Part shown: piece after piece, positions 1 through 64,000 of the stretch
Layout of the letters: every line of letters starts with the position of its first letter
How positions within the stretch are numbered: position 1 is the stretch's first letter
DNA from: Trametes villosa
Lineage: Eukaryota > Basidiomycota > Agaricomycetes > Polyporales > Polyporaceae
Length of the DNA stretch: 64,000 nt
Assembly (NCBI GenBank): GCA_002964805.2
Contig: PUDQ02000008.1
Location: 39,042 to 103,041 of the forward strand
Direction of reading: 5' to 3'
Notes under the pieces: model-generated
The model's input: the letters and a program-made list of their open reading frames with translations, nothing else
Databases searched by the model: none
Told to the model about the DNA's origin: nothing
Program-made: the position numbers and the translations under genes

Positions 1-166
1 AGTTTTCTTGCACGCGTGCGAGCTTGTATCACCCTCGGGCCGCGGTTGCATTCGAATGTCAAGAAACAGCTTATATTCACGAACACTACAATGGCTTCTG
101 AGTGGGGGTGGGAGATATTACAACTCTCAACGCGTACAAGTACACTACTATTGACGAAAGTTCCAT

Positions 167-2558
167 TTACACCAGGGGTGCGCCCTCGCTCTCGACAACA
201 GACTCCTCATTCTCCGGGCCGCTCTCGCCAGTCCCAGGCCCCAGGTCCTCGGCCAACAGAATCTGTCCCATAGGAAGGTGGTCGTCACCACGCGAAGGGC
301 CCGCGTGAGCCTCTGGTAACTGCACGACGTCCGTAAGGAACTCTCGCGGGGTGGCGCTCGCGAACTCGCGTGCCCCAATCGGTGCTCGACGAGTGCCATT
401 GACACTGAGTGTCCCATCGCATGGGGCGCCAGTTGACGGGGGCGCACTGGGCGGGGCCTCGCGAGCGTCGGCGAGCGACGGCGTAGATCCGCGCGCAGGT
501 GTCACAGCGCAGGCGGCGGCGAGCGGATGGCCCTGCTGCGGAGGCGCGACGTGCTCTATGGGCGCGGTGGGATACTGGTAATTGTATGGGTAAGGGAAGG
601 AGCCGCCCGCGAAGGGGCCGTAAGGGTAACCGTACGGTAGCATGAGGGGCGGCGCAAACGGAGGACCATAGGGAGGCACGAACGGAAAGCCGTGGTAGGG
701 ACCCAGCGCGGGGAGGTACGGGTAGGGGAACCCAGGTGCGACCACGTTCTGGCAGGGGTCCATTGGGACTCCGGTCCCCACTGCGGGCATAGGCATGGGC
801 GGTGCCGGCGCGTGCTGGTTGGTAGCGCAGGCGTAGTCGGCGTGTCCACCGAAGACGTCCGCGACGCGTACAGGCGCGTGGCTCCCCTCAGGCAGGGCGC
901 GCGGACCATCGCCGAGAAGCGCGGGGGGCGCGAGAAGCGCGGGAGGCGCGGGAGGCGCGGGAGGCGCGGGAGGCGCGGGAGGCGCGGGGGGCGCGGGGGG
1001 CGCGGGAGGCGCGGGGGGCGCGGGAGGCGCGGGGGGCGCGGGAGGCGCGGGGGACTCAGCGGTCACGCGCACGCTCTGTTGGGCATGCACGACTTCGTCG
1101 GGGTATGTAGGGGCGGACGGGGAGTGCGTATCGCGGAACTCGGCGCCGTCGTCATGCTCTGAGTCACTGGAGATGACGATGGTCCTGTTCGGAGGATGCG
1201 GCTTGCGCGACGTTTTGCTGCCCGAAGGCCTGTGGGAGGCGCGCAGGTCGGTGGAGAGACGGGGGATACGGGAGGAAGAGGAAGGCCCCGCCGCGGCGAG
1301 CGCGAGGATGGCGGAGCCGCTCAGCCCGCGAGAACGCTTCGGCGGAGCCTCAGGGACATTGCCTCCCAGGGGATAAAACCCAGGAGGGGAGACCAGGATG
1401 TTGCGCTTGCGCTTGCCTAAAAACTGTGAGTAACGAGTGGTCCTGGTTAGATGGAAGTGCGCACGGTCTGAGCTGCCGGCACCTGTCTTGGAGATGACGT
1501 AGTCGTCCCTGTCATCGTCGGATTCGCCTGTTGGAAGAGTCAAGCTGGGATGGCGGATGTGAGAACCAAAGGGCATACGTACCCTTACTCCTGCCGACAT
1601 CTGCATCGTTGCGCACGGGCGAATGTGAGAGCGCCGCGGCGACTGCAGCGCCGCGCGAGCCCTTCGGGGGAGAGGCTGGGTCTTCCTCGCTTGCAGCGGC
1701 CTCCTGAGACTGTTCATAGCTGACAGGGGAGCAGCTCAAGTCCTCCCATGCACCTGACTGCTGGCGACGAGGACCTGATGGTCGTTAGCATAAGACACCA
1801 ACATGTAGGGTGCCGTACTCACTGATGTACGCGTGCCGGCGCTCGGGGTATCGAGCAAGCGGTATCCCGGCCCATGTGGACAGGGCACCGAACTTATGCT
1901 GGAGGTTTACTGGAACGCAGTGAGCAGCAATACATGTACGAAGAGTCGAGGACTCACCGAAATAGTGACAGCCTGCGGGGTTGCCAAGCCTGTCTTTCCC
2001 GCCAGACTGCCAGTCGGGGCACAAAAGGCATACGGCCCCCTCGTGCTCGCCAGCGTTGGGCTTGATGAGACGAACCGGGCGGCGCGAGCCGTAGACGTGC
2101 TCGCAGAAGCACCAGATCTCGTCGGCAAACTTGTGAGCGAGGTTGTACTCGACCAGTTCACCGACGGGAACAGGCTTCCCGTCAACATCACAGGGACTGT
2201 ATGATGTCAGTAGGAGAGCAACGTCGACGGAGGGAGAGAGGACGTACTACGACACTGCGTACAGGCCATCAGTGGCGGTGTAGGACAGGAGAGTCGGGGA
2301 ACGGGCGACTTCGCGCTTGAGGAGCGAATCGTTGTGCAGCCGGTCGGTTTGGGACGATGATGGAGACCCGTTGGGGGTGGAACGAAGGGTCGGGAAGGAG
2401 GAAGGCGTTGCACTCAACGACGGGGAGGAGGTACCACGTGCGCGGGGACGCGGCGAGCGCGTCGACCCACCGCGTCGGCGACTCCCGAGGTAGGGACGCA
2501 TGAGGACGGGATGGAGGACGGGATGGAAGAAGGAACCTACTTTGTCTTCGACGAGCAT
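167..2558 (-). CDS. Proline-rich low-complexity protein with Cys cluster, unknown function (4-exon model)
   Basis: I do not recognise this protein. A consistent splice model is 2558-2254, 2196-1958, 1774-1579 and 1544-167, giving 705 codons plus stop; the true start may lie further upstream. Exon 2 is the most protein-like part and carries a Cys/His cluster (CFCEH, then CLLCPDW and a later GC) that could bind zinc. The last exon is disordered: a KRKR basic patch, a hydrophobic-acidic stretch IVISSDSEHDD resembling a SUMO-interacting motif, about a dozen APP repeats, and a Pro/Tyr/Gly-rich tail. A nuclear role is inference only. Weak points are the 34 nt third intron and the first exon, where another frame also looks coding, so a frameshift or an extra intron is possible. 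The adjacent Helitron could have disturbed its upstream part. Confidence 0.5.
931..1060. repeat. 9-nt GC-rich minisatellite inside a coding exon
   Basis: About a dozen tandem copies of a 9-nt unit close to GGAGGCGCG on the + strand, with A/G variation at one position. On the - strand it encodes consecutive Ala-Pro-Pro triplets of the proline-rich protein. The unit length is a multiple of three, so copy-number change would keep the frame. Confidence 0.85.
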
Positions 2559-3601
2559 GCGAGCCTATATGGCGAAAATCCCACCGCGGTGAGCAGTGAG
2601 CATGGGCGGGAAGTTGCGAACGGGAGATCTATGAACGGGTCGGGATGGGGGGAGGGCCAGAGCAACACGACGTACAGTCTGTGGCGTTGAGGATTGCGAG
2701 GGTCAAACGGAGGGCAATGTGTTGCCAGCGGGCATGGTCAGTGCCGGGGAGAAAATCATAGTTATTGGTGCATTACTGGCATACCCAGCCATCACGGAAA
2801 GCTCCCAAACAAGCGAACTAGGGACGTGCCGCCGACGTATTTGAGGGTAGAGTGGGGGTGACGCGGGCGGCAGGCCAAAGGTCATACGTCGTCGAATAAC
2901 CGAGAAATAGTAGCGCCGGCCGTACGGATACTTATGAGAACGATGACGCATGACTGAAGACTTACCACTCGCCTCTGAGTCAAATCATCCGCAGCGGCTG
3001 CTCGGCGCAATGGACAACGATTCCTCGAGCGAGACTCCAACGAACACACCCCCTGAGGTGAGTGAGCATGCAGGCGGCCAGATCACCCATAGTAATGATC
3101 CTAGATTCCAAACACAGGGGCTGATCAGCAGCAGCCCAAACAGGACCTCATGGTCGAGGTCCAGGGCCGGGGCGTTACTCACATCCATACGCTTTATTAC
3201 CAACAAGAACACCGCGCAAACCTACGAAGACCGCGCGGTGCTGCGAAAACTGGTGGAGAAGGTGCCGGATGGCTGAGCAGGAGATTAGGGCGATGTAGCG
3301 TTGGATGACCGCTGTGTACGTGCCAATAGAGTCCAATCGCCAAGTAGGACATGTTCCCGGGGTTTGTAGACAGCGAGCAGACAGAGGCTGCCAAGAGTGA
3401 GACCTGAGAATTGACGGCTGGAAAGGATAGGCGTCACAGGGCTCGCCCAGCGCTGCAGAGTGTTGTTTGTGAATGCTTGTCCTATGACGTACATCTCGCA
3501 CAGCACAAACCAGTCGGCCACGTCGGGGACGCCTGGGCCTGCATAGCTTCCAGGTACATCCTATGACGACTCGCACACGTCGATTTCGCCAATATTGTAA
3601 A
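2559..3601. other. Intergenic region beside the Helitron 3' end; no supported gene
   Basis: Small open frames occur on both strands (for example + 2950-3276 and - 3285-3521). None shows a recognisable domain or a convincing splice continuation. This stretch lies between the proline-rich gene and the Helitron 3' terminus, so it may hold gene remnants split by the insertion. Confidence 0.4.
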
Positions 3602-3629
3602 CTAGTACAGCTGCGCGGTGACACGCGCA
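3602..3629 (-). other. Candidate Helitron 3' terminus: hairpin plus CTAG
   Basis: On the - strand TGCGCG and CGCGCA pair across a six-nt loop; six bases later comes CTAG, then T. The hairpin-to-end spacing is somewhat shorter than the usual 10-12 nt. The last three bases of CTAG are the stop codon of the transposase, so hairpin and terminus lie inside the coding frame. Confidence 0.6.
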
Positions 3630-6600
3630 AGGTTGTCAATCCGGCGCAATTCATTCCTCAACTCCTGCGATAGGCGACTTCCAACCTTTCGAGCGGAGAA
3701 TGGACGAAGCAGCAAGAGGCCATCCAGAGAACGCACTCGCGAGAGCATGACGTACACACCCTGCAGCGAATGCGCACTCTCCAAGTCCACTATGGCGTGC
3801 GTGAGTGATTTCCCCTGACTTTTGTAGTCGGTATACGCGTACGCAGGAAGGAGGGGCAGCTGAGAACGGGACACCGATTTGACCACTTTCCTGCTTCCTG
3901 CAGACATCGTACACTTGAAACTTACCAGCTCCGGGAAAACCGGAACAAGGTCTGTTTCCAGATCATCGCAGACGTTCCCAGCCCCAGGCACATGTACGTA
4001 GGCCACAGTGGCGTAGAGGTGGTCGCCGACCTTCTCGTACAGGACGTTACGCAGTACGCCCTCGGCCCCATTCACAAGGCGGTGCTTGAACGCGATGTTT
4101 TCTCTGATCATCACTTTCATACCAGGGAAGAGCGGGAGCCTCCCCAGAGAATCCTCAGTGATCTTCGATGGCAACTTCCACAGGGCCCGCTGCATGTCGC
4201 CCGCCACGGCCCGTTTGTCGATCTTGTCTCTGGAATGAAACAGCGGTACGTGCACATTCAATTCCTTGGCTTTGTGTGCAATTACGCGTGCGTTGATATC
4301 GTCCCTCAGTGCCTTGGTGCCCACAATGATGGGAGCATCCTTGAAGTTCGCCATGGAGGCAGGAGCATCTCGGAAAACCTGTTGCATATCCCTGCGGTAC
4401 AGGGTATCCACGTCGCTCTGCATCGAGGTCCCAGGTTTGGACTGTGTGACTGCTTCACCCACGCGGACGCGATCAAGCAGGGCTGCGTAGGCGGGGTCCG
4501 CCGACTGCCTCTGGTTCTTCGTTAGCTTCACAACTCGAGAGACCTGGCGCCACAGATATACTCCGGTCAGAGCATCTACCCCGCTACAGTTGCGGATGTG
4601 CTGCAGGCCCGGATTGCTGACAGTCTTGTGATCATAGAGCGTCGTCGCCTGCACCGGCCTGAGCTGGCCGAAGTCCCCGGTGAAAATGATGTTCACGCCG
4701 CCGAACGGTAGGACTGCCGCAGGCCCTTCATCACCCTTAGCCTGCTGCAGCCTTCGAGAGATTTGGGCTAAGAACTTCGCACCGATCATAGATATCTCAT
4801 CAATGACGAAATACCGAACCGGCGCCCATAACTTAATCAGCTCATCCAAGACACGATTAGACTGGCTCGGGAGCATCGTGAGTGAGTGTACGGTATAGCC
4901 ATCGATGTTGAGGGCAGCGGCGCCTGTGGGGGCACCGACTAACATTTCCTCCGAACGACCGAGTAGCTCGAAGAACCTGCGAACAGCCTTGATTACGTGC
5001 GTCTTGCCCGTACCGCCCACTCCTGCAATGTACATCAGCAGCTGCTCACCACCATCTAGGATATGCTGGGCGATGATACGGAACGCTCGCTCCTGTTCGG
5101 GGTTACCCGCGAGCTTCATCTCCGCAACAACGGCCTCGAGAATCCGCAGGCCAGACTGTGCCTCAGTACGTGCGCTGCGACCGCCGGGTGCACTTTCTAA
5201 CGTCGATATAGTGACATTTTCTCTGCCATCCGGCACCCTGCGTCTCTTACGAGCTCGAGGATTCTCATCTGCATCTGCAGAGCTAACCGGACGCCGCTCC
5301 CTCTTCAGGTTCCGCATACGGGTCTCCTGCTTTTTCACTGCCACGCCGGCCTCACGGGCTTCCCTGAAGTCTGGCGGAAACCGCGGTGCGGCAAGCGATG
5401 GTCCTCGTAAAGCTTGTGCACCATAGCAGAAGTCGAGCATCTCCCGGCTTCGCACTCCGATTTTGCCGTCCAGAGCGATCTGCTCGTTTGGAAGCTCGTT
5501 GACGTTGCTATATGCGTCGTACATATCGGGTTGCTCAAATAGCTCAAATTCCTGTTCGGGTTCGCCTTGACCACGGTCGTCTCGACCACCGGCGCGCGAT
5601 GTGGAGTCCGTACCTGTCGTGAACGCTAACGCTTCCGCGCGGCGTGTGTTGCGGAAATCGTCTCGTACGTCGTGACACTCGGATAAAACGTTCATGTGCT
5701 CGATCACTCTCAGCAGCCCCGCTGGGATCTGGTGGCGACGTCGCTCGAATGCTTCCAGCCAGCTTTCTTGCGTATCCCGCAGATCGGATGGCGCTCTCCA
5801 CGGCACAAACAAGATAAGCATCATCCGTGCCCAACTCTCTTTCTCCTCCTCACCCCGATCTGAACGCGGAATTCGGTGGCCTAGGAAAACCGGTACTGTC
5901 CACGTTCCGCGTCTGCGCAAGACATGCGTCTCGTACTGGCTATGCGTCGCGGATGAGAATCGTCCCCGAACGGCACGTGTACGCCCATTGGATCGTGCAT
6001 TCGTGTTGCTTGTTGCGAGCCTGATACCATCCCCCAAATCGTCATCGGCTAGGGCATGGCCACGCCTGCGCCCTCCCTGACTGCTGGTAAGCTTATCCAC
6101 AAGGCCCACAAACTCGTAGAGGCACAGCTGATCGAATTCAGAGGATGTACTGCGGAAGGTGTAGTCCTGGCGCTGGTTTGTCGCCGAAATGGATCCACCA
6201 TCCACCGTCAAGGTAAACGATTCTTCACAGTCGCTAGCCTGGAGTGTGGCGGGTGCCATCGCAACATCATCCTGATGATCGCCGCCTCCGGGCTGGGTCT
6301 CGCTCTCTACATCCATCGCCAACATGGGCTCGTCCCGTACCAGCTCTCCGTCGTTCGTGTCCCCGACGTTGTGCTCGCCCACGGTGAGTGGTCCACCGAC
6401 GCTATCCGTAGACCCAACCATGTCATATCCACGCCCTTGCTCGACCGTGAGTGTAGGCTCTGCGGCGTCAGACTCCTGCCCACGAGAGGGTTGTGCGCGT
6501 TGTACCGTGGCGTTATCGGGCCCAGCAAAGTGCCTCTTGAACAAGCGGTCGAACGATCCCCAGTGCAGGATCCTGAACGTATGGCTGGGGTACATGTCGC

Positions 6601-9600
6601 CTCCGCCGACAAGGTAACTCATCACCTGCTGGTGAGAGATTTCCTGACGCGACATCATACGGTTAACCGTCAGGTTCAAAGCACCACGACTGGCCGTCGA
6701 AGGGCGCGCATCGCCGACGACCGCAGTCGCATCTGCTTTCTCGTGCATGCGCTGAATGGCGTACGACAACGCACCCAGACCAACGTGAGTAGGCAAGGCC
6801 GGCTTTGTGATGTAGTCTGTGATATAGTACAGTAACGCCTTCGCCGCCTCGCCAGAGCCAATGAACTTGAGCTCCATGTTGGATCTGATCAAGAAGACGA
6901 TCAGATCGTTGTAGTTCGCTATCCGCGGATGCAGCCTCCGGAGGACGATGCTCCCCGATTCGCCGTCGATGTGTGTGTTGGGGACCGTCGTACCATCTAT
7001 GCGCATGCGACACAAAGCGTCCCGCCGCTCGGGATCATCAGGTATCACGCCCTTCGGAACGTACTTGAAGCATGTCGACGAATGTTCGTGCCAATTGAAC
7101 TCCTTGACCAGATCGCTTACAAAGTTCTCGTAGGCTGCATTGAATACGTCCAGCCTCTCAAACGCAGACGGAGACGGGCCAGGAACCGCACCAGGGTGAG
7201 GGTTTCCCGAATCCTCTGAACGCCTAGGCCGCGGCAGAGGACGGCCTCTGGGCTCGGGTACAACGTTGTGAGTGCCCGGAAGCTCACACTTGATGATAGA
7301 CTCTAACCAACGGAAGACGTGGTCTCTGTAAACCTGTGACGCGCTCATATTATCACGCAATCGCTGAGGCCCTGGATGGCCCTTGAGCCAGATGAGCATG
7401 TGACAGTGTAGTGTTCCTCTCCCCTGCGCTTCTACCGTTCCAAAGTACCCCTGACACGTCCCAAACAGCCCTTTCTTGGACGACCCAAATCCGAGGACAA
7501 CGCGGATGAACTCTGTGATAACGGTATCGAAGAATCGGGCACAGGCAGCAGGGTGCTTAGCGGCAAAAATCGTGCGGTCCCAGCGCGACAGTTCCTCGCC
7601 GACCAGCGCGTCCTCAAGGTTTATATCTTCCCCTGCGTACAGTCGAACGAGCGGATGGTCACGGTCCGAGGGATTCAGCGTGAGGAACAGCGTAGGTGCG
7701 CCAATATGGCAAATAAGACCTCTAATCTGGTTGCGCAGCCCGACCTTATAGCCATTTGTCCCGGGAAGATCATGCGAGACGGTGTTCACGGTGCGTAGCA
7801 GCCTCAGTATTGACGCCTCGCCTTCATCGTCGGTGCGGTAATGCGGATTCGCCTGATGGGCCGCTATCAACTTATCGAGCTTCTTGACATCCAGATTCAG
7901 GAGCTGCTGTACTACCCTGTCGCGCTCCGTAGCGGACACCCTGAACGAGATGGAATCAAATACGGCCCTCTTCTGGCGTATGTTGTAGTACACGAAAGCA
8001 AAGTCGGGGTCCTCCCGGAACGGCGAGCTGTCTACCGAGAGCAAGTACTTCAACTGTTGACTCAGGTTCAGCGGCGCAAGCCGACGTGGCTCATAGAATG
8101 CCCCAATACCCCACGGGTCGAGGTGTGGGAAGAGCCACGACAGCAGGTTCGGATTCTCAAAGTCTGGGATGAACTGCGATCCGGCCTGCGATCTGACGAA
8201 CCTCCCTTTCTTCAGGCAGTGCGCCAAGGCCACCATGGTCATCTCGTGGTACGCGAGCGGCGACTGGTCTCCGTCGGTGTATCCAACGTTCTCCATCAGT
8301 AGGTCGCCCACGTCTTCACCACCGTGCGGACCGCTGTTCTGATCAGGTACGTATCCCTCTGTAGCTCCGGACACTGCATCATTAAACTCGATGTGCCCTA
8401 TCTCCATTGCGCACGGTACTCCGCATTCAACGTGCGCGGTATTTGGACCGAACAGGTCGTCCATGTTCGCCGTGCTCAGCCCTTTGAATTGCTCATCTAC
8501 CGCATAGTGTGGGTTATTTCCGATCAAAAAATCAATCATCGTCCGGACTCTCGACTTCCGAACCAGGACGGGTCTCAGCTTCCGGATTGTCTCAGGGGTT
8601 GGCTTCGTGCGTCCTACAAACACAGCACAAACCGTGTCATGAATCGCGTCGCGTGACGGAGGTAACAGTGTGTTCAGGTGCGTGGCGTCTTGTGGATGGA
8701 TCCCGACGTTTCCCTTGACACACCCTTGGGAAGCCGCGGCAGGTCCGACCCTCCCGGGTGTCGAGTCCTTGAGCTCGCTGAAGCGAAATGAGATCTTGCT
8801 CGCTCGCGCTCGTGAGATCAGCATCCGTTCCATGGGCGTTGCTGACTGGAAAGCGTGCCTGACGTGCGGGGGTAGATGTTCGTGACCGTAATACAACCAG
8901 TTCGCTAAGGCGTACTTCGGTAGCCGGTGCACTTTGAGTGCGCCTAGGCACTCCCCGCACACCTGCAGCGGACCACGAACGTGTCCCGCCGCCAGGCCCC
9001 TGGGTTCTAGGATTGCGCCGTCATACGCTGCACGGTTGTATGATACTGGCTGTAGCTCCTCTGGTAGTAAGGGATTGCACAATATAGAGAGCTCGATACT
9101 GTCAGGAGCTACCTGAGCGATCTTCTTCGGAGCGACACCTCGGGCACAGACGGCACAAACTACATCCTTTCGCGAGGCCGTCGACATAGCCTGCTCCCAG
9201 TCCTCGATGATCTGTGCCTTTTCATGCATGTCAAGAACCTGCAAATGAGCACAGTCCTCCGGTGTGTATTCCTGAGCGTCCAGGGCGCCGGGGGCATGTC
9301 CTGTATCATCGTTGTTTACATCTGGAAGTTCACGGGAAGGGACCGCCAATGTCGTCTGTGGGGGAGCTGCGAGACGTGGACCGCCGAGCACATGAAATAC
9401 ATATTCAAACTGTTCACAATCGCGCGTACACCTGTGCACGGCGAGGAGGCTGGCGACACCACTACATATATCTCGAGGGCGGGTTTGCACTGCGTGCAAG
9501 GTCGCAATCTCCTTCAGCTGGCCAACGCGCCAATATCCATACAGCTGCAGGACCGCCTGAAGCGAACAACGCACTACGAGGTCGCCTGCTATTGCCTTGG

Positions 9601-9910
9601 CACCCTCAAGAAACGCCTTGCCTGCAGTCTTGTACTGGAACATTGTATCGAGGTGGTGACGAGCGACGCGACGAGGCGCGGCCTGTAGCCGTCCGCCATC
9701 GACGGTCATATACACGGCATCGACGGCTGTCACGGACAGAAACGGGTACGAATGCATTCGCAACGTGCAGATGCCACATAAACGATAACACAGATTCAAC
9801 ATATTCGATAATGCATATTCGGCACGTAACGCAGTGGTCATGAGAGACGCAGCCGCGACGCGATGGGGATGGGCGGTCAGCGTACATACATCTAATGACA
9901 GACAAATCAC
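3602..9910 (-). CDS. Helitron Rep/PIF1-family helicase fusion
   Basis: A single open frame of about 2100 codons encoding the Helitron transposase. The N-terminal third holds a DUF6570-like region (around residues 330-390). The Rep nuclease carries the HUH-type core HCHMLIW near residue 833 and a two-tyrosine motif YYITDYITK near residue 1031, which would nick and join the DNA strand. The C-terminal third is a superfamily 1B PIF1-like helicase: Walker A GVGGTGKT near residue 1632, Walker B VIDEIS near 1703, FTGDFGQLRPV, TDYKSQGKS, and the C-terminal motif VMLSRVRSLDG near 2060. All hallmark motifs appear intact. The frame opens with GTG, so the true start is probably an ATG in an upstream exon; 9984 begins a short Pro/Ala-rich peptide ending at a GTGAGT donor. 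The stop codon TAG is formed by the terminal CTAG of the element. Confidence 0.93.
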   Translation of the reverse strand: MICLSLDVCTLTAHPHRVAAASLMTTALRAEYALSNMLNLCYRLCGICTLRMHSYPFLSVTAVDAVYMTVDGGRLQAAPRRVARHHLDTMFQYKTAGKAFLEGAKAIAGDLVVRCSLQAVLQLYGYWRVGQLKEIATLHAVQTRPRDICSGVASLLAVHRCTRDCEQFEYVFHVLGGPRLAAPPQTTLAVPSRELPDVNNDDTGHAPGALDAQEYTPEDCAHLQVLDMHEKAQIIEDWEQAMSTASRKDVVCAVCARGVAPKKIAQVAPDSIELSILCNPLLPEELQPVSYNRAAYDGAILEPRGLAAGHVRGPLQVCGECLGALKVHRLPKYALANWLYYGHEHLPPHVRHAFQSATPMERMLISRARASKISFRFSELKDSTPGRVGPAAASQGCVKGNVGIHPQDATHLNTLLPPSRDAIHDTVCAVFVGRTKPTPETIRKLRPVLVRKSRVRTMIDFLIGNNPHYAVDEQFKGLSTANMDDLFGPNTAHVECGVPCAMEIGHIEFNDAVSGATEGYVPDQNSGPHGGEDVGDLLMENVGYTDGDQSPLAYHEMTMVALAHCLKKGRFVRSQAGSQFIPDFENPNLLSWLFPHLDPWGIGAFYEPRRLAPLNLSQQLKYLLSVDSSPFREDPDFAFVYYNIRQKRAVFDSISFRVSATERDRVVQQLLNLDVKKLDKLIAAHQANPHYRTDDEGEASILRLLRTVNTVSHDLPGTNGYKVGLRNQIRGLICHIGAPTLFLTLNPSDRDHPLVRLYAGEDINLEDALVGEELSRWDRTIFAAKHPAACARFFDTVITEFIRVVLGFGSSKKGLFGTCQGYFGTVEAQGRGTLHCHMLIWLKGHPGPQRLRDNMSASQVYRDHVFRWLESIIKCELPGTHNVVPEPRGRPLPRPRRSEDSGNPHPGAVPGPSPSAFERLDVFNAAYENFVSDLVKEFNWHEHSSTCFKYVPKGVIPDDPERRDALCRMRIDGTTVPNTHIDGESGSIVLRRLHPRIANYNDLIVFLIRSNMELKFIGSGEAAKALLYYITDYITKPALPTHVGLGALSYAIQRMHEKADATAVVGDARPSTASRGALNLTVNRMMSRQEISHQQVMSYLVGGGDMYPSHTFRILHWGSFDRLFKRHFAGPDNATVQRAQPSRGQESDAAEPTLTVEQGRGYDMVGSTDSVGGPLTVGEHNVGDTNDGELVRDEPMLAMDVESETQPGGGDHQDDVAMAPATLQASDCEESFTLTVDGGSISATNQRQDYTFRSTSSEFDQLCLYEFVGLVDKLTSSQGGRRRGHALADDDLGDGIRLATSNTNARSNGRTRAVRGRFSSATHSQYETHVLRRRGTWTVPVFLGHRIPRSDRGEEEKESWARMMLILFVPWRAPSDLRDTQESWLEAFERRRHQIPAGLLRVIEHMNVLSECHDVRDDFRNTRRAEALAFTTGTDSTSRAGGRDDRGQGEPEQEFELFEQPDMYDAYSNVNELPNEQIALDGKIGVRSREMLDFCYGAQALRGPSLAAPRFPPDFREAREAGVAVKKQETRMRNLKRERRPVSSADADENPRARKRRRVPDGRENVTISTLESAPGGRSARTEAQSGLRILEAVVAEMKLAGNPEQERAFRIIAQHILDGGEQLLMYIAGVGGTGKTHVIKAVRRFFELLGRSEEMLVGAPTGAAALNIDGYTVHSLTMLPSQSNRVLDELIKLWAPVRYFVIDEISMIGAKFLAQISRRLQQAKGDEGPAAVLPFGGVNIIFTGDFGQLRPVQATTLYDHKTVSNPGLQHIRNCSGVDALTGVYLWRQVSRVVKLTKNQRQSADPAYAALLDRVRVGEAVTQSKPGTSMQSDVDTLYRRDMQQVFRDAPASMANFKDAPIIVGTKALRDDINARVIAHKAKELNVHVPLFHSRDKIDKRAVAGDMQRALWKLPSKITEDSLGRLPLFPGMKVMIRENIAFKHRLVNGAEGVLRNVLYEKVGDHLYATVAYVHVPGAGNVCDDLETDLVPVFPELVSFKCTMSAGSRKVVKSVSRSQLPLLPAYAYTDYKSQGKSLTHAIVDLESAHSLQGVYVMLSRVRSLDGLLLLRPFSARKVGSRLSQELRNELRRIDNLARVTAQLY

Positions 9911-9984
9911 TCACCCGGGGGCGGCGCCAACGCGTCGGGAGAGGGCGGCAAAGCCGCGGGCGCTGGTGTAAATAGGTCAGACAT

Positions 9985-10922
9985 GGCAGGACTCGACTAG
10001 CTGTACCCTTACCAGAGGACGAAGAGAGGGGCTCGGCGGGAACGTCGGCGAGAGGAGCTAATGTACTCGCATTAGCAACCATGAGCCAGGTATGTGAGTT
10101 GCACTCACCTCGCAACGTCGACGTCGACGTCGACGGATGGTGGGACGGGAAGGATGCGCGGGTGTACGCGCCGTCTGCGTAGATCGGGATATCAGCTCCT
10201 GCAGGTATTGCAACATCGGCGAGACACACCTGGCTGGTGGGAGGCAGTTCCCGAGGGGTCGGCCATTGAAAAAGCGGGGAGGGAGGCGGCACAACAGAAG
10301 AGCGTGATGGCGGGAGGCAACAGATGCAGGCGCCGTGAGACGAACCGAGGGACCTTATCAGGACACGGAACAGCTGTACAAACATCTGAACACAAACAGG
10401 TCCAATCACAGGGCGTCCGGGCCGTAGCATTGGCGCAGAACAGAACAGTCACAAAGTGACACAACGTGGCAGTGACGTTACAGTCACTACGGCGTGATTT
10501 GGCTCCCCAAGACCTGTTCTACTTCGTAGTCCAGGAACTGATTGACCGCAAGCGTTGAGCGTCTGACTCGTAAGCTTCTCGGATGAGGATAAGGAGGATA
10601 TTAGCATGTTCAGCCGGCGGACATTGACGAACATTGAGGTCGACGTCGACGACTAAGTATGTCGAATGACGGGCTGAGAGTAAGGCTTGACTCGGCCAAA
10701 AAGCAGTGCTAGGCGGGTGGCCTACAAGTATCAGAGACGTTTCGTAGTCTGAGTAGCGGAGCTTTAATTATGATAACTTTATTGTAAGACGGTGCCTCTG
10801 AGGCTGTCGGAGTCCAAGCCTCGAGGACTGATACTATTACTAGAACTACTGCGTACTTTACTACTCGCGGCGACGATAACCAGGAGGAGTTAGAGCCCCG
10901 GGCTCCATGAACCGCATCCCTT
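9985..10922. other. Spacer upstream of the Helitron gene; simple repeats only
   Basis: No gene is supported. A short tandem hexamer (ACGTCG units) lies at 10115-10135 and a related GTCGACGTCGAC motif near 10638. The Helitron 5' end may be here. The part next to 10922 shares short blocks with the DNA downstream of the paralogue ending at 14049 (for example GTAGCGGAGC). Confidence 0.4.
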
Positions 10923-12308
10923 TCATACCATCGAGGATAAGGGCTTTGTATGTCCTTGAACGGCGACATTCTCGCCGTCGTTGGTTTGCGTCTGCGAGAT
11001 GAACATGTTGAAAGCGAGGGGACTCGGCCCTCGAGCCCGATTGTGGAGGTCTGAGACATTGGAATCCGCGGAGGATGCGTTGGATGTCCTTCCCAGCGCC
11101 TCGCTGAAGCCGATGCGGGCAATAATGAGCGTGAACGAGATGCCCTGGGGACGACACGTCTTGTCAGCGACTCGGATGCTTGTCCGACGAGCATGGGATA
11201 GGTACGTACGATCAGCGACGGCAGGATGGCGTTGGCAATGAGGGTGAGGTTGGAGCGCGCTAGGAACGTGACGAGGTTGAAGACTACCCCGGTGGAGTAG
11301 GCGGCTTGCGACTGCATGACCGTCTTCATGACGCGCCAGGACACGGAGCCGTGCGCGTCGTGGGGTAGGTACTTCTTCACCCTGCGGTCGTGCCACCACA
11401 GACGGCCGAGGAGCAGAACTGGATTGAGGATAGAAACGCGTGAGCGGGTTTCAGGCGGAAATGTGCCGGCGAGACACAGAGCCGCACTTACGCGCGGTGA
11501 CGACGTTTGTCAGGAGCGTCATGGAAAAATAGGCGGCCAGAGGAAGACGGCCGCCTGGGATGTAGATGACGTCCAGATAGGCCGTCGGATCGCCTTTCAG
11601 CAGGGCATTTCCGACTATGGCAGTAGTAACTACGAGAAGCAGCAGATTAGCGGAGTCTTGGCAATTAAAGACAGGTCACTTGCCCACATCGCCGGCAAGC
11701 AGAAGAGCAGGTATGGCCACGGAGATCAGTTGGCGGTCCCATACCACGTAAACACGGTATGCCTTGCGAGTCAGTATGGGTAAGACTCAGGGTCAGTCGT
11801 GCAGCAGAGCAGAGAAGAGGCTTACCATGAAACCGTCGCCTAGGAGGGTAAGGAAGGCGAATATGCTCGTAGGCGCATACACTGCGGGGTCGTTGACGGA
11901 AAGGGCCGGGAGGTATCCCGACGGCGCGCCAGATGCTGTGGTATAGCCGACGAAGGCAACAAGAAGTTGGTGAATGTCGAAAGCGAGATCCTGAGCGAGC
12001 CGTGGTCCCGTTTAGATGGGCTGTACGGCCGCACGCCCTGCGACACTGAAGAGACGGACTGACCGCAGTGGCGCAGAGTAGCATTATCGTAACAATCGCG
12101 CTCAGACAGATGTTTCTGGGGGAGCGCCATCCGTTCCGACGATGGTAGACAAGAATCCATATCGCAATGACGTATAGCACGCTGAATATTCCGAGAAATA
12201 GAGCCTCTGCGAATATCGAGAGAAGCTGTCGGAGTCTTAGCGAATTTAACGGAGATTCGAGTCAAGGTCTTCACTTACCCAGATTCTGAGAAGGGAGGGG
12301 TCTTCCAT
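10923..12308 (-). CDS. Seven-helix membrane protein, family copy A
   Basis: Seven exons: 12308-12279, 12225-12064, 11990-11826, 11762-11684, 11629-11492, 11418-11210, 11144-10923; 334 residues. The family is basidiomycete-type and I know no function for it. A 10-residue first exon (MEDPSLLRIW) is followed by seven hydrophobic segments. Landmarks are AIWILVYHRR after helix 1, DIHQLLVAFV, TLLGDGFM, YRVYVVWDRQ, YFSMTLLTNVV, LLGRLWWHDRRVKKY and GISFTLIIARIGFSEALG in the last helix, then a polar tail. Exon 4 is 79 nt, as in all paralogues here. Intron 4 starts with GC instead of GT (GCAAGT at 11683). Closest relative in the window is the copy ending at 14049; both belong to duplicated two-gene units. 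Function is unknown: a sensor or transporter role would be a guess. Confidence 0.85.
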
Positions 12309-13138
12309 GGTAGGTGCGTGGGACTGACATGCGGGGATCGCGGCCGTTTATACTGTGACCATTTGCGTGGCGCGTGTTCTGGCGGAATACAAGGTGACCC
12401 AAGCATGGTGAAGTGGAGAAGCGGCTCACGACAGGAGTATGGGTCACTGGGGACAGAGTCGCCCGAAGCGATGCTGTAGTCGATGCACCCATACGGACAT
12501 CCTGCCCCCGAGAAACCTAATCTGGTCCGACACGGCTTCCGGCTGGTACATCTGTCGATGGAGATCGTCTTGCTCCACCCTCATGCGGTCCTTTGAATTG
12601 CGATGGACAGTTATGTAAACGTTCAAGTCTCTGCAGGAGAATCGCGGTCAGTCAAAGACAATATCGGTAAGTCGAATCTTCGAGTGAGACGCGGAGCTTT
12701 CGGTGATGGGACACCCGGAGACGTTTGCTGGGAGCATGGTCGACGATGAATTGACAGCTGCCTTCCACTTTCGCGAAGATCTTCCGTTGCAGTCAAAATG
12801 GTGAAGATGGCTGCGATTCACAGACTGCGGCGCCTCGATGCATCAGTAGGCCATCGACATCACGAATTGGCGAGGTTCGGGGAGTTGCGATATCGAAAGA
12901 ATAGATGCGCCGCGGGCAGCCTGTATAGACCGTTATGAGTGAGTATGTCACAAAGCTGCGCCATTGAGGAAGTTAGACTATACCTCAGTTCATAGGCAGA
13001 CTTGGCTTCAGACTGGTTTCAGATTCAGGAGCGTCAAAGTATACCACGTAGCGTGCGGAAGTCAATATACTTACATCAGCGGCGGCATATCTGTCGGTAC
13101 AAAGATCACTGCTCGGGCCTTCAGAGATCCGACTGCTC
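12309..13138. repeat. Duplicated intergenic block, copy 1 (promoter side of copy A)
   Basis: No gene. The block is recognisably homologous to 15419-16286: shared strings include CATCTGTCGATGG, GAGAATCGCGG and AATAGATGCGCCGCGGG, in the same order and spacing. It contains the presumed promoter of copy A and runs into the truncated copy B, as the other block joins copies C and D. Confidence 0.7.
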
Positions 13139-13490
13139 TCAGGGCAAGGATGGTGGCTTCGGGTAAGCGCGTACAGCAGCATCCTCGCTATCGACGGCGT
13201 TCCGAGAGGGAAATGGACTGAAAGTGATGGAAGCCGACACGCGTCTCCGGGTGTTGCCAGTGGTGTGCGCGGACGACTCTGCGTCGGGCACCCTTTCCCA
13301 GCAGCGAGTCAGGCTGAAGCCGATGCGAGCGATCATCATCGTGAACGAGATCATGCCCTGGAGGAGACTCGTTACATCAACAACACACATCTAGCAACTT
13401 ACCAAAAATACGTACGATCAGCGACGGCAGGATGCTGTTGCCATTGGTGATGAGGGCGAGGTCGGACTGAGCGAGGTGCGCGACGAAGTT
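13139..13490 (-). pseudogene. Truncated seven-helix membrane protein copy B
   Basis: Only the 3' part of a family gene remains. About 13490-13425 matches the end of exon 6 (SDLALITNGNSILPSLI, with an insertion relative to NGILPSLI), then an intron-like spacer, then an exon-7-like segment from about 13359 with ISFTMMIARIGFSLT and the tail SEDAAVRAYPKPPSLP. That tail closely matches the end of the copy stopping at 16287 (SEDAAVHDHTKPPSLP). Exons 1-5 and the WRVMKT part of exon 6 are gone. Extra residues and the loss of the conserved SEALG/SEVLG motif support decay. Confidence 0.75.
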
Positions 13491-14048
13491 GACTCTAACG
13501 CCGGACGACAGGGCGCGCGAGTATGGGATCGCGACGCACCTGTTTTGTCGGCTGAGTCCTCGAAGTCACCTAGTGAGCTGAAAGGTATACTGTGGGCCCG
13601 GACCGCATGCTTCTTGTGGGGTATTGGGGGAGCCTCGACATGTTCCGCCAGTAGGCATTGGCCTCTCTGCGGCCTCTCGACGTTCACCGTGTTCGTGCCG
13701 CCGTGACGGAGTGAGATGCAGTGTTAAGTGCGAGTTAAAGGGACACTCAGTAGCCTAGTAAGTAGCGGAGCCTCAATCATAGTAACAACATCCGCAAGGC
13801 CGACTTACCTCGATTTCCACAGCCTCCTGGATCTAGTACGGTGACAATAGCGAGGCCGCGATACAAACCAGACCACGATGCTCCGAATATTATTGATTAT
13901 TACCAACGTGTAAACGAATACGGCGTCGCACGAGCAAGGTAGTCTCTTGTACAGAAACGAGAGTCGAGACAGAGAAACCTTCCTGCCTAAACACAGCATA
14001 TAGGGCGGTGACAAGGTCCGAGCCCCAGGCTCCACGATCCGGATTCCT
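13491..14048. other. Spacer between truncated copy B and copy C
   Basis: No gene is supported. The 5' half of copy B should have been here but I find no match to its exons. The part adjoining 14048 resembles the region downstream of copy A. Confidence 0.45.
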
Positions 14049-15418
14049 TTAGGACATCGAGGATTGCGGCTTTGCACGCTCTTGAACGGCGACGCTCTCG
14101 CTGTCCTCGGTTTGGGTCTGGGAAATGAACACGTTGAAAGCGACGGGAGTCGACGTGCAAGCCGGGTTGTGGGGGTCTACGGCATTGGTAGAGGATGCGT
14201 CGGATGCCCTCCCCAACGCCTCGCTGAAGCCGATACGAGCGATAATCAGCGTGAACGAGATACCCTAAGGGCGCCACCTCCCGTCAGAGACACATGTCCG
14301 AGTCCGACGGATACCATGTTGGGGGTACGCACGATTAGCGACGGTAGCATCGAGTTGGCGATGAGGGACAGGTCGGAGCGCGCTAGGTACGTGACGAGGT
14401 TGAAGACCACGCCGGCGGAGTAGACCGCCTGGGACTGCATGATCGTCTTCATCACGCGCCAGGACACGGATCCGTGCACGTCGGGGGACAGGTACTTCTT
14501 CACCCTGCGGTCGTGCCACCACAAACGGCCGAGGAGCAGGACTGTGTTGCATATCGTAGCGCATGAGTGATGTTTAGCGAGAAGATGCAGCCCGGGGACC
14601 AGGCGCACTCACGTGTTGTAACGAAGTTGGTTAGGAGCGTCATGGAGAAATAGGCAACCAGGGCCCGGCGCCCTCCCGGGATGTAGACGACGTCCATATA
14701 GGCTGTCGGGTCGCCTTTCAGAAGGGCGTTCGCGACTACGGCAGTGGTGACTGCAAGGAGCAACTGGTTAGCGGAGCTCTGGCAAATGAGAACAGGCCAC
14801 TTACCCACATCGCCGGCAAATAGCAGAGTAGGTATGGCCAAAGAGAGAAGCTGGCGCTCCCATACCACGTATACACGGTATACCTGGAAAAATCCACACA
14901 AGTCAGAGATGATTAAGCGTCGAAACGTGGAGAAGAACCCACCATGAAGCCGTCCCCTAGGAGGGTGAGGAAGGCAAAGATGATCGCAGACCCGTACAAT
15001 CCGGGGTCATTGCCGGGACTCTGAAGGTATCCCAGCGGCCCGCCAGGTGTTGTGCTATGGTCGACGAAGGCAACCAGAAGCTGGTGAATGTCGAGGGCGA
15101 GATCCTGATCCACATTTCCGTTCAGACCAGCTAGATGACGGAACGAGCCATGACGCCGAAGCGGTGGACTGACCGTGGCGGCACAGAGGAGCATTACTGT
15201 GACAATCGCGCTTAACGAGAGGTTCGTGAAGGAGCTCCATCCACGTCGACGGCGGTAGACCAGGATCCATATCGCGACGGCGTACAACACGCAAAATGTC
15301 CCAAGAAGTAAAGCCTCCAGGAGTATCGAGAGAAGCTGTTGGAACCTCAGAGAGTTGGACAGAAGTTCAAGGGATGATTGAGACTTACCCAGATCCTGAG
15401 GAGCGAGGAGTCCTGCAT
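14049..15418 (-). CDS. Seven-helix membrane protein, family copy C
   Basis: Seven exons: 15418-15389, 15335-15174, 15104-14943, 14883-14805, 14750-14613, 14541-14333, 14264-14049; 331 residues, function unknown. It begins MQDSSLLRIW. Helix 1 ends in AIWILVYRRRRGW. The second loop has HSTTPGGPLGYLQSPGNDP, a motif kept in most copies, so probably functional. Then YRVYVVWERQ, GRLWWHDRRVKKYL, a WRVMKTIMQSQ segment and GISFTLIIARIGFSEALG. The tail (VAFNVFISQTQTEDSES) is nearly that of copy A (LAFNMFISQTQTNDGEN), so A and C are recent duplicates. Intron 4 uses a normal GTAAGT where copy A has GCAAGT. The hydrophilic tail after the last helix would be a terminal domain; its side of the membrane cannot be told from sequence alone. 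Confidence 0.87.
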
Positions 15419-16286
15419 GGTCGGTGCGAGGGGCCTACATGCGCAGGGCGCAGCCGTTTATACTATGGTCATTTACGTGGCGTAAGTTCTGGCGGGACAC
15501 ACAGTGACCCGAACATGGAGAAGAAGTGTCTCACCACAGAGAGAAGCATCGGCCCCAGGTGAAAAAGTCTCCCGAGGCCACCCTGTAATTGGCCCTCAGA
15601 TATAAACACCCTGCCTCGACGAACCTAATCTGACCCCGACGCGACTTCTCGCTGGCGCATCTGTCGATGGGGACCATCTTGCTCCGCCCGCATGCCGTCC
15701 ATAGAGTCCCGATAGACAGTTCTGTAAACATTCAAGTCTCAGCAAGAGAATCGCGGACAGTCGGAGACGGATTCGGAAAGTCGATTCTCTGAATGAGATG
15801 CGGACACTCCGGAGGCGAGACACCCCGAGGTGTTGCTGGGGGCATTAACAGTGTCGGACTGAAAGCTAGCCCACACTTCGACTGCTAAGGTTCATCCCAG
15901 CTATGGGGTGAACGTATCCTAGCATGCGCCCAGCGCGCGGCACGGTCAGAGTTGTAATCTAAGCAACAGAAGGGTTCGGGGATGTCAGCGCGTGCACTAC
16001 ATCACCGGGCTATCGATATCGGGAGCGGCCGAAGTTAGAGAAGTTGCGATAGAGCAAGAATAGATGCGCCGCGGGGAGCCTAAAGGGGCCGTTATAAGTA
16101 TGTATGTCGCAGAGAGTGAGAGAGTGAGAGAATGGCTACACCTCAGTTCGTAACCAAATTTAGCTTCAAAGTAGCTTCAGGCGCAAGCGGAAGTTTGGAT
16201 GGCACATCGTCCATATACATCGGCGGCGACATCTGTACTACTTGCTACAAGAGCCACAGTCCGGGGCTTCATGAATTCAACTGCTT
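15419..16286. repeat. Duplicated intergenic block, copy 2 (promoter side of copy C)
   Basis: Homologous in order to 12309-13138 over most of its length, with substitutions and small indels. It includes a short GAGAGTGA simple repeat near 16112-16133 that the other copy lacks. No gene of its own. Confidence 0.7.
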
Positions 16287-17634
16287 TCAGGGCAAGGACG
16301 GTGGCTTAGTGTGATCGTGCACGGCGGCGTCCTCGCTATCAGCGGTGGCCTGGGAAATGAAAACATTGAAAGCGATGGGAGTCGACGCGCGCCTCCGGCG
16401 GTCGGGGAGATCCACGTCGTTGGTGCCTGCGGAGGACTCTACGTCGGGTGCCCTCCCCAGCACCTCGCTGAAGCCAATCCGGGCGATGATTAGCGTGAAC
16501 GAGATGCCCTAAGGGGAAATCGGTGTGTCAACGACGTCCATCCGATGTACATGCCATGAATACGCACGATCAGCGACGGCAGGATGCCGTTGGCGATGAG
16601 GGCAAGGTCGGAATGGGCCAGGTACGTGACGAGGTTGAAGATTACCCCGGCAGAGTAGACGGCCTGCGATTGCACGATCGTCTTCATCACGCGCCAGGAC
16701 ACGGAGCCGCGCACGTCGTGGGACAGATATCTCTTTACCCTGCGGTCGTGCCACCACAGACGGCCGAGCAGGAGGACTGCATCGGAGTAGGAAGTGAGCT
16801 ACGGAACGCGAGATTCGCCTCGGAACGCTCCCTACTCACGTGTGGTGACTATGTTCGTAAAGAGGGTCATCGAGAAGTACGCAGCCAGAGCTGGTCGCCC
16901 TCCCGGGATGTAAATGACACCCACATAGGAGGTCGGATTGCCTCTGAGGAGTGCATTCGCGACCAGGGCAGTAGTGACTGTACAAAGGGCGGTTGAGTAT
17001 CTATTCGATGAGGGCGCAGACTGGTCCTCACCCACGTCGCCGGCGAAAAGGAGAGCAGGCAGAGCCAGGGAGATGGCCTTACGATCGAAGACCACGTACA
17101 CGCGGTATATCTGCATATGCAACCGTCATCAGGATCGCCAGCGTAACGACGGCGGATATGAAGAGGATTCACCATGAAGCCGTCTCCCAGGAGAGTGAGA
17201 AAGGCAAAAATGATTGCAACCGCATACAGTCTGGGATCGTTCCCGGGGCTTTGGAAATAGGCCAACGGCCCGCCGGGTGTCGTGCTATGGTCGGCGAACA
17301 CTATCAAAAGCTGGCGAACGTTCAGGACGAAGTCCTAAGTCATGTGTTCAGTTGGACACGTCTTGCAGCTGTACTGAGTAGATGAACTGACCGCTCCCGC
17401 GCAGAGAAACATGACCGAAACTATCGCGCATAGCCAGAGGTTCGGGGAGGAGCGCCATCCATGACGTCGGCGATAGAGCAGGATCCATATCGCAACGGGA
17501 TACAGCATACACAATATTCCAAAGAGTAGAGTCTGGGCGAGGATCGAGAGAAGCTGCTGAAACTTCAGGATGGTGGTCGTACATGAGCGAGGGACCTAGC
17601 TTACCCAGATCTTGAGAATAGAGGGACCTTGCAT
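16287..17634 (-). CDS. Seven-helix membrane protein, family copy D
   Basis: Seven exons: 17634-17605, 17553-17392, 17334-17173, 17110-17032, 16977-16840, 16776-16568, 16508-16287; 333 residues. First exon MQGPSILKIW. Diagnostic segments are VAIWILLYRRRHGW, HSTTPGGPLAYFQSPGNDP, YRVYVVFDRK (Phe replaces the usual Trp), AYFSMTLFTNIVTT, GRLWWHDRRVKRYL, WRVMKTIVQSQ and GISFTLIIARIGFSEVLG. The tail ends DHTKPPSLP and is shared with the pseudogene ending at 13139. It is the first family member left of PUP1, on the opposite strand to the three copies on the right. Function unknown; domain assignment rests on hydrophobicity and paralogue comparison. Confidence 0.87.
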
Positions 17635-18609
17635 GGTGGGCGCGAGGGCTTCAGAGGGGGCCTTCAACCCATTATATCGCATTCGTCTGCGTGACGCAAG
17701 CTTCGGGGTTGAACGCAATCATACTACCTTGGAGAGAGTTAGCTCGTAGCGAAGAATCCTCCTGGTCCAGTGATGATAAGGTTGCCCGGAGCGATACCAA
17801 GTAGCCGTCGCCGCCGTGCGGACTTCTCGGCTTGACGAACATCAGTGAAGCCGATTCCCACTACTAGCCAGCACACCTAGGCAGTGGGGTCATCTTGTTA
17901 CGCGCGTGGTCCACAGAAGGGTGATGCGCAGTTCACTGAATACAGACGCCAGCGCACAGAAAGCGAACAATCAACTCCAGGACCCAAGGTCCGAACATCG
18001 ACTCCATGATGAGATGTGGAGGGGTTCGAGAGAGCGCATAATTGCAAGGCATTTGCGGAGTGTACTGCCAGGGCCAATCCACCAATCCTGCCAAGACAGT
18101 GCCTCTGGCGCGTACAGTAGGTTTGTTTCTGCGCGCACCACAAACAATGTCATGGAAAATCCATACATCGTGCAACGTTCGTAGATTTACCTGGGTATGT
18201 CTGCCTCATGAACGCGTCGCGAGGCAGAGGAGGCGATCCCTGGCGTGCATTGAGCTTCATGTGCGTGGATGATATAAACACGTTGTCGTAGATTGTAGGC
18301 CTACTTGTTGACGTGTTGAGGACTTCGACACTTGAACTTGTAAGCAGTCGCGAACCGTGAGGAGAACCATGGCGCAACAAGCTTAGGCCAAGGGTTATCG
18401 ACCACAGGATATCTACCAGGCCAGGTGAGAGCTCGAGAGGAAGAGGAGCGGGCGCTAGGCATGCTCAAGAAAGACGCGCTTGGGGTGTCTGGGGTCTCGC
18501 GCACGCGTACACTGACGCGGACTCGACGCGTAACCTCCTCAGCATCCCTTCCTCCTCGACCTCGACCTCATTCTCCTCCCCAACTCATCCACATTTGTCG
18601 GTGAACATC
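17635..18609. other. Spacer upstream of PUP1, possible relic of another family copy
   Basis: No intact gene. Around 17840-17880 the - strand has a short stretch resembling the exon-7 core of the membrane family (an IGF-like segment before a stop). Near 18140-18165 a - frame reads GFSMTLFVV, similar to the YFSMTLF segment of exon 5. These may be remnants of a decayed copy. The last 60 bases before the PUP1 start are C/T-rich, as is common upstream of basidiomycete start codons. Confidence 0.35.
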
Positions 18610-19681
18610 ATGGCGACGGCATCTGTGTACAAAGGCGCTGGGTTTGACTTCTCAAACGAAGTCAGGTGTGTCTCGTACCATCGCAATACACTGCAAGCCG
18701 CTCACTGCAGTACAGGAACACATTCCTCTCCGAGCGCGGTATCCCGCTCCCGAAAGCTACCAGTACCGGTACCACCATCGTCGGCTGTCTATTCAAGGAT
18801 GGAATTATACTTGGCGCGGATACCCGTGCAACGGAGGGCCCCATCGTCGCGGACAAGAACTGCGAGAAGGTACGTTTACCGTTCGAACGCGTCCCTTTGA
18901 CCATCTAATCCCGAGATATAATCTATAGATCCACTTCATCACGGACAACATCCGGTGCTGTGGGGCGGGTACCGCCGCCGACACAGAATTCACGACTGCC
19001 CTCATCTCCTCGAACATGGAACTGCATGCCCTCTCGACCGGCCGCAAGCCCCGGGTAGTAACAGCCATGACGATGCTCAAGCAGATGCTCTTCCGGTTCG
19101 TAACATTACTCCGAGTATGAAGAGCTGGGATGTTTAATCGCGCTTCTCTGCTCAGATACCAGGGCCACATCGGTGCTGCTCTTGTCCTCGGTGGGGTAGA
19201 CGCCACGGGCCCGCAACTATTCACTATCCACCCCCATGGTTCCACGGACAAGCTCCCTTACGTGACGATGGGCTCCGGTAGCTTGGCGGCAATGGCCGTC
19301 TTCGAAGCGAAATGGCGGCCGAACATGGAGGTGCGTACCTCTCCCTCCCTCCGTCTCGGTCCATCCCTTCACCTGTACACCTGTGCTAACGTCTCCCTAC
19401 CTCACGTACAGCGCGCGGAAGCGCTCGACCTGGTGTGCGCCGCGATCTCCGCGGGTATCTTCAACGACCTAGGCTCGGGCTCGAACGTGGACGCGTGTGT
19501 GATTACGGCGTCGCACACAGAGATGTTGCGCAACTTCGTGAAGCCGAACGAGCGTGTGCAGAAGGAGCGGTCGTACCAGTTCCGCCGCGGGACGACGGCG
19601 ATCAAGAAGGAGGAGATACGGAGCCTCATCGTCGACGAGGACGTGACGAGCATCGCGGGCGAGGCGATGGACATCAGCTAG
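18610..19681 (+). CDS. PUP1: 20S proteasome subunit beta-2 (trypsin-like), PUP1
   Basis: Five exons: 18610-18665, 18716-18869, 18929-19095, 19156-19330, 19412-19681; 273 residues, the usual size for beta-2. The propeptide ends ...KATSTG and the mature chain starts TTIVG. The N-terminal nucleophile is Thr1, with Asp17 (in GADTR) and Lys33 (in NCEK) of the catalytic set in place. [36 protein letters not shown] and [10 protein letters not shown] are family signatures. The long C-terminal arm ([14 protein letters not shown] segment followed by FRRGTTA) is the beta-2 tail that wraps the neighbouring beta subunit. It acts in the cytosolic and nuclear 20S core. It sits alone between two halves of a paralogous membrane-protein array and shares no operon-like link with it. 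Confidence 0.97.
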
Positions 19682-20592
19682 AGTATTCGCGCAGGAGCGA
19701 CGGTTGTGTAGGTGCGGGCGATTGTAATTGTATGGATGGTTTGCTTCGCACAGGACTTGGTGCGGGTTGCGCGCTGAGGCTGATACTGGGCCAACGCGGG
19801 TAAGATTCTTGTAGTACGAGTGCATGAGTTGAACTCGGTGACAAGAACATCCTGAACTTGACGTTTCAGGTGAGTCGTCCTGCATAGGATACGGTGTCCT
19901 CTTCGCGCTGACCTTGAGTGGCGCAGAAGAAGACTGTGCCCCTGATATCACGGGTTGTGTACTCGAGTTCCCTTGGTGTAGGCGTCTGCACGTCTTGAGA
20001 CTCCCCTACACACTGCCATCTCGACAAATCTTACCGAACCCTGATCGGTACCTATCGCGTCATGGTCGCCTCCCCACTCCCAAGTTTCTGAAGACTGACA
20101 TCGCTGAGAGGGCGCGCCGACTGACAAGGACTGAGCTCGCAAGTTGACATCGGCCGTTCGCCTTATGGTGAGGAGCTCTTGGTGAGTGCAAACCTTACGT
20201 CTCTTCTCTGGTGTCTTACCACCACGCATAGCAGCTCGGGCTTTCATAGTATGCGGCCTTTCTCAGTTTCCGAGTCGAACTGAGTCGCGGGATGCTATTT
20301 ATACCGGGTGTGAACCTCGTCATCGCCCCGTCCTGCACACAACACTATCACGATGAATTGGCTTGATATTCAGGTACGAGTCTGTGCTTTCTCCCTTCAT
20401 CAGCTTCCCGATCTAAGTATGCAGGCAGTCGTGTCCAGAAGAGCCCGCATTGGTATCGAGCCAGCTTCCCAAACACCCCCTACACCGTCTTGGCCGGATA
20501 TCATACACCCCTGAGTCGGATGCGTGCCGTGGGGGTGGCACTACTTAGGGCTTGCTGCATGCGTGCTCCACGCAATCTCCGTCTGCCCCAGC
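19682..20592. other. Intergenic region, PUP1 downstream to copy E
   Basis: No gene is supported. An isolated ATG at 20353 followed by a GT donor resembles a first exon but has no convincing continuation. Confidence 0.4.
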
Positions 20593-22016
20593 ATGGATCA
20601 CCTCACCTTCCTGCGGGTCGAGGTGAGCAGCGATCTCTTGCGCCACCCGCGTTCCGAGCTAATCGTTTCTGGGTAGCTTCTTCTGCTCTTCGCAGAGACC
20701 CTGCTTTTCGGAGCGTTCTGCATCCTTTACCTGATATCGCTGTGGATATTGCTCTACCGACAGCGCAGCTCGCGGCCATCTGCATCCAGCCTCTGGATGG
20801 CCGGCGTCGTCACGGCTATGTTCCTACTCGCTGGCTTGGTGAGTGGTTACAGATTACCGACGTCGTCGATCGCGAGGAACTGACGCTGGTCGTCGCTCTA
20901 GTACCTCGTTCTGGACATTCGACGTCTTGTCGCGGGCTTCGTGAACCATAGCGAGACGACTGGCGGGCCCTACGCCTACCTCTTTTGGCAGCAAGGTGGC
21001 GATCCAGCGCGCACTATCGATCCAATCATCTTCATCCTGTTGACGCTCCTTTGGGATGGGTTCATGGTACGTCGCAAGCCATTCGCATTGGTGTACCCTG
21101 CTCTGCGCTGACCCTGCATGTCGCGAAGACGTACCGGATCTTCGTGGTCTGGAATCGCCAATTTATCTCGTTGCTCTTGCCGGCGTTGCTGATCGTTGGC
21201 AACCTCAGTGAGTTTCCACCCCACGCCGACCTTATGCGTGCGCTCAAGTTCGGTTGTTGCAGTTGCTGCTGCATTCCTCGGCAACGCGCTGCTGTTGGAG
21301 AACAAGCCGGGCGCCCTCAATGCCCTGTTCATCCCAGCGATCCACCCGCGGCTGATCGCCTACTTCTCCATGACACTGCTCACAAACCTCGTCATGACCG
21401 GTGAGCCCTATCCTTTGTAATTCTCGTTCTCCGGTTCTCACACTCAGTCGTCGCGATGAAAGTGCTGCTCCTGGGACGGCTCTGGTGGTACGACAAGCAG
21501 GCAAAGAAGTACCGCCCGCGGCACACGGCGGCCGACTCCGTGCACTGGCGCGTCATGCACACCATCATCCACTCCGAGATCGCGTACTCGCTCGGCGTCG
21601 TGCTCAACCTCGCCGCGTGCGCCGCGCGCTCCAAGCTCGTGCTCCTGACCAGCGCCGTCCTCCCGCCAGTCATCGTACGTCCGTCCCGCCGCTCCCCGCT
21701 GCCTAATCCCGCGAGTATGAGGTATGTTGTGCTGACGGCGCGGTGCGTGGGTGCGTAGGGCATATCGTTCTCGCTGATCATCATGCGCATCGGCTTGAGC
21801 GAGGCGCTGGCGGACGCGGCGGAGAAGGGCGGAGGAGAGGGGCACGTTGGAGGGCTCAGTGACCCCGCGCGCGCATTGTCGCATATCGCGGTGAGTGTGC
21901 ATATCGCGCAGATGGTAGATAGTGAGGACGGGAGCGTGTGCGAGGAGAAGACGGTGTCCGGGTGCCATGAGATCGTGGAAGAAGGCTCGACGGAGGGGGA
22001 GGTCGTGGTGGCGTAG
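20593..22016 (+). CDS. Seven-helix membrane protein, family copy E
   Basis: Seven exons: 20593-20622, 20677-20838, 20902-21066, 21129-21207, 21263-21400, 21448-21674, 21759-22016; 352 residues, the longest of the six intact copies. First exon MDHLTFLRVE. Landmarks: ISLWILLYRQR, the loop HSETTGGPYAYLFWQQGGDP (diverged from the TPGGP form), TLLWDGFM, TYRIFVVWNRQ, YFSMTLLTNLVMT, LLLGRLWWYDKQAKKY and GISFSLIIMRIGLSEALAD. Exon 6 is longer than in its paralogues, through a longer charged loop and an HTIIHSEIAYSLG segment. Acidic C-terminal tail. Same exon plan and intron phases as the minus-strand copies, so the family spread by duplication after this structure was set. Function unknown. Confidence 0.86.
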
Positions 22017-22879
22017 ACGGAGGTACGGGGATGGGGTAAGCTCGCTCGCCTCTGCGTGGTTATGGACAAAGCTGACGTTCGAGGTGTCTGCCAATTCCGA
22101 TGGTCTAGCTGATAAATCAAAGAGGACAGTATCCTACTACGCCTTGTTCCTGTGCCAAACATTGCGAAGACTCTTACGCGTGCGACCTGAGAGTCAGGTA
22201 TGAGTGAGCGTGTTGCTGCGACGTCCCAAGCGTGTAGAGGTCCCAGGGGTGTCCCTGCGTAGCATATGGGGAACTGTTCCGCTCCACACACCTTGAGAGA
22301 GGCGCCTCGAGCAACGCCACTCCAGAGAGAGCGTTCCCTCCCATCATGATCACCTTGCAGTCGCGACTGAATACGATGACAAGATTTGGAGCAGGCGGAG
22401 CTCTCACAGCGACCTGGTAATGGTCCGCATCCCACACGACGTCTGCGATGCGATTTTATACAAGTACGTGGACTCCTATCTTTGCAAAGGTTTGCATGTC
22501 GGTTGATGTTCACCTGGTGCCTTAGGTGGTCGCATCCGCCTTCTCAACGCGTGCCGCATGATATATCAGCGATGTTTTAACGCTATCGACCCAGGCTCCA
22601 CCGAACTGCCGCCTCTCATGTTTACCGCCGTCATTGCATCGAGCCAGGGCGGGAGGACCACGTGAAGTCCGTGCATGGCGCTGAGAGGTGTTAGCGCGAG
22701 ATCTTTACAGGCAGCGTGGACCCCGCCGTCTCACTCCCTGGCGAACGGTTGTACTGGAAAGGATGCTTCTAGTCCATGTGGTGGTGTTATCATTCTGACG
22801 ATACTGCGCCAGGATCCATCGGCCCTTGGGCCTTATAAACCCCCGCTGCCCCCCAACTCATCTATTATCGTCGCCCGCC
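22017..22879. other. Intergenic region between copies E and F
   Basis: No supported gene or repeat. The 60 bp before 22880 are C-rich, typical of a promoter or 5' UTR in these fungi. Confidence 0.4.
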
Positions 22880-24225
22880 ATGAGCGACCCGTCGTTGCTT
22901 GCAGTCATGGTAAGCAGCCCTCATTCATACTTCAACACTGCCGCTCGACACTGATGTCAACGATGGACAGCTCCTCATTCTTTTCGCGGAGTCTCTCCTC
23001 TACGGGGCGTTCTGCGTCCTATACCTCATTTCTGTGTCAGTCCTCGTATACCGGCGGCGCCGCGATCAACGCACGCGTGTGAATATCTGGATGACTGTCA
23101 TCGTCACGACCATGTTCCTACTTGCAGGGGTGGTATGTCGTTCGCGTTAGTATGCAATCTCGGCAACGATGACTGATTATATCAACTGTTGCAGTATCTC
23201 GCGCTTGATGTCCGGCACCTCAAAGTAGCCTTCGTCGACCACAGTGCATCGCCCGGCGGGCCCATGGCCTACTTGCAGCAACAGGGGAGCGACCCATTTC
23301 GCAACGTACACCCGTACATTTTCGGACTGATGACGCTCATGGGGGATGGATTCATGGCAAGCTACTACCTCATATTATCTCTCGTACGACGACTGACATA
23401 CGCTCAATCTTAGATGTATCGTGTGTTTGTTGTTTGGAACCGGCAGCTAATCTCTCTCGTCGTGCCTGCTCTTCTACTGCTGGGAGATATGAGTATGTAT
23501 CACGATATATACCTGTGGCGCATACGCTAAAGCCTTCTCTGCAAACAGTCGCGGGCGGCATCGCTGGCCTTGCGCTGATCAAAGGCTCAAGAACGTACTA
23601 CTCCATCACCGCACCCGGCGCGCGTTCTCAGTTGATCGCGTACTTGTGCATGACGCTCCTGACCAACGTGGTGACTACGCGTGAGTGAGAGGTCTTTCGA
23701 GCAAGTTTTGCTCATCGTGTACTGACCGTGTTCACGGTCTCTCTGTATGCGGCTTGAAGTGTTGCTCCTTGGACGCCTTTGGTGGCACGATAGGTCTAAC
23801 AAACTTGGGCACCTCTCCCAGGATGCATGCGACTCCGTGGCGTGGAAGGTCATGAAGACTATTGTGCAGTCGCAAGCCGCTTACTCCGCCGGGGTCGTCT
23901 TCAACGTCGCCACATACGCTGCTCGATCCAATCTGGTACTCGTTACTAACGCTATCCTTCCGCCGCTCATCGTACGTGTCTCTTCTAATGTCGCTCTCGG
24001 CGGCAACTACTAACAGACTCGCAATACCTGCAGGGCATCTCATTCACTGTGATCATCACCCGCATTGGACTGAGCGAGGTGCTGGGAGACGCTGAAGGCC
24101 AGGCCTCCACGCTTTCGTTCAACGCTGCCGTGCGTAGTGATCCGGAGCTAGGGGTTGAAAGTGTCGTTGCCAGCCCCCATGACGTGGGTGGGGAGGAGGA
24201 TTGGGACAGCCATGTGGGCCCGTGA
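22880..24225 (+). CDS. Seven-helix membrane protein, family copy F
   Basis: Seven exons: 22880-22909, 22971-23132, 23195-23356, 23414-23492, 23549-23680, 23760-23971, 24034-24225; 322 residues. First exon MSDPSLLAVM. Landmarks: ISVSVLVYRRRR, HSASPGGPMAYLQQQGSDP, LMGDGFM, YRVFVVWNRQ, AYLCMTLLTNVVTT, LLLGRLWWHDRSNK, WKVMKTIVQSQAAYSAG, then GISFTVIITRIGLSEVLGD. Intron 3 (23357-23413, 57 nt) starts with GC (GCAAGC); the alternative GT donor would leave only 30 nt. The fifth-exon region is more diverged from the others (IKGSRTYYSITAPGARSQ). Short acidic tail. Function unknown. Confidence 0.85.
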
Positions 24226-25443
24226 TAAGGCGTCCGCATATCTTGAACAGGTGTTCGAAGGAGACGAAGGCTCGACACATCATATATCCATGCACGTAGG
24301 CGGAAGTGTAAGTGCGACCTGAGCTTTACCTTATCGCCGACTGCGCTGAACACCTCATGTATAGAAATATTCGTGGTTCTGGATCTGCACGCCCTGTCTA
24401 TGCTATGCATACGACTTTCTTGAACCAGTTTTGCAGACAGATGGGGGCGCCTAACATCTTCGTTCGAGGGGTGCAATCCGTAGTGTCGCTGCAGGACATG
24501 GAGAGCATGGTATCGCGCGAGTTTCACACGCGTAAGCTGTGCAAGTCCTCTAGTTCCGCGGACAGTAATTATAAATACCTCCTATCGCGGTGCCTTGAAG
24601 ACGCGATCCTGTGCTCGCTGCTTCCCGTCGCCACAGCGTCTCAGGCTCCATGATGAGTGTGGTACCGCACGACCTGCAGACGCAATCCTGATTCGCCGCA
24701 CGTCTCCGAATTCTCAAGGATGCATCGCCTCGCGAACTTGCCCATGCTGTGTCGCCGGAGACTCGATCCGTCCTGGCATTTACATGGCAGGATACCTTCA
24801 AGGTGCGGGTTCCCGTCCTACGCCAAGGAGATATAACAATAGACTGTATCTTGCACAGGGGCTATCGATGGCGCCTACTCAGGCTGCTGGCTTGCTTTCC
24901 CGTGGACCCACAGTTCTATCTGATCGCACTGTCATGCGCCGTAGACAACGAGCCCTCATCATGTGGCAGTTGGATGAAGCCCACTCGAGGTGCAGCCTGC
25001 GTACTCAGCTTCCGCTTCGCCTCGTGTCTCTAGAGAAGCACACCACGTTTCTCAGCGCTATATCCCATTACTGACGTCCCAGACACATTCCTTCACGACG
25101 ATACTATCGATGGGCAGTGATACTACCTGAGTACGTTCTGATCTTCGTCTCCCCATTTTGGCTAACTCAAAATAGCGCGCAGGATGTGTACGGGCCACAT
25201 GCCCCCATCCGGCTTCTTCGTGTTCGGTTTGGTCGGGTCAGCCGGCGAAGAAGGTTCGAGGGTAGCACCATGAGGAGAGCTCCCTGACGCTGAGAACGCC
25301 AACAGCACGATATCCACATAACGAACAGTTCGCTGCGATCCGGGGAGTCTCGATCTCCTCCCCCATCTCGAGTCCCCGGGTTTCCCAGTATCCTGTCTTA
25401 TAAACTGCTGCGGCGCGCTCGGGCAGCCTCCGGTTCGCCCGTC
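24226..25443. other. Intergenic region between copies F and G
   Basis: About 1.2 kb with only short open frames on both strands and no recognisable motif or splice continuation. Nothing else seen. Confidence 0.4.
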
Positions 25444-26834
25444 ATGCAAAACGTTCAGTTCCTCAGAATCGAAGTGAGTACTGAGCTGGAAATTTATGGT
25501 CGCAGCGCAGCTCTGATACGCGAATACAGCTTCTGGTTCTCTTCACAGAAACCCTCTTGTTCGGAGTGTTCTGTGTTCTGTATCCCATCTCGGTGTGGAT
25601 CTTGGTGTACCGACGCCGTCGCTATCGCCGTCGTTCAGCGCCAAACCTGTGGATGACCGCTGTGGTCACGACCATGTTCCTGCTCGCAGCCGTGGTACGC
25701 TCGTTCGCAGTCATGTGGTGCACACAGACGATCTTACGCTCATACTGTCCAGTACCTCGCTATTGATGTCATCCACCTATCAACCGCCTTCGCCGATCAT
25801 AGCGCGACACCCGGTGGGCCGCTGGCCTACTTCGAAGAGCCGGGGAACGACCCATCCCGCTATGTATCTTCTACTATCTTCGCCTTGATGACTGTCATAG
25901 GCGACGCGTTCATGGTATGTGTTTCCCCTGGTAAACCTGAGATCAGCCATCCCACCGGCTTCACCCGTCTTCGCAGATGTACCGAATATATGTGGTTTGG
26001 GATAGGCAATGGATCTCCCTTATCATACCTGCCTTGCTTCTTGCGGCTGATTTAAGTGAGTGACTTGCCGCGTTTCGGCTCTCAAGTTGCATTGACAACG
26101 CCTGCTCTTACAGTCACTACTGCTTTTGTCGCCGACCTTCTGCTGGGCGGCACTCCGCTGACCTACGACCTATCATTCATACTGGTCGGCCGCGCACGGT
26201 TCATCGCGTACTTTGTTGTTGTACTCTTCGCTAATGTGGTCATGACTCGTAAGTCACGACTCCGGCCCGTAGGGCGTACTACTGACCTACCGGGTCATTT
26301 TATAGTCCTACTCCTCGGACGGCTCTGGTGGTACGACAGGAGGGTCAGGCGCTATCGCGCCCGAGCGATCACGTACAACTCCGTACACTGGCGCGTCATG
26401 AACACCGTCGTACAGTCGCAGTTCGTCTACTCGCTCGGCGTGGTCTTCAACCTCATCGCGTATGCGGTGCGCTCCAACCTCGTGCTCATCACCAACGCGG
26501 TTCTGCCTCAGCTCATTGTGAGTACAACAATTCCCATCGTAGCTCGCGCTGATAGAACACTGCCATGCAGGGTATATCGTTCACCCTGATCATCACGCGC
26601 ATCGGTCTCAGCGAGGTGCTGGAGGATGCGACAGACCAGCACCCGGCGGCCGGCAATGTGGTCGAGCTCGACGATAGAGGGCGAACGCCGCCGCCCATCG
26701 AGGTCAACGTATTCACTTCGCACTCCAGCTACAGCGAAGAGGGAGGCGTGCGCGACGATAAGGCGGAGCCTAGCTGTCCCGACGACCTTGGGGCCGGCGC
26801 TGTTCGCGTTGGTAAAGGAGGGTTTGGGGCGTAG
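25444..26834 (+). CDS. Seven-helix membrane protein, family copy G
   Basis: Seven exons: 25444-25473, 25530-25694, 25753-25914, 25977-26055, 26114-26248, 26306-26517, 26571-26834; 348 residues. First exon MQNVQFLRIE. Helix segments: LLFGVFCVLYPISVWILV, WMTAVVTTMFLLAAV, FALMTVIGDAFM, WISLIIPALLLAADL, FIAYFVVVLFANVVM, FVYSLGVVFNLIAYAV and GISFTLIITRIGLSEVLED. The signature HSATPGGPLAYF, YRIYVVWDRQ and LLGRLWWYDRRVRRY motifs are intact. The 60-residue polar tail contains VNVFTSHSSYSEEGG, comparable in position to the FNVFISQ segment in copies A, C and D. Last member of the array on this side. Function unknown. Confidence 0.87.
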
Positions 26835-29908
<3,074 letters not shown>

Positions 29909-30154
29909 TACCCTACCCGAACATAATACTACTGTACTACGCACCGCGCTCGCTCTTACACTATACTTGTTTGTACTACAATACCAAACATCATAAATCA
30001 GCTCTCGGAAAACACGAGAAGGGAAGATGGAGCAGCGGTACTTGAGCTTTAGAATCCACAAACTACGGCCGGCTGTAGGTAGCAGCGCAATCGGTGAATG
30101 TGAAGCATGACAGACACAGTCATCGATTTCCCGAACTTGTCTCAGAGGCGCACT

Positions 30155-32702
30155 TCACATTATAGCAAAGAACTTCGCCACGGCGTCACGTAGCCTGTCC
30201 AGGGCCCGGCCAATGTCCGATTGAGGGCTTCGCGAGAGCGACTGGAACGCCGCCTTCTCGAGATTGCGCAGCCCATAGGCCAGCCGAGAGGGGTGCCCGT
30301 CGAAGAGCGGCACGAGCGCAGCGAGGTTGGGCAGGATGTCGTCGACGATGTCGCACAGGAGGTCGAGCTGGACGTGCGACCAGCGCCGCAGGTGCTGCGG
30401 CAGCATGGTCCAGGAGAACGACGTGAGCTCGAACAGCAGGGCGCGTATGTGAGTCCGGATGACGTGGTGGTCCGCGGGCGCTGACGGGTCGGCCGAGGAG
30501 AGAACGCGGAGCGAGTACCGGAGGGAGTCTCGAGTGGCGAGGAGGCAGTGTTGTTCCAGCTGCGGCCGGGAGGGCCATTGGGTGCGGTGGTTCTTGTAGT
30601 CCCTGCGATGCACGTACTTCAAAGTCCGGAAATACATGAGCGCGTCGCGGTGCAACAATGCAATATCGTCGGCGGTCCGTAGGTGTGGGTCCTCGGTGTC
30701 TTCTGTGGGATTGGCGCGTTAGCGGCATTGCCAAACAGAACAGCGCTGGGACCTACCGTGAGGTGCTTGGGGCGTGTCGGGCTTCGGCTTCTCCGCTCTA
30801 CCCTCCCACGACAGTATTTGACAGTGCGAGGTGAGTCTGTCCGGTGTGCCGTCCGCGTTGTGGGCCCCGTAGAGTTGCAGCAGGTAGGGCGTCAGCCAAG
30901 TGGCAGCCATCCGCAGCCATGCGGCGTCTTTGGGCCCCGGCGGCGACTGCGCTCTCCAGAATCTGTCGTCTTCCGGTGACGGGAGGAAGTAGTGGGCCCG
31001 CCGGAGCAAATGGCCAGTGTCGGGGAATGAGCCGGGGAAGAGCGTCATCGTGTAGCGGTCTAGCAAACACAGGAATGCTTGGTAGAGCAGCAGAGCGTCC
31101 TTGGGGTAACGGCCCGCGCGGTCTTGGAAATGCTTCTGAGATGTCCTGTGGAGTCGCGTGATGTATTCGAGGACGACGACTGGATTCTCGTCGAGGAGAC
31201 AGACCGCGGCCATGGAGACCGCCTTGCCATCCAGCGTGCAGTCGTAGGCCTTGCTGAGGATGTCCAGATCAAGCGCGCTGCCCAGCTTATGCACGCTGTA
31301 CCGCTCGTGTATGTGCCAGGAAAAGGTCTTCCAGACTTTAGGGAAGAGAAGACTAGCGCTCAGCAGAGCGTCGTTCAAGAATCCAGGAAGGAAACGCCCC
31401 GGGACCCGCCACCATATGAAGTCGAGAGGCTTTGAGAAGAGCCAGTACCCAGCGGGGCGGATAAGCGGGTAGAACACGTGCCGCCAAAGAGAGTAGAAGG
31501 CGAATGTCTGCGGGGTGAGGTAGGCGCAGCCGGTCTTGAACAGCGGCAGGAAGGTGACGCCGATGGTGAATACGGCAACGACGCCGATGAGCACCGAGGC
31601 GACGATTGCGACTGTCTGGTGGAGGGTCCAGAGAAGGACGAGGAGCCCAGCGAGAAATAGACCGAGCGAGATTAGGAGCAAGATGGGAATGATGATGACG
31701 ATATCTCCGACGCGCCATTTGACGAGGTTGTTCAGGCGATATTGTCGCAGTTGCGCCGCCTCGCGGGAAGACCCCGACAGTCCGAGGCTCACATACTCAT
31801 TCAGCCACTGCTTCACGAGAATGCCCATGAGAGCGGAGGTGAGACTGAGGATGAGGCCCGAGAACCAGAGGATGTTGAGCCATATGGCGGAGCGCGGGAT
31901 CGCAGCAGGTGCATCCGCAGCACCTTGGGTCGACGGAATAGCGGGCGTCGCCGTAGAGTTAACGAATGTCGGCGAGACTGAGAAGCTCTGCAGCTGTAGG
32001 GAGATTTGCTGCAAAATAGCGACAGGATCTGGCGGGGCTGGTTGCAATAATGGGTACGACTGCACGTTGAACGCCGTTAAAATCGCTGAGAATAGACCCG
32101 CCTACATATCACTCGAGCGTGAGTTACAATATTAGACAGGCATACGGATAGTGCACATACGAAAACGAGGTAGGTGTCGATTGCCTTGCTCCACCGATCA
32201 ATCATTTCGTCGCTGTATGTCTTCACCATGTCGGCGGCATCGGCCCAAGCTTTCTCTTTCTCCTCGTCGGTGCGGAGAGTCTTACGCTGCTCCAACAGTT
32301 CCTGCGCGAGATGAGTCATGACGTTCGAGAGTAGATATATTGCCTGTTGCACGAAACGAACCTCCAGCTCGAGCTGTTTGGTCAGCGCTTCCAGGCGAGC
32401 GTGATCTATACCTGCCGGAGGATGTTTGCGCTATGGGGATCAATCCAGACACTCAGGACCTCTCCGTAGTACGTTGTGTCTAGATTGTGCATGCGCACCT
32501 TTTCCTTTTTGCTGCTTTTTCCCGACGCCGTAGAAGACTGTGGTGGGCTAGTATTGCGGGCGTGGCTGGGAACCTCCCCGGGTCGTGAGGGAGGTTCAAG
32601 AGGCGCGCCCGTGTTCGCCTCTTTCACTTCCGACGTGACCTCCTGCTTGACGTCGGTCATATTGACTGGATCTAGGAGCGTCGGAATATGGATGAAGGGC
32701 AC
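30155..32702 (-). CDS. DUF6535-domain membrane protein
   Basis: Four exons: 32702-32453, 32411-32161, 32101-30757, 30702-30155; 797 residues. A second in-frame ATG at 32660 could be the start. The N-terminal 80 residues are Ser/Pro/Lys-rich. The DUF6535 region follows: WADAADMVKTYSDEMIDRW, IDTYLVFAGLFSAILTAF, then three strongly hydrophobic segments, IWLNILWFSGLILSLTSAL with KQWLNEY after it, VIIIPILLLISLGLFLAG, and VLIGVVAVFTIGVTFLPLF. The long C-terminal half is hydrophilic with helical, Arg/Leu-rich stretches. The family is abundant in Agaricomycetes and has no established function. The 41-nt first intron is short and the least certain junction. Confidence 0.88.
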
Positions 32703-33341
32703 CGGGGGGACTCAAGTGTATGAACAGACGATAGTGGAGTAGAAGCGGCGATCTGTTCAACTGCTGAGTGCCACCGAGCGCTGGTCCCTTAATCGTCCTA
32801 GTGGGTTGATTGAATGCCATGATGTTCACATCCAAGAACTTTGATGCTTTGAAAACAAAGCTCTCAGAAGAGTGGACGTCAACGCGTTTCGCGTGTCAGA
32901 AGCTACGTGCTTGTGTCACAAAACTCATGCTTTGTCCGAGCGAGTTCAAGCCTCCCGTACAACTGGCGCAGGGACAGAAGATGCATGGCGCACTGTTATC
33001 TAGACGAAATATTCATCGTTTAGCATTTGGAAAGTAGAGTCCGCTTGTAAGCCTCACCATATTTTGTGCTAATGGCCCACTGGTTTCAGGGTTTTTTTAC
33101 GAGTCCGCGGAGGAGGTGGAAGGTGGTAAGTCCGGTAGTACTAGCCGCACCGGTACCTCGGGGAGGGCCAGTCGGCGTCTAGGCGCCGGTATGCCTGGCG
33201 CGCGGGACCCCGGGGACTGTGAGCGTCGTGCATTGATGCACTGCAGACTCCCAGACTGCGACATACGCAGCACGCTCACCTTCCTTTCCTCCACTCGCAT
33301 CTCGTCCCCGAACATATCCTTCCTCGACTTTTACGCCCAAC
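32703..33341. other. Divergent intergenic region
   Basis: Lies between the starts of the DUF6535 gene (-) and the BAR gene (+), so it must hold both promoters. The stretch before 33342 is C/T-rich. No gene supported. Confidence 0.45.
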
Positions 33342-34621
33342 ATGGAGGGATGGAACAAGCTGTCTTCGGGTCTCGCAGGCCTCAACATTGGCCAGTCTGC
33401 CAACAAGTTCGCCAAGGGCTTCCAATCCAGTGTGCAGGCCACCAGGGAGCGTCTCGGCCAGGTCGCCCCGGAGGAGATAACTGAGCTGCCGCAGGGTACG
33501 TGTCCAACTATGAGCAGATTGGAACGCAACAACTAAGTGTAACTATAGAGTACAAGGACCTCGAGGCCCGCGTTGATGCTCTCCGCGCGGCTCACCTCGC
33601 GCTCTTGAAGTACGCACTCCGTTCCTAGCCCTCTGCGGCCCATTAACAACGCACCACGCGCCCGGTCGTCCAGGGTCACGAAGGTGTACGAGTCCGAGAC
33701 GTACGACTACCCGACGCAGATCCAGGAGTCGCTCACCGAGCTCGGCACGACCATCGGGCACGGCATCACCAACTTCGCCGCGGCGAACCTGAAGGGCACG
33801 AACCTGCCCGCGCCCGCGCCCGCGGCGCCGAACGCGCCGCAGCACAAGACGCTCCCGCACGCGTTCGGGCGCGCGGCGACGAACGCGGCGACGGCCGTGC
33901 AGCAGGTGTCCGGCGCCGGCGACGACAAGCTCGGCAAGGGCCTGCAGGTGTACGCGGGCGCGTGGGAGAAGATCGCGGACGCGCGCGTCGAGCAGGACGC
34001 TACGATCCGCGAGCGCTTCCTCCAGCCGTGGCAGACGACGCTCTCGACGAGCATCAACGTCGCGATGAAGGCGCGCCAGGCCGTGCGCGTGAGCCGCCTC
34101 GAGCTCGATGCGGCGAAGCAGACGTGAGTGCTACGCTAGTATATTACCAGGGCGGGGTGTGATAACCATGCCCCCGTAGCTTGAAGAGTGCAGGTCCCGC
34201 TAAGCAGGAGGCGGCCCGACTCGAGGTCGAGAACGCCGAGGACGACCTCGTGCAGAAGACCGAGGTCGCAATCACCCTCATGAAGACTGTCCTGGACAAC
34301 GTGAGCCAGCTCCCATCTTCCAGTGTGCTCCTAAGCTATATGCTGACCTCCTCCACAGCCCGAACCCCTCAAGAACCTGAACGAGCTCGCGAAGGCGCAG
34401 GTAAGCGCGTGATTCCGCCCCGGCCCCGGTCCAGCGCCTAAATGACGCGTTGCCACCTGCAGCTCATGTTCTACGCCACCGCGGCCGAGGCGCTCTCGAG
34501 CGTCCAGGGCGAGATCGAGGAGCTCAGCGTCGCCGCGGAGGGCGAATACAGGTGCGTCCCCTCCCCTGTGCCTTTTGACGTGGCTCATGGCGTGCTCCTC
34601 AGGAAGACCCGCGACCACTAA
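33342..34621 (+). CDS. BAR-domain protein (Gvp36-like)
   Basis: Seven exons: 33342-33495, 33549-33609, 33674-34123, 34180-34300, 34359-34400, 34463-34551, 34603-34621; 311 residues. Almost the whole chain is predicted helical with a BAR arrangement: EYKDLEARVDALRAAH, TKVYESETYDYPTQIQESL, GLQVYAGAWEKIADARVEQD, a long basic helix with VAMKARQAVRVSRLELDAAK, KQEAARLEVENAEDDLVQKT and a final FYATAAEALSSVQGEIEEL. The family bends or senses curved membranes; Gvp36 in yeast acts at Golgi and endosomes, so a Golgi/endocytic role is inferred. An Ala/Pro-rich insert (NLPAPAPAAPNAP) sits in a loop. There is no SH3 domain. Coding bias is very GC-rich at third positions, typical of well-expressed genes. 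Confidence 0.9.
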
Positions 34622-35736
34622 GTGAGGCCGCTTGTGTACTACCCGGAGCCGCTTATAATGGACCGTTCTCGCTGTACTGTTCGTTCCGGCCTATACCGCC
34701 CGCAACCCGACTGATGACGATGCTACGCTGTTTACGCCCACTCACCTATGTATTCAATTCTATAGTCCTGGATCCTCGATGCGAAGACTTTGCGCTTAGC
34801 TGCAACACGCCGTCCCGGTGGCTGTACCGCCGTTCAGCAGGTCACGTCGATCTCTAACCTGGCGCGCTGCTCCCTCTTATACCGGCGGTGAGCTGCGGTG
34901 CTGAGGCGTTTTGGATCCACGCACGAGCATAGCGTTGCGGAATTAGCGTCTCGCTGGCGAGCCAAGGAAGATATGCACTCGTCTGCTCTGTCAGCCAGAC
35001 GCAAATTCGAAGGCTCTCTCGCCCGCCGTCTCCCATGAGCACCCACGCTCAAGGGATGGCCGTCATACGATCCTCGATGTAGGGGAATGGCATGGGTACT
35101 CTGCGGGGCAATCTGTGCTACACTCGCTGGACCCGCGAAATTTCTCCACCTGTGAGCCTGCAATCCGGCGGGGGTACGGGCTTGCAGGTACGAGTAACCA
35201 GCGGTTTCAACGGAGCTTTTTGAGCCGCGTCGTCACTGGGCACCGTGCGCTGTGTTGCGTTCGAGGCTTTGCGATTCCGACTGCCTTTCCGCCTCCTGGC
35301 ACGTCCGGGTATGTAGCGGGTATACGCGCCCACCCGAACCCGTACCCCGACTTGCCCGGACTATACCCTCGACCCGTGCAGTTCCATCATACGACAACGC
35401 ATACAGCAACTAGGGTATTGTCGTTCGCGCCTGTTGTACTCTGGAGAGATCGAAGAGGTTCTTCTGGAGACGCGCAGCCCCCGAATTTGTCACGCCTGAC
35501 AAATTCGCGGTCGACCGGAGATGCCGGGTATGGCAGGCGAGTACGTTCGTGCGCGGGACTCACTCGACTTGGCAGGCGTCGTGGAGAGGAGGCGCGGATG
35601 TGTCGAGGATATAAGGTGTGGAGGAGAAGCATGCAAGATAACTCGAACTCAACACCCCGCATCGTGAACTCTATCCTCAATCATCCTTTCACAGCTAACT
35701 ATCAGTGTACCGCTCGTCACAAGCTCTATTGTTGAG
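34622..35736. other. Intergenic region, BAR gene to SDR gene
   Basis: About 1.1 kb. The + frame 35115-35735 is open for 206 codons but composition and lack of motifs argue against a gene. Contains the presumed promoter of the dehydrogenase. Confidence 0.4.
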
Positions 35737-36945
35737 ATGCCTTCCTACGTAGTCACTGGAGCCTCGCGCGGTATTGGTGTACGTATGAGCTTTCCTCCGT
35801 CTCCTCGCATACCCCGGGCCGGCCTAGTATATGTGCACTGACTGCTTCTCGTGCGACAGCTCGAGTTCGTCAACCAGCTCGTAAGCCTCTATTCATACTT
35901 CGAGATGCTACAGGAAGTGACACGGACCCTATGTTCTTTCTTCCGCAGAGCAACGACTCAAACAACGTAGTCTTTGGCCTCGCGCGGAACCCGCAGAACT
36001 CGCCCAAGCTCCTCGAGCTGCAGCAATCCCGCCCGAACCTGCACGTCATCAAAGCGGACATCACCAACGCTCAGGCTCTCAAGGTAGTTCAGCATACCCA
36101 TCACCGTGAACCCATATTAATGAGCGCCGTGCACGACAGGCTGCCGCAGCGGAGGTTGCAAAGGTGACGGGCGGCTCGCTCGACTACCTCATCAACAATG
36201 CCGCGGCGGTGAGCAACGAGCGCACGGGGCTGACGCAGAGCACCTAGTACGTACAGGACGTGGGTGTCGATGTCGCCTACGGTGAACTCACGAGCTGTGC
36301 CCGCCAGCCCGGACGATAAGCTCCTCGAGGACGACCTCGTCGATGCGGTACGCACCCCTCTCGGGCCCCTTCTCCCTCGCCGTCCCTTTTCGTGCTGAAA
36401 CATCGCCTCTGACGTGTGTTAGTTCCGCACGAACGTCGTCGGCGTGGTGCACACCATCAACGCCTTCCTGCCGCTCCTCCGCGCCGGGGGCGCGAAGAAG
36501 GTCGTCACGCTCTCGTCGGGCGTTGCCGACCCGGACCTCACGCTCAAGGCCGGCTACACCATCGCCGCGCCGTACTGCGTCTCCAAGGCCGCGCTGAACC
36601 TTGCCCTCGCGAAGTATGCGGCCGAGTTCCGCGACGAGGGCTTCACGTTCCTCGCGATCAGCCCCGGGGTCGTGAACACCGCCGAGAAGCCGCGTGAGTG
36701 CTTCGTGTTTTGGGAGCGGGTGGGTAGAGAAGGCGGAAAGCTGACGCGCGCACATAGCGACCCCGGAGGAGCTGGAGATCATCAAGGGAATGGTCGAGCA
36801 GTTCAGGAAGTACGCGCCGCAGTGGGACGGACAGCCCCTCACGCCCGAGACGTCTGTGCGGCTCGTGCTGAGCGTGGTCGAGCGCTCCACTGTCAAGGAT
36901 ACGGGCGCGTTCCTCTCTCACTTGGGAAACCAGCAGTGGCTTTGA
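35737..36945 (+). CDS. Short-chain dehydrogenase/reductase (classical SDR)
   Basis: Seven exons: 35737-35778, 35860-35880, 35949-36083, 36140-36246, 36308-36347, 36423-36693, 36758-36945; 267 residues, normal for a classical SDR. TGASRGIG at the N-terminus binds the NAD(P) cofactor, VIKADIT follows the second Rossmann strand, and LINNAAA matches the NNAG motif. The catalytic Ser is in VVTLSSGVAD and the YxxxK pair in YCVSKAAL. SPGVVNT follows strand 6. Exon 2 is only 21 nt (LEFVNQL), yet phases and protein continuity support it. Substrate cannot be predicted. The arrangement resembles fungal SDRs annotated as NAD(P)-binding proteins of unknown substrate. Probably cytosolic. Confidence 0.92.
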
Positions 36946-38096
36946 GCGTTTTCGGGAAGACGAGGGCTGCTATGCATTGTTGTATGTAATGGAAAGGGAG
37001 TAAGGAGGACGACGTACGATGTATACTGTTGAATGCCCGTGCGTCCTTCAGCACATCGCGCCCCCGGAGATCGCGCCCTCTTTGCTGTAAGGCATGCCAC
37101 AAAGTATCAAATGACCGCTGCGTTCAGAGGCCACCTCGGTGGCTTTCCTCTCCGCAGGCCGCCTTACCTGCCCGACGGCGTTGTGCGGACGGGGTAAAGC
37201 CGTGCGGATCGTAATACGAGACAGGAAGAGCGGCAAGGGGGGCAGGCCTTAACCCCCTTGCCGACCTTCTCGTCACGTACCGCAATCAACAAGTATGAGT
37301 ATCTGGGAAAACCAAGGAGCGACGGGACGGAGTAGCGGGATAGAGGCAGGAGAACGCGGTGAGGAGTCAGATGAGCTACTCACCGGACGTGAGCGCACCT
37401 ACGGGACTGTGGTAGACAGAGTAGATCAGCGGTACCCGTGAAACCGCCGCCTCGGAGGCAGTGAGTGCGCTCACCACGTGAGATGACAGGTGCGCCCTGT
37501 TCCCTCTGCACGTGTAGCGCAGCCGAAGCATTGCTGAAGAGGCTAACATACTTCCGCGGTAATGCCAGGGCGGCTGACATCACGGGGTGATCCAAGTCTT
37601 CCGTCAGCCGCCCTGAAGCCAACTTCCAAGTCCTGCCCCCGGAGGGGCAGGACGAGTACCTGCGGGAAGGTAGGGAATGTAGAAGACGTCAGCTCCAGCT
37701 CACGAAGATCAATCAAGTGATGTACTCACTTCTCGGACTTGTGCGAGGGCGGGAGTCCGAAGATCCCCGCCCCCGCTCCGACGGAAGACGACGCCCGGAG
37801 GTTACTGCTTCGGAGAGAGAGAGAGGGCGCCATCTCTTTCCTAACAGGCCCCCTCCGTTTGCCGCCCACCGAACCCTCGCCCCCCACGCCCACCATCCAC
37901 CGCGCCGCGTCCCTATAGAAGGCGTGTGCCTGTCAGTACGAGGAGATGGGGGCACGACGGCGAGCACATACCATCGAGTCGCCGAATGCTGAATGCCTTA
38001 GCGTATCTTGATGTCGAGGTACCTAGATAGACAGGGCATTGCCGATTGAGCTTCCGAGAGAGGTCATGGTCTCCCCGGTTGCTCGATGCCCTGTGG
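36946..38096. other. Intergenic region with simple repeats
   Basis: No gene supported. A short GA-repeat (GAGAGAGAGAGAG) lies near 37814-37826 and the 37640-37900 stretch is GC-rich. Short open frames have no motif. Confidence 0.4.
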
Positions 38097-38944
38097 TCAG
38101 CCTCCTTCTCCCCAAGGCCGGCCGGGCCCGGGGGAGCCGTTTTTGTCGTCCATGTCGAAGTCCGGGTCCTGGCCTTGAGCTGCGCGCGCGATGTCGAAAG
38201 CTAGCTGTGAACAAAGACAAAACCAAAACCCTGAGGCCAACGCTCCTCCGCCGCTAGATGGTATGGGGTATCAGTCATTCAAGCACGCTCAGCAGAGAGC
38301 GTACCGCGGTAGACGATGGAGTGCCGGCGCTGCGCCGCCTTCAGCGACACCAGCTTGAATTGGAAGTTCGCGCCGCCGTCGACGAGAGGCCGGTAGTCCT
38401 TGCCGAGGAGGGGCTCGCCGCGGTTGCGGGGCTTGACGTGCGGCTGGCCACGCACGAGCAGGCACTGGCCCTTGGCGGTGAAGTCGGCGTCGGAGTCGGC
38501 GGCGGGGACCGGGAGGGTGAAGGGGAGGGGAGGGACCGGGGGACGTTGGGAGGGGGCGGCCTTCGGCTTGGGAGGGGGGGAGCGGAGCGTCCGGCGCTCG
38601 GCGGGGGTGATGAAGCGGGTGGAGGGGGCGAACTGGATGGAGGGCATAGTTGGCTGTGCGGTGAAGCGGGGCGTGGCTATGGTGGGGGTGTTGGGGAGAG
38701 TGTAGGTGAGGGCCGAAAGTGGGCGGGGGCGGGTTGATATAGCGGCGGGTATTGCAATCGAGCCCGCGGACATCGTGGACAGACTTCCGTATTGAGTAGG
38801 CTGCCCGTCGGTTCTGCGTTGTCGGAGTTCCGTCATGGTTAGCCTCCGCTCGTGGCTTCGACGTCGGGATGCACGAGTGAGGGCCTCTTGGCGGGCGCGA
38901 GTAGCTATCGGGGTGAAATATACTAGAGCTGCCCCGGTCGGCAT
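38097..38944 (-). CDS. Unrecognised protein, Pro/Thr-rich N-terminus
   Basis: Two exons, 38944-38305 and 38200-38097, giving 247 residues. I do not recognise the family. The first 150 residues are basic and low-complexity (SPPPKPKAAPSQRPPVPPLP). The last 90 look folded: AKGQCLLVRGQPHVKPRNRG, LLGKDYRPLVDGGANFQFKL, VSLKAAQRRHSIVYRAFDIA and GQDPDFDMDDKNGSP. Splicing restores a coherent C-terminal acidic tail in place of the short unspliced end, which supports a real gene. No signal peptide or membrane segment. An alternative internal ATG at MTELRQRR would shorten the N-terminus by 36 residues. Confidence 0.6.
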
Positions 38945-39135
38945 ATTATTCCAGCTAGGACCGTTCTGTAAAACGTACGTCGAATGCTGTGTAGGTTTGT
39001 AAGTTCTAACTCGACTTACATCGAGTACATCTCTCGAGAGTATCTAGTAGTATGTCTAGCGTACAGGAGGTAACGGCTGGTTAGATCATGGTTGCGATGA
39101 GCAGGCGCGTGATTGGTACACACCACGATGCGGTT

Positions 39136-40896
39136 TCAGCCATCCATTGCTAAGTCGGTGTCCCCTCCTGCTTTATCCTCCAATTCGCGCTCGGCCTTCT
39201 TGTCCGACGCGAGCGCTTCTGCCCTGGCCCTCTGCTGCACCAACGTACTATGCTTGCGCCCCGCCTGCATCGCCTCCAGGTAGCGGGAAACCCCGTGCCC
39301 CGCCTCTTCTTGGCCCGGGGCCGCGATCGCGAACTTCTTGAGCTCTGGGAAGAGCTTGTCTAGCAGGATAGCAAGGTCGAAGTGTTTGCGTGAGTCCGTC
39401 GACGGTACCCAACACAGATCGATTCGGTACGCCGCCGTCCGGCCGAGCGCCAGAACCGACTCGGGTGAAGGCAGCTGCTCGGTATCAAGCGTCGGGAGCG
39501 TGATGCAGCGAATCTGAGGGCAATGGAGCGCCAGTGCGGCGAGGCCGTGAAGGGTCGGCCGCCGGAGCCTTGACAAACGGCGTGCATTGGGCGGGGTCCC
39601 GCCCCAAGTGACTCCGAACCAGTCGAGCTCGGGCCACGCCTGCGCAAGCTCCGAGAGGTCGTCGTCGGATACGTGCGGGACGTGGGCGCCCAGGTCGCAT
39701 TCGACGCTCTTCAGGCCCTTGAGCGAATACAGCGGTCGAAGGACATCCGCGAGCGACGTGGTAGGAGATGGCGGGGAGACCTCTTTCACCGTCAAGTGAC
39801 AGCTCCACAAGCCCTGAGGAAGGTGGGCGCCCATTGCCGACACGCATTCTTGCAAAGCCGCCATGTCCGTCGGACCCGAGATCGTGAGATATAGACGCTC
39901 TAGCGCACGTAGACGGCCGGCGGTGATGAACTTCGCGATGTCGGATACGTTTCCGCTGAGCCAGAGTTCATCCTCCAACGTGGGGAATCCCTTGGACAGA
40001 GAGAGGTCTGCTGCCGTGCTGCAGTCTGCCAGCTTTATCGCTAGTGACAGACCTCGGAGGGATTGCAGCTGTTCTAGAAGGCGGACGCCACCGGAATCCA
40101 GTATCGTATGATCCCAGTCAGCCAGGAAGAGCGCACGCAGTCCGTGATGATTTGCGAGTGCGACGGTCCGCGAAGCGTCAAGTGGGAATCGAGGGAACAA
40201 GCACAGTTCCGTTAGGCGTGATCCCGAGTTCTTGAGCAGTTCGTCGAATAAGGCGGTGGCGATAGAGGGAAGTACTGCAAGTGTCGTAGAGTTTGTGGTT
40301 TCGCGGAAGCAGAGGTGGACCTCGCGGATGCTTGGCGAGAACAGGAGAGTCACCGGAGCAACTTCTGCCAGAGATATATCCATGGCTACCAGCCTCTGTA
40401 AGTTGGGCAGCAGCCCCGCGTCGCCGCATCTTCGCGCAAGTAGGGTCCAAACGGAAGAGTGCACCGATGCGTGCGCTGGAAAATTCAGGATGTGTACCCG
40501 GTGCGCATACCGCTGGAAGCGAAGCCAGCCCTCATCGAGATCGCCAGCAAACACCTGGAAATTGCCGTCAGACTAACTCAGGGAGGCGGACGCAAACAAG
40601 CTCACGTCTAGTCCTGATATCCTTTCGAAAGAAGGGAAGAGACAGAGCAGGGGCATGAAGTTGTCCAACATATTCCAGAGAACATCCAGAGCGTGCCCGG
40701 AGAAAGCACGGGAGACGCGAGCACACGAGGCTAACGCGGCCCTCTTCGGGGAGCGAGGAAAGGGCTCCCGAGAAATCATGGACTCTTCAAACAGGCTTGA
40801 GGTAGAGAAATAGTCCAAGATTAGCGAGAGTAGCTCTGGGCAGCCGAGCACCCGATCCGAGGCCGAATATATTTCAGCCTTTAGTTCTTCAGGCAT
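39136..40896 (-). CDS. F-box protein with C-terminal repeat-like region
   Basis: Two exons, 40896-40606 and 40554-39136, joined across a 51 nt intron; 569 residues. The N-terminal 80 residues match the F-box-like arrangement of basidiomycete proteins: VLGCPELLSLILDYFS, then ALASCARVSRAFSGHALDVLWNML. The first exon ends in ISGLD and the second continues VFAGDLDEGWLRFQRYAHRV, the usual bridge in this family. The remainder has irregular leucine-rich units (LPNLQRLVAMDI, LRALFLADWD, LQSLRGLSLAIKL, LRALERLYLTISG) that would form a substrate-binding solenoid. F-box proteins link substrates to SCF ubiquitin ligases through Skp1; the target is unknown. The C-terminus is a charged, probably disordered tail (KKAERELEDKAGG). 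Confidence 0.85.
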
Positions 40897-41675
40897 TTTA
40901 GCTCTTCTGCTCGTAGTCAGCTTCTTTCCTCTGATAATTCTGGTTTTCTACTCACATGAAGTTCTGGGGCTTGTACGCAAACGCGCAGAGTGTTAGAAGT
41001 GTGAATGACCGGAAGGCGACGGTGGAGGTGGGAGTGCAAAGGTATTCCTAGGGCCCGATTTGAGCGCTCAAGCTTGCAACCGCGACGGGCGCTTCTACCA
41101 TGGAAGCCACTACATAGATGATATCGTAGTACACGGTCTATTCGATTTTGGGTATTGACGTCGTTCACTTATATCAGGACTGCGTACTGAGGACGCGTAT
41201 GTCGTGGGGACGCATATCAATAGAATGATTTTGAAGATTTGAACGGTAGAGTTCAGTTTCGTTGTTTATAGTACAGGCGTCTTGGCAGGAGTCTACGCTA
41301 ATTATGCTGAGGTTCATCAAGTTAGAAGGTGAGCAGGTCATGATTGCACGCGCCGACTCAGAGCAAAGAGACGTCACTAGTACTATGGCATGGGCACAGG
41401 CTGGGAGCTGCAAGAAAGCAGACAAGATATCATCTGCTTCCCCTTCCTCACGACTTTCTTCAGTCAATGAGCATACCAGTCCTGCTTCTCCGTTCCCCGC
41501 CAAACGCGAGGTTCCTGTCGGACGAACAACGTTCATGAAAGAAACCTTTGGATGGCCTTGCTGTGCGCGCTGGTGCGCGCAGATCCCTTGCCCTGTCGTG
41601 GTTCACGGCGGGCTGCGTTCAAGTTCCACCTGAGCCTCAAAGCAAGAATATGGATACGTGAAGAGTCGTAATAAG
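40897..41675. other. Intergenic region, F-box gene to p24 gene
   Basis: No supported gene. Overlapping frames at 41174-41536 (-) and 41262-41633 (+) are open for about 120 codons each but mirror one another and show no motif. Confidence 0.4.
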
Positions 41676-42588
41676 TTACACCTTGTACCGTCTCCCGGTC
41701 TTCGTGAAGAACGTTTGCAGCACATACACCTGCAGACTGCGGGGCACGACACGTCATCAGCGCGAACTTGAAGACGGACAGAAGGCATCACTTACACTGC
41801 CATCCCAATCACAGCCAAGCTCTCGAGCACCGTGTACCAGAACATCCGGCTATGAACGAAACATGATGCAGCTGAACGGGCCCGCGCGGAGAAGGACGTA
41901 CCTCTTGGTAGCTTTCACAATGTCGAACCCCCGGTTCTCCCGCGTGTGGAAACTGCGCGCGATGAGCACACGAGCCGCGAGGGGTATAGCTGCGCGAAAC
42001 TCACTATTTCTGTGTCCGCTTGATGTTGATGAGCATGCCATTGAGGCGGAATATGCTCTCCTCGAGTGCGCTCGTCTGGTCCGCGATCTGGCCGGGCTTC
42101 GCAGGGGGGTCGCGCCGGGGTTCGGACTCGACCATGATGTCGAAGTCGACGAGCTTCTCGGTGAGCGTGGACATGTCGTTCTCGAAGCAGAAGGAGTATT
42201 CGCCGGGGGTGTTGGCCGTGAAGACGTAGTCGCCTTGCCTCTCGCGCTTGCCGTCGAGGATGACCTTCTCCGTCGGGTCTTTCACCTCGAAGTCGATGTC
42301 GAACGAGCCACCGGATTGAACCTAAGCACGGCGCGTCTAGCAGAAGAGTATACCCAGTGTAGTAGAAACCTACGGCATAGTAGAACTAAACGCGAACATC
42401 ACTAGGTGCGCATGCAGTTCATAAGCGTATGGACGCACCCCAATCTTCTCCCCCGCCTTGTCCGCGTCCGCAAAGAAGCACACCCGCTCGTTCGCGCCAA
42501 TTGCGGTCGTGAGTGCCGCTGCATGTGTCCGTAGCGCGAGCTGGAGGAAGCAAACGAGCGAGAGAAAGAGGGAAAACGCGACAGCCAT
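41676..42588 (-). CDS. p24 family (emp24/gp25L) ER-Golgi cargo receptor
   Basis: Six exons: 42588-42439, 42385-42374, 42321-42005, 41952-41902, 41849-41796, 41736-41676; 214 residues, the family size. A signal peptide (VAFSLFLSLVCFLQLALRTHAAA) precedes the luminal GOLD domain with CFFADADKAGEKIG, VQSGGSFDIDFEV and GEYSFCFENDMS; its two Cys form the conserved disulfide. A coiled-coil stalk (SALEESIFRLNGMLINIKR) leads to YFHTRENRGFD, one transmembrane helix (VLESLAVIGMAVLQVYVLQ) and a short cytosolic tail FFTKTGRRYKV; the FF pair is the usual COPII signal. Exon 2 is only 12 nt (FYYA) yet restores the conserved GFYYAVQSGG. p24 proteins cycle between ER and Golgi in COPI/COPII vesicles. Divergently transcribed from the Rua1-type gene. 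Confidence 0.95.
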
Positions 42589-42825
42589 GGCCAGCGATGA
42601 GCGTGTCAGAAGGGAAGGGGTATAGCGCGCGCTTACATAATCGCTCTCCGCCTATTTCTGAGTGGCAGTGTCCGCCAAACAACGCGCAAACACCGCGTCC
42701 TCCCCAACCTCCACCATCCCCCGCAAATCCCTCGAGGACACCCCCAGCACGCGAACGCGGACGCTCCTCAAAACCCTTCACGCGGCACGGAAAACGGGGA
42801 AACCACCAGTCAAGAAGCATACACG
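42589..42825. promoter_or_regulatory. Shared divergent promoter region (p24 / Rua1-type gene)
   Basis: Only 237 bp separate the two start codons, so both promoters overlap here. The + side carries long C/T/A-rich stretches with many CCCC and CACC runs. No specific factor site is recognised. Confidence 0.55.
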
Positions 42826-44940
42826 ATGTTGCGCTCAACGTACTCGTACGCACCGTCTCACCCCTGCGACTACCTCCAGAAAAACGGGCCGGCGGACGAC
42901 CTTCACTCTCAGGACGGCTTCTACATGCCAAAACTCTCCAGCGACGTTTTTCTCTTCTCCCCCAGTCTCTGCTCGCGACTGTCGCAAGAGTCTACCGCCC
43001 AATCCTCGAGCTCCTTCGACGCGCTCTCCTACATCTGCAGCCCTGCCGATCGCACTGTTTCCTCGGCGTTCTTCTCTCCAGCGGCGCTACCCTCCGGCTG
43101 CTCTCAGTCTCCCACTCTCGTGGAGGATCTCCCTGGGCTCGAAGACAAACCCATCACCAGGCTCTCTCCCGGCACCCCCTTCCAACGGCTCTTCGACTCG
43201 TCACCCGGCGGGTACTGGCAGGCGGACGATCTGTCCATGTCCCCAATCTCGCGTCACACCGGCAGCATGCATGATATACGGCTCGGCTCCGAATGCGACG
43301 CCGAAGGCGAGGACGAGGACGAGGACCCTCCGATCTCGGGCAAGATCGAGTCTCTGCTCGCGTATCAGAAATCGCACCAGATTCCAGACAGCCCGCGAGC
43401 TGTAGATCGTGCCTCTACCCCTTCGTCTCTGTCAAGTCTATCCTCTCGCTCTTCGTCTCCGTTCGTTCCGCTTTCCAGTCTGGCTTTCCCGTCTTCCCAG
43501 ACGTCTCTGGGAATAGCGTCGTCGTGCTCTCCTTCAGGCAAACCTGACTCTCTGTCTACTCTGGGATCTCCGCTCAAGATCTGCTCGCCATCTTCGCCCC
43601 TGCTCTCGGAGTCGCTATATACCCGTCGATCTACAAGACTGCAAGCCATGAAGCGAACAAGCAGGCGGACTCTCGCCGCTGACATCCTGAACCAGCTCGG
43701 CCGGCCCCAGAATGCTGTTGATGCTCGTTCGTCTTCGCCTATGAGGCTGTCTGGTTCTCCTGCCTTCTATGCTCATGACCCTGAGGACGAAAACTGCGCT
43801 CCTGTCGCTGGGTCTAGCCGCGTCGCTCGCAAGCGCACTCGCCTTTCTGCTCATAGTTCTCCCTTTGCTCGCAACAAGAGACAGCGCGTCAGGGAGCCGA
43901 CCCCAGCTCCTTCAACGCGCGCTAGCTCAGCAGCACTCCCGAGCGAAGAGGGCCCGGTGTATCCAAACCGCACTTTCCCGCTTTCTTTGCCTATCCACGA
44001 GAACTTCTCGCTTTTTTACAGGCGATTCCCCGTCAGCTCGGTCATCGGGCCTGACCTTGCAATGTACGCACCTGTCTGACATACAGCCTCGTTGTGTTAA
44101 CGCGCGTTGTATGTCCGCAGAGCCCACAAGATCACTGCGCCGAAGGCTGCAGATGGTGTCGCCAACCCCCCGCGCGACCTCTTCGATCTCTATACCCCCA
44201 GATTTGTGAAGGGAAGGGGCACCTCCAAGGTCAGTGCCGTAGCGTCTGCTCGACGTTGGTGTCAGACGAGTTTTGCAGGTCGGGGTGTGTCCCATCTGCC
44301 ACGAGCGCGTCGAACGCGGTGGAGAAGGGAGGAAATTGTGGCTGTCGATGAAGTTCTCAGCGTTCAAGTGAGTGCTGTGCTCTATGCTCCACTAGCCTAG
44401 GCTGATGTCGCCTTAGCTATCATATGCAGTATGCGCATGGTAATGGACGCGATTCACTTGTGCGAGTGCGATGATCTCACGAGTCGCAGGTATCTCACCG
44501 GCAACTGGCCGGCCGTTCTCCCCGCCCCTCGCGTTCCGCGTAGTGGCTCGGACGAACCCGGGGAAACTGGAGAAGACGGAGCTGATGGAAGGCAAGTGCC
44601 ACAGGTGCAAGAAGTGGATCGCCGTGGAGGGCATCAAGGACGTGCCCACGAAAGTCAGTCGCGCTCATCTTCGCCGATACTATACAGTCACTGATCGCGT
44701 GGACATTCCCCAGGTTAGAGAGATATTCTGGTAAGTCGATCGGGCTGGGACCTGAGTGGTGCAGCCATAACAACATGCATGCATGCGGCCGTGTGTAGGT
44801 GGAAGCACGCGGCGACTTGCCACCAGGGCTCGACCATCGAGGGCGAATGCGACGTGTTCATCGAAGATGAGGTATTCGAGGTGGTCGCCAGCCTGGAGGA
44901 CGCGGAAGGCGAGACTGACGAAGAGGAGCAGGAGGAGTGA
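42826..44940 (+). CDS. Rua1 C-terminal-domain protein, putative zinc-binding transcription regulator
   Basis: Seven exons: 42826-44063, 44121-44229, 44279-44367, 44417-44439, 44490-44653, 44714-44730, 44799-44940; 593 residues. The large first exon encodes a Ser/Pro-rich, disordered region with a basic KRTRLSAHSSPFARNKRQR stretch that may be a nuclear signal. The C-terminal 190 residues match the Rua1 C-terminal domain (DUF4451): DLYTPRFVKGRGTSK, VGVCPICHE, LWLSMKFSAFNYHMQYAHG, ISPATGRPFSPP, GKCHRCKKWI and WWKHAATCHQG. The Cys/His pattern suggests two zinc sites, the first C2H2-like. Rua1 regulates ustilagic acid synthesis in Ustilago; no such cluster is present here, so the target genes are unknown. 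Acidic C-terminus. Small exons of 23 and 17 nt are supported by domain continuity. Confidence 0.9.
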
Positions 44941-45451
44941 ATTCGAATGGACGCCCCCGTGGATGGATGATGTATGATTGTCGGACTCTGGGCCCAGCGA
45001 GCCCTGCAGAGCTTGCGCGGTCGATGTATCGATATCGAAGTTGTAGTGTATGCGTTCGCAATGTTGTACTAATGCTGTCATGTATCATGTTCTCCGCTGT
45101 ATTGATCGATGTTCTCATCACTTGGCGTGGACTCTCGACGATGGTCTAGTGCAGCAGGCTACAGCCCTACTGAAAGTAGTGACATACGCATGACTTGTCA
45201 AGGTTTTCCGACAAACACTACGGTTTCCATATTGAGAGGGGCACTTGATCGTACGATCTAAATCGGCGATCTGCATCTGAGATGGGGAATGCGGGGCGAA
45301 ACTCGTGAAATCCGTCTTGAGCAGCTCGCGCACTCCGGCAATACTCATCCCAGCGCTGCCCACCCCGTCGCCCTCGACTCCTTGCTCAGGACTACGTTTC
45401 TTGTACGCGCATAGAACGGCTCTACTCGCTGCCAGTGAGAGGTGAACATCA
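44941..45451. other. Intergenic region, Rua1-type gene to PEX1
   Basis: About 510 bp holding the 3' end signals of one gene and the PEX1 promoter. Nothing specific is recognised. Confidence 0.45.
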
Positions 45452-50067
<4,616 letters not shown>

Positions 50068-50868
50068 ACCTCTTGCAGGATCTCAAATGTGCCTAGTCAG
50101 GCGTATTTGTGGATGCTCTCGTCGGTGGGTTAGGGGGAGAGTATCCTCGGGGACAAGTATGCTTCTAAGCAAGCGTGTTTGTAACATTAGGAGGAGGTGG
50201 GTGTGATCGACTGCAAGTATAGCTCAAGCTCCTGCTGGCAACTCCGGTAACGGAATGCCTGGCATGGTATGCATCTGCACTCCGGGCCTTCTTCCCGCCC
50301 CAGATGGCTCCGTTCTACGTCCAGACCAGCGCCGATCTCCGAGCACGGAACCCGTGAAACTTCGAATTCGTTGTGCGGTATCGGCGCGCGCAGGGTGCTC
50401 CATATAAACCTAGTAGATCCCTCATCTATGGCAGGTGTCTTTGAGGTGGTTGTGGGCGACGTAGCGTCTCCAGATATCCGGAGAGGTCGAGGCTGCATGC
50501 ATTCACATGCCAAGAGAGGCGCGTTACCCCGCAAATAATGCGGGGTAAGGGGGTAAGCGAGGTTGAGCGCCCCTTGGTCTCTGCCCGTGCTAGAGTCGGA
50601 AAAGGGGGAAGAGGCGAATGGGAAAACGCTCGCGCAGGTTTCCTTTGCTCGATCACCTTGGCGCTCCTCCTCCCCTGCCCCGCCATCTCTCCCCTCCCCG
50701 CCTCACCGATCTCCATGGCGACACGGTCTAGCGGACGACGTCTCTGCCCACCATGAAGAGCATCCACAAACGCCTCTACACGGTCCTGCCGCGACGCGTC
50801 ATCGACCGCGCAGGGCCCGATCGCCAGCAGATGACGTCACGCGACGACAGCCCGCGAGCTTCGAAGTG
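50068..50868. other. Spacer downstream of PEX1
   Basis: No supported gene. Open frames here are short or GC-driven. Confidence 0.4.
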
Positions 50869-51197
50869 CAGGGCCGTCCAGGACCCATGCCTAACCGCCC
50901 AGAGGTCCGATACTCCAGGTCACGTGAACTTCCATATAAGGAAATTTATGTCGATAGAAACGGCCGTTTTGGGGCACTTTTGAGGTCAATGAAAAACTTG
51001 ATGGGCCTTTTATGCCCGACTCCGGCAACCGACAGCAAATCGTAAGAGATAGAACGACGCATTGCGGTTTTAGGTACATTTAGAGGCACTTTTGAGGCCC
51101 TATAGTGAGGTCAGGCAGAGTGCTATGATTAAACTAAGAAAGCATCGACATAGTATCGGACCTCTTGGCGCTTAGGCATGGGTCCTGGCCGTCCCAG
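50869..51197. mobile_element. MITE-like element with about 45 bp terminal inverted repeats
   Basis: The left arm 50869-50914 and right arm 51152-51197 are imperfect inverted repeats of about 46 bp: both carry, in opposite orientation, CCAGGACCCATGCCTAA, then AGAGGTCCGATACT. The outer ends differ slightly (CAGGGCCGTCC against CTGGGACGGCC). The 240 bp interior is much more AT-rich than its surroundings and codes for nothing. This fits a non-autonomous DNA transposon; no clear target-site duplication was found, so the superfamily is open. Confidence 0.7.
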
Positions 51198-54100
51198 CCC
51201 GCCCTCCCTCGAGCCGCTCGCTCGGTCAACTCGCTCTGGCTTCTGCTGTCTAGCTGCTCTTGCTGTCTGCTCTATCTCACTGCGATCTCGGTCCCCTGCG
51301 CCGCTCTGGAACAGCGCTGTCTCCTCCCTCCCTCGCGGCTTGTATGCACTAGCCTTGTGCCGCTTATACACCAACTGCCGACCACCGCCGCTATGTACAA
51401 CTCACTGGCCGTCCTCTCGTGCGACGCCCTGCACTGCACACGCTATGTAGCAAACGGTGAGAATAAGTTCCCGCTCGAGCTCGAGTCCGCAAAACAACCA
51501 CTTACCAAACGCCGGCAGGACGACGGCTGCCCTCATGTACGCCTGTCAAGCGCGATCAGCCGCACGACGCTGTCTACACTCAACGGCTCGCCGCGCTCCG
51601 CGCTGTACCCAGTGCTCCCGCCAACCTGCCATCCGACGGCTCAAGGGTGTCCCACATGCACAGGAACTACACGCAGCACAAACAGGACAGAGGTCAGTGT
51701 TCAACGTTCAGCGTTCAAGCAGTGGCATGTGCAAGAGGGCGGGGAATGGTGCATCGGGAGCGATGCTGTCCCCGCACCTCTGCGCCCCGTGCTTATGTAC
51801 TCTCTGTAGGACTCGAAACGTCGTGCACGGACCAGTTCGCCCGGGAGCAACGCCTGAGCCCAAGCACGGCGGATGTGCGTACGCGGATCATGATGGGCGG
51901 CGGCGATGCGCCGCGTCTTGCCACCCCGAACACAACCGTTCCCCTCGACTCAATCTCGCGCATGTGCGGCTCGGGAGATGAACGCCACGCTTCGGTCTCG
52001 GTCTCGGCCGCCGCCGCCGCTGCCCTCCCTTCGGGTCCCTTTCTCCCTGCCGACCCGACCCCGCTCGGTGCCCCTTTCAAGATAGGCTCGTGCCCTGCGT
52101 TGCAGTACCGGGGTTCGCGTTCCGGGAGCTGAACCGGCGAGGCGACTCGAACTCGAGTCCATGCGTGCAAGGTGCGTGCATTCGTATGTGCTCGAGGATA
52201 GGGCGAGGTGCGCCCGTCAGTGCGGCGCGGACGAAGCACAAGCAGGCTCGCTGTCCGGGGCGGTGTGCAGGCGTCGGATGCACTCGTACCGGGGCACGAC
52301 AGCGCCGTGCGTCGCGAGTGCTTCGGAGCAGACGCCATCCGCGCAGGGTCCGTGGGCGGCCCGCGTCCTCGGCGATCACTGTGGGCCCGTGCGTGTGCTC
52401 CGCCCCCGCCTGCCGCGTGCTGCGAAGAGCGCGCTCGAGTGACTCGCCGGGCCGCATGCGCACGGCGCAGTGCTCTTCCGTCGATCGAGAAGAGCGGGGC
52501 GCGCGCCCTGTGTGGTCGACTGGCCAGACCGCGCGAGATGGAAACAGGAGCATGCCCACGGCGCCCCGCGGTCGTACACGCTATTCGGACGGCACGCACA
52601 TGCGCGCAGTGGCACGGCAGGGTGGTGTCGGCCGGATGCGTGTGGCGACCGCTCTCGGGGCCCGCGACACACTTCGACAGCCGGCCGTTCGGACGGCGTG
52701 GGGTGTGGATTCCGGCTCGAGCTGTGGCAGCGTCGGACGGCCGAGTTCTCTCGCTGATGCCCGAAGTCCGCCGTAGCGCGCCCCGCCATGGCCGCCTACG
52801 GGGGTGTCTGCGACGAGGGGCGTGGCTCAGTAAATGTGCAGAGGGGGCCGCTTTTGCACGCCACCTGGCGCCGAGAAAGCGGGCTCTCGGCTGGTCGAGT
52901 TAGGACGGCGCGTGGTACGCCGCGCAGACACGCGAGCCTGTGCGGGATGTTTGACGGCGAGCGGCGGCGCGGCGAGACGACCGCTCGTCACACACCACGG
53001 GTGCACCGGCAGGGACGTGTAGGCCTGTGCGCCTCCGCGCTGCCATTGGTGCGCGCGGACGCGCTGTCGCGCCGTCGCTCCCCAGAGACGTTTGCGGTAG
53101 TCCCCACGAGCCGGCCGGCGCACCAGCACGTCGCGTCGGTCGACACATCGTCGTCTATACGCGAAGGCGAGCATTTCTGCGCGCACTCCGCCGTGTGCAG
53201 ACGCATGCTGGCGTTCAGGCCGGAAGGGCCGTCCGCCGGACGCGCAGGATCTCCACGGGCACGGGCCGCGACACAAGGGTGCTCGACCCGGTGCGGACGC
53301 GGGTTGCATGTGCGAAGGGGACGGCCCGTCCGTGAGGCCGGGGCTGCCTGCCGCACTGTTGTGCGGGGTACCGCGTAGCGCTGTATACTACGATGTGGCG
53401 TCTGAGTAAACGTCCCTTAGGCCGCGAAAGCGCAGGCACGAGAGGAGATCCGGACAGCGGGCGCACGCGCGGATCCCATACGTGCTGTACGAGTACCGGT
53501 GCCCATCGCGGCGCGGCAGGTAAGTCGTGCTGAAGTGGCTTGTACCCTTCTGACGGCCGGCGAACAGGGCGTGTAGTCTCGGTGTGCACACGCTGCATGT
53601 AGAATATGGCATTATCGATTGTACAGAGAACGCCGCTGGGCACACGTCGTGAAACGAGACGACTGCCGCGGTATCGACGACCTCGGTGCGGGGACGCTGT
53701 CGGCGAGAGGAGACGAGGGGCGGCTCAACTCAGGCTGCGTGCGACGGTTCACCCGCAAGTGCGGGAGGCTCGTCGCCGTGCACGCGTCCGGGACCTGCAC
53801 GAAGAGGCGGGTATGCTGCGTCCGCGTTGCCAGTGTCCGCGCCGCGCTGCTCAGCGGCGGAGCAAGCGCTGCAGTACTCACGCAACTGGCCCCTCTCTCC
53901 AAGCTTTCCCGGCCGGCGTTGAGAAGGCTCTCTCTTCCGGTGCCCCGTCTCGCGCGGCGGCGAGGCTGCGGAGTCGCAGGTCTAGAATGACCGCGGCCAG
54001 GGAAGGAGATGCACATCTTGCAATATGCGGTACGAGATTCCACTCTTCGGATCGTCGCTCGCCTGTGTCGTCTTGTGCTGACACCGCGGACAGATGTCTT

Positions 54101-55962
54101 GGGCTGCGCTCGCGCCGACCTTCGGTTTCCGAGCTGCGATGACCGCGTGCGTGCACCTGGACGGAGGTATCCTATCGTGTGGAGCCCTCGGCGCGAACCG
54201 CCGCGGCTCGACCAAGCTGAACCTCGGTACGCTCGCTGGTGATCGACGTTTATTTGCAGATCGCTTACCGAATTCAAGCTGCAGAGTGTCCACCCACGCC
54301 GGGGCCCGCCCGCCATCATGGAGATGCGCGTGAGGCTAGAGAACACGCGCGGCGCCCATCTGCGCCTGCCGGTCGAGCGGAGCGCGGCGGATGTGTGCGC
54401 ATCGAGCGTGCTCGTACGACGCCACCCCCGTGCGCCGCAGCAATGCGTCTCCAAATTAGTACGGCATGCGCGCGTCGTTGGGACACGGGGCGCCCTCAGG
54501 GCAAACGCAGTCGGACGCAGCTGCTCTCGAGGATACAGCATCAGACTCGATGCTCACCTTGCCGCGCAATGACATCCGAATGCTGACACTGGCCCAGGTC
54601 TTTGCAGGCCGAAACACGACCGGGCGGGTCCTTGGACAATCAGGATTCAGGCCGCGCGTCCACTCGATGTCAATGTAAGCGTGTCTTTCTCGCGCCAGCC
54701 TGAAACAGGGACTGAAAAGCAAGCCCGGTAAGCTGACAGGCAACTTCATATCTGCGTCCGCTTCTAGGCTTGACGTGCCCGGATGGGATAGCCACACGCC
54801 ACGCCCGCGATGCAAGCATGCCAGTGTATTCTCGGCGATGTTCCGCAACGCACGCCGTCTCTCCTAGCGAGCCGCTTCTCCGACCCGTCGAACTCCCTGG
54901 TGTGCGCGCGCCGCGCTCCCTGGCTCGCTCGCGAATCAGTCTCCTGCTTTGTTGTTCAACTCGCCTCGTCTCGTCTCGCCATTTACTACGTGCCTCGCAC
55001 ACACCGCCTCCGCTCTGGCGAGACACTCGGAAGTCGCCGACGGCTATGCTTCTGTTCACGACCGCGCGAGAGGGGCGTTCCGGGATGTTCTCTTGGCTGG
55101 GCTCGGTGGGCATTCACGACACTCTATCCCACGTCTTCAAGTTGCGGCGGGCGTTCACTGCGTTCACACAGACGATTTATTCAGGTAACAGGGGGCACAA
55201 GGGCGGCCCGCGCTTTTGCGACGACGTCTTCGTGCGGTATGGCAAAGCCCGGTGTATGGCCTGTGGAGGTCGAGTGCACGGATATGAACGGCGCGTTGAG
55301 GGACAAGTCGCCGTCGGACAAGCCAACGGCGACGGGCCGGAGCAAATGCGAAGAGGGGGCGCCCGGAGGGAACCTCGCAGCACGGGAGAGCGTGTACAAC
55401 ACGCTCCCGGGCGTGTGGCTTCCCAATCTGGTGGCGGGTTGTGGGCAGCCTGGGCGGAGCGATTTAGCGTGAAGCATCGCGTGCAGCCGGCGACGAACCC
55501 GGTCAGGGCAAGCGGTACGCCCGGCGCAATGGGCCTTAGAGTGAACGAGAAGGGTCGGACGAGCGGCTCTCACGAGATTGGAGGTCCCGGAGACTGACGC
55601 GGGGCCGGGTGCAGCGGGTGATTGGCGGGAGGTAATACAATTTGCGGCGGACGAGCGGGATCGCCGCCGGGCGTAAGGGATACGGTGTACACTCCCGAGC
55701 AGCGGCGAGCTTGCCGACGGCCCTGGCACCCAATCGCTGTAGCTGCCGTCTGCTGTCGACGCAGCGGCGGAATATGATAGTAAATGCGGCCACGGAGTTC
55801 GAGATAATGGGCATCTTATTCCCTCTGAATACCGAGTCCGAAGGAGTTGCAGTCGGAGAGCTCTTGCAAATGATGTTAGTACGGTGTTTTCAATGTCTCG
55901 GTTGCATTGTCCAGCAGGGATGTGGCTGCCCGAGACGTCCGACATCCGCTCCGCTCCGTATC
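51198..55962. other. GC-rich stretch without recognisable genes
   Basis: Nearly 4.8 kb of high-GC, CpG-rich DNA. Long open frames exist in almost every frame on both strands (for example - 51793-52599 and - 53612-54541), but they overlap one another, have Arg/Ala/Ser-dominated random-looking composition, no domains and no consistent exon structure. They are best explained by scarcity of AT-rich stop codons. No intact transposon gene or tandem array was found. Confidence 0.5.
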
Positions 55963-56354
55963 TGTAACGACCCTCCGTGGTCGTTACGGGTTCTTGTAGG
56001 ACATAGCGCTAGTTGCGCTATGTCGCGATCAGTACCTAGCGCTAGTTGCGCTAGGATAAGATACCGCGTAGATATCATGTAGTAGATAGACGCGTACGAC
56101 GCGCGGGTATTCGGAGCCCGCGCGTCTGGTGAGGGCAGCCTTCTACAACTGCCCCACCATCTCCCGAGTACGCCGAGCCCTAATAGAGCCCGGACCAGAG
56201 TACTTGGAGACTGCGGGCATCAGAAGTGCCCGACACCCGTGAGTTTTACACTTTTTTACTCTTACCGTGTTAGAATCGCCCGATTTGGGGCTCGACGTGC
56301 AACCACGTCATCGAACTCTAATCCCCTAGCAACCCCCATCCGCATCCAGCAAGA
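55963..56354 (+). repeat. Candidate 5' LTR and leader, tandem perfect hairpins
   Basis: Three hairpins open the element: a 9 bp stem at 55964-55972/55979-55987, a 9 bp stem at 56001-56009/56015-56023 and an 8 bp stem at 56035-56042/56048-56055. The second and third share the same TAGTT loop and the GCGC stem base. Further hairpins follow (CGCGCGGG with CCCGCGCG near 56100-56125; GACGTG with CACGTC near 56295-56310). The LTR 3' end and primer-binding site are not resolved. Confidence 0.6.
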
Positions 56355-59300
56355 ATGAGCCACCACAGCTCAAACAACCCCACGGACCCGCGAACTCCGC
56401 GGGCCTCGACTTCTACCTCGAACCAACCCCCCCGCGCTGAGTTCGGCGCGGGTCAACCCGCCACGTCACTCCCTCGATCTACAGAGGGCGAGGGTGGACC
56501 CTCGATACCACAATCAGTGGTATCCGGCGGCTTAGACGATACCACGAACCCTACTAGGGGTCGTGCGACTGCCAGCGTGCATGCTGGACGACCGGCTTCA
56601 GACCAAGCAGGCCCGTCACGACGATCGGGCTCCGCTGCGAGCTCGCTTAACAGTCGGAGTCTTGCCAACATTGGGCAAGACTGGCAGGATCTGCGTGAGG
56701 GACGCTCGCAGCAGTTGGCTGCGAGCTCGTCAGTGTCGGCGGCACCGGCACTGAACCTTGCGCCGTTGCGCATGGTAGTTCGGGAATCGAAGAAACGATT
56801 CCGTCTGCTGCAGAAGCAGATACTCGAGGCAGAAAACGAGACGAACCTCGCTCTGCAGTCCGCATTAGCGGAATTAGGCCTAGGTGACCTAATGGACGAA
56901 GAAGACGAGGAGGACCTTACCGCTCGCGCTATAGCGGTAAGTGACGATGCCGATGCAGGGCACCACATTCATCAGCCTATCGTGGCTGGTGAGGATGAGA
57001 GCGACGAGTTGCCTATGACAAGGGCAACCATAGATACACATATCAGCTCAGCTGCTGATCCGCAAATGGAGAACTTCGCGGATGATCGCGAAGTAGAGGA
57101 TGCACTGTTGGATCCTCGCCAGCGTATCGTCGCTGGCCGGATTGAACGACTGAGTCGTGCGGGGCTGTATGATCCACCGCACACGACGGCGCAACTGCCG
57201 CCGTCCTCATCAAACCGTCGAACTGGCGATGCACAGAATGCCGTTCCTCCTCGGAACGTGGCATTCGATCATCCGCAAGGCTCGACTAGGGCTGCGCATG
57301 TCGCGCAGCCAATTCCATCCTCGCCCAGCGAATATCCCGCTGAGCCTATGTCTGCGTCCCAAGGACCCGCGTACCGTCAAGAACGGCCGCCTGGACTATG
57401 GGACTGGAAACACCCTCGACGTTCAATGGGAGCGTCTGCATATTACGGAGGACTACCTCCTATGCAGCCAGCGGAAGCTACGGAACCGCTGGCATACACG
57501 GGGCCTGTAGTAGGGCCTCGTGATGGTGTAACGATCAGCCGTCTCGTACGGATGATAGATGAGATGGTTGGATCACCTCCAGAGGGTGATCCCCCTGCGT
57601 ACTTGAAGGTGGCGAAACTTGCGCCACCCAAGACGTACGAGGGGAAGGACGATCTCGATGCACTCGAGGTATGGCTGCGAGGCCTCCTCGAGTACTTCAA
57701 CACGTTGAGGATCACGGGTCCTAGGATGGACCGTGACCGTGTCCGAATATTGGGCACTGCACTTAGCGGTGATGCCGCTACGTGGTTCTACAACACTATA
57801 CAGTCTCCGTCGCGCGATAAGCGCGACTGGATATTCGAGGAGACTGTTATAGCACTCTATCGTAGGTTCATCCATAAGGATTTGAACCTACTTGCGGAGC
57901 AACAGTATGCTTCGCTAATTTGCCGCTCCAGTGACGGAGGGGTTGCAGCTTTATATGAGAAGCTGCTGTACATATCCGAAAGGATGTGGGAGAAGCCTAC
58001 GCCCTTCCAATTGCGTAGGAAGTTCATTGAGGCGTTACCCGAAGACATCGAGTACCTACTTACCGTTGTTAACGGTATGTCTCCTCAAGAACACGACTTG
58101 GCACAATTGTACCAAGTGGCTCAAGATATTGAGCAGAAGTCGCGCGCTATGCGGCTTCGGAAGTTAGCTCGCGAACCTTCGCGAGCACATACTATACCGA
58201 ACACCGGTGCTAAGCCGACGGTAGAGGCACGCCCGCAACGAGGAGTGCGTAATGTACTTAGGAAGCCAACGGCTTCGGCTTCCCGTAGTAATAATATTAC
58301 GATACATAAAGCTACTACTGGCTTTAAACGCCCTTCGACAGACGTGCGAGGTGGTTCGGTACCGCGTCAGTCTGGCGCGGTGCAGCAATCCGCGTCAACT
58401 GCGCGGATTGATAAGACTCAGAAAGCACCTCTTAAGTGCTATTCCTGTGGTCAAATAGGCCACTTCGCGAGCGACGCGAAATGTCCCAACTACGGGAAGA
58501 AATCCGCTACAGTACAGCGGATGTTCGCTCAGCGTGTCATCGACGACACGTCGGACGACGGCAACGAGCCGTCTACACAACAAGACGTTGCCGACGACAA
58601 CACGGCAACTCGTCCCGAGGATCAAGAGCCTGAACCCGAGGCTCTTGCGGATAGCCCAGACGATAACGGAGAATATCCGTTGTCAGACTATGGTCTGGAA
58701 GGATCTCAGTATGATCCTGACGAGGATCATTACGCATCTCCTGGAGAGGGAGATGCAGATGAATACTTCATCGCGATGCGTATTGCACCGCTGGAAGAGG
58801 CCGAACCTGAGCCTCTTCGGTTACACACCATGGCGGTTGCACCCACGCGAGGGTACAAGCAGGCCTGGTTATACGACAACAAGATACGTCGTATAGACGA
58901 TCCCGCGGCGCAACCTGTGCGCACGCTCCAGGCCCAGCGCACACTATGCGCTGAGATTACAATCAATAAGGTCACAGCTCTGGCCTTATTCGACTCGGGC
59001 TGCACGACCGATTCGATTACGCCAGAGTTGGCGTATCTGAGTCGCGCAGATCGTATCGATCTGGCGCAGCCTGTAGGGCTGCAATTGGGAACCAAGGGCA
59101 GCAAGACGCGCATCAATTATGGTGCGCAAGCAGAGCTCAAGGTGGGCTCTGTGAATACTACGCAATACTTTGACGTAGTAGACATCGATAAGTACGATGT
59201 CGTGTTGGGAACTACCTTCTGCAGGAAGCATGGAGTAATCCTAGACTTCCGTGCAGGTACGGTAGTAATCAACGGCAAAAGTTTGCCGTTGTTCGATCCT

Positions 59301-59384
59301 GAGGTTTCGACGACTGCGAAACCCGAACCCAAGAAATGGGTTCCTCGATTCCAATTCGAAGGTACTGCTAAACCTAAGCAGTAG
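56355..59384 (+). CDS. Gag polyprotein with zinc knuckle and aspartic protease
   Basis: A 1009-residue frame starting at ATG. The first 370 residues are Ser/Pro-rich and acidic, probably disordered. A capsid-type retrotransposon gag domain spans about 430-610 (LEVWLRGLLEYFNTLRI, AATWFYNTIQ, LLAEQQYASLICRSSDG, FIEALPEDIEYLL). A CCHC zinc knuckle CYSCGQIGHFASDAKC lies near residue 694, followed by an acidic linker. The C-terminus is a pepsin-like retroviral protease: active-site LFDSGCTTDSI near 877 and DVVLGTTFCRKHG near 948. The nucleocapsid binds element RNA and the protease would cleave the polyprotein. The frame ends in TAG, and the same frame continues without another stop into pol. The sequence is saturated with short hairpins. 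Confidence 0.95.
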   Translation: MSHHSSNNPTDPRTPRASTSTSNQPPRAEFGAGQPATSLPRSTEGEGGPSIPQSVVSGGLDDTTNPTRGRATASVHAGRPASDQAGPSRRSGSAASSLNSRSLANIGQDWQDLREGRSQQLAASSSVSAAPALNLAPLRMVVRESKKRFRLLQKQILEAENETNLALQSALAELGLGDLMDEEDEEDLTARAIAVSDDADAGHHIHQPIVAGEDESDELPMTRATIDTHISSAADPQMENFADDREVEDALLDPRQRIVAGRIERLSRAGLYDPPHTTAQLPPSSSNRRTGDAQNAVPPRNVAFDHPQGSTRAAHVAQPIPSSPSEYPAEPMSASQGPAYRQERPPGLWDWKHPRRSMGASAYYGGLPPMQPAEATEPLAYTGPVVGPRDGVTISRLVRMIDEMVGSPPEGDPPAYLKVAKLAPPKTYEGKDDLDALEVWLRGLLEYFNTLRITGPRMDRDRVRILGTALSGDAATWFYNTIQSPSRDKRDWIFEETVIALYRRFIHKDLNLLAEQQYASLICRSSDGGVAALYEKLLYISERMWEKPTPFQLRRKFIEALPEDIEYLLTVVNGMSPQEHDLAQLYQVAQDIEQKSRAMRLRKLAREPSRAHTIPNTGAKPTVEARPQRGVRNVLRKPTASASRSNNITIHKATTGFKRPSTDVRGGSVPRQSGAVQQSASTARIDKTQKAPLKCYSCGQIGHFASDAKCPNYGKKSATVQRMFAQRVIDDTSDDGNEPSTQQDVADDNTATRPEDQEPEPEALADSPDDNGEYPLSDYGLEGSQYDPDEDHYASPGEGDADEYFIAMRIAPLEEAEPEPLRLHTMAVAPTRGYKQAWLYDNKIRRIDDPAAQPVRTLQAQRTLCAEITINKVTALALFDSGCTTDSITPELAYLSRADRIDLAQPVGLQLGTKGSKTRINYGAQAELKVGSVNTTQYFDVVDIDKYDVVLGTTFCRKHGVILDFRAGTVVINGKSLPLFDPEVSTTAKPEPKKWVPRFQFEGTAKPKQ
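59364..59384 (+). promoter_or_regulatory. In-frame TAG at the foot of a hairpin: candidate stop-codon readthrough site
   Basis: ACTGCT (59364-59369) pairs with AGCAGT (59377-59382) over a seven-nt loop, and the T of the second arm is the first base of the TAG at 59382-59384. The frame stays open from 59385 through pol. Readthrough of a single stop is an established gag-pol strategy in some retroelements; here it is inference. Confidence 0.5.
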
Positions 59385-59408
59385 GACAACGTAGCGAGTT
59401 CCACAAGA

Positions 59409-62400
59409 GTGGAACCTCCCCACTCTCGTTACGACAAGTCCGGAGGGTCGTCAGGAGGGGGAGGGAACGGTGTAGAAACCGTTAAGATTCCTGAACGACA
59501 CCAAGGGCGAGCCAAAGATAGCTCGCCGCCGAACATTGGCGAAAAATTCATTCCGACGATGCATTCGTCGCGAGGTCCTAGAAGGGACAAGTATGGGTAC
59601 GAGGACCCATACGGCATCAACGAGCTCTTGGACAAGATATCCAAGGAGCAGTGGGAAGACGAACAGATCCGACGAACCCACGCTGGGTTCGTCATAGACG
59701 AGGAAGAGGAGGAGCTGAAAGCTCTTCGTGACCGCTGGTATGCGGCCACCGAGGACATTATGCGTCCTGCGCCGGAGCATCTCCCGCCGTTCCGGGAGAT
59801 CAATCACCACATTCCGCTCATCGATGAAGCGAAGAAATATCGCTATCATCTCCCACGTTGCGCGGACGTGGTGAAGCCAGAGCTCATAGCGAAAATCAAT
59901 CGCTATGTGAAGGCAGGCTGGTGGCGACCGGTAACGGTCACGCAAGCAGCGCCTCTGCTGTGCGTTGCCAAGAAGAATGGCAAGCTGCGCACCGTACTCG
60001 ATGCGCGACAACGAAACCAGAACACGGTGCACGACCTGACACCGTTTCCGGATCAAGACCAGATCCGGATGGACGTTGCTCGAGCGAAGTATCGCTCGAA
60101 GATTGATCTGTCCGACGCCTACGAACAGATCCGCATAGTTGCGGAGGACGTGTGGAAGACCGCGTTCGCGACGCCTTACGGGACGTTCGTGAGCGAGGTC
60201 ATGCAACAGGGCGACACCAACGCCCCGTCCACATTCCAACGTCTAATGACAGCCATATTCCGTGACTGTATCGGAAGGTTCGTCCATGTCTATTTGGACG
60301 ACATTTTCGTATTTTCGGACTCCAAGGAGGAGCACGAAGAACACTTAAGGATAGTGTTCGAAAAGCTTCGAGAGGCGAAGCTTTTCCTAAGCCGCAGCAA
60401 GTGCGACTTATACTCCAAAGACTTGGATTGTCTTGGTCACCGAATAGATGACAAGGGACTACACGCCGATACGGACAAGATGAGCCGTATCAGGAACTGG
60501 CGAACACCTCGCTCGTATAACGAGGTGCAGCGGTTCCTCGGGCTAGTAAACTATCTGGCACATTTTATGCCAGATGTAACGGCGTACACATCGCCGTTAT
60601 CGGACATGGTCCATAACGACCGTCCGTTCGTATGGCGCGCACTGCACGACAAGTGTTTTGAGTCTATCAAAGCACTCGCGTGTAAGGTGCCCATACTGAA
60701 GCCGATAGATCCGGCTTCCACAGATCCCATTTGGTTGATCTGTGATGCGTCCGTGTATGGACTCGGAGCGTTATACGGGCAAGGACCCGACTGGCAAACT
60801 TGCAGGCCAGCCGGGTTCCTGTCGAAGAAATTTACGTCCGCACAACGGGCGTATCGCACCTACGAGCAAGAAGCTCTAGCCATCATGGAAGGCTTGTTCA
60901 AGTGGGAGGACAAGCTCATAGGACGAAAGCTCAATATAGTCACTGACCATAGAGCTCTCGAGTTCCTTGAGGGACTCGAGCGTCCTAACCACCGTCAGAT
61001 ACGGTGGTACGAATTCTTGTCGAGGTTCGACAAGACGATTACCTATATTCCAGGTAAACTGAACAAAGTAGCGGACTGCTTATCCCGCTACTTCGAACAC
61101 GACGACATAGAGGAACTAGCCGAAGATTTCGACTATGTTAACGCCGACTTGCGGCTAGATCCTGAAGGGGATGATCTCCCCTTCTCCCGACTCATCGAGC
61201 TACGCGCAGCTCGAGTGTTGCGTCGATCTGCGCGGAAACTCGCGCAGCTAGAGACAGATAACGCGCACGCTACACGCGTGCAAGAACCAATAGAGGAACG
61301 AGTCGTAGAGTCGGCTCGTTACGCTGCACACGCACCTATCTCGGTGACTGCAGCAACCCCGGACAGCGACAATGTGACGCTGTCGGACTCGCTATCTGCG
61401 GGTCCCTCTTTGCGTGTCTGGGTAGAAGGAGACGACGGCTTCCTGAAAGCCGTCAAGTCAGGTTATGTTAATGACCCGACGTTCCAGAAAATACTGGAAC
61501 GGCCTACTCAGCATCGCGCATTCGTAATGCGCGAGGGTGTGATATACACCAAGAACCGTGAAGGCGACGAGGTATTGTGTATACCTCGTGGTCTGTATCG
61601 GAAACGGGCCCTTCAGGAGCTCGTGTTAGACCAAGCGCATAGCGCGCTTGGACATCTTGGACCTCAGCGCACGTCAGAGTACGTGCGCAAGTGGTTTTGG
61701 TGGCCCGCGTTACGCAAGGATGTAGACAAGTTCTGCATTTCGTGCGGCGTGTGCCACACCACGAAAATAAGTACACAGCCCCCTATAGGGCTGTTACACT
61801 CGCTACCGATACCTACGGTGCCATGGACGTCTATGTCCATGGATTTCTTCGGTCCGTTTCCGCCCTCGCACGGATACGACTACATATGGATTGTAGTCTG
61901 TCGGTTGACCTCGATGGTACACCTCATACCCATCAAGACAACCGACACAGCGTCAGACCTGGCGCTGGTCTACTTCAGGGAAGTAGTCCGTCTACACGGG
62001 CTACCGGACTCCATAGTCTCTGATAGAGACTCGAAGTTCACTTCCAAGTTCTGGAAGGAGCTGCATCGCCTTATGGGGGCGAAGCTGCTTATGTCCACGT
62101 CGTTCCATCCACAGACGGATGGATTATCTGAGCGTAGTATACGCTCAGTGTCGCAGATACTCCGTGCACTGGTAGCTCCTGACCAGTTGGACTGGTATGA
62201 GAAGCTACCGATAGCGGAGTTCGCTATCAACTCTGCGGTAAGTTCTACCACAGGGTTCGCTCCGTTCGAGTTGAACTACGGGTATCTCCCGCGTTCTATG
62301 AACGGAATCGGAACGGACACTCCGTTTCGAGGAGTGCGAGAGTTCGCACTCAGAGCCAAGGCGAACTTGGAGATGGCGCATGATGCCATCATCGAGGCGC

Positions 62401-62930
62401 GAGTGCGCCAGACACACTATGCGAATAAGCATAGGCAAGCCGAACCCGACTTTGAGGTCGGGGACAAGGTATACCTATCGACAAAGAATTTGTCGATACC
62501 TAAGGGCCGGGCACGAAAGCTCGTGCCTAAATACATCGGACCGTATGCTATAATTGAGAGCATACCCAGTACGTCAAACTACGTACTGGAGTTACCAGAA
62601 GAACTCCGGAACCGAAGGATACACCCTCGGTTCCACGCGTCGCTATTACGACGCTATGAGCCAAACGACGATGCGGTATTCCCGCATCGTGAGGCGAAGT
62701 CGTATTACGACTTCGGCAATGAAGACTCCACCGAATGGTTGGTGGAAGAGATTATCGGCCACGAGTGGAATGGCAATAAGTGCCAGTTCCACGTGCGGTG
62801 GACGATGGGGGACCATACATGGGAGCCCTACGAGCACTGTAAGGAGCTCGTAGCATTAGACGAGTATTGTCGTCTAATGGGCGTGTCATCTTGGCGCGCG
62901 TTGCCCAAGAAAACATCCGCCAAGACTTAG
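59409..62930 (+). CDS. Pol polyprotein: reverse transcriptase, RNase H, integrase, chromodomain
   Basis: 1173 residues counted from 59409, in the same frame as gag. The first codon here is GTG and the first in-frame ATG is near 59569, so pol is probably made as a gag-pol fusion rather than from its own start. Reverse transcriptase: SKIDLSDAYEQIRI and the catalytic YLDDIFVFS near residue 294. RNase H: WLICDASVYGLGAL near 441 and TYEQEALAIMEGL, then TDHRALEFL. Integrase: zinc HHCC in HSALGHLGPQRT to CISCGVCH near 743-780; catalytic residues in MDFFGPFP near 810, VSDRDSKFTSKFW near 869 and GLSERSIRSV near 905. Chromodomain at about 1107-1165 (EEIIGHEWNGNKCQFHVRW, HTWEPYEHC), which in chromoviruses guides insertion to modified histones. 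All catalytic residues are present. Confidence 0.96.
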   Translation: MEPPHSRYDKSGGSSGGGGNGVETVKIPERHQGRAKDSSPPNIGEKFIPTMHSSRGPRRDKYGYEDPYGINELLDKISKEQWEDEQIRRTHAGFVIDEEEEELKALRDRWYAATEDIMRPAPEHLPPFREINHHIPLIDEAKKYRYHLPRCADVVKPELIAKINRYVKAGWWRPVTVTQAAPLLCVAKKNGKLRTVLDARQRNQNTVHDLTPFPDQDQIRMDVARAKYRSKIDLSDAYEQIRIVAEDVWKTAFATPYGTFVSEVMQQGDTNAPSTFQRLMTAIFRDCIGRFVHVYLDDIFVFSDSKEEHEEHLRIVFEKLREAKLFLSRSKCDLYSKDLDCLGHRIDDKGLHADTDKMSRIRNWRTPRSYNEVQRFLGLVNYLAHFMPDVTAYTSPLSDMVHNDRPFVWRALHDKCFESIKALACKVPILKPIDPASTDPIWLICDASVYGLGALYGQGPDWQTCRPAGFLSKKFTSAQRAYRTYEQEALAIMEGLFKWEDKLIGRKLNIVTDHRALEFLEGLERPNHRQIRWYEFLSRFDKTITYIPGKLNKVADCLSRYFEHDDIEELAEDFDYVNADLRLDPEGDDLPFSRLIELRAARVLRRSARKLAQLETDNAHATRVQEPIEERVVESARYAAHAPISVTAATPDSDNVTLSDSLSAGPSLRVWVEGDDGFLKAVKSGYVNDPTFQKILERPTQHRAFVMREGVIYTKNREGDEVLCIPRGLYRKRALQELVLDQAHSALGHLGPQRTSEYVRKWFWWPALRKDVDKFCISCGVCHTTKISTQPPIGLLHSLPIPTVPWTSMSMDFFGPFPPSHGYDYIWIVVCRLTSMVHLIPIKTTDTASDLALVYFREVVRLHGLPDSIVSDRDSKFTSKFWKELHRLMGAKLLMSTSFHPQTDGLSERSIRSVSQILRALVAPDQLDWYEKLPIAEFAINSAVSSTTGFAPFELNYGYLPRSMNGIGTDTPFRGVREFALRAKANLEMAHDAIIEARVRQTHYANKHRQAEPDFEVGDKVYLSTKNLSIPKGRARKLVPKYIGPYAIIESIPSTSNYVLELPEELRNRRIHPRFHASLLRRYEPNDDAVFPHREAKSYYDFGNEDSTEWLVEEIIGHEWNGNKCQFHVRWTMGDHTWEPYEHCKELVALDEYCRLMGVSSWRALPKKTSAKT

Positions 62931-63177
62931 CGGATGTACGAAGCGCAACATGCGCTTCGTGGTCAAGACTACCCGAGTGAGTAGTCGTGGTGAAGGACAG
63001 AGCACGCGCAGAGAGCGCGTGACCGTGAAGTAGTACGTCACGTGCGGACTCGCGTGCGCGAGGCAGCCACCGACGCGTTCGGACTCCGCCGGCGCTTTAA
63101 GACGGCGACCTCGCGAGTGCAGGGTCATAACCGACCTCTGCCACCTCACCACCACCACCAACAACGACGCCCGCGCC

Positions 63178-64000
63178 ATGAACGACGCCCCGCAAGACAA
63201 CACGCAAGCCAGCAGCTCCGGGCAGCAAGCCTCGGAGCAACAGGGGTCACAACCTGCGGCCCCTCAACAACAAAACATCCCCTTCCCCCAACCTTCGCAG
63301 TTCCTGCTGCCGCAACAAGCGGCAGCTCCCGCATTCTCGTCCATGCCGGGGGTAACCCACCCCCAGCAGTTCCCGCATGCCTTCTCGCAGGGCATGCCCG
63401 CCTACGGGTTTCCGTACGGCGGCGGCTTCCAGTTCCCGCATCAAGCGGGTCCTGCATTCCAGAGCGCGCCCAGTTCGAGCGCGCCGATGCCACAGACTGG
63501 TGGCATCCCCCTCATGCCCTTCTCGAGCATGACCTGGGCGCCCGTAGCGGGCCAACACTTGTTGGTCGCGCACAGCGACAACTGCGCTGTGTGCGCGGAC
63601 TTTGTCCGCCACTACAACTCGGCGGCGTCAGACTCGACGTTCCGGGACGCGCAGACGCGCGTCCAGTCAGAACTGCAGCAGCGGTTCTGGCGGCACTTCG
63701 AGGAGCACCAGAGGGTGGAGGAGGGGAGGAGCCGCGATCGGATCGCGGAGCTCGAGGCGAAGCTCCAGAAGATGAAGGAGCTCGTCGACGAGACGAAGTC
63801 GATCCGGGACAGATACCGGAGCGAGCGCGAGGCCGCTCGCCAGGAGCGCGACGAGTACGAGCGCGAGCGCGATGAGGTGCGCTCGCAGTTGGAGGCTGAG
63901 CTCAGTCGGGCTCGGCACAGGAGGGTGTCGCCTCCGCGCGACGAACGACGACGCGACCCGAGGGAACTCAGCCCTCGGAGGAGGGATACTGCGAACGATA
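63178..64000 (+). CDS. Third open frame of the retroelement, Gln/Pro-rich with coiled coil (3' truncated by window)
   Basis: ATG at 63178-63180 opens a frame with no stop to the window end (274 codons plus one base), 247 nt after the pol stop and in another frame. Residues 1-110 are Gln/Pro/Ser/Ala-rich with Phe-Pro and Gly-Phe repeats. A short Cys/His segment (AHSDNCAVCADFVRHY) follows near 140-155. From about 158 to 250 the chain is a charged heptad-like helix (QQRFWRHFEEHQRVEEG, AELEAKLQKMKELVDE, EREAARQERDEYERE), ending in an Arg/Asp-rich tail. No homology is recognised. It shares the hairpin-rich texture of gag and pol, for example an 8 bp stem at 63486-63493/63500-63507, so it belongs to the element rather than to a neighbouring host gene. 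Confidence 0.65.
   Translation, partial: MNDAPQDNTQASSSGQQASEQQGSQPAAPQQQNIPFPQPSQFLLPQQAAAPAFSSMPGVTHPQQFPHAFSQGMPAYGFPYGGGFQFPHQAGPAFQSAPSSSAPMPQTGGIPLMPFSSMTWAPVAGQHLLVAHSDNCAVCADFVRHYNSAASDSTFRDAQTRVQSELQQRFWRHFEEHQRVEEGRSRDRIAELEAKLQKMKELVDETKSIRDRYRSEREAARQERDEYERERDEVRSQLEAELSRARHRRVSPPRDERRRDPRELSPRRRDTAND

Follow-up and report, generated by a model that had tools for sequence, protein, structure and literature searches.

Pervasive folding of coding RNA is a trait so far best known from some RNA viruses. Among the vertebrate RNA viruses compared in PMC7642675 the highest excess folding energy (MFED) was 23.4%, the structured viruses named there lie between 7.5 and 17.5% and single regions exceed 50%; little is known about the benefit that pervasive genome structure confers on RNA viruses (PMC7642675). 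GORS viruses carry consecutive stem-loops in their coding sequence, composed of short, interrupted duplexes and accompanied by raised MFED (PMC7642675), and the same features are found in the fungal mobile element described here. Two further systems resemble this element at the level of inverted repeats. According to PMC6649704, nematomorph mitochondrial genes contain perfect palindromes that are scattered through the coding sequence and under-use the 3-3 phase, and PMC8604942 and PMC8794818 describe short inverted repeats, in coding DNA also, that are homogenised by template switching.

The present study concerns F1, a retrotransposon family of Trametes villosa encountered in a window of 64,000 nucleotides (the whole stretch of DNA that was analysed). 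The original prediction was that no described element has this hairpin texture: the literature searched, which held few subscription papers and left out Trametes combined with Ty3, contained no retrotransposon precedent, although structure in RNA viruses and palindromes in worm mitochondria are described.

Results

Architecture of the F1 element

F1 is a Ty3/gypsy-type element of approximately 10.5 kb with the hairpin texture throughout, in the window and in other copies, and the order of RT, RNase H and integrase between LTRs identifies it as a Ty3/gypsy LTR retrotransposon (Table 1). ORF2 matches the Pfam families RVT_1, RT_RNaseH, Integrase_H2C2 and SH3_Tf2-1 and its reading frame is open already from 59385; a Chromo match at the integrase end (22.7 bits, E 9e-5) lies below the cut-off of 25.1. 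The end of ORF1 is presumably protease-like, judging by a motif recognised by eye, while the FVHVYLDD codons are taken by us to encode the RT catalytic motif. ORF3 has no Pfam family above cut-off. In copy L012 the texture runs beyond the window end through ORF3, where it is sparser, to the 3' LTR; the structure spans the genomic RNA from LTR to 3' UTR.

Table 1. Coordinates of F1 features in the window.
Feature	Position	Strand	Remarks
5' LTR, TG start, ~288 bp, with perfect hairpins	55963..56250	+	95.5-97.2% match to 3' LTR of copies L012, L010 and L019
ORF1, gag-like, 1009 aa, zinc knuckle	56355..59384	+	zf-CCHC by Pfam; 38 stems of at least 7 bp
Lone TAG separating gag and pol, both in one frame	59382..59384	+	F2 arranged likewise
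ORF2, pol (RT, RNase H, integrase, chromodomain-like end)	59409..62930	+	48 stems of at least 7 bp
8-bp hairpin common to F1 and F2	60080..60099	+	8/8 pairs in F2
7-bp hairpin across RT codons FVHVYLDD	60280..60301	+	pairs kept: 6/7 in F2, 5/7 in F3
8-bp hairpin common to F1 and F2, loop altered	61821..61842	+	8/8 pairs in F2
7-bp hairpin common to F1 and F2, one compensatory T-A to C-G change	61970..61986	+	7/7 pairs in F2
Stem, outer pair A-T in 6/7 copies read, G-C in 1/7	62913..62937	+	copy comparison
ORF3 start, putative ORF	63178..63999	+	855 codons from same ATG in C36 copy

Excess of perfect hairpins

Perfect stems that do not overlap, have 7 bp or more and enclose loops of 3-12 nucleotides were counted and compared with 30 synonymous shuffles. 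Pol holds 48 such stems against a null mean of 3.3 (at most 6 in any of the 30 shuffles), and gag holds 38 against 2.7. Pol stems that reach 8 bp number 30 against 0.73 (at most 2), in line with the original prediction that pol has 25 or more perfect 8-10 bp stems. The density is approximately 14 times the null in gag and in pol, and this comparison, one of two that had been set beforehand as refutation tests, rules out chance or codon usage as the cause. The excess extends to the leader (55961-56354; four stems of 8 bp or more, where dinucleotide shuffles give 0.07), to the part of ORF3 in the window (nine stems of at least 7 bp against 1.0) and to the whole ORF3 of the C36 copy (19 against 3.9). 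As anticipated, the texture begins with the 5' LTR at 55963, there being 0-3 stems of at least 7 bp per kb across positions 1-56000 of the window and 9-16 from 56001 onward.

When stems of at least 6 bp are considered, 154 are present within 8038 nucleotides and cover 3248 bases, and the 127 located in gag and pol amount to many consecutive coding stem-loops. The predicted recurrence of inverted repeats every 30-40 nucleotides is slightly generous, as there is about one stem per 52 nucleotides, with a mean gap between hairpins of approximately 31 nucleotides in gag and pol; the spacing in gag and pol is no more even than random. Six of the seven stems cited beforehand are in the computed listing (59671, 60360, 61567, 62128, 62476 and 62854), that at 60360 being 11 bp rather than 10 bp long, while the seventh, in gag (56916-56924/56933-56941), was seen by eye in the sequence. 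The chance rate had been placed too low, at about one stem of at least 8 bp per 8 kb, and is nearer two with loops of 3-12 nucleotides.

In gag and pol, 86 stems with loops of 2-12 nucleotides were observed where 4.7 were expected, whereas loops of 0-1 nucleotides show no excess (1 against 1.2), which indicates hairpin geometry and rules out dyad symmetry for DNA binding. The longest of 119 stems is 11 bp and ten have arms exceeding 9 bp. The 3-3 pairing phase, in which first codon positions are tied to second positions, is used less often than expected, by 20 of the 86 stems where its null share is 42%. One-mismatch helices that span 8 pairs or more are likewise in excess, 16 with a G.U and 12 with an A.C against approximately 2 each, and 45 of the 48 pol stems survive in the predicted global fold. 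A cost to the protein was also considered and no sign of it was seen, as first- and second-position identity to F2 and F3 is similar inside and outside stems.

Restriction to one clade and folding energy

The texture is graded within one clade of the elements sampled, being strongest in F1, clear in its sister F2 (77% aa identity) and weak or absent in the F3 relatives (59%). All 38 pieces sampled from other retrotransposons of this genome lack it, which, together with the rest of the window, excludes a property of the genome or of its retrotransposons generally. MFED was calculated using 10 dinucleotide shuffles per 350-nucleotide fragment, with larger steps than in PMC7642675. On this basis F1 coding sequence averages 30.0% over 48 fragments (range 11.5-58.1), being raised throughout, compared to 23.6% for F2, 8.6-15.4% for three F3 pols, 1.8% for the 38 retrotransposon pieces and -0.4% for the rest of the window. 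The search for relatives in viral contigs returned none.

It is conceivable, if rather improbable, that the structure was selected because it helps to package or compact genomic RNA inside virus-like particles, with the Gag zinc knuckle binding many hairpins, and not in relation to silencing. Gag does carry such a knuckle, the structure extends from LTR to 3' UTR, and GORS genomes look compact and probe-inaccessible (PMC7642675). However, other elements of the genome, several of which have many near-equal matches, lack the texture in the pieces read, and the loops are rich in A+T, with no motif noticed by eye in the stem list.

Variation among copies and between families

Third codon positions of the window copy were compared with those of 13 other F1 copies, whose shared ancestry means that the counts are not independent. 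Variable third positions amount to 25 of 459 in stems (5.4%), 30 of 181 in loops (16.6%) and 206 of 1496 in linkers (13.8%). The deficit in stems holds for shared variants (5/459 against 92/1677 outside; Fisher p 1e-5) and for singletons (20/459 against 144/1677; p 0.002), and changes that lower pairing account for 7 of the 120 shared variants and for 31 of the 169 singletons, compared to 607 of 2136 possible transitions. Variants that raise stems are not enriched (10/289 against 79/2136 possible), and compensatory changes are scarce, with one among the copies. This comparison suggests that selection maintains the hairpins. Conservation of pairing, the other refutation test set beforehand, was thus observed in F1 and also in F2, where F2b and F2c differ at 6 of 85 third positions in F2 stems and at 189 of 1081 outside; as F2c is 99.5% identical to F2, this is in effect a single comparison. 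The ten F2b stems show no difference at the corresponding sites in F2 and F2c.

Between families the stems turn over. Only three of the 48 F1 pol stems are fully paired at the same site in F2, most positions differing between the sisters, and where both sides have changed 18 of 38 are still paired, with approximately 13 expected.

In a mutational origin, the polymerase would snap back within a near-palindrome during reverse transcription or replication and use one arm as template for the other. Quasi-palindromes would in this way be perfected and repaired without benefit while selection on the protein filters the outcome, and we consider such an origin unlikely. Template switching has been demonstrated in yeast genes (PMC8604942) and proposed for the nematomorph coding palindromes (PMC6649704), and it would accommodate the hairpin geometry of the loops, the random placement, the involvement of the leader along with the coding sequence and the lack of a clear preference in several strand tests. 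Among the copies, however, loop inversions occur in none of 864 loop-by-copy comparisons, none of 54 substitution pairs within 2 nucleotides falls in stems, and stem-raising variants show no excess, so that ongoing stem-making mutation is not seen. The ten F2b stems are unchanged although copying of arms should spread changes too, single-mismatch stems are enriched, unlike the all-or-none nematomorph palindromes (PMC6649704), and the texture is missing from all 38 other pieces. In PMC8604942 loop inversions were seen only with arms longer than 9 bp, and since most stems here are shorter than 10 bp the power of this trace test is limited; a burst of template switching in the past is compatible with these results. 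Of the two causes that the original prediction had offered, selection on the folded strand is the better supported and template switching has left no trace among the copies, a verdict tempered by stem length, most stems here falling short of those with known traces.

Which strand is folded

MFED is higher on the sense than on the antisense strand, at 30.0 versus 26.8 in F1 and 23.6 versus 18.4 in F2. This holds in six of six ORFs, which derive from two related families (p 0.007 against the 38 controls, themselves sense-leaning with a mean of +1.7), while F1 pol is almost symmetric (sense 37.2, antisense 36.1) and, in 90-nucleotide windows, F1 gag is further from the null on the antisense strand. 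Mismatches in F1 helices that a synonymous change could mend are G.U in 20 cases (null 4.6) and A.C in 7 (null 8.8), whereas F2 shows no such G.U preference (9 and 9). Raw helix mismatches show no G.U preference (25 G.U and 25 A.C in F1; 20 and 21 in F2), and neither these counts nor loop composition reveal a strand asymmetry. Pairs flanking F1 stems comprise 7 G.U and 20 A.C, and synonymous stem polymorphisms 7 and 17. Coding-forced mismatches are enriched for A.C as for G.U (27 and 25 against null values of 3.8 and 2.8), which is not what RNA stability predicts. The predicted mean probability of open 8-mers in pol is 0.034 versus 0.052, and the predicted closing of the antisense strand is at least as strong.

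If selection acted on the single-stranded cDNA, or on sense and antisense RNA alike, for instance because folding makes it harder for the two to anneal, this would fit the near symmetry of G.U and A.C and the inaccessibility predicted for either strand. Such selection appears very unlikely given the higher sense MFED in all six ORFs relative to the controls and, in F1, the scarcity of mendable A.C mismatches where G.U is retained. The evidence on RNA versus DNA is mixed and leans towards sense RNA.

Discussion

We consider it somewhat probable that selection for pervasive local RNA structure, GORS-like and acting mostly on sense RNA, accounts for the texture as a whole, with a benefit against silencing as its likeliest purpose. 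One Ty3/gypsy clade would have acquired short-range structure genome-wide, mainly via synonymous codon choice, which in F1 would have produced perfect hairpins of 7-11 bp, each closed by a loop of a few nucleotides. As positions differ between the sisters while paired sites are conserved within a family, selection may target foldedness more than individual hairpins. The folded molecule would most likely be the sense RNA, that is, mRNA and genomic RNA, and the likeliest benefit would be an RNA that is poorly accessible to the small-RNA machinery of the host, whose genome has matches to the Piwi, RdRP and RNase III families. Each stem would meanwhile be too short for Dicer. A more specific scenario, in which synonymous changes let a transposable element lineage line its genome with hairpins that fall short of the length Dicer needs and so counter silencing in a stepwise arms race from F3 through F2 to F1, is tentative and, in our estimation, rather doubtful.

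Here a multicopy nuclear element has mean structure above that published for vertebrate RNA viruses. Its many copies, the silencing genes of the host and the weakly structured relatives that share its genome make the question of shield, packaging or mutation testable. The extent of selection on synonymous sites of transposons also bears on the dating of copies by synonymous change.

The closest described elements are the Polyporales Ty3/gypsy elements P0001, P0002 (Trametes pubescens) and P0003 (T. sanguinea), with pol 76-86% identical; P0001 is nearest to F1 in the tree and P0002 is 85% identical to F2. With regard to inverted repeats, the nematomorph palindromes reach 284 bp in mitochondrial genes compared to 7-11 bp in a nuclear retrotransposon, and imperfect repeats, which show no excess in the nematomorph genes, are in clear excess in F1 (PMC6649704 for the nematomorph genes). 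Template-switch-homogenised repeats display loop inversions and clustered arm changes (PMC8604942 and PMC8794818), neither of which was found among F1 copies, and the arms of loop inversions in the table of PMC8604942 measure 10-16 bp whereas those of F1 are mostly 7-9 bp. GORS RNA is compact and inaccessible when probed, while inaccessibility in F1 is predicted and is similar on the antisense strand. GORS as defined combines a positive-strand RNA virus with persistence, and F1 lies outside that definition, being a fungal LTR retrotransposon with a mean coding MFED of 30% and many perfect 7-11 bp hairpins. In GORS viruses as in F1, pairings are poorly conserved in position between relatives and paired sites are less diverse (in F1 and F2), and F1 thus resembles, and perhaps works like, GORS.

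Organisation and copies of the element

The genome examined comprises 46.7 Mb in 140 contigs, the window being the end of contig C8, and the nearest named matches of the element, which belongs to a Ty3/gypsy-type family here termed F1, are Trametes proteins (76% aa), which suggests a polypore host. In the F1 copy on contig C36 (L012), the third ORF (ORF3) spans 855 codons counted from its ATG and is followed by the 3' LTR, which places the full length of F1 at approximately 10.5 kb. A 1-kb gag piece has 24 matches in the genome, the window's own counted, of which 17 are full-length at 96-100%. Several copies are cut by, or begin at, contig ends (C8, C36, C40, C46, C38, C116, C66, C61 and C95), as expected given that repeats break assemblies.

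Features of the F1 element in the window
Feature	Position	Strand	Remark
F1 LTR retrotransposon, most of one copy	55963-64000	+	
5' LTR	55963-56250	+	
gag-like ORF	56355-59384	+	
pol	59409-62930	+	frame shared with gag, behind a single TAG
ORF3, start	63178	+	

The lone in-frame TAG (59382-59384) that splits the gag-pol frame, likewise present in the sister family F2 (L024), suggests stop-codon readthrough; F1 has paired sequence just 3' of it. ORF3 (63178-63999; L012:2257-4823, minus strand) matched no Pfam family above the cut-off and has a coiled-coil-like stretch by eye; F2 carries an ORF of similar size.

Excess of short hairpins

The stems counted were perfect, Watson-Crick-paired and non-overlapping, 7 bp or longer, with loops of 3-12 nt; all shuffle nulls comprise 8-100 shuffles and all folding energies are predictions. 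Gag contains 38 stems where synonymous shuffles average 2.70 (maximum 5, n = 30), and pol 48 where they average 3.33 (maximum 6, n = 30; mean 2.43 and maximum 8 in a repeat run of 100 shuffles). The ORF3 part inside the window has 9 against 1.00, the whole ORF3 of L012 19 against 3.93 and the leader 4 against 0.20 (dinucleotide shuffles), with 0-3 stems per kb in the remaining 56 kb of the window. When overlapping stems were also counted and loop classes summed over gag and pol, 86 stems were observed for loops of 2-12 nt (4.7 expected), 18 for 13-30 nt (6.7) and 30 for 31-100 nt (23); loops of 0-1 nt showed no excess (1 against 1.2). The F1 sequence read, made up of the window part and the 3' part of the C36 copy, has 119 stems: 50 of 7 bp, 40 of 8, 19 of 9, nine of 10 and one of 11. 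The predicted global minimum-energy fold of pol retains 45 of its 48 stems, and 920 of the 1178 pairs have a span of 40 nt or less. The longest gap free of stems of 6 bp or more (63022-63214, 193 nt) spans the ORF3 ATG, the start region possibly being kept open.

Excess folding energy over shuffled sequence (MFED), predicted for 350-nt fragments under a protocol slightly different from those behind published virus values, is 31.9% in gag, 36.5% in pol, 18.2% in ORF3 and 30.0% over all F1 coding sequence (48 fragments). It is 23.6% in F2 coding sequence, -0.4% in window positions 1-55900 (40 fragments) and 1.8% in 38 control pieces (piece means from -10.5 to 10.0, on the stored strand), individual controls reaching 12.7% under the synonymous null.

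Relatives and controls

Among the 39 candidates scored, out of 227 from a genome search with pol, were F2 at 75-77% aa and the more distant F3 at 57-59% aa. In the tree, F1 groups with P0001, a Polyporales pol relative, and then with a T. sanguinea protein; F2 is sister, and F3b is placed on a long and uncertain branch. Pol of F2 has 14 stems of at least 7 bp (null 2.1), F2b 10 (2.1), F3b 9 (2.3, maximum 6, n = 50) and F3c 6 (2.8, maximum 7), with no excess in F3 (1 against 2.3). F2 has 36 such stems, ten of them of 10 bp, and a median pair span of 23 nt against 17 nt in F1; from MFED and stem counts, F2 therefore holds much of the structure of F1 in fewer, often longer stems. MFED of pol is 8.9% in F3, 8.6% in F3b and 15.4% in F3c; since F3c (L027) combines an MFED of 15% with few perfect hairpins, structure may predate the hairpin style in this clade.

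The controls were 2-kb pol pieces picked by differing scores (20 from 149 Ty3-type RNase H matches, 18 from 74 copia-type RT matches), not necessarily separate families, and three show 48-54% identity to F1. For stems of 7 bp or more, their longest frames contain 0-4 (null 0.7-2.3), against 24-32 in F1 pieces of the same size; at 6 bp a few slightly exceed the null (L056, 10 against 5.0, maximum 8).

Origin and maintenance of the stems

Because first and second codon positions are equally conserved inside and outside stems between F1 and F2 or F3, and third positions have nearly saturated (40% and 36% identity, respectively), the stems arose mostly through synonymous change. This includes the stem at 60280, over codons reading FVHVYLDD. 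Codon phase 3-3 is under-used (20 of 86 stems; null 2.43 of 5.77). Only 3 of the 48 stems in F1 pol pair completely in F2, one of them via a T-A to C-G change; of 38 pairs altered on both sides, 18 are still Watson-Crick, a weak excess over the approximately 13 expected were one in three to pair at random.

Thirteen further F1 copies, each partly read and a subset of those in the genome, were aligned on the window. Ascertainment effects were curbed by scoring variants solely at sites in 56500-64000 where the window has the majority base and at least four other copies were read; sites at which the window has a minority base stayed in the denominators. Third-position variants occur at 25/459 stem, 30/181 loop and 206/1496 linker sites, being rarer in stems both when shared (5/459 against 92/1677 outside, p 1e-5) and as singletons (20/459 against 144/1677, p 0.002). 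At first positions singletons are rarer in stems (6/443 against 54/1692, p 0.04) and shared variants equal; at second positions singletons are equal and shared variants 0/446 against 13/1690 (p 0.08). Beyond gag and pol (spacer plus the stretch after pol, ORF3 start included), singletons number 4/182 in stems against 48/912 and shared variants 0 against 15, each alone non-significant. Pairing is lowered by 7/120 shared and 31/169 singleton third-position variants against 607/2136 possible transitions, and raised by 10/289 against 79/2136 possible; nine further stems, each with one mismatch in the window, are present in other copies. In F2 stems, 6/85 third positions differ between F2b and F2c (189/1081 outside); with F2 and F2c 99.5% identical, the F2 data amount to a single comparison.

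Lower variation at stem sites is what purifying selection predicts, and fast repair by arm copying (template switching) would also produce it. Arm copying should, however, leave loop inversions (0 of 864 loops among copies) and clustered changes (0 of 54 clusters in stems), neither set of comparisons being independent; F1 copies show a single both-side change. It should also spread changes, yet across the 174 sites of the ten F2b stems, F2 and F2c show none. The loop-inversion test is weak here, because only 10 of 119 stems have arms longer than 9 bp and PMC8604942 reports inversions only with such arms.

RNA or DNA

Strand tests disagree, and we lean towards RNA as the folded molecule. In its favour, sense MFED exceeds antisense in F1 (30.0 against 26.8) and F2 (23.6 against 18.4), with p values that are too small because fragments overlap. 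Sense also exceeds antisense in 6/6 ORFs under the synonymous null, controls averaging +1.7 in the same direction (six ORFs, from two related families, against 38 controls, p 0.007). Synonymously mendable F1 mismatches are G.U 20 and A.C 7 (null 4.6 and 8.8), three other thresholds agreeing in direction. Against this or neutral are raw helix mismatches (G.U 25, A.C 25 in F1; 20, 21 in F2), pairs flanking F1 stems (G.U 7, A.C 20), mendable F2 mismatches (9 and 9), synonymous stem polymorphisms (G.U 7, A.C 17; opportunities 210 and 251) and 90-nt windows of F1 gag (z -11.8 sense, -18.6 antisense). To the same side belong coding-forced helix mismatches in F1 gag, pol and ORF3, where A.C and G.U both exceed their null and other types barely do (A.C 27, G.U 25, other 31; null 3.8, 2.8 and 27.2); decay by non-synonymous transitions, the sole account offered for the A.C and G.U enrichment, may be the cause.

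Possible function

As the Piwi, RdRP and RNase III families all have matches in the host genome, shielding of the retrotransposon from RNA silencing would be a natural benefit; the main alternative use would be packaging. In pol, predicted 8-mer openness is 0.034 on the sense strand, down from 0.052, and antisense drops as much. The genome-scale ordered RNA structure (GORS) of RNA viruses is described as consecutive stem-loops at positions not common to relatives, with lower diversity at paired sites and duplexes shorter than sensors need (PMC7642675), and the F1 pattern fits this description.
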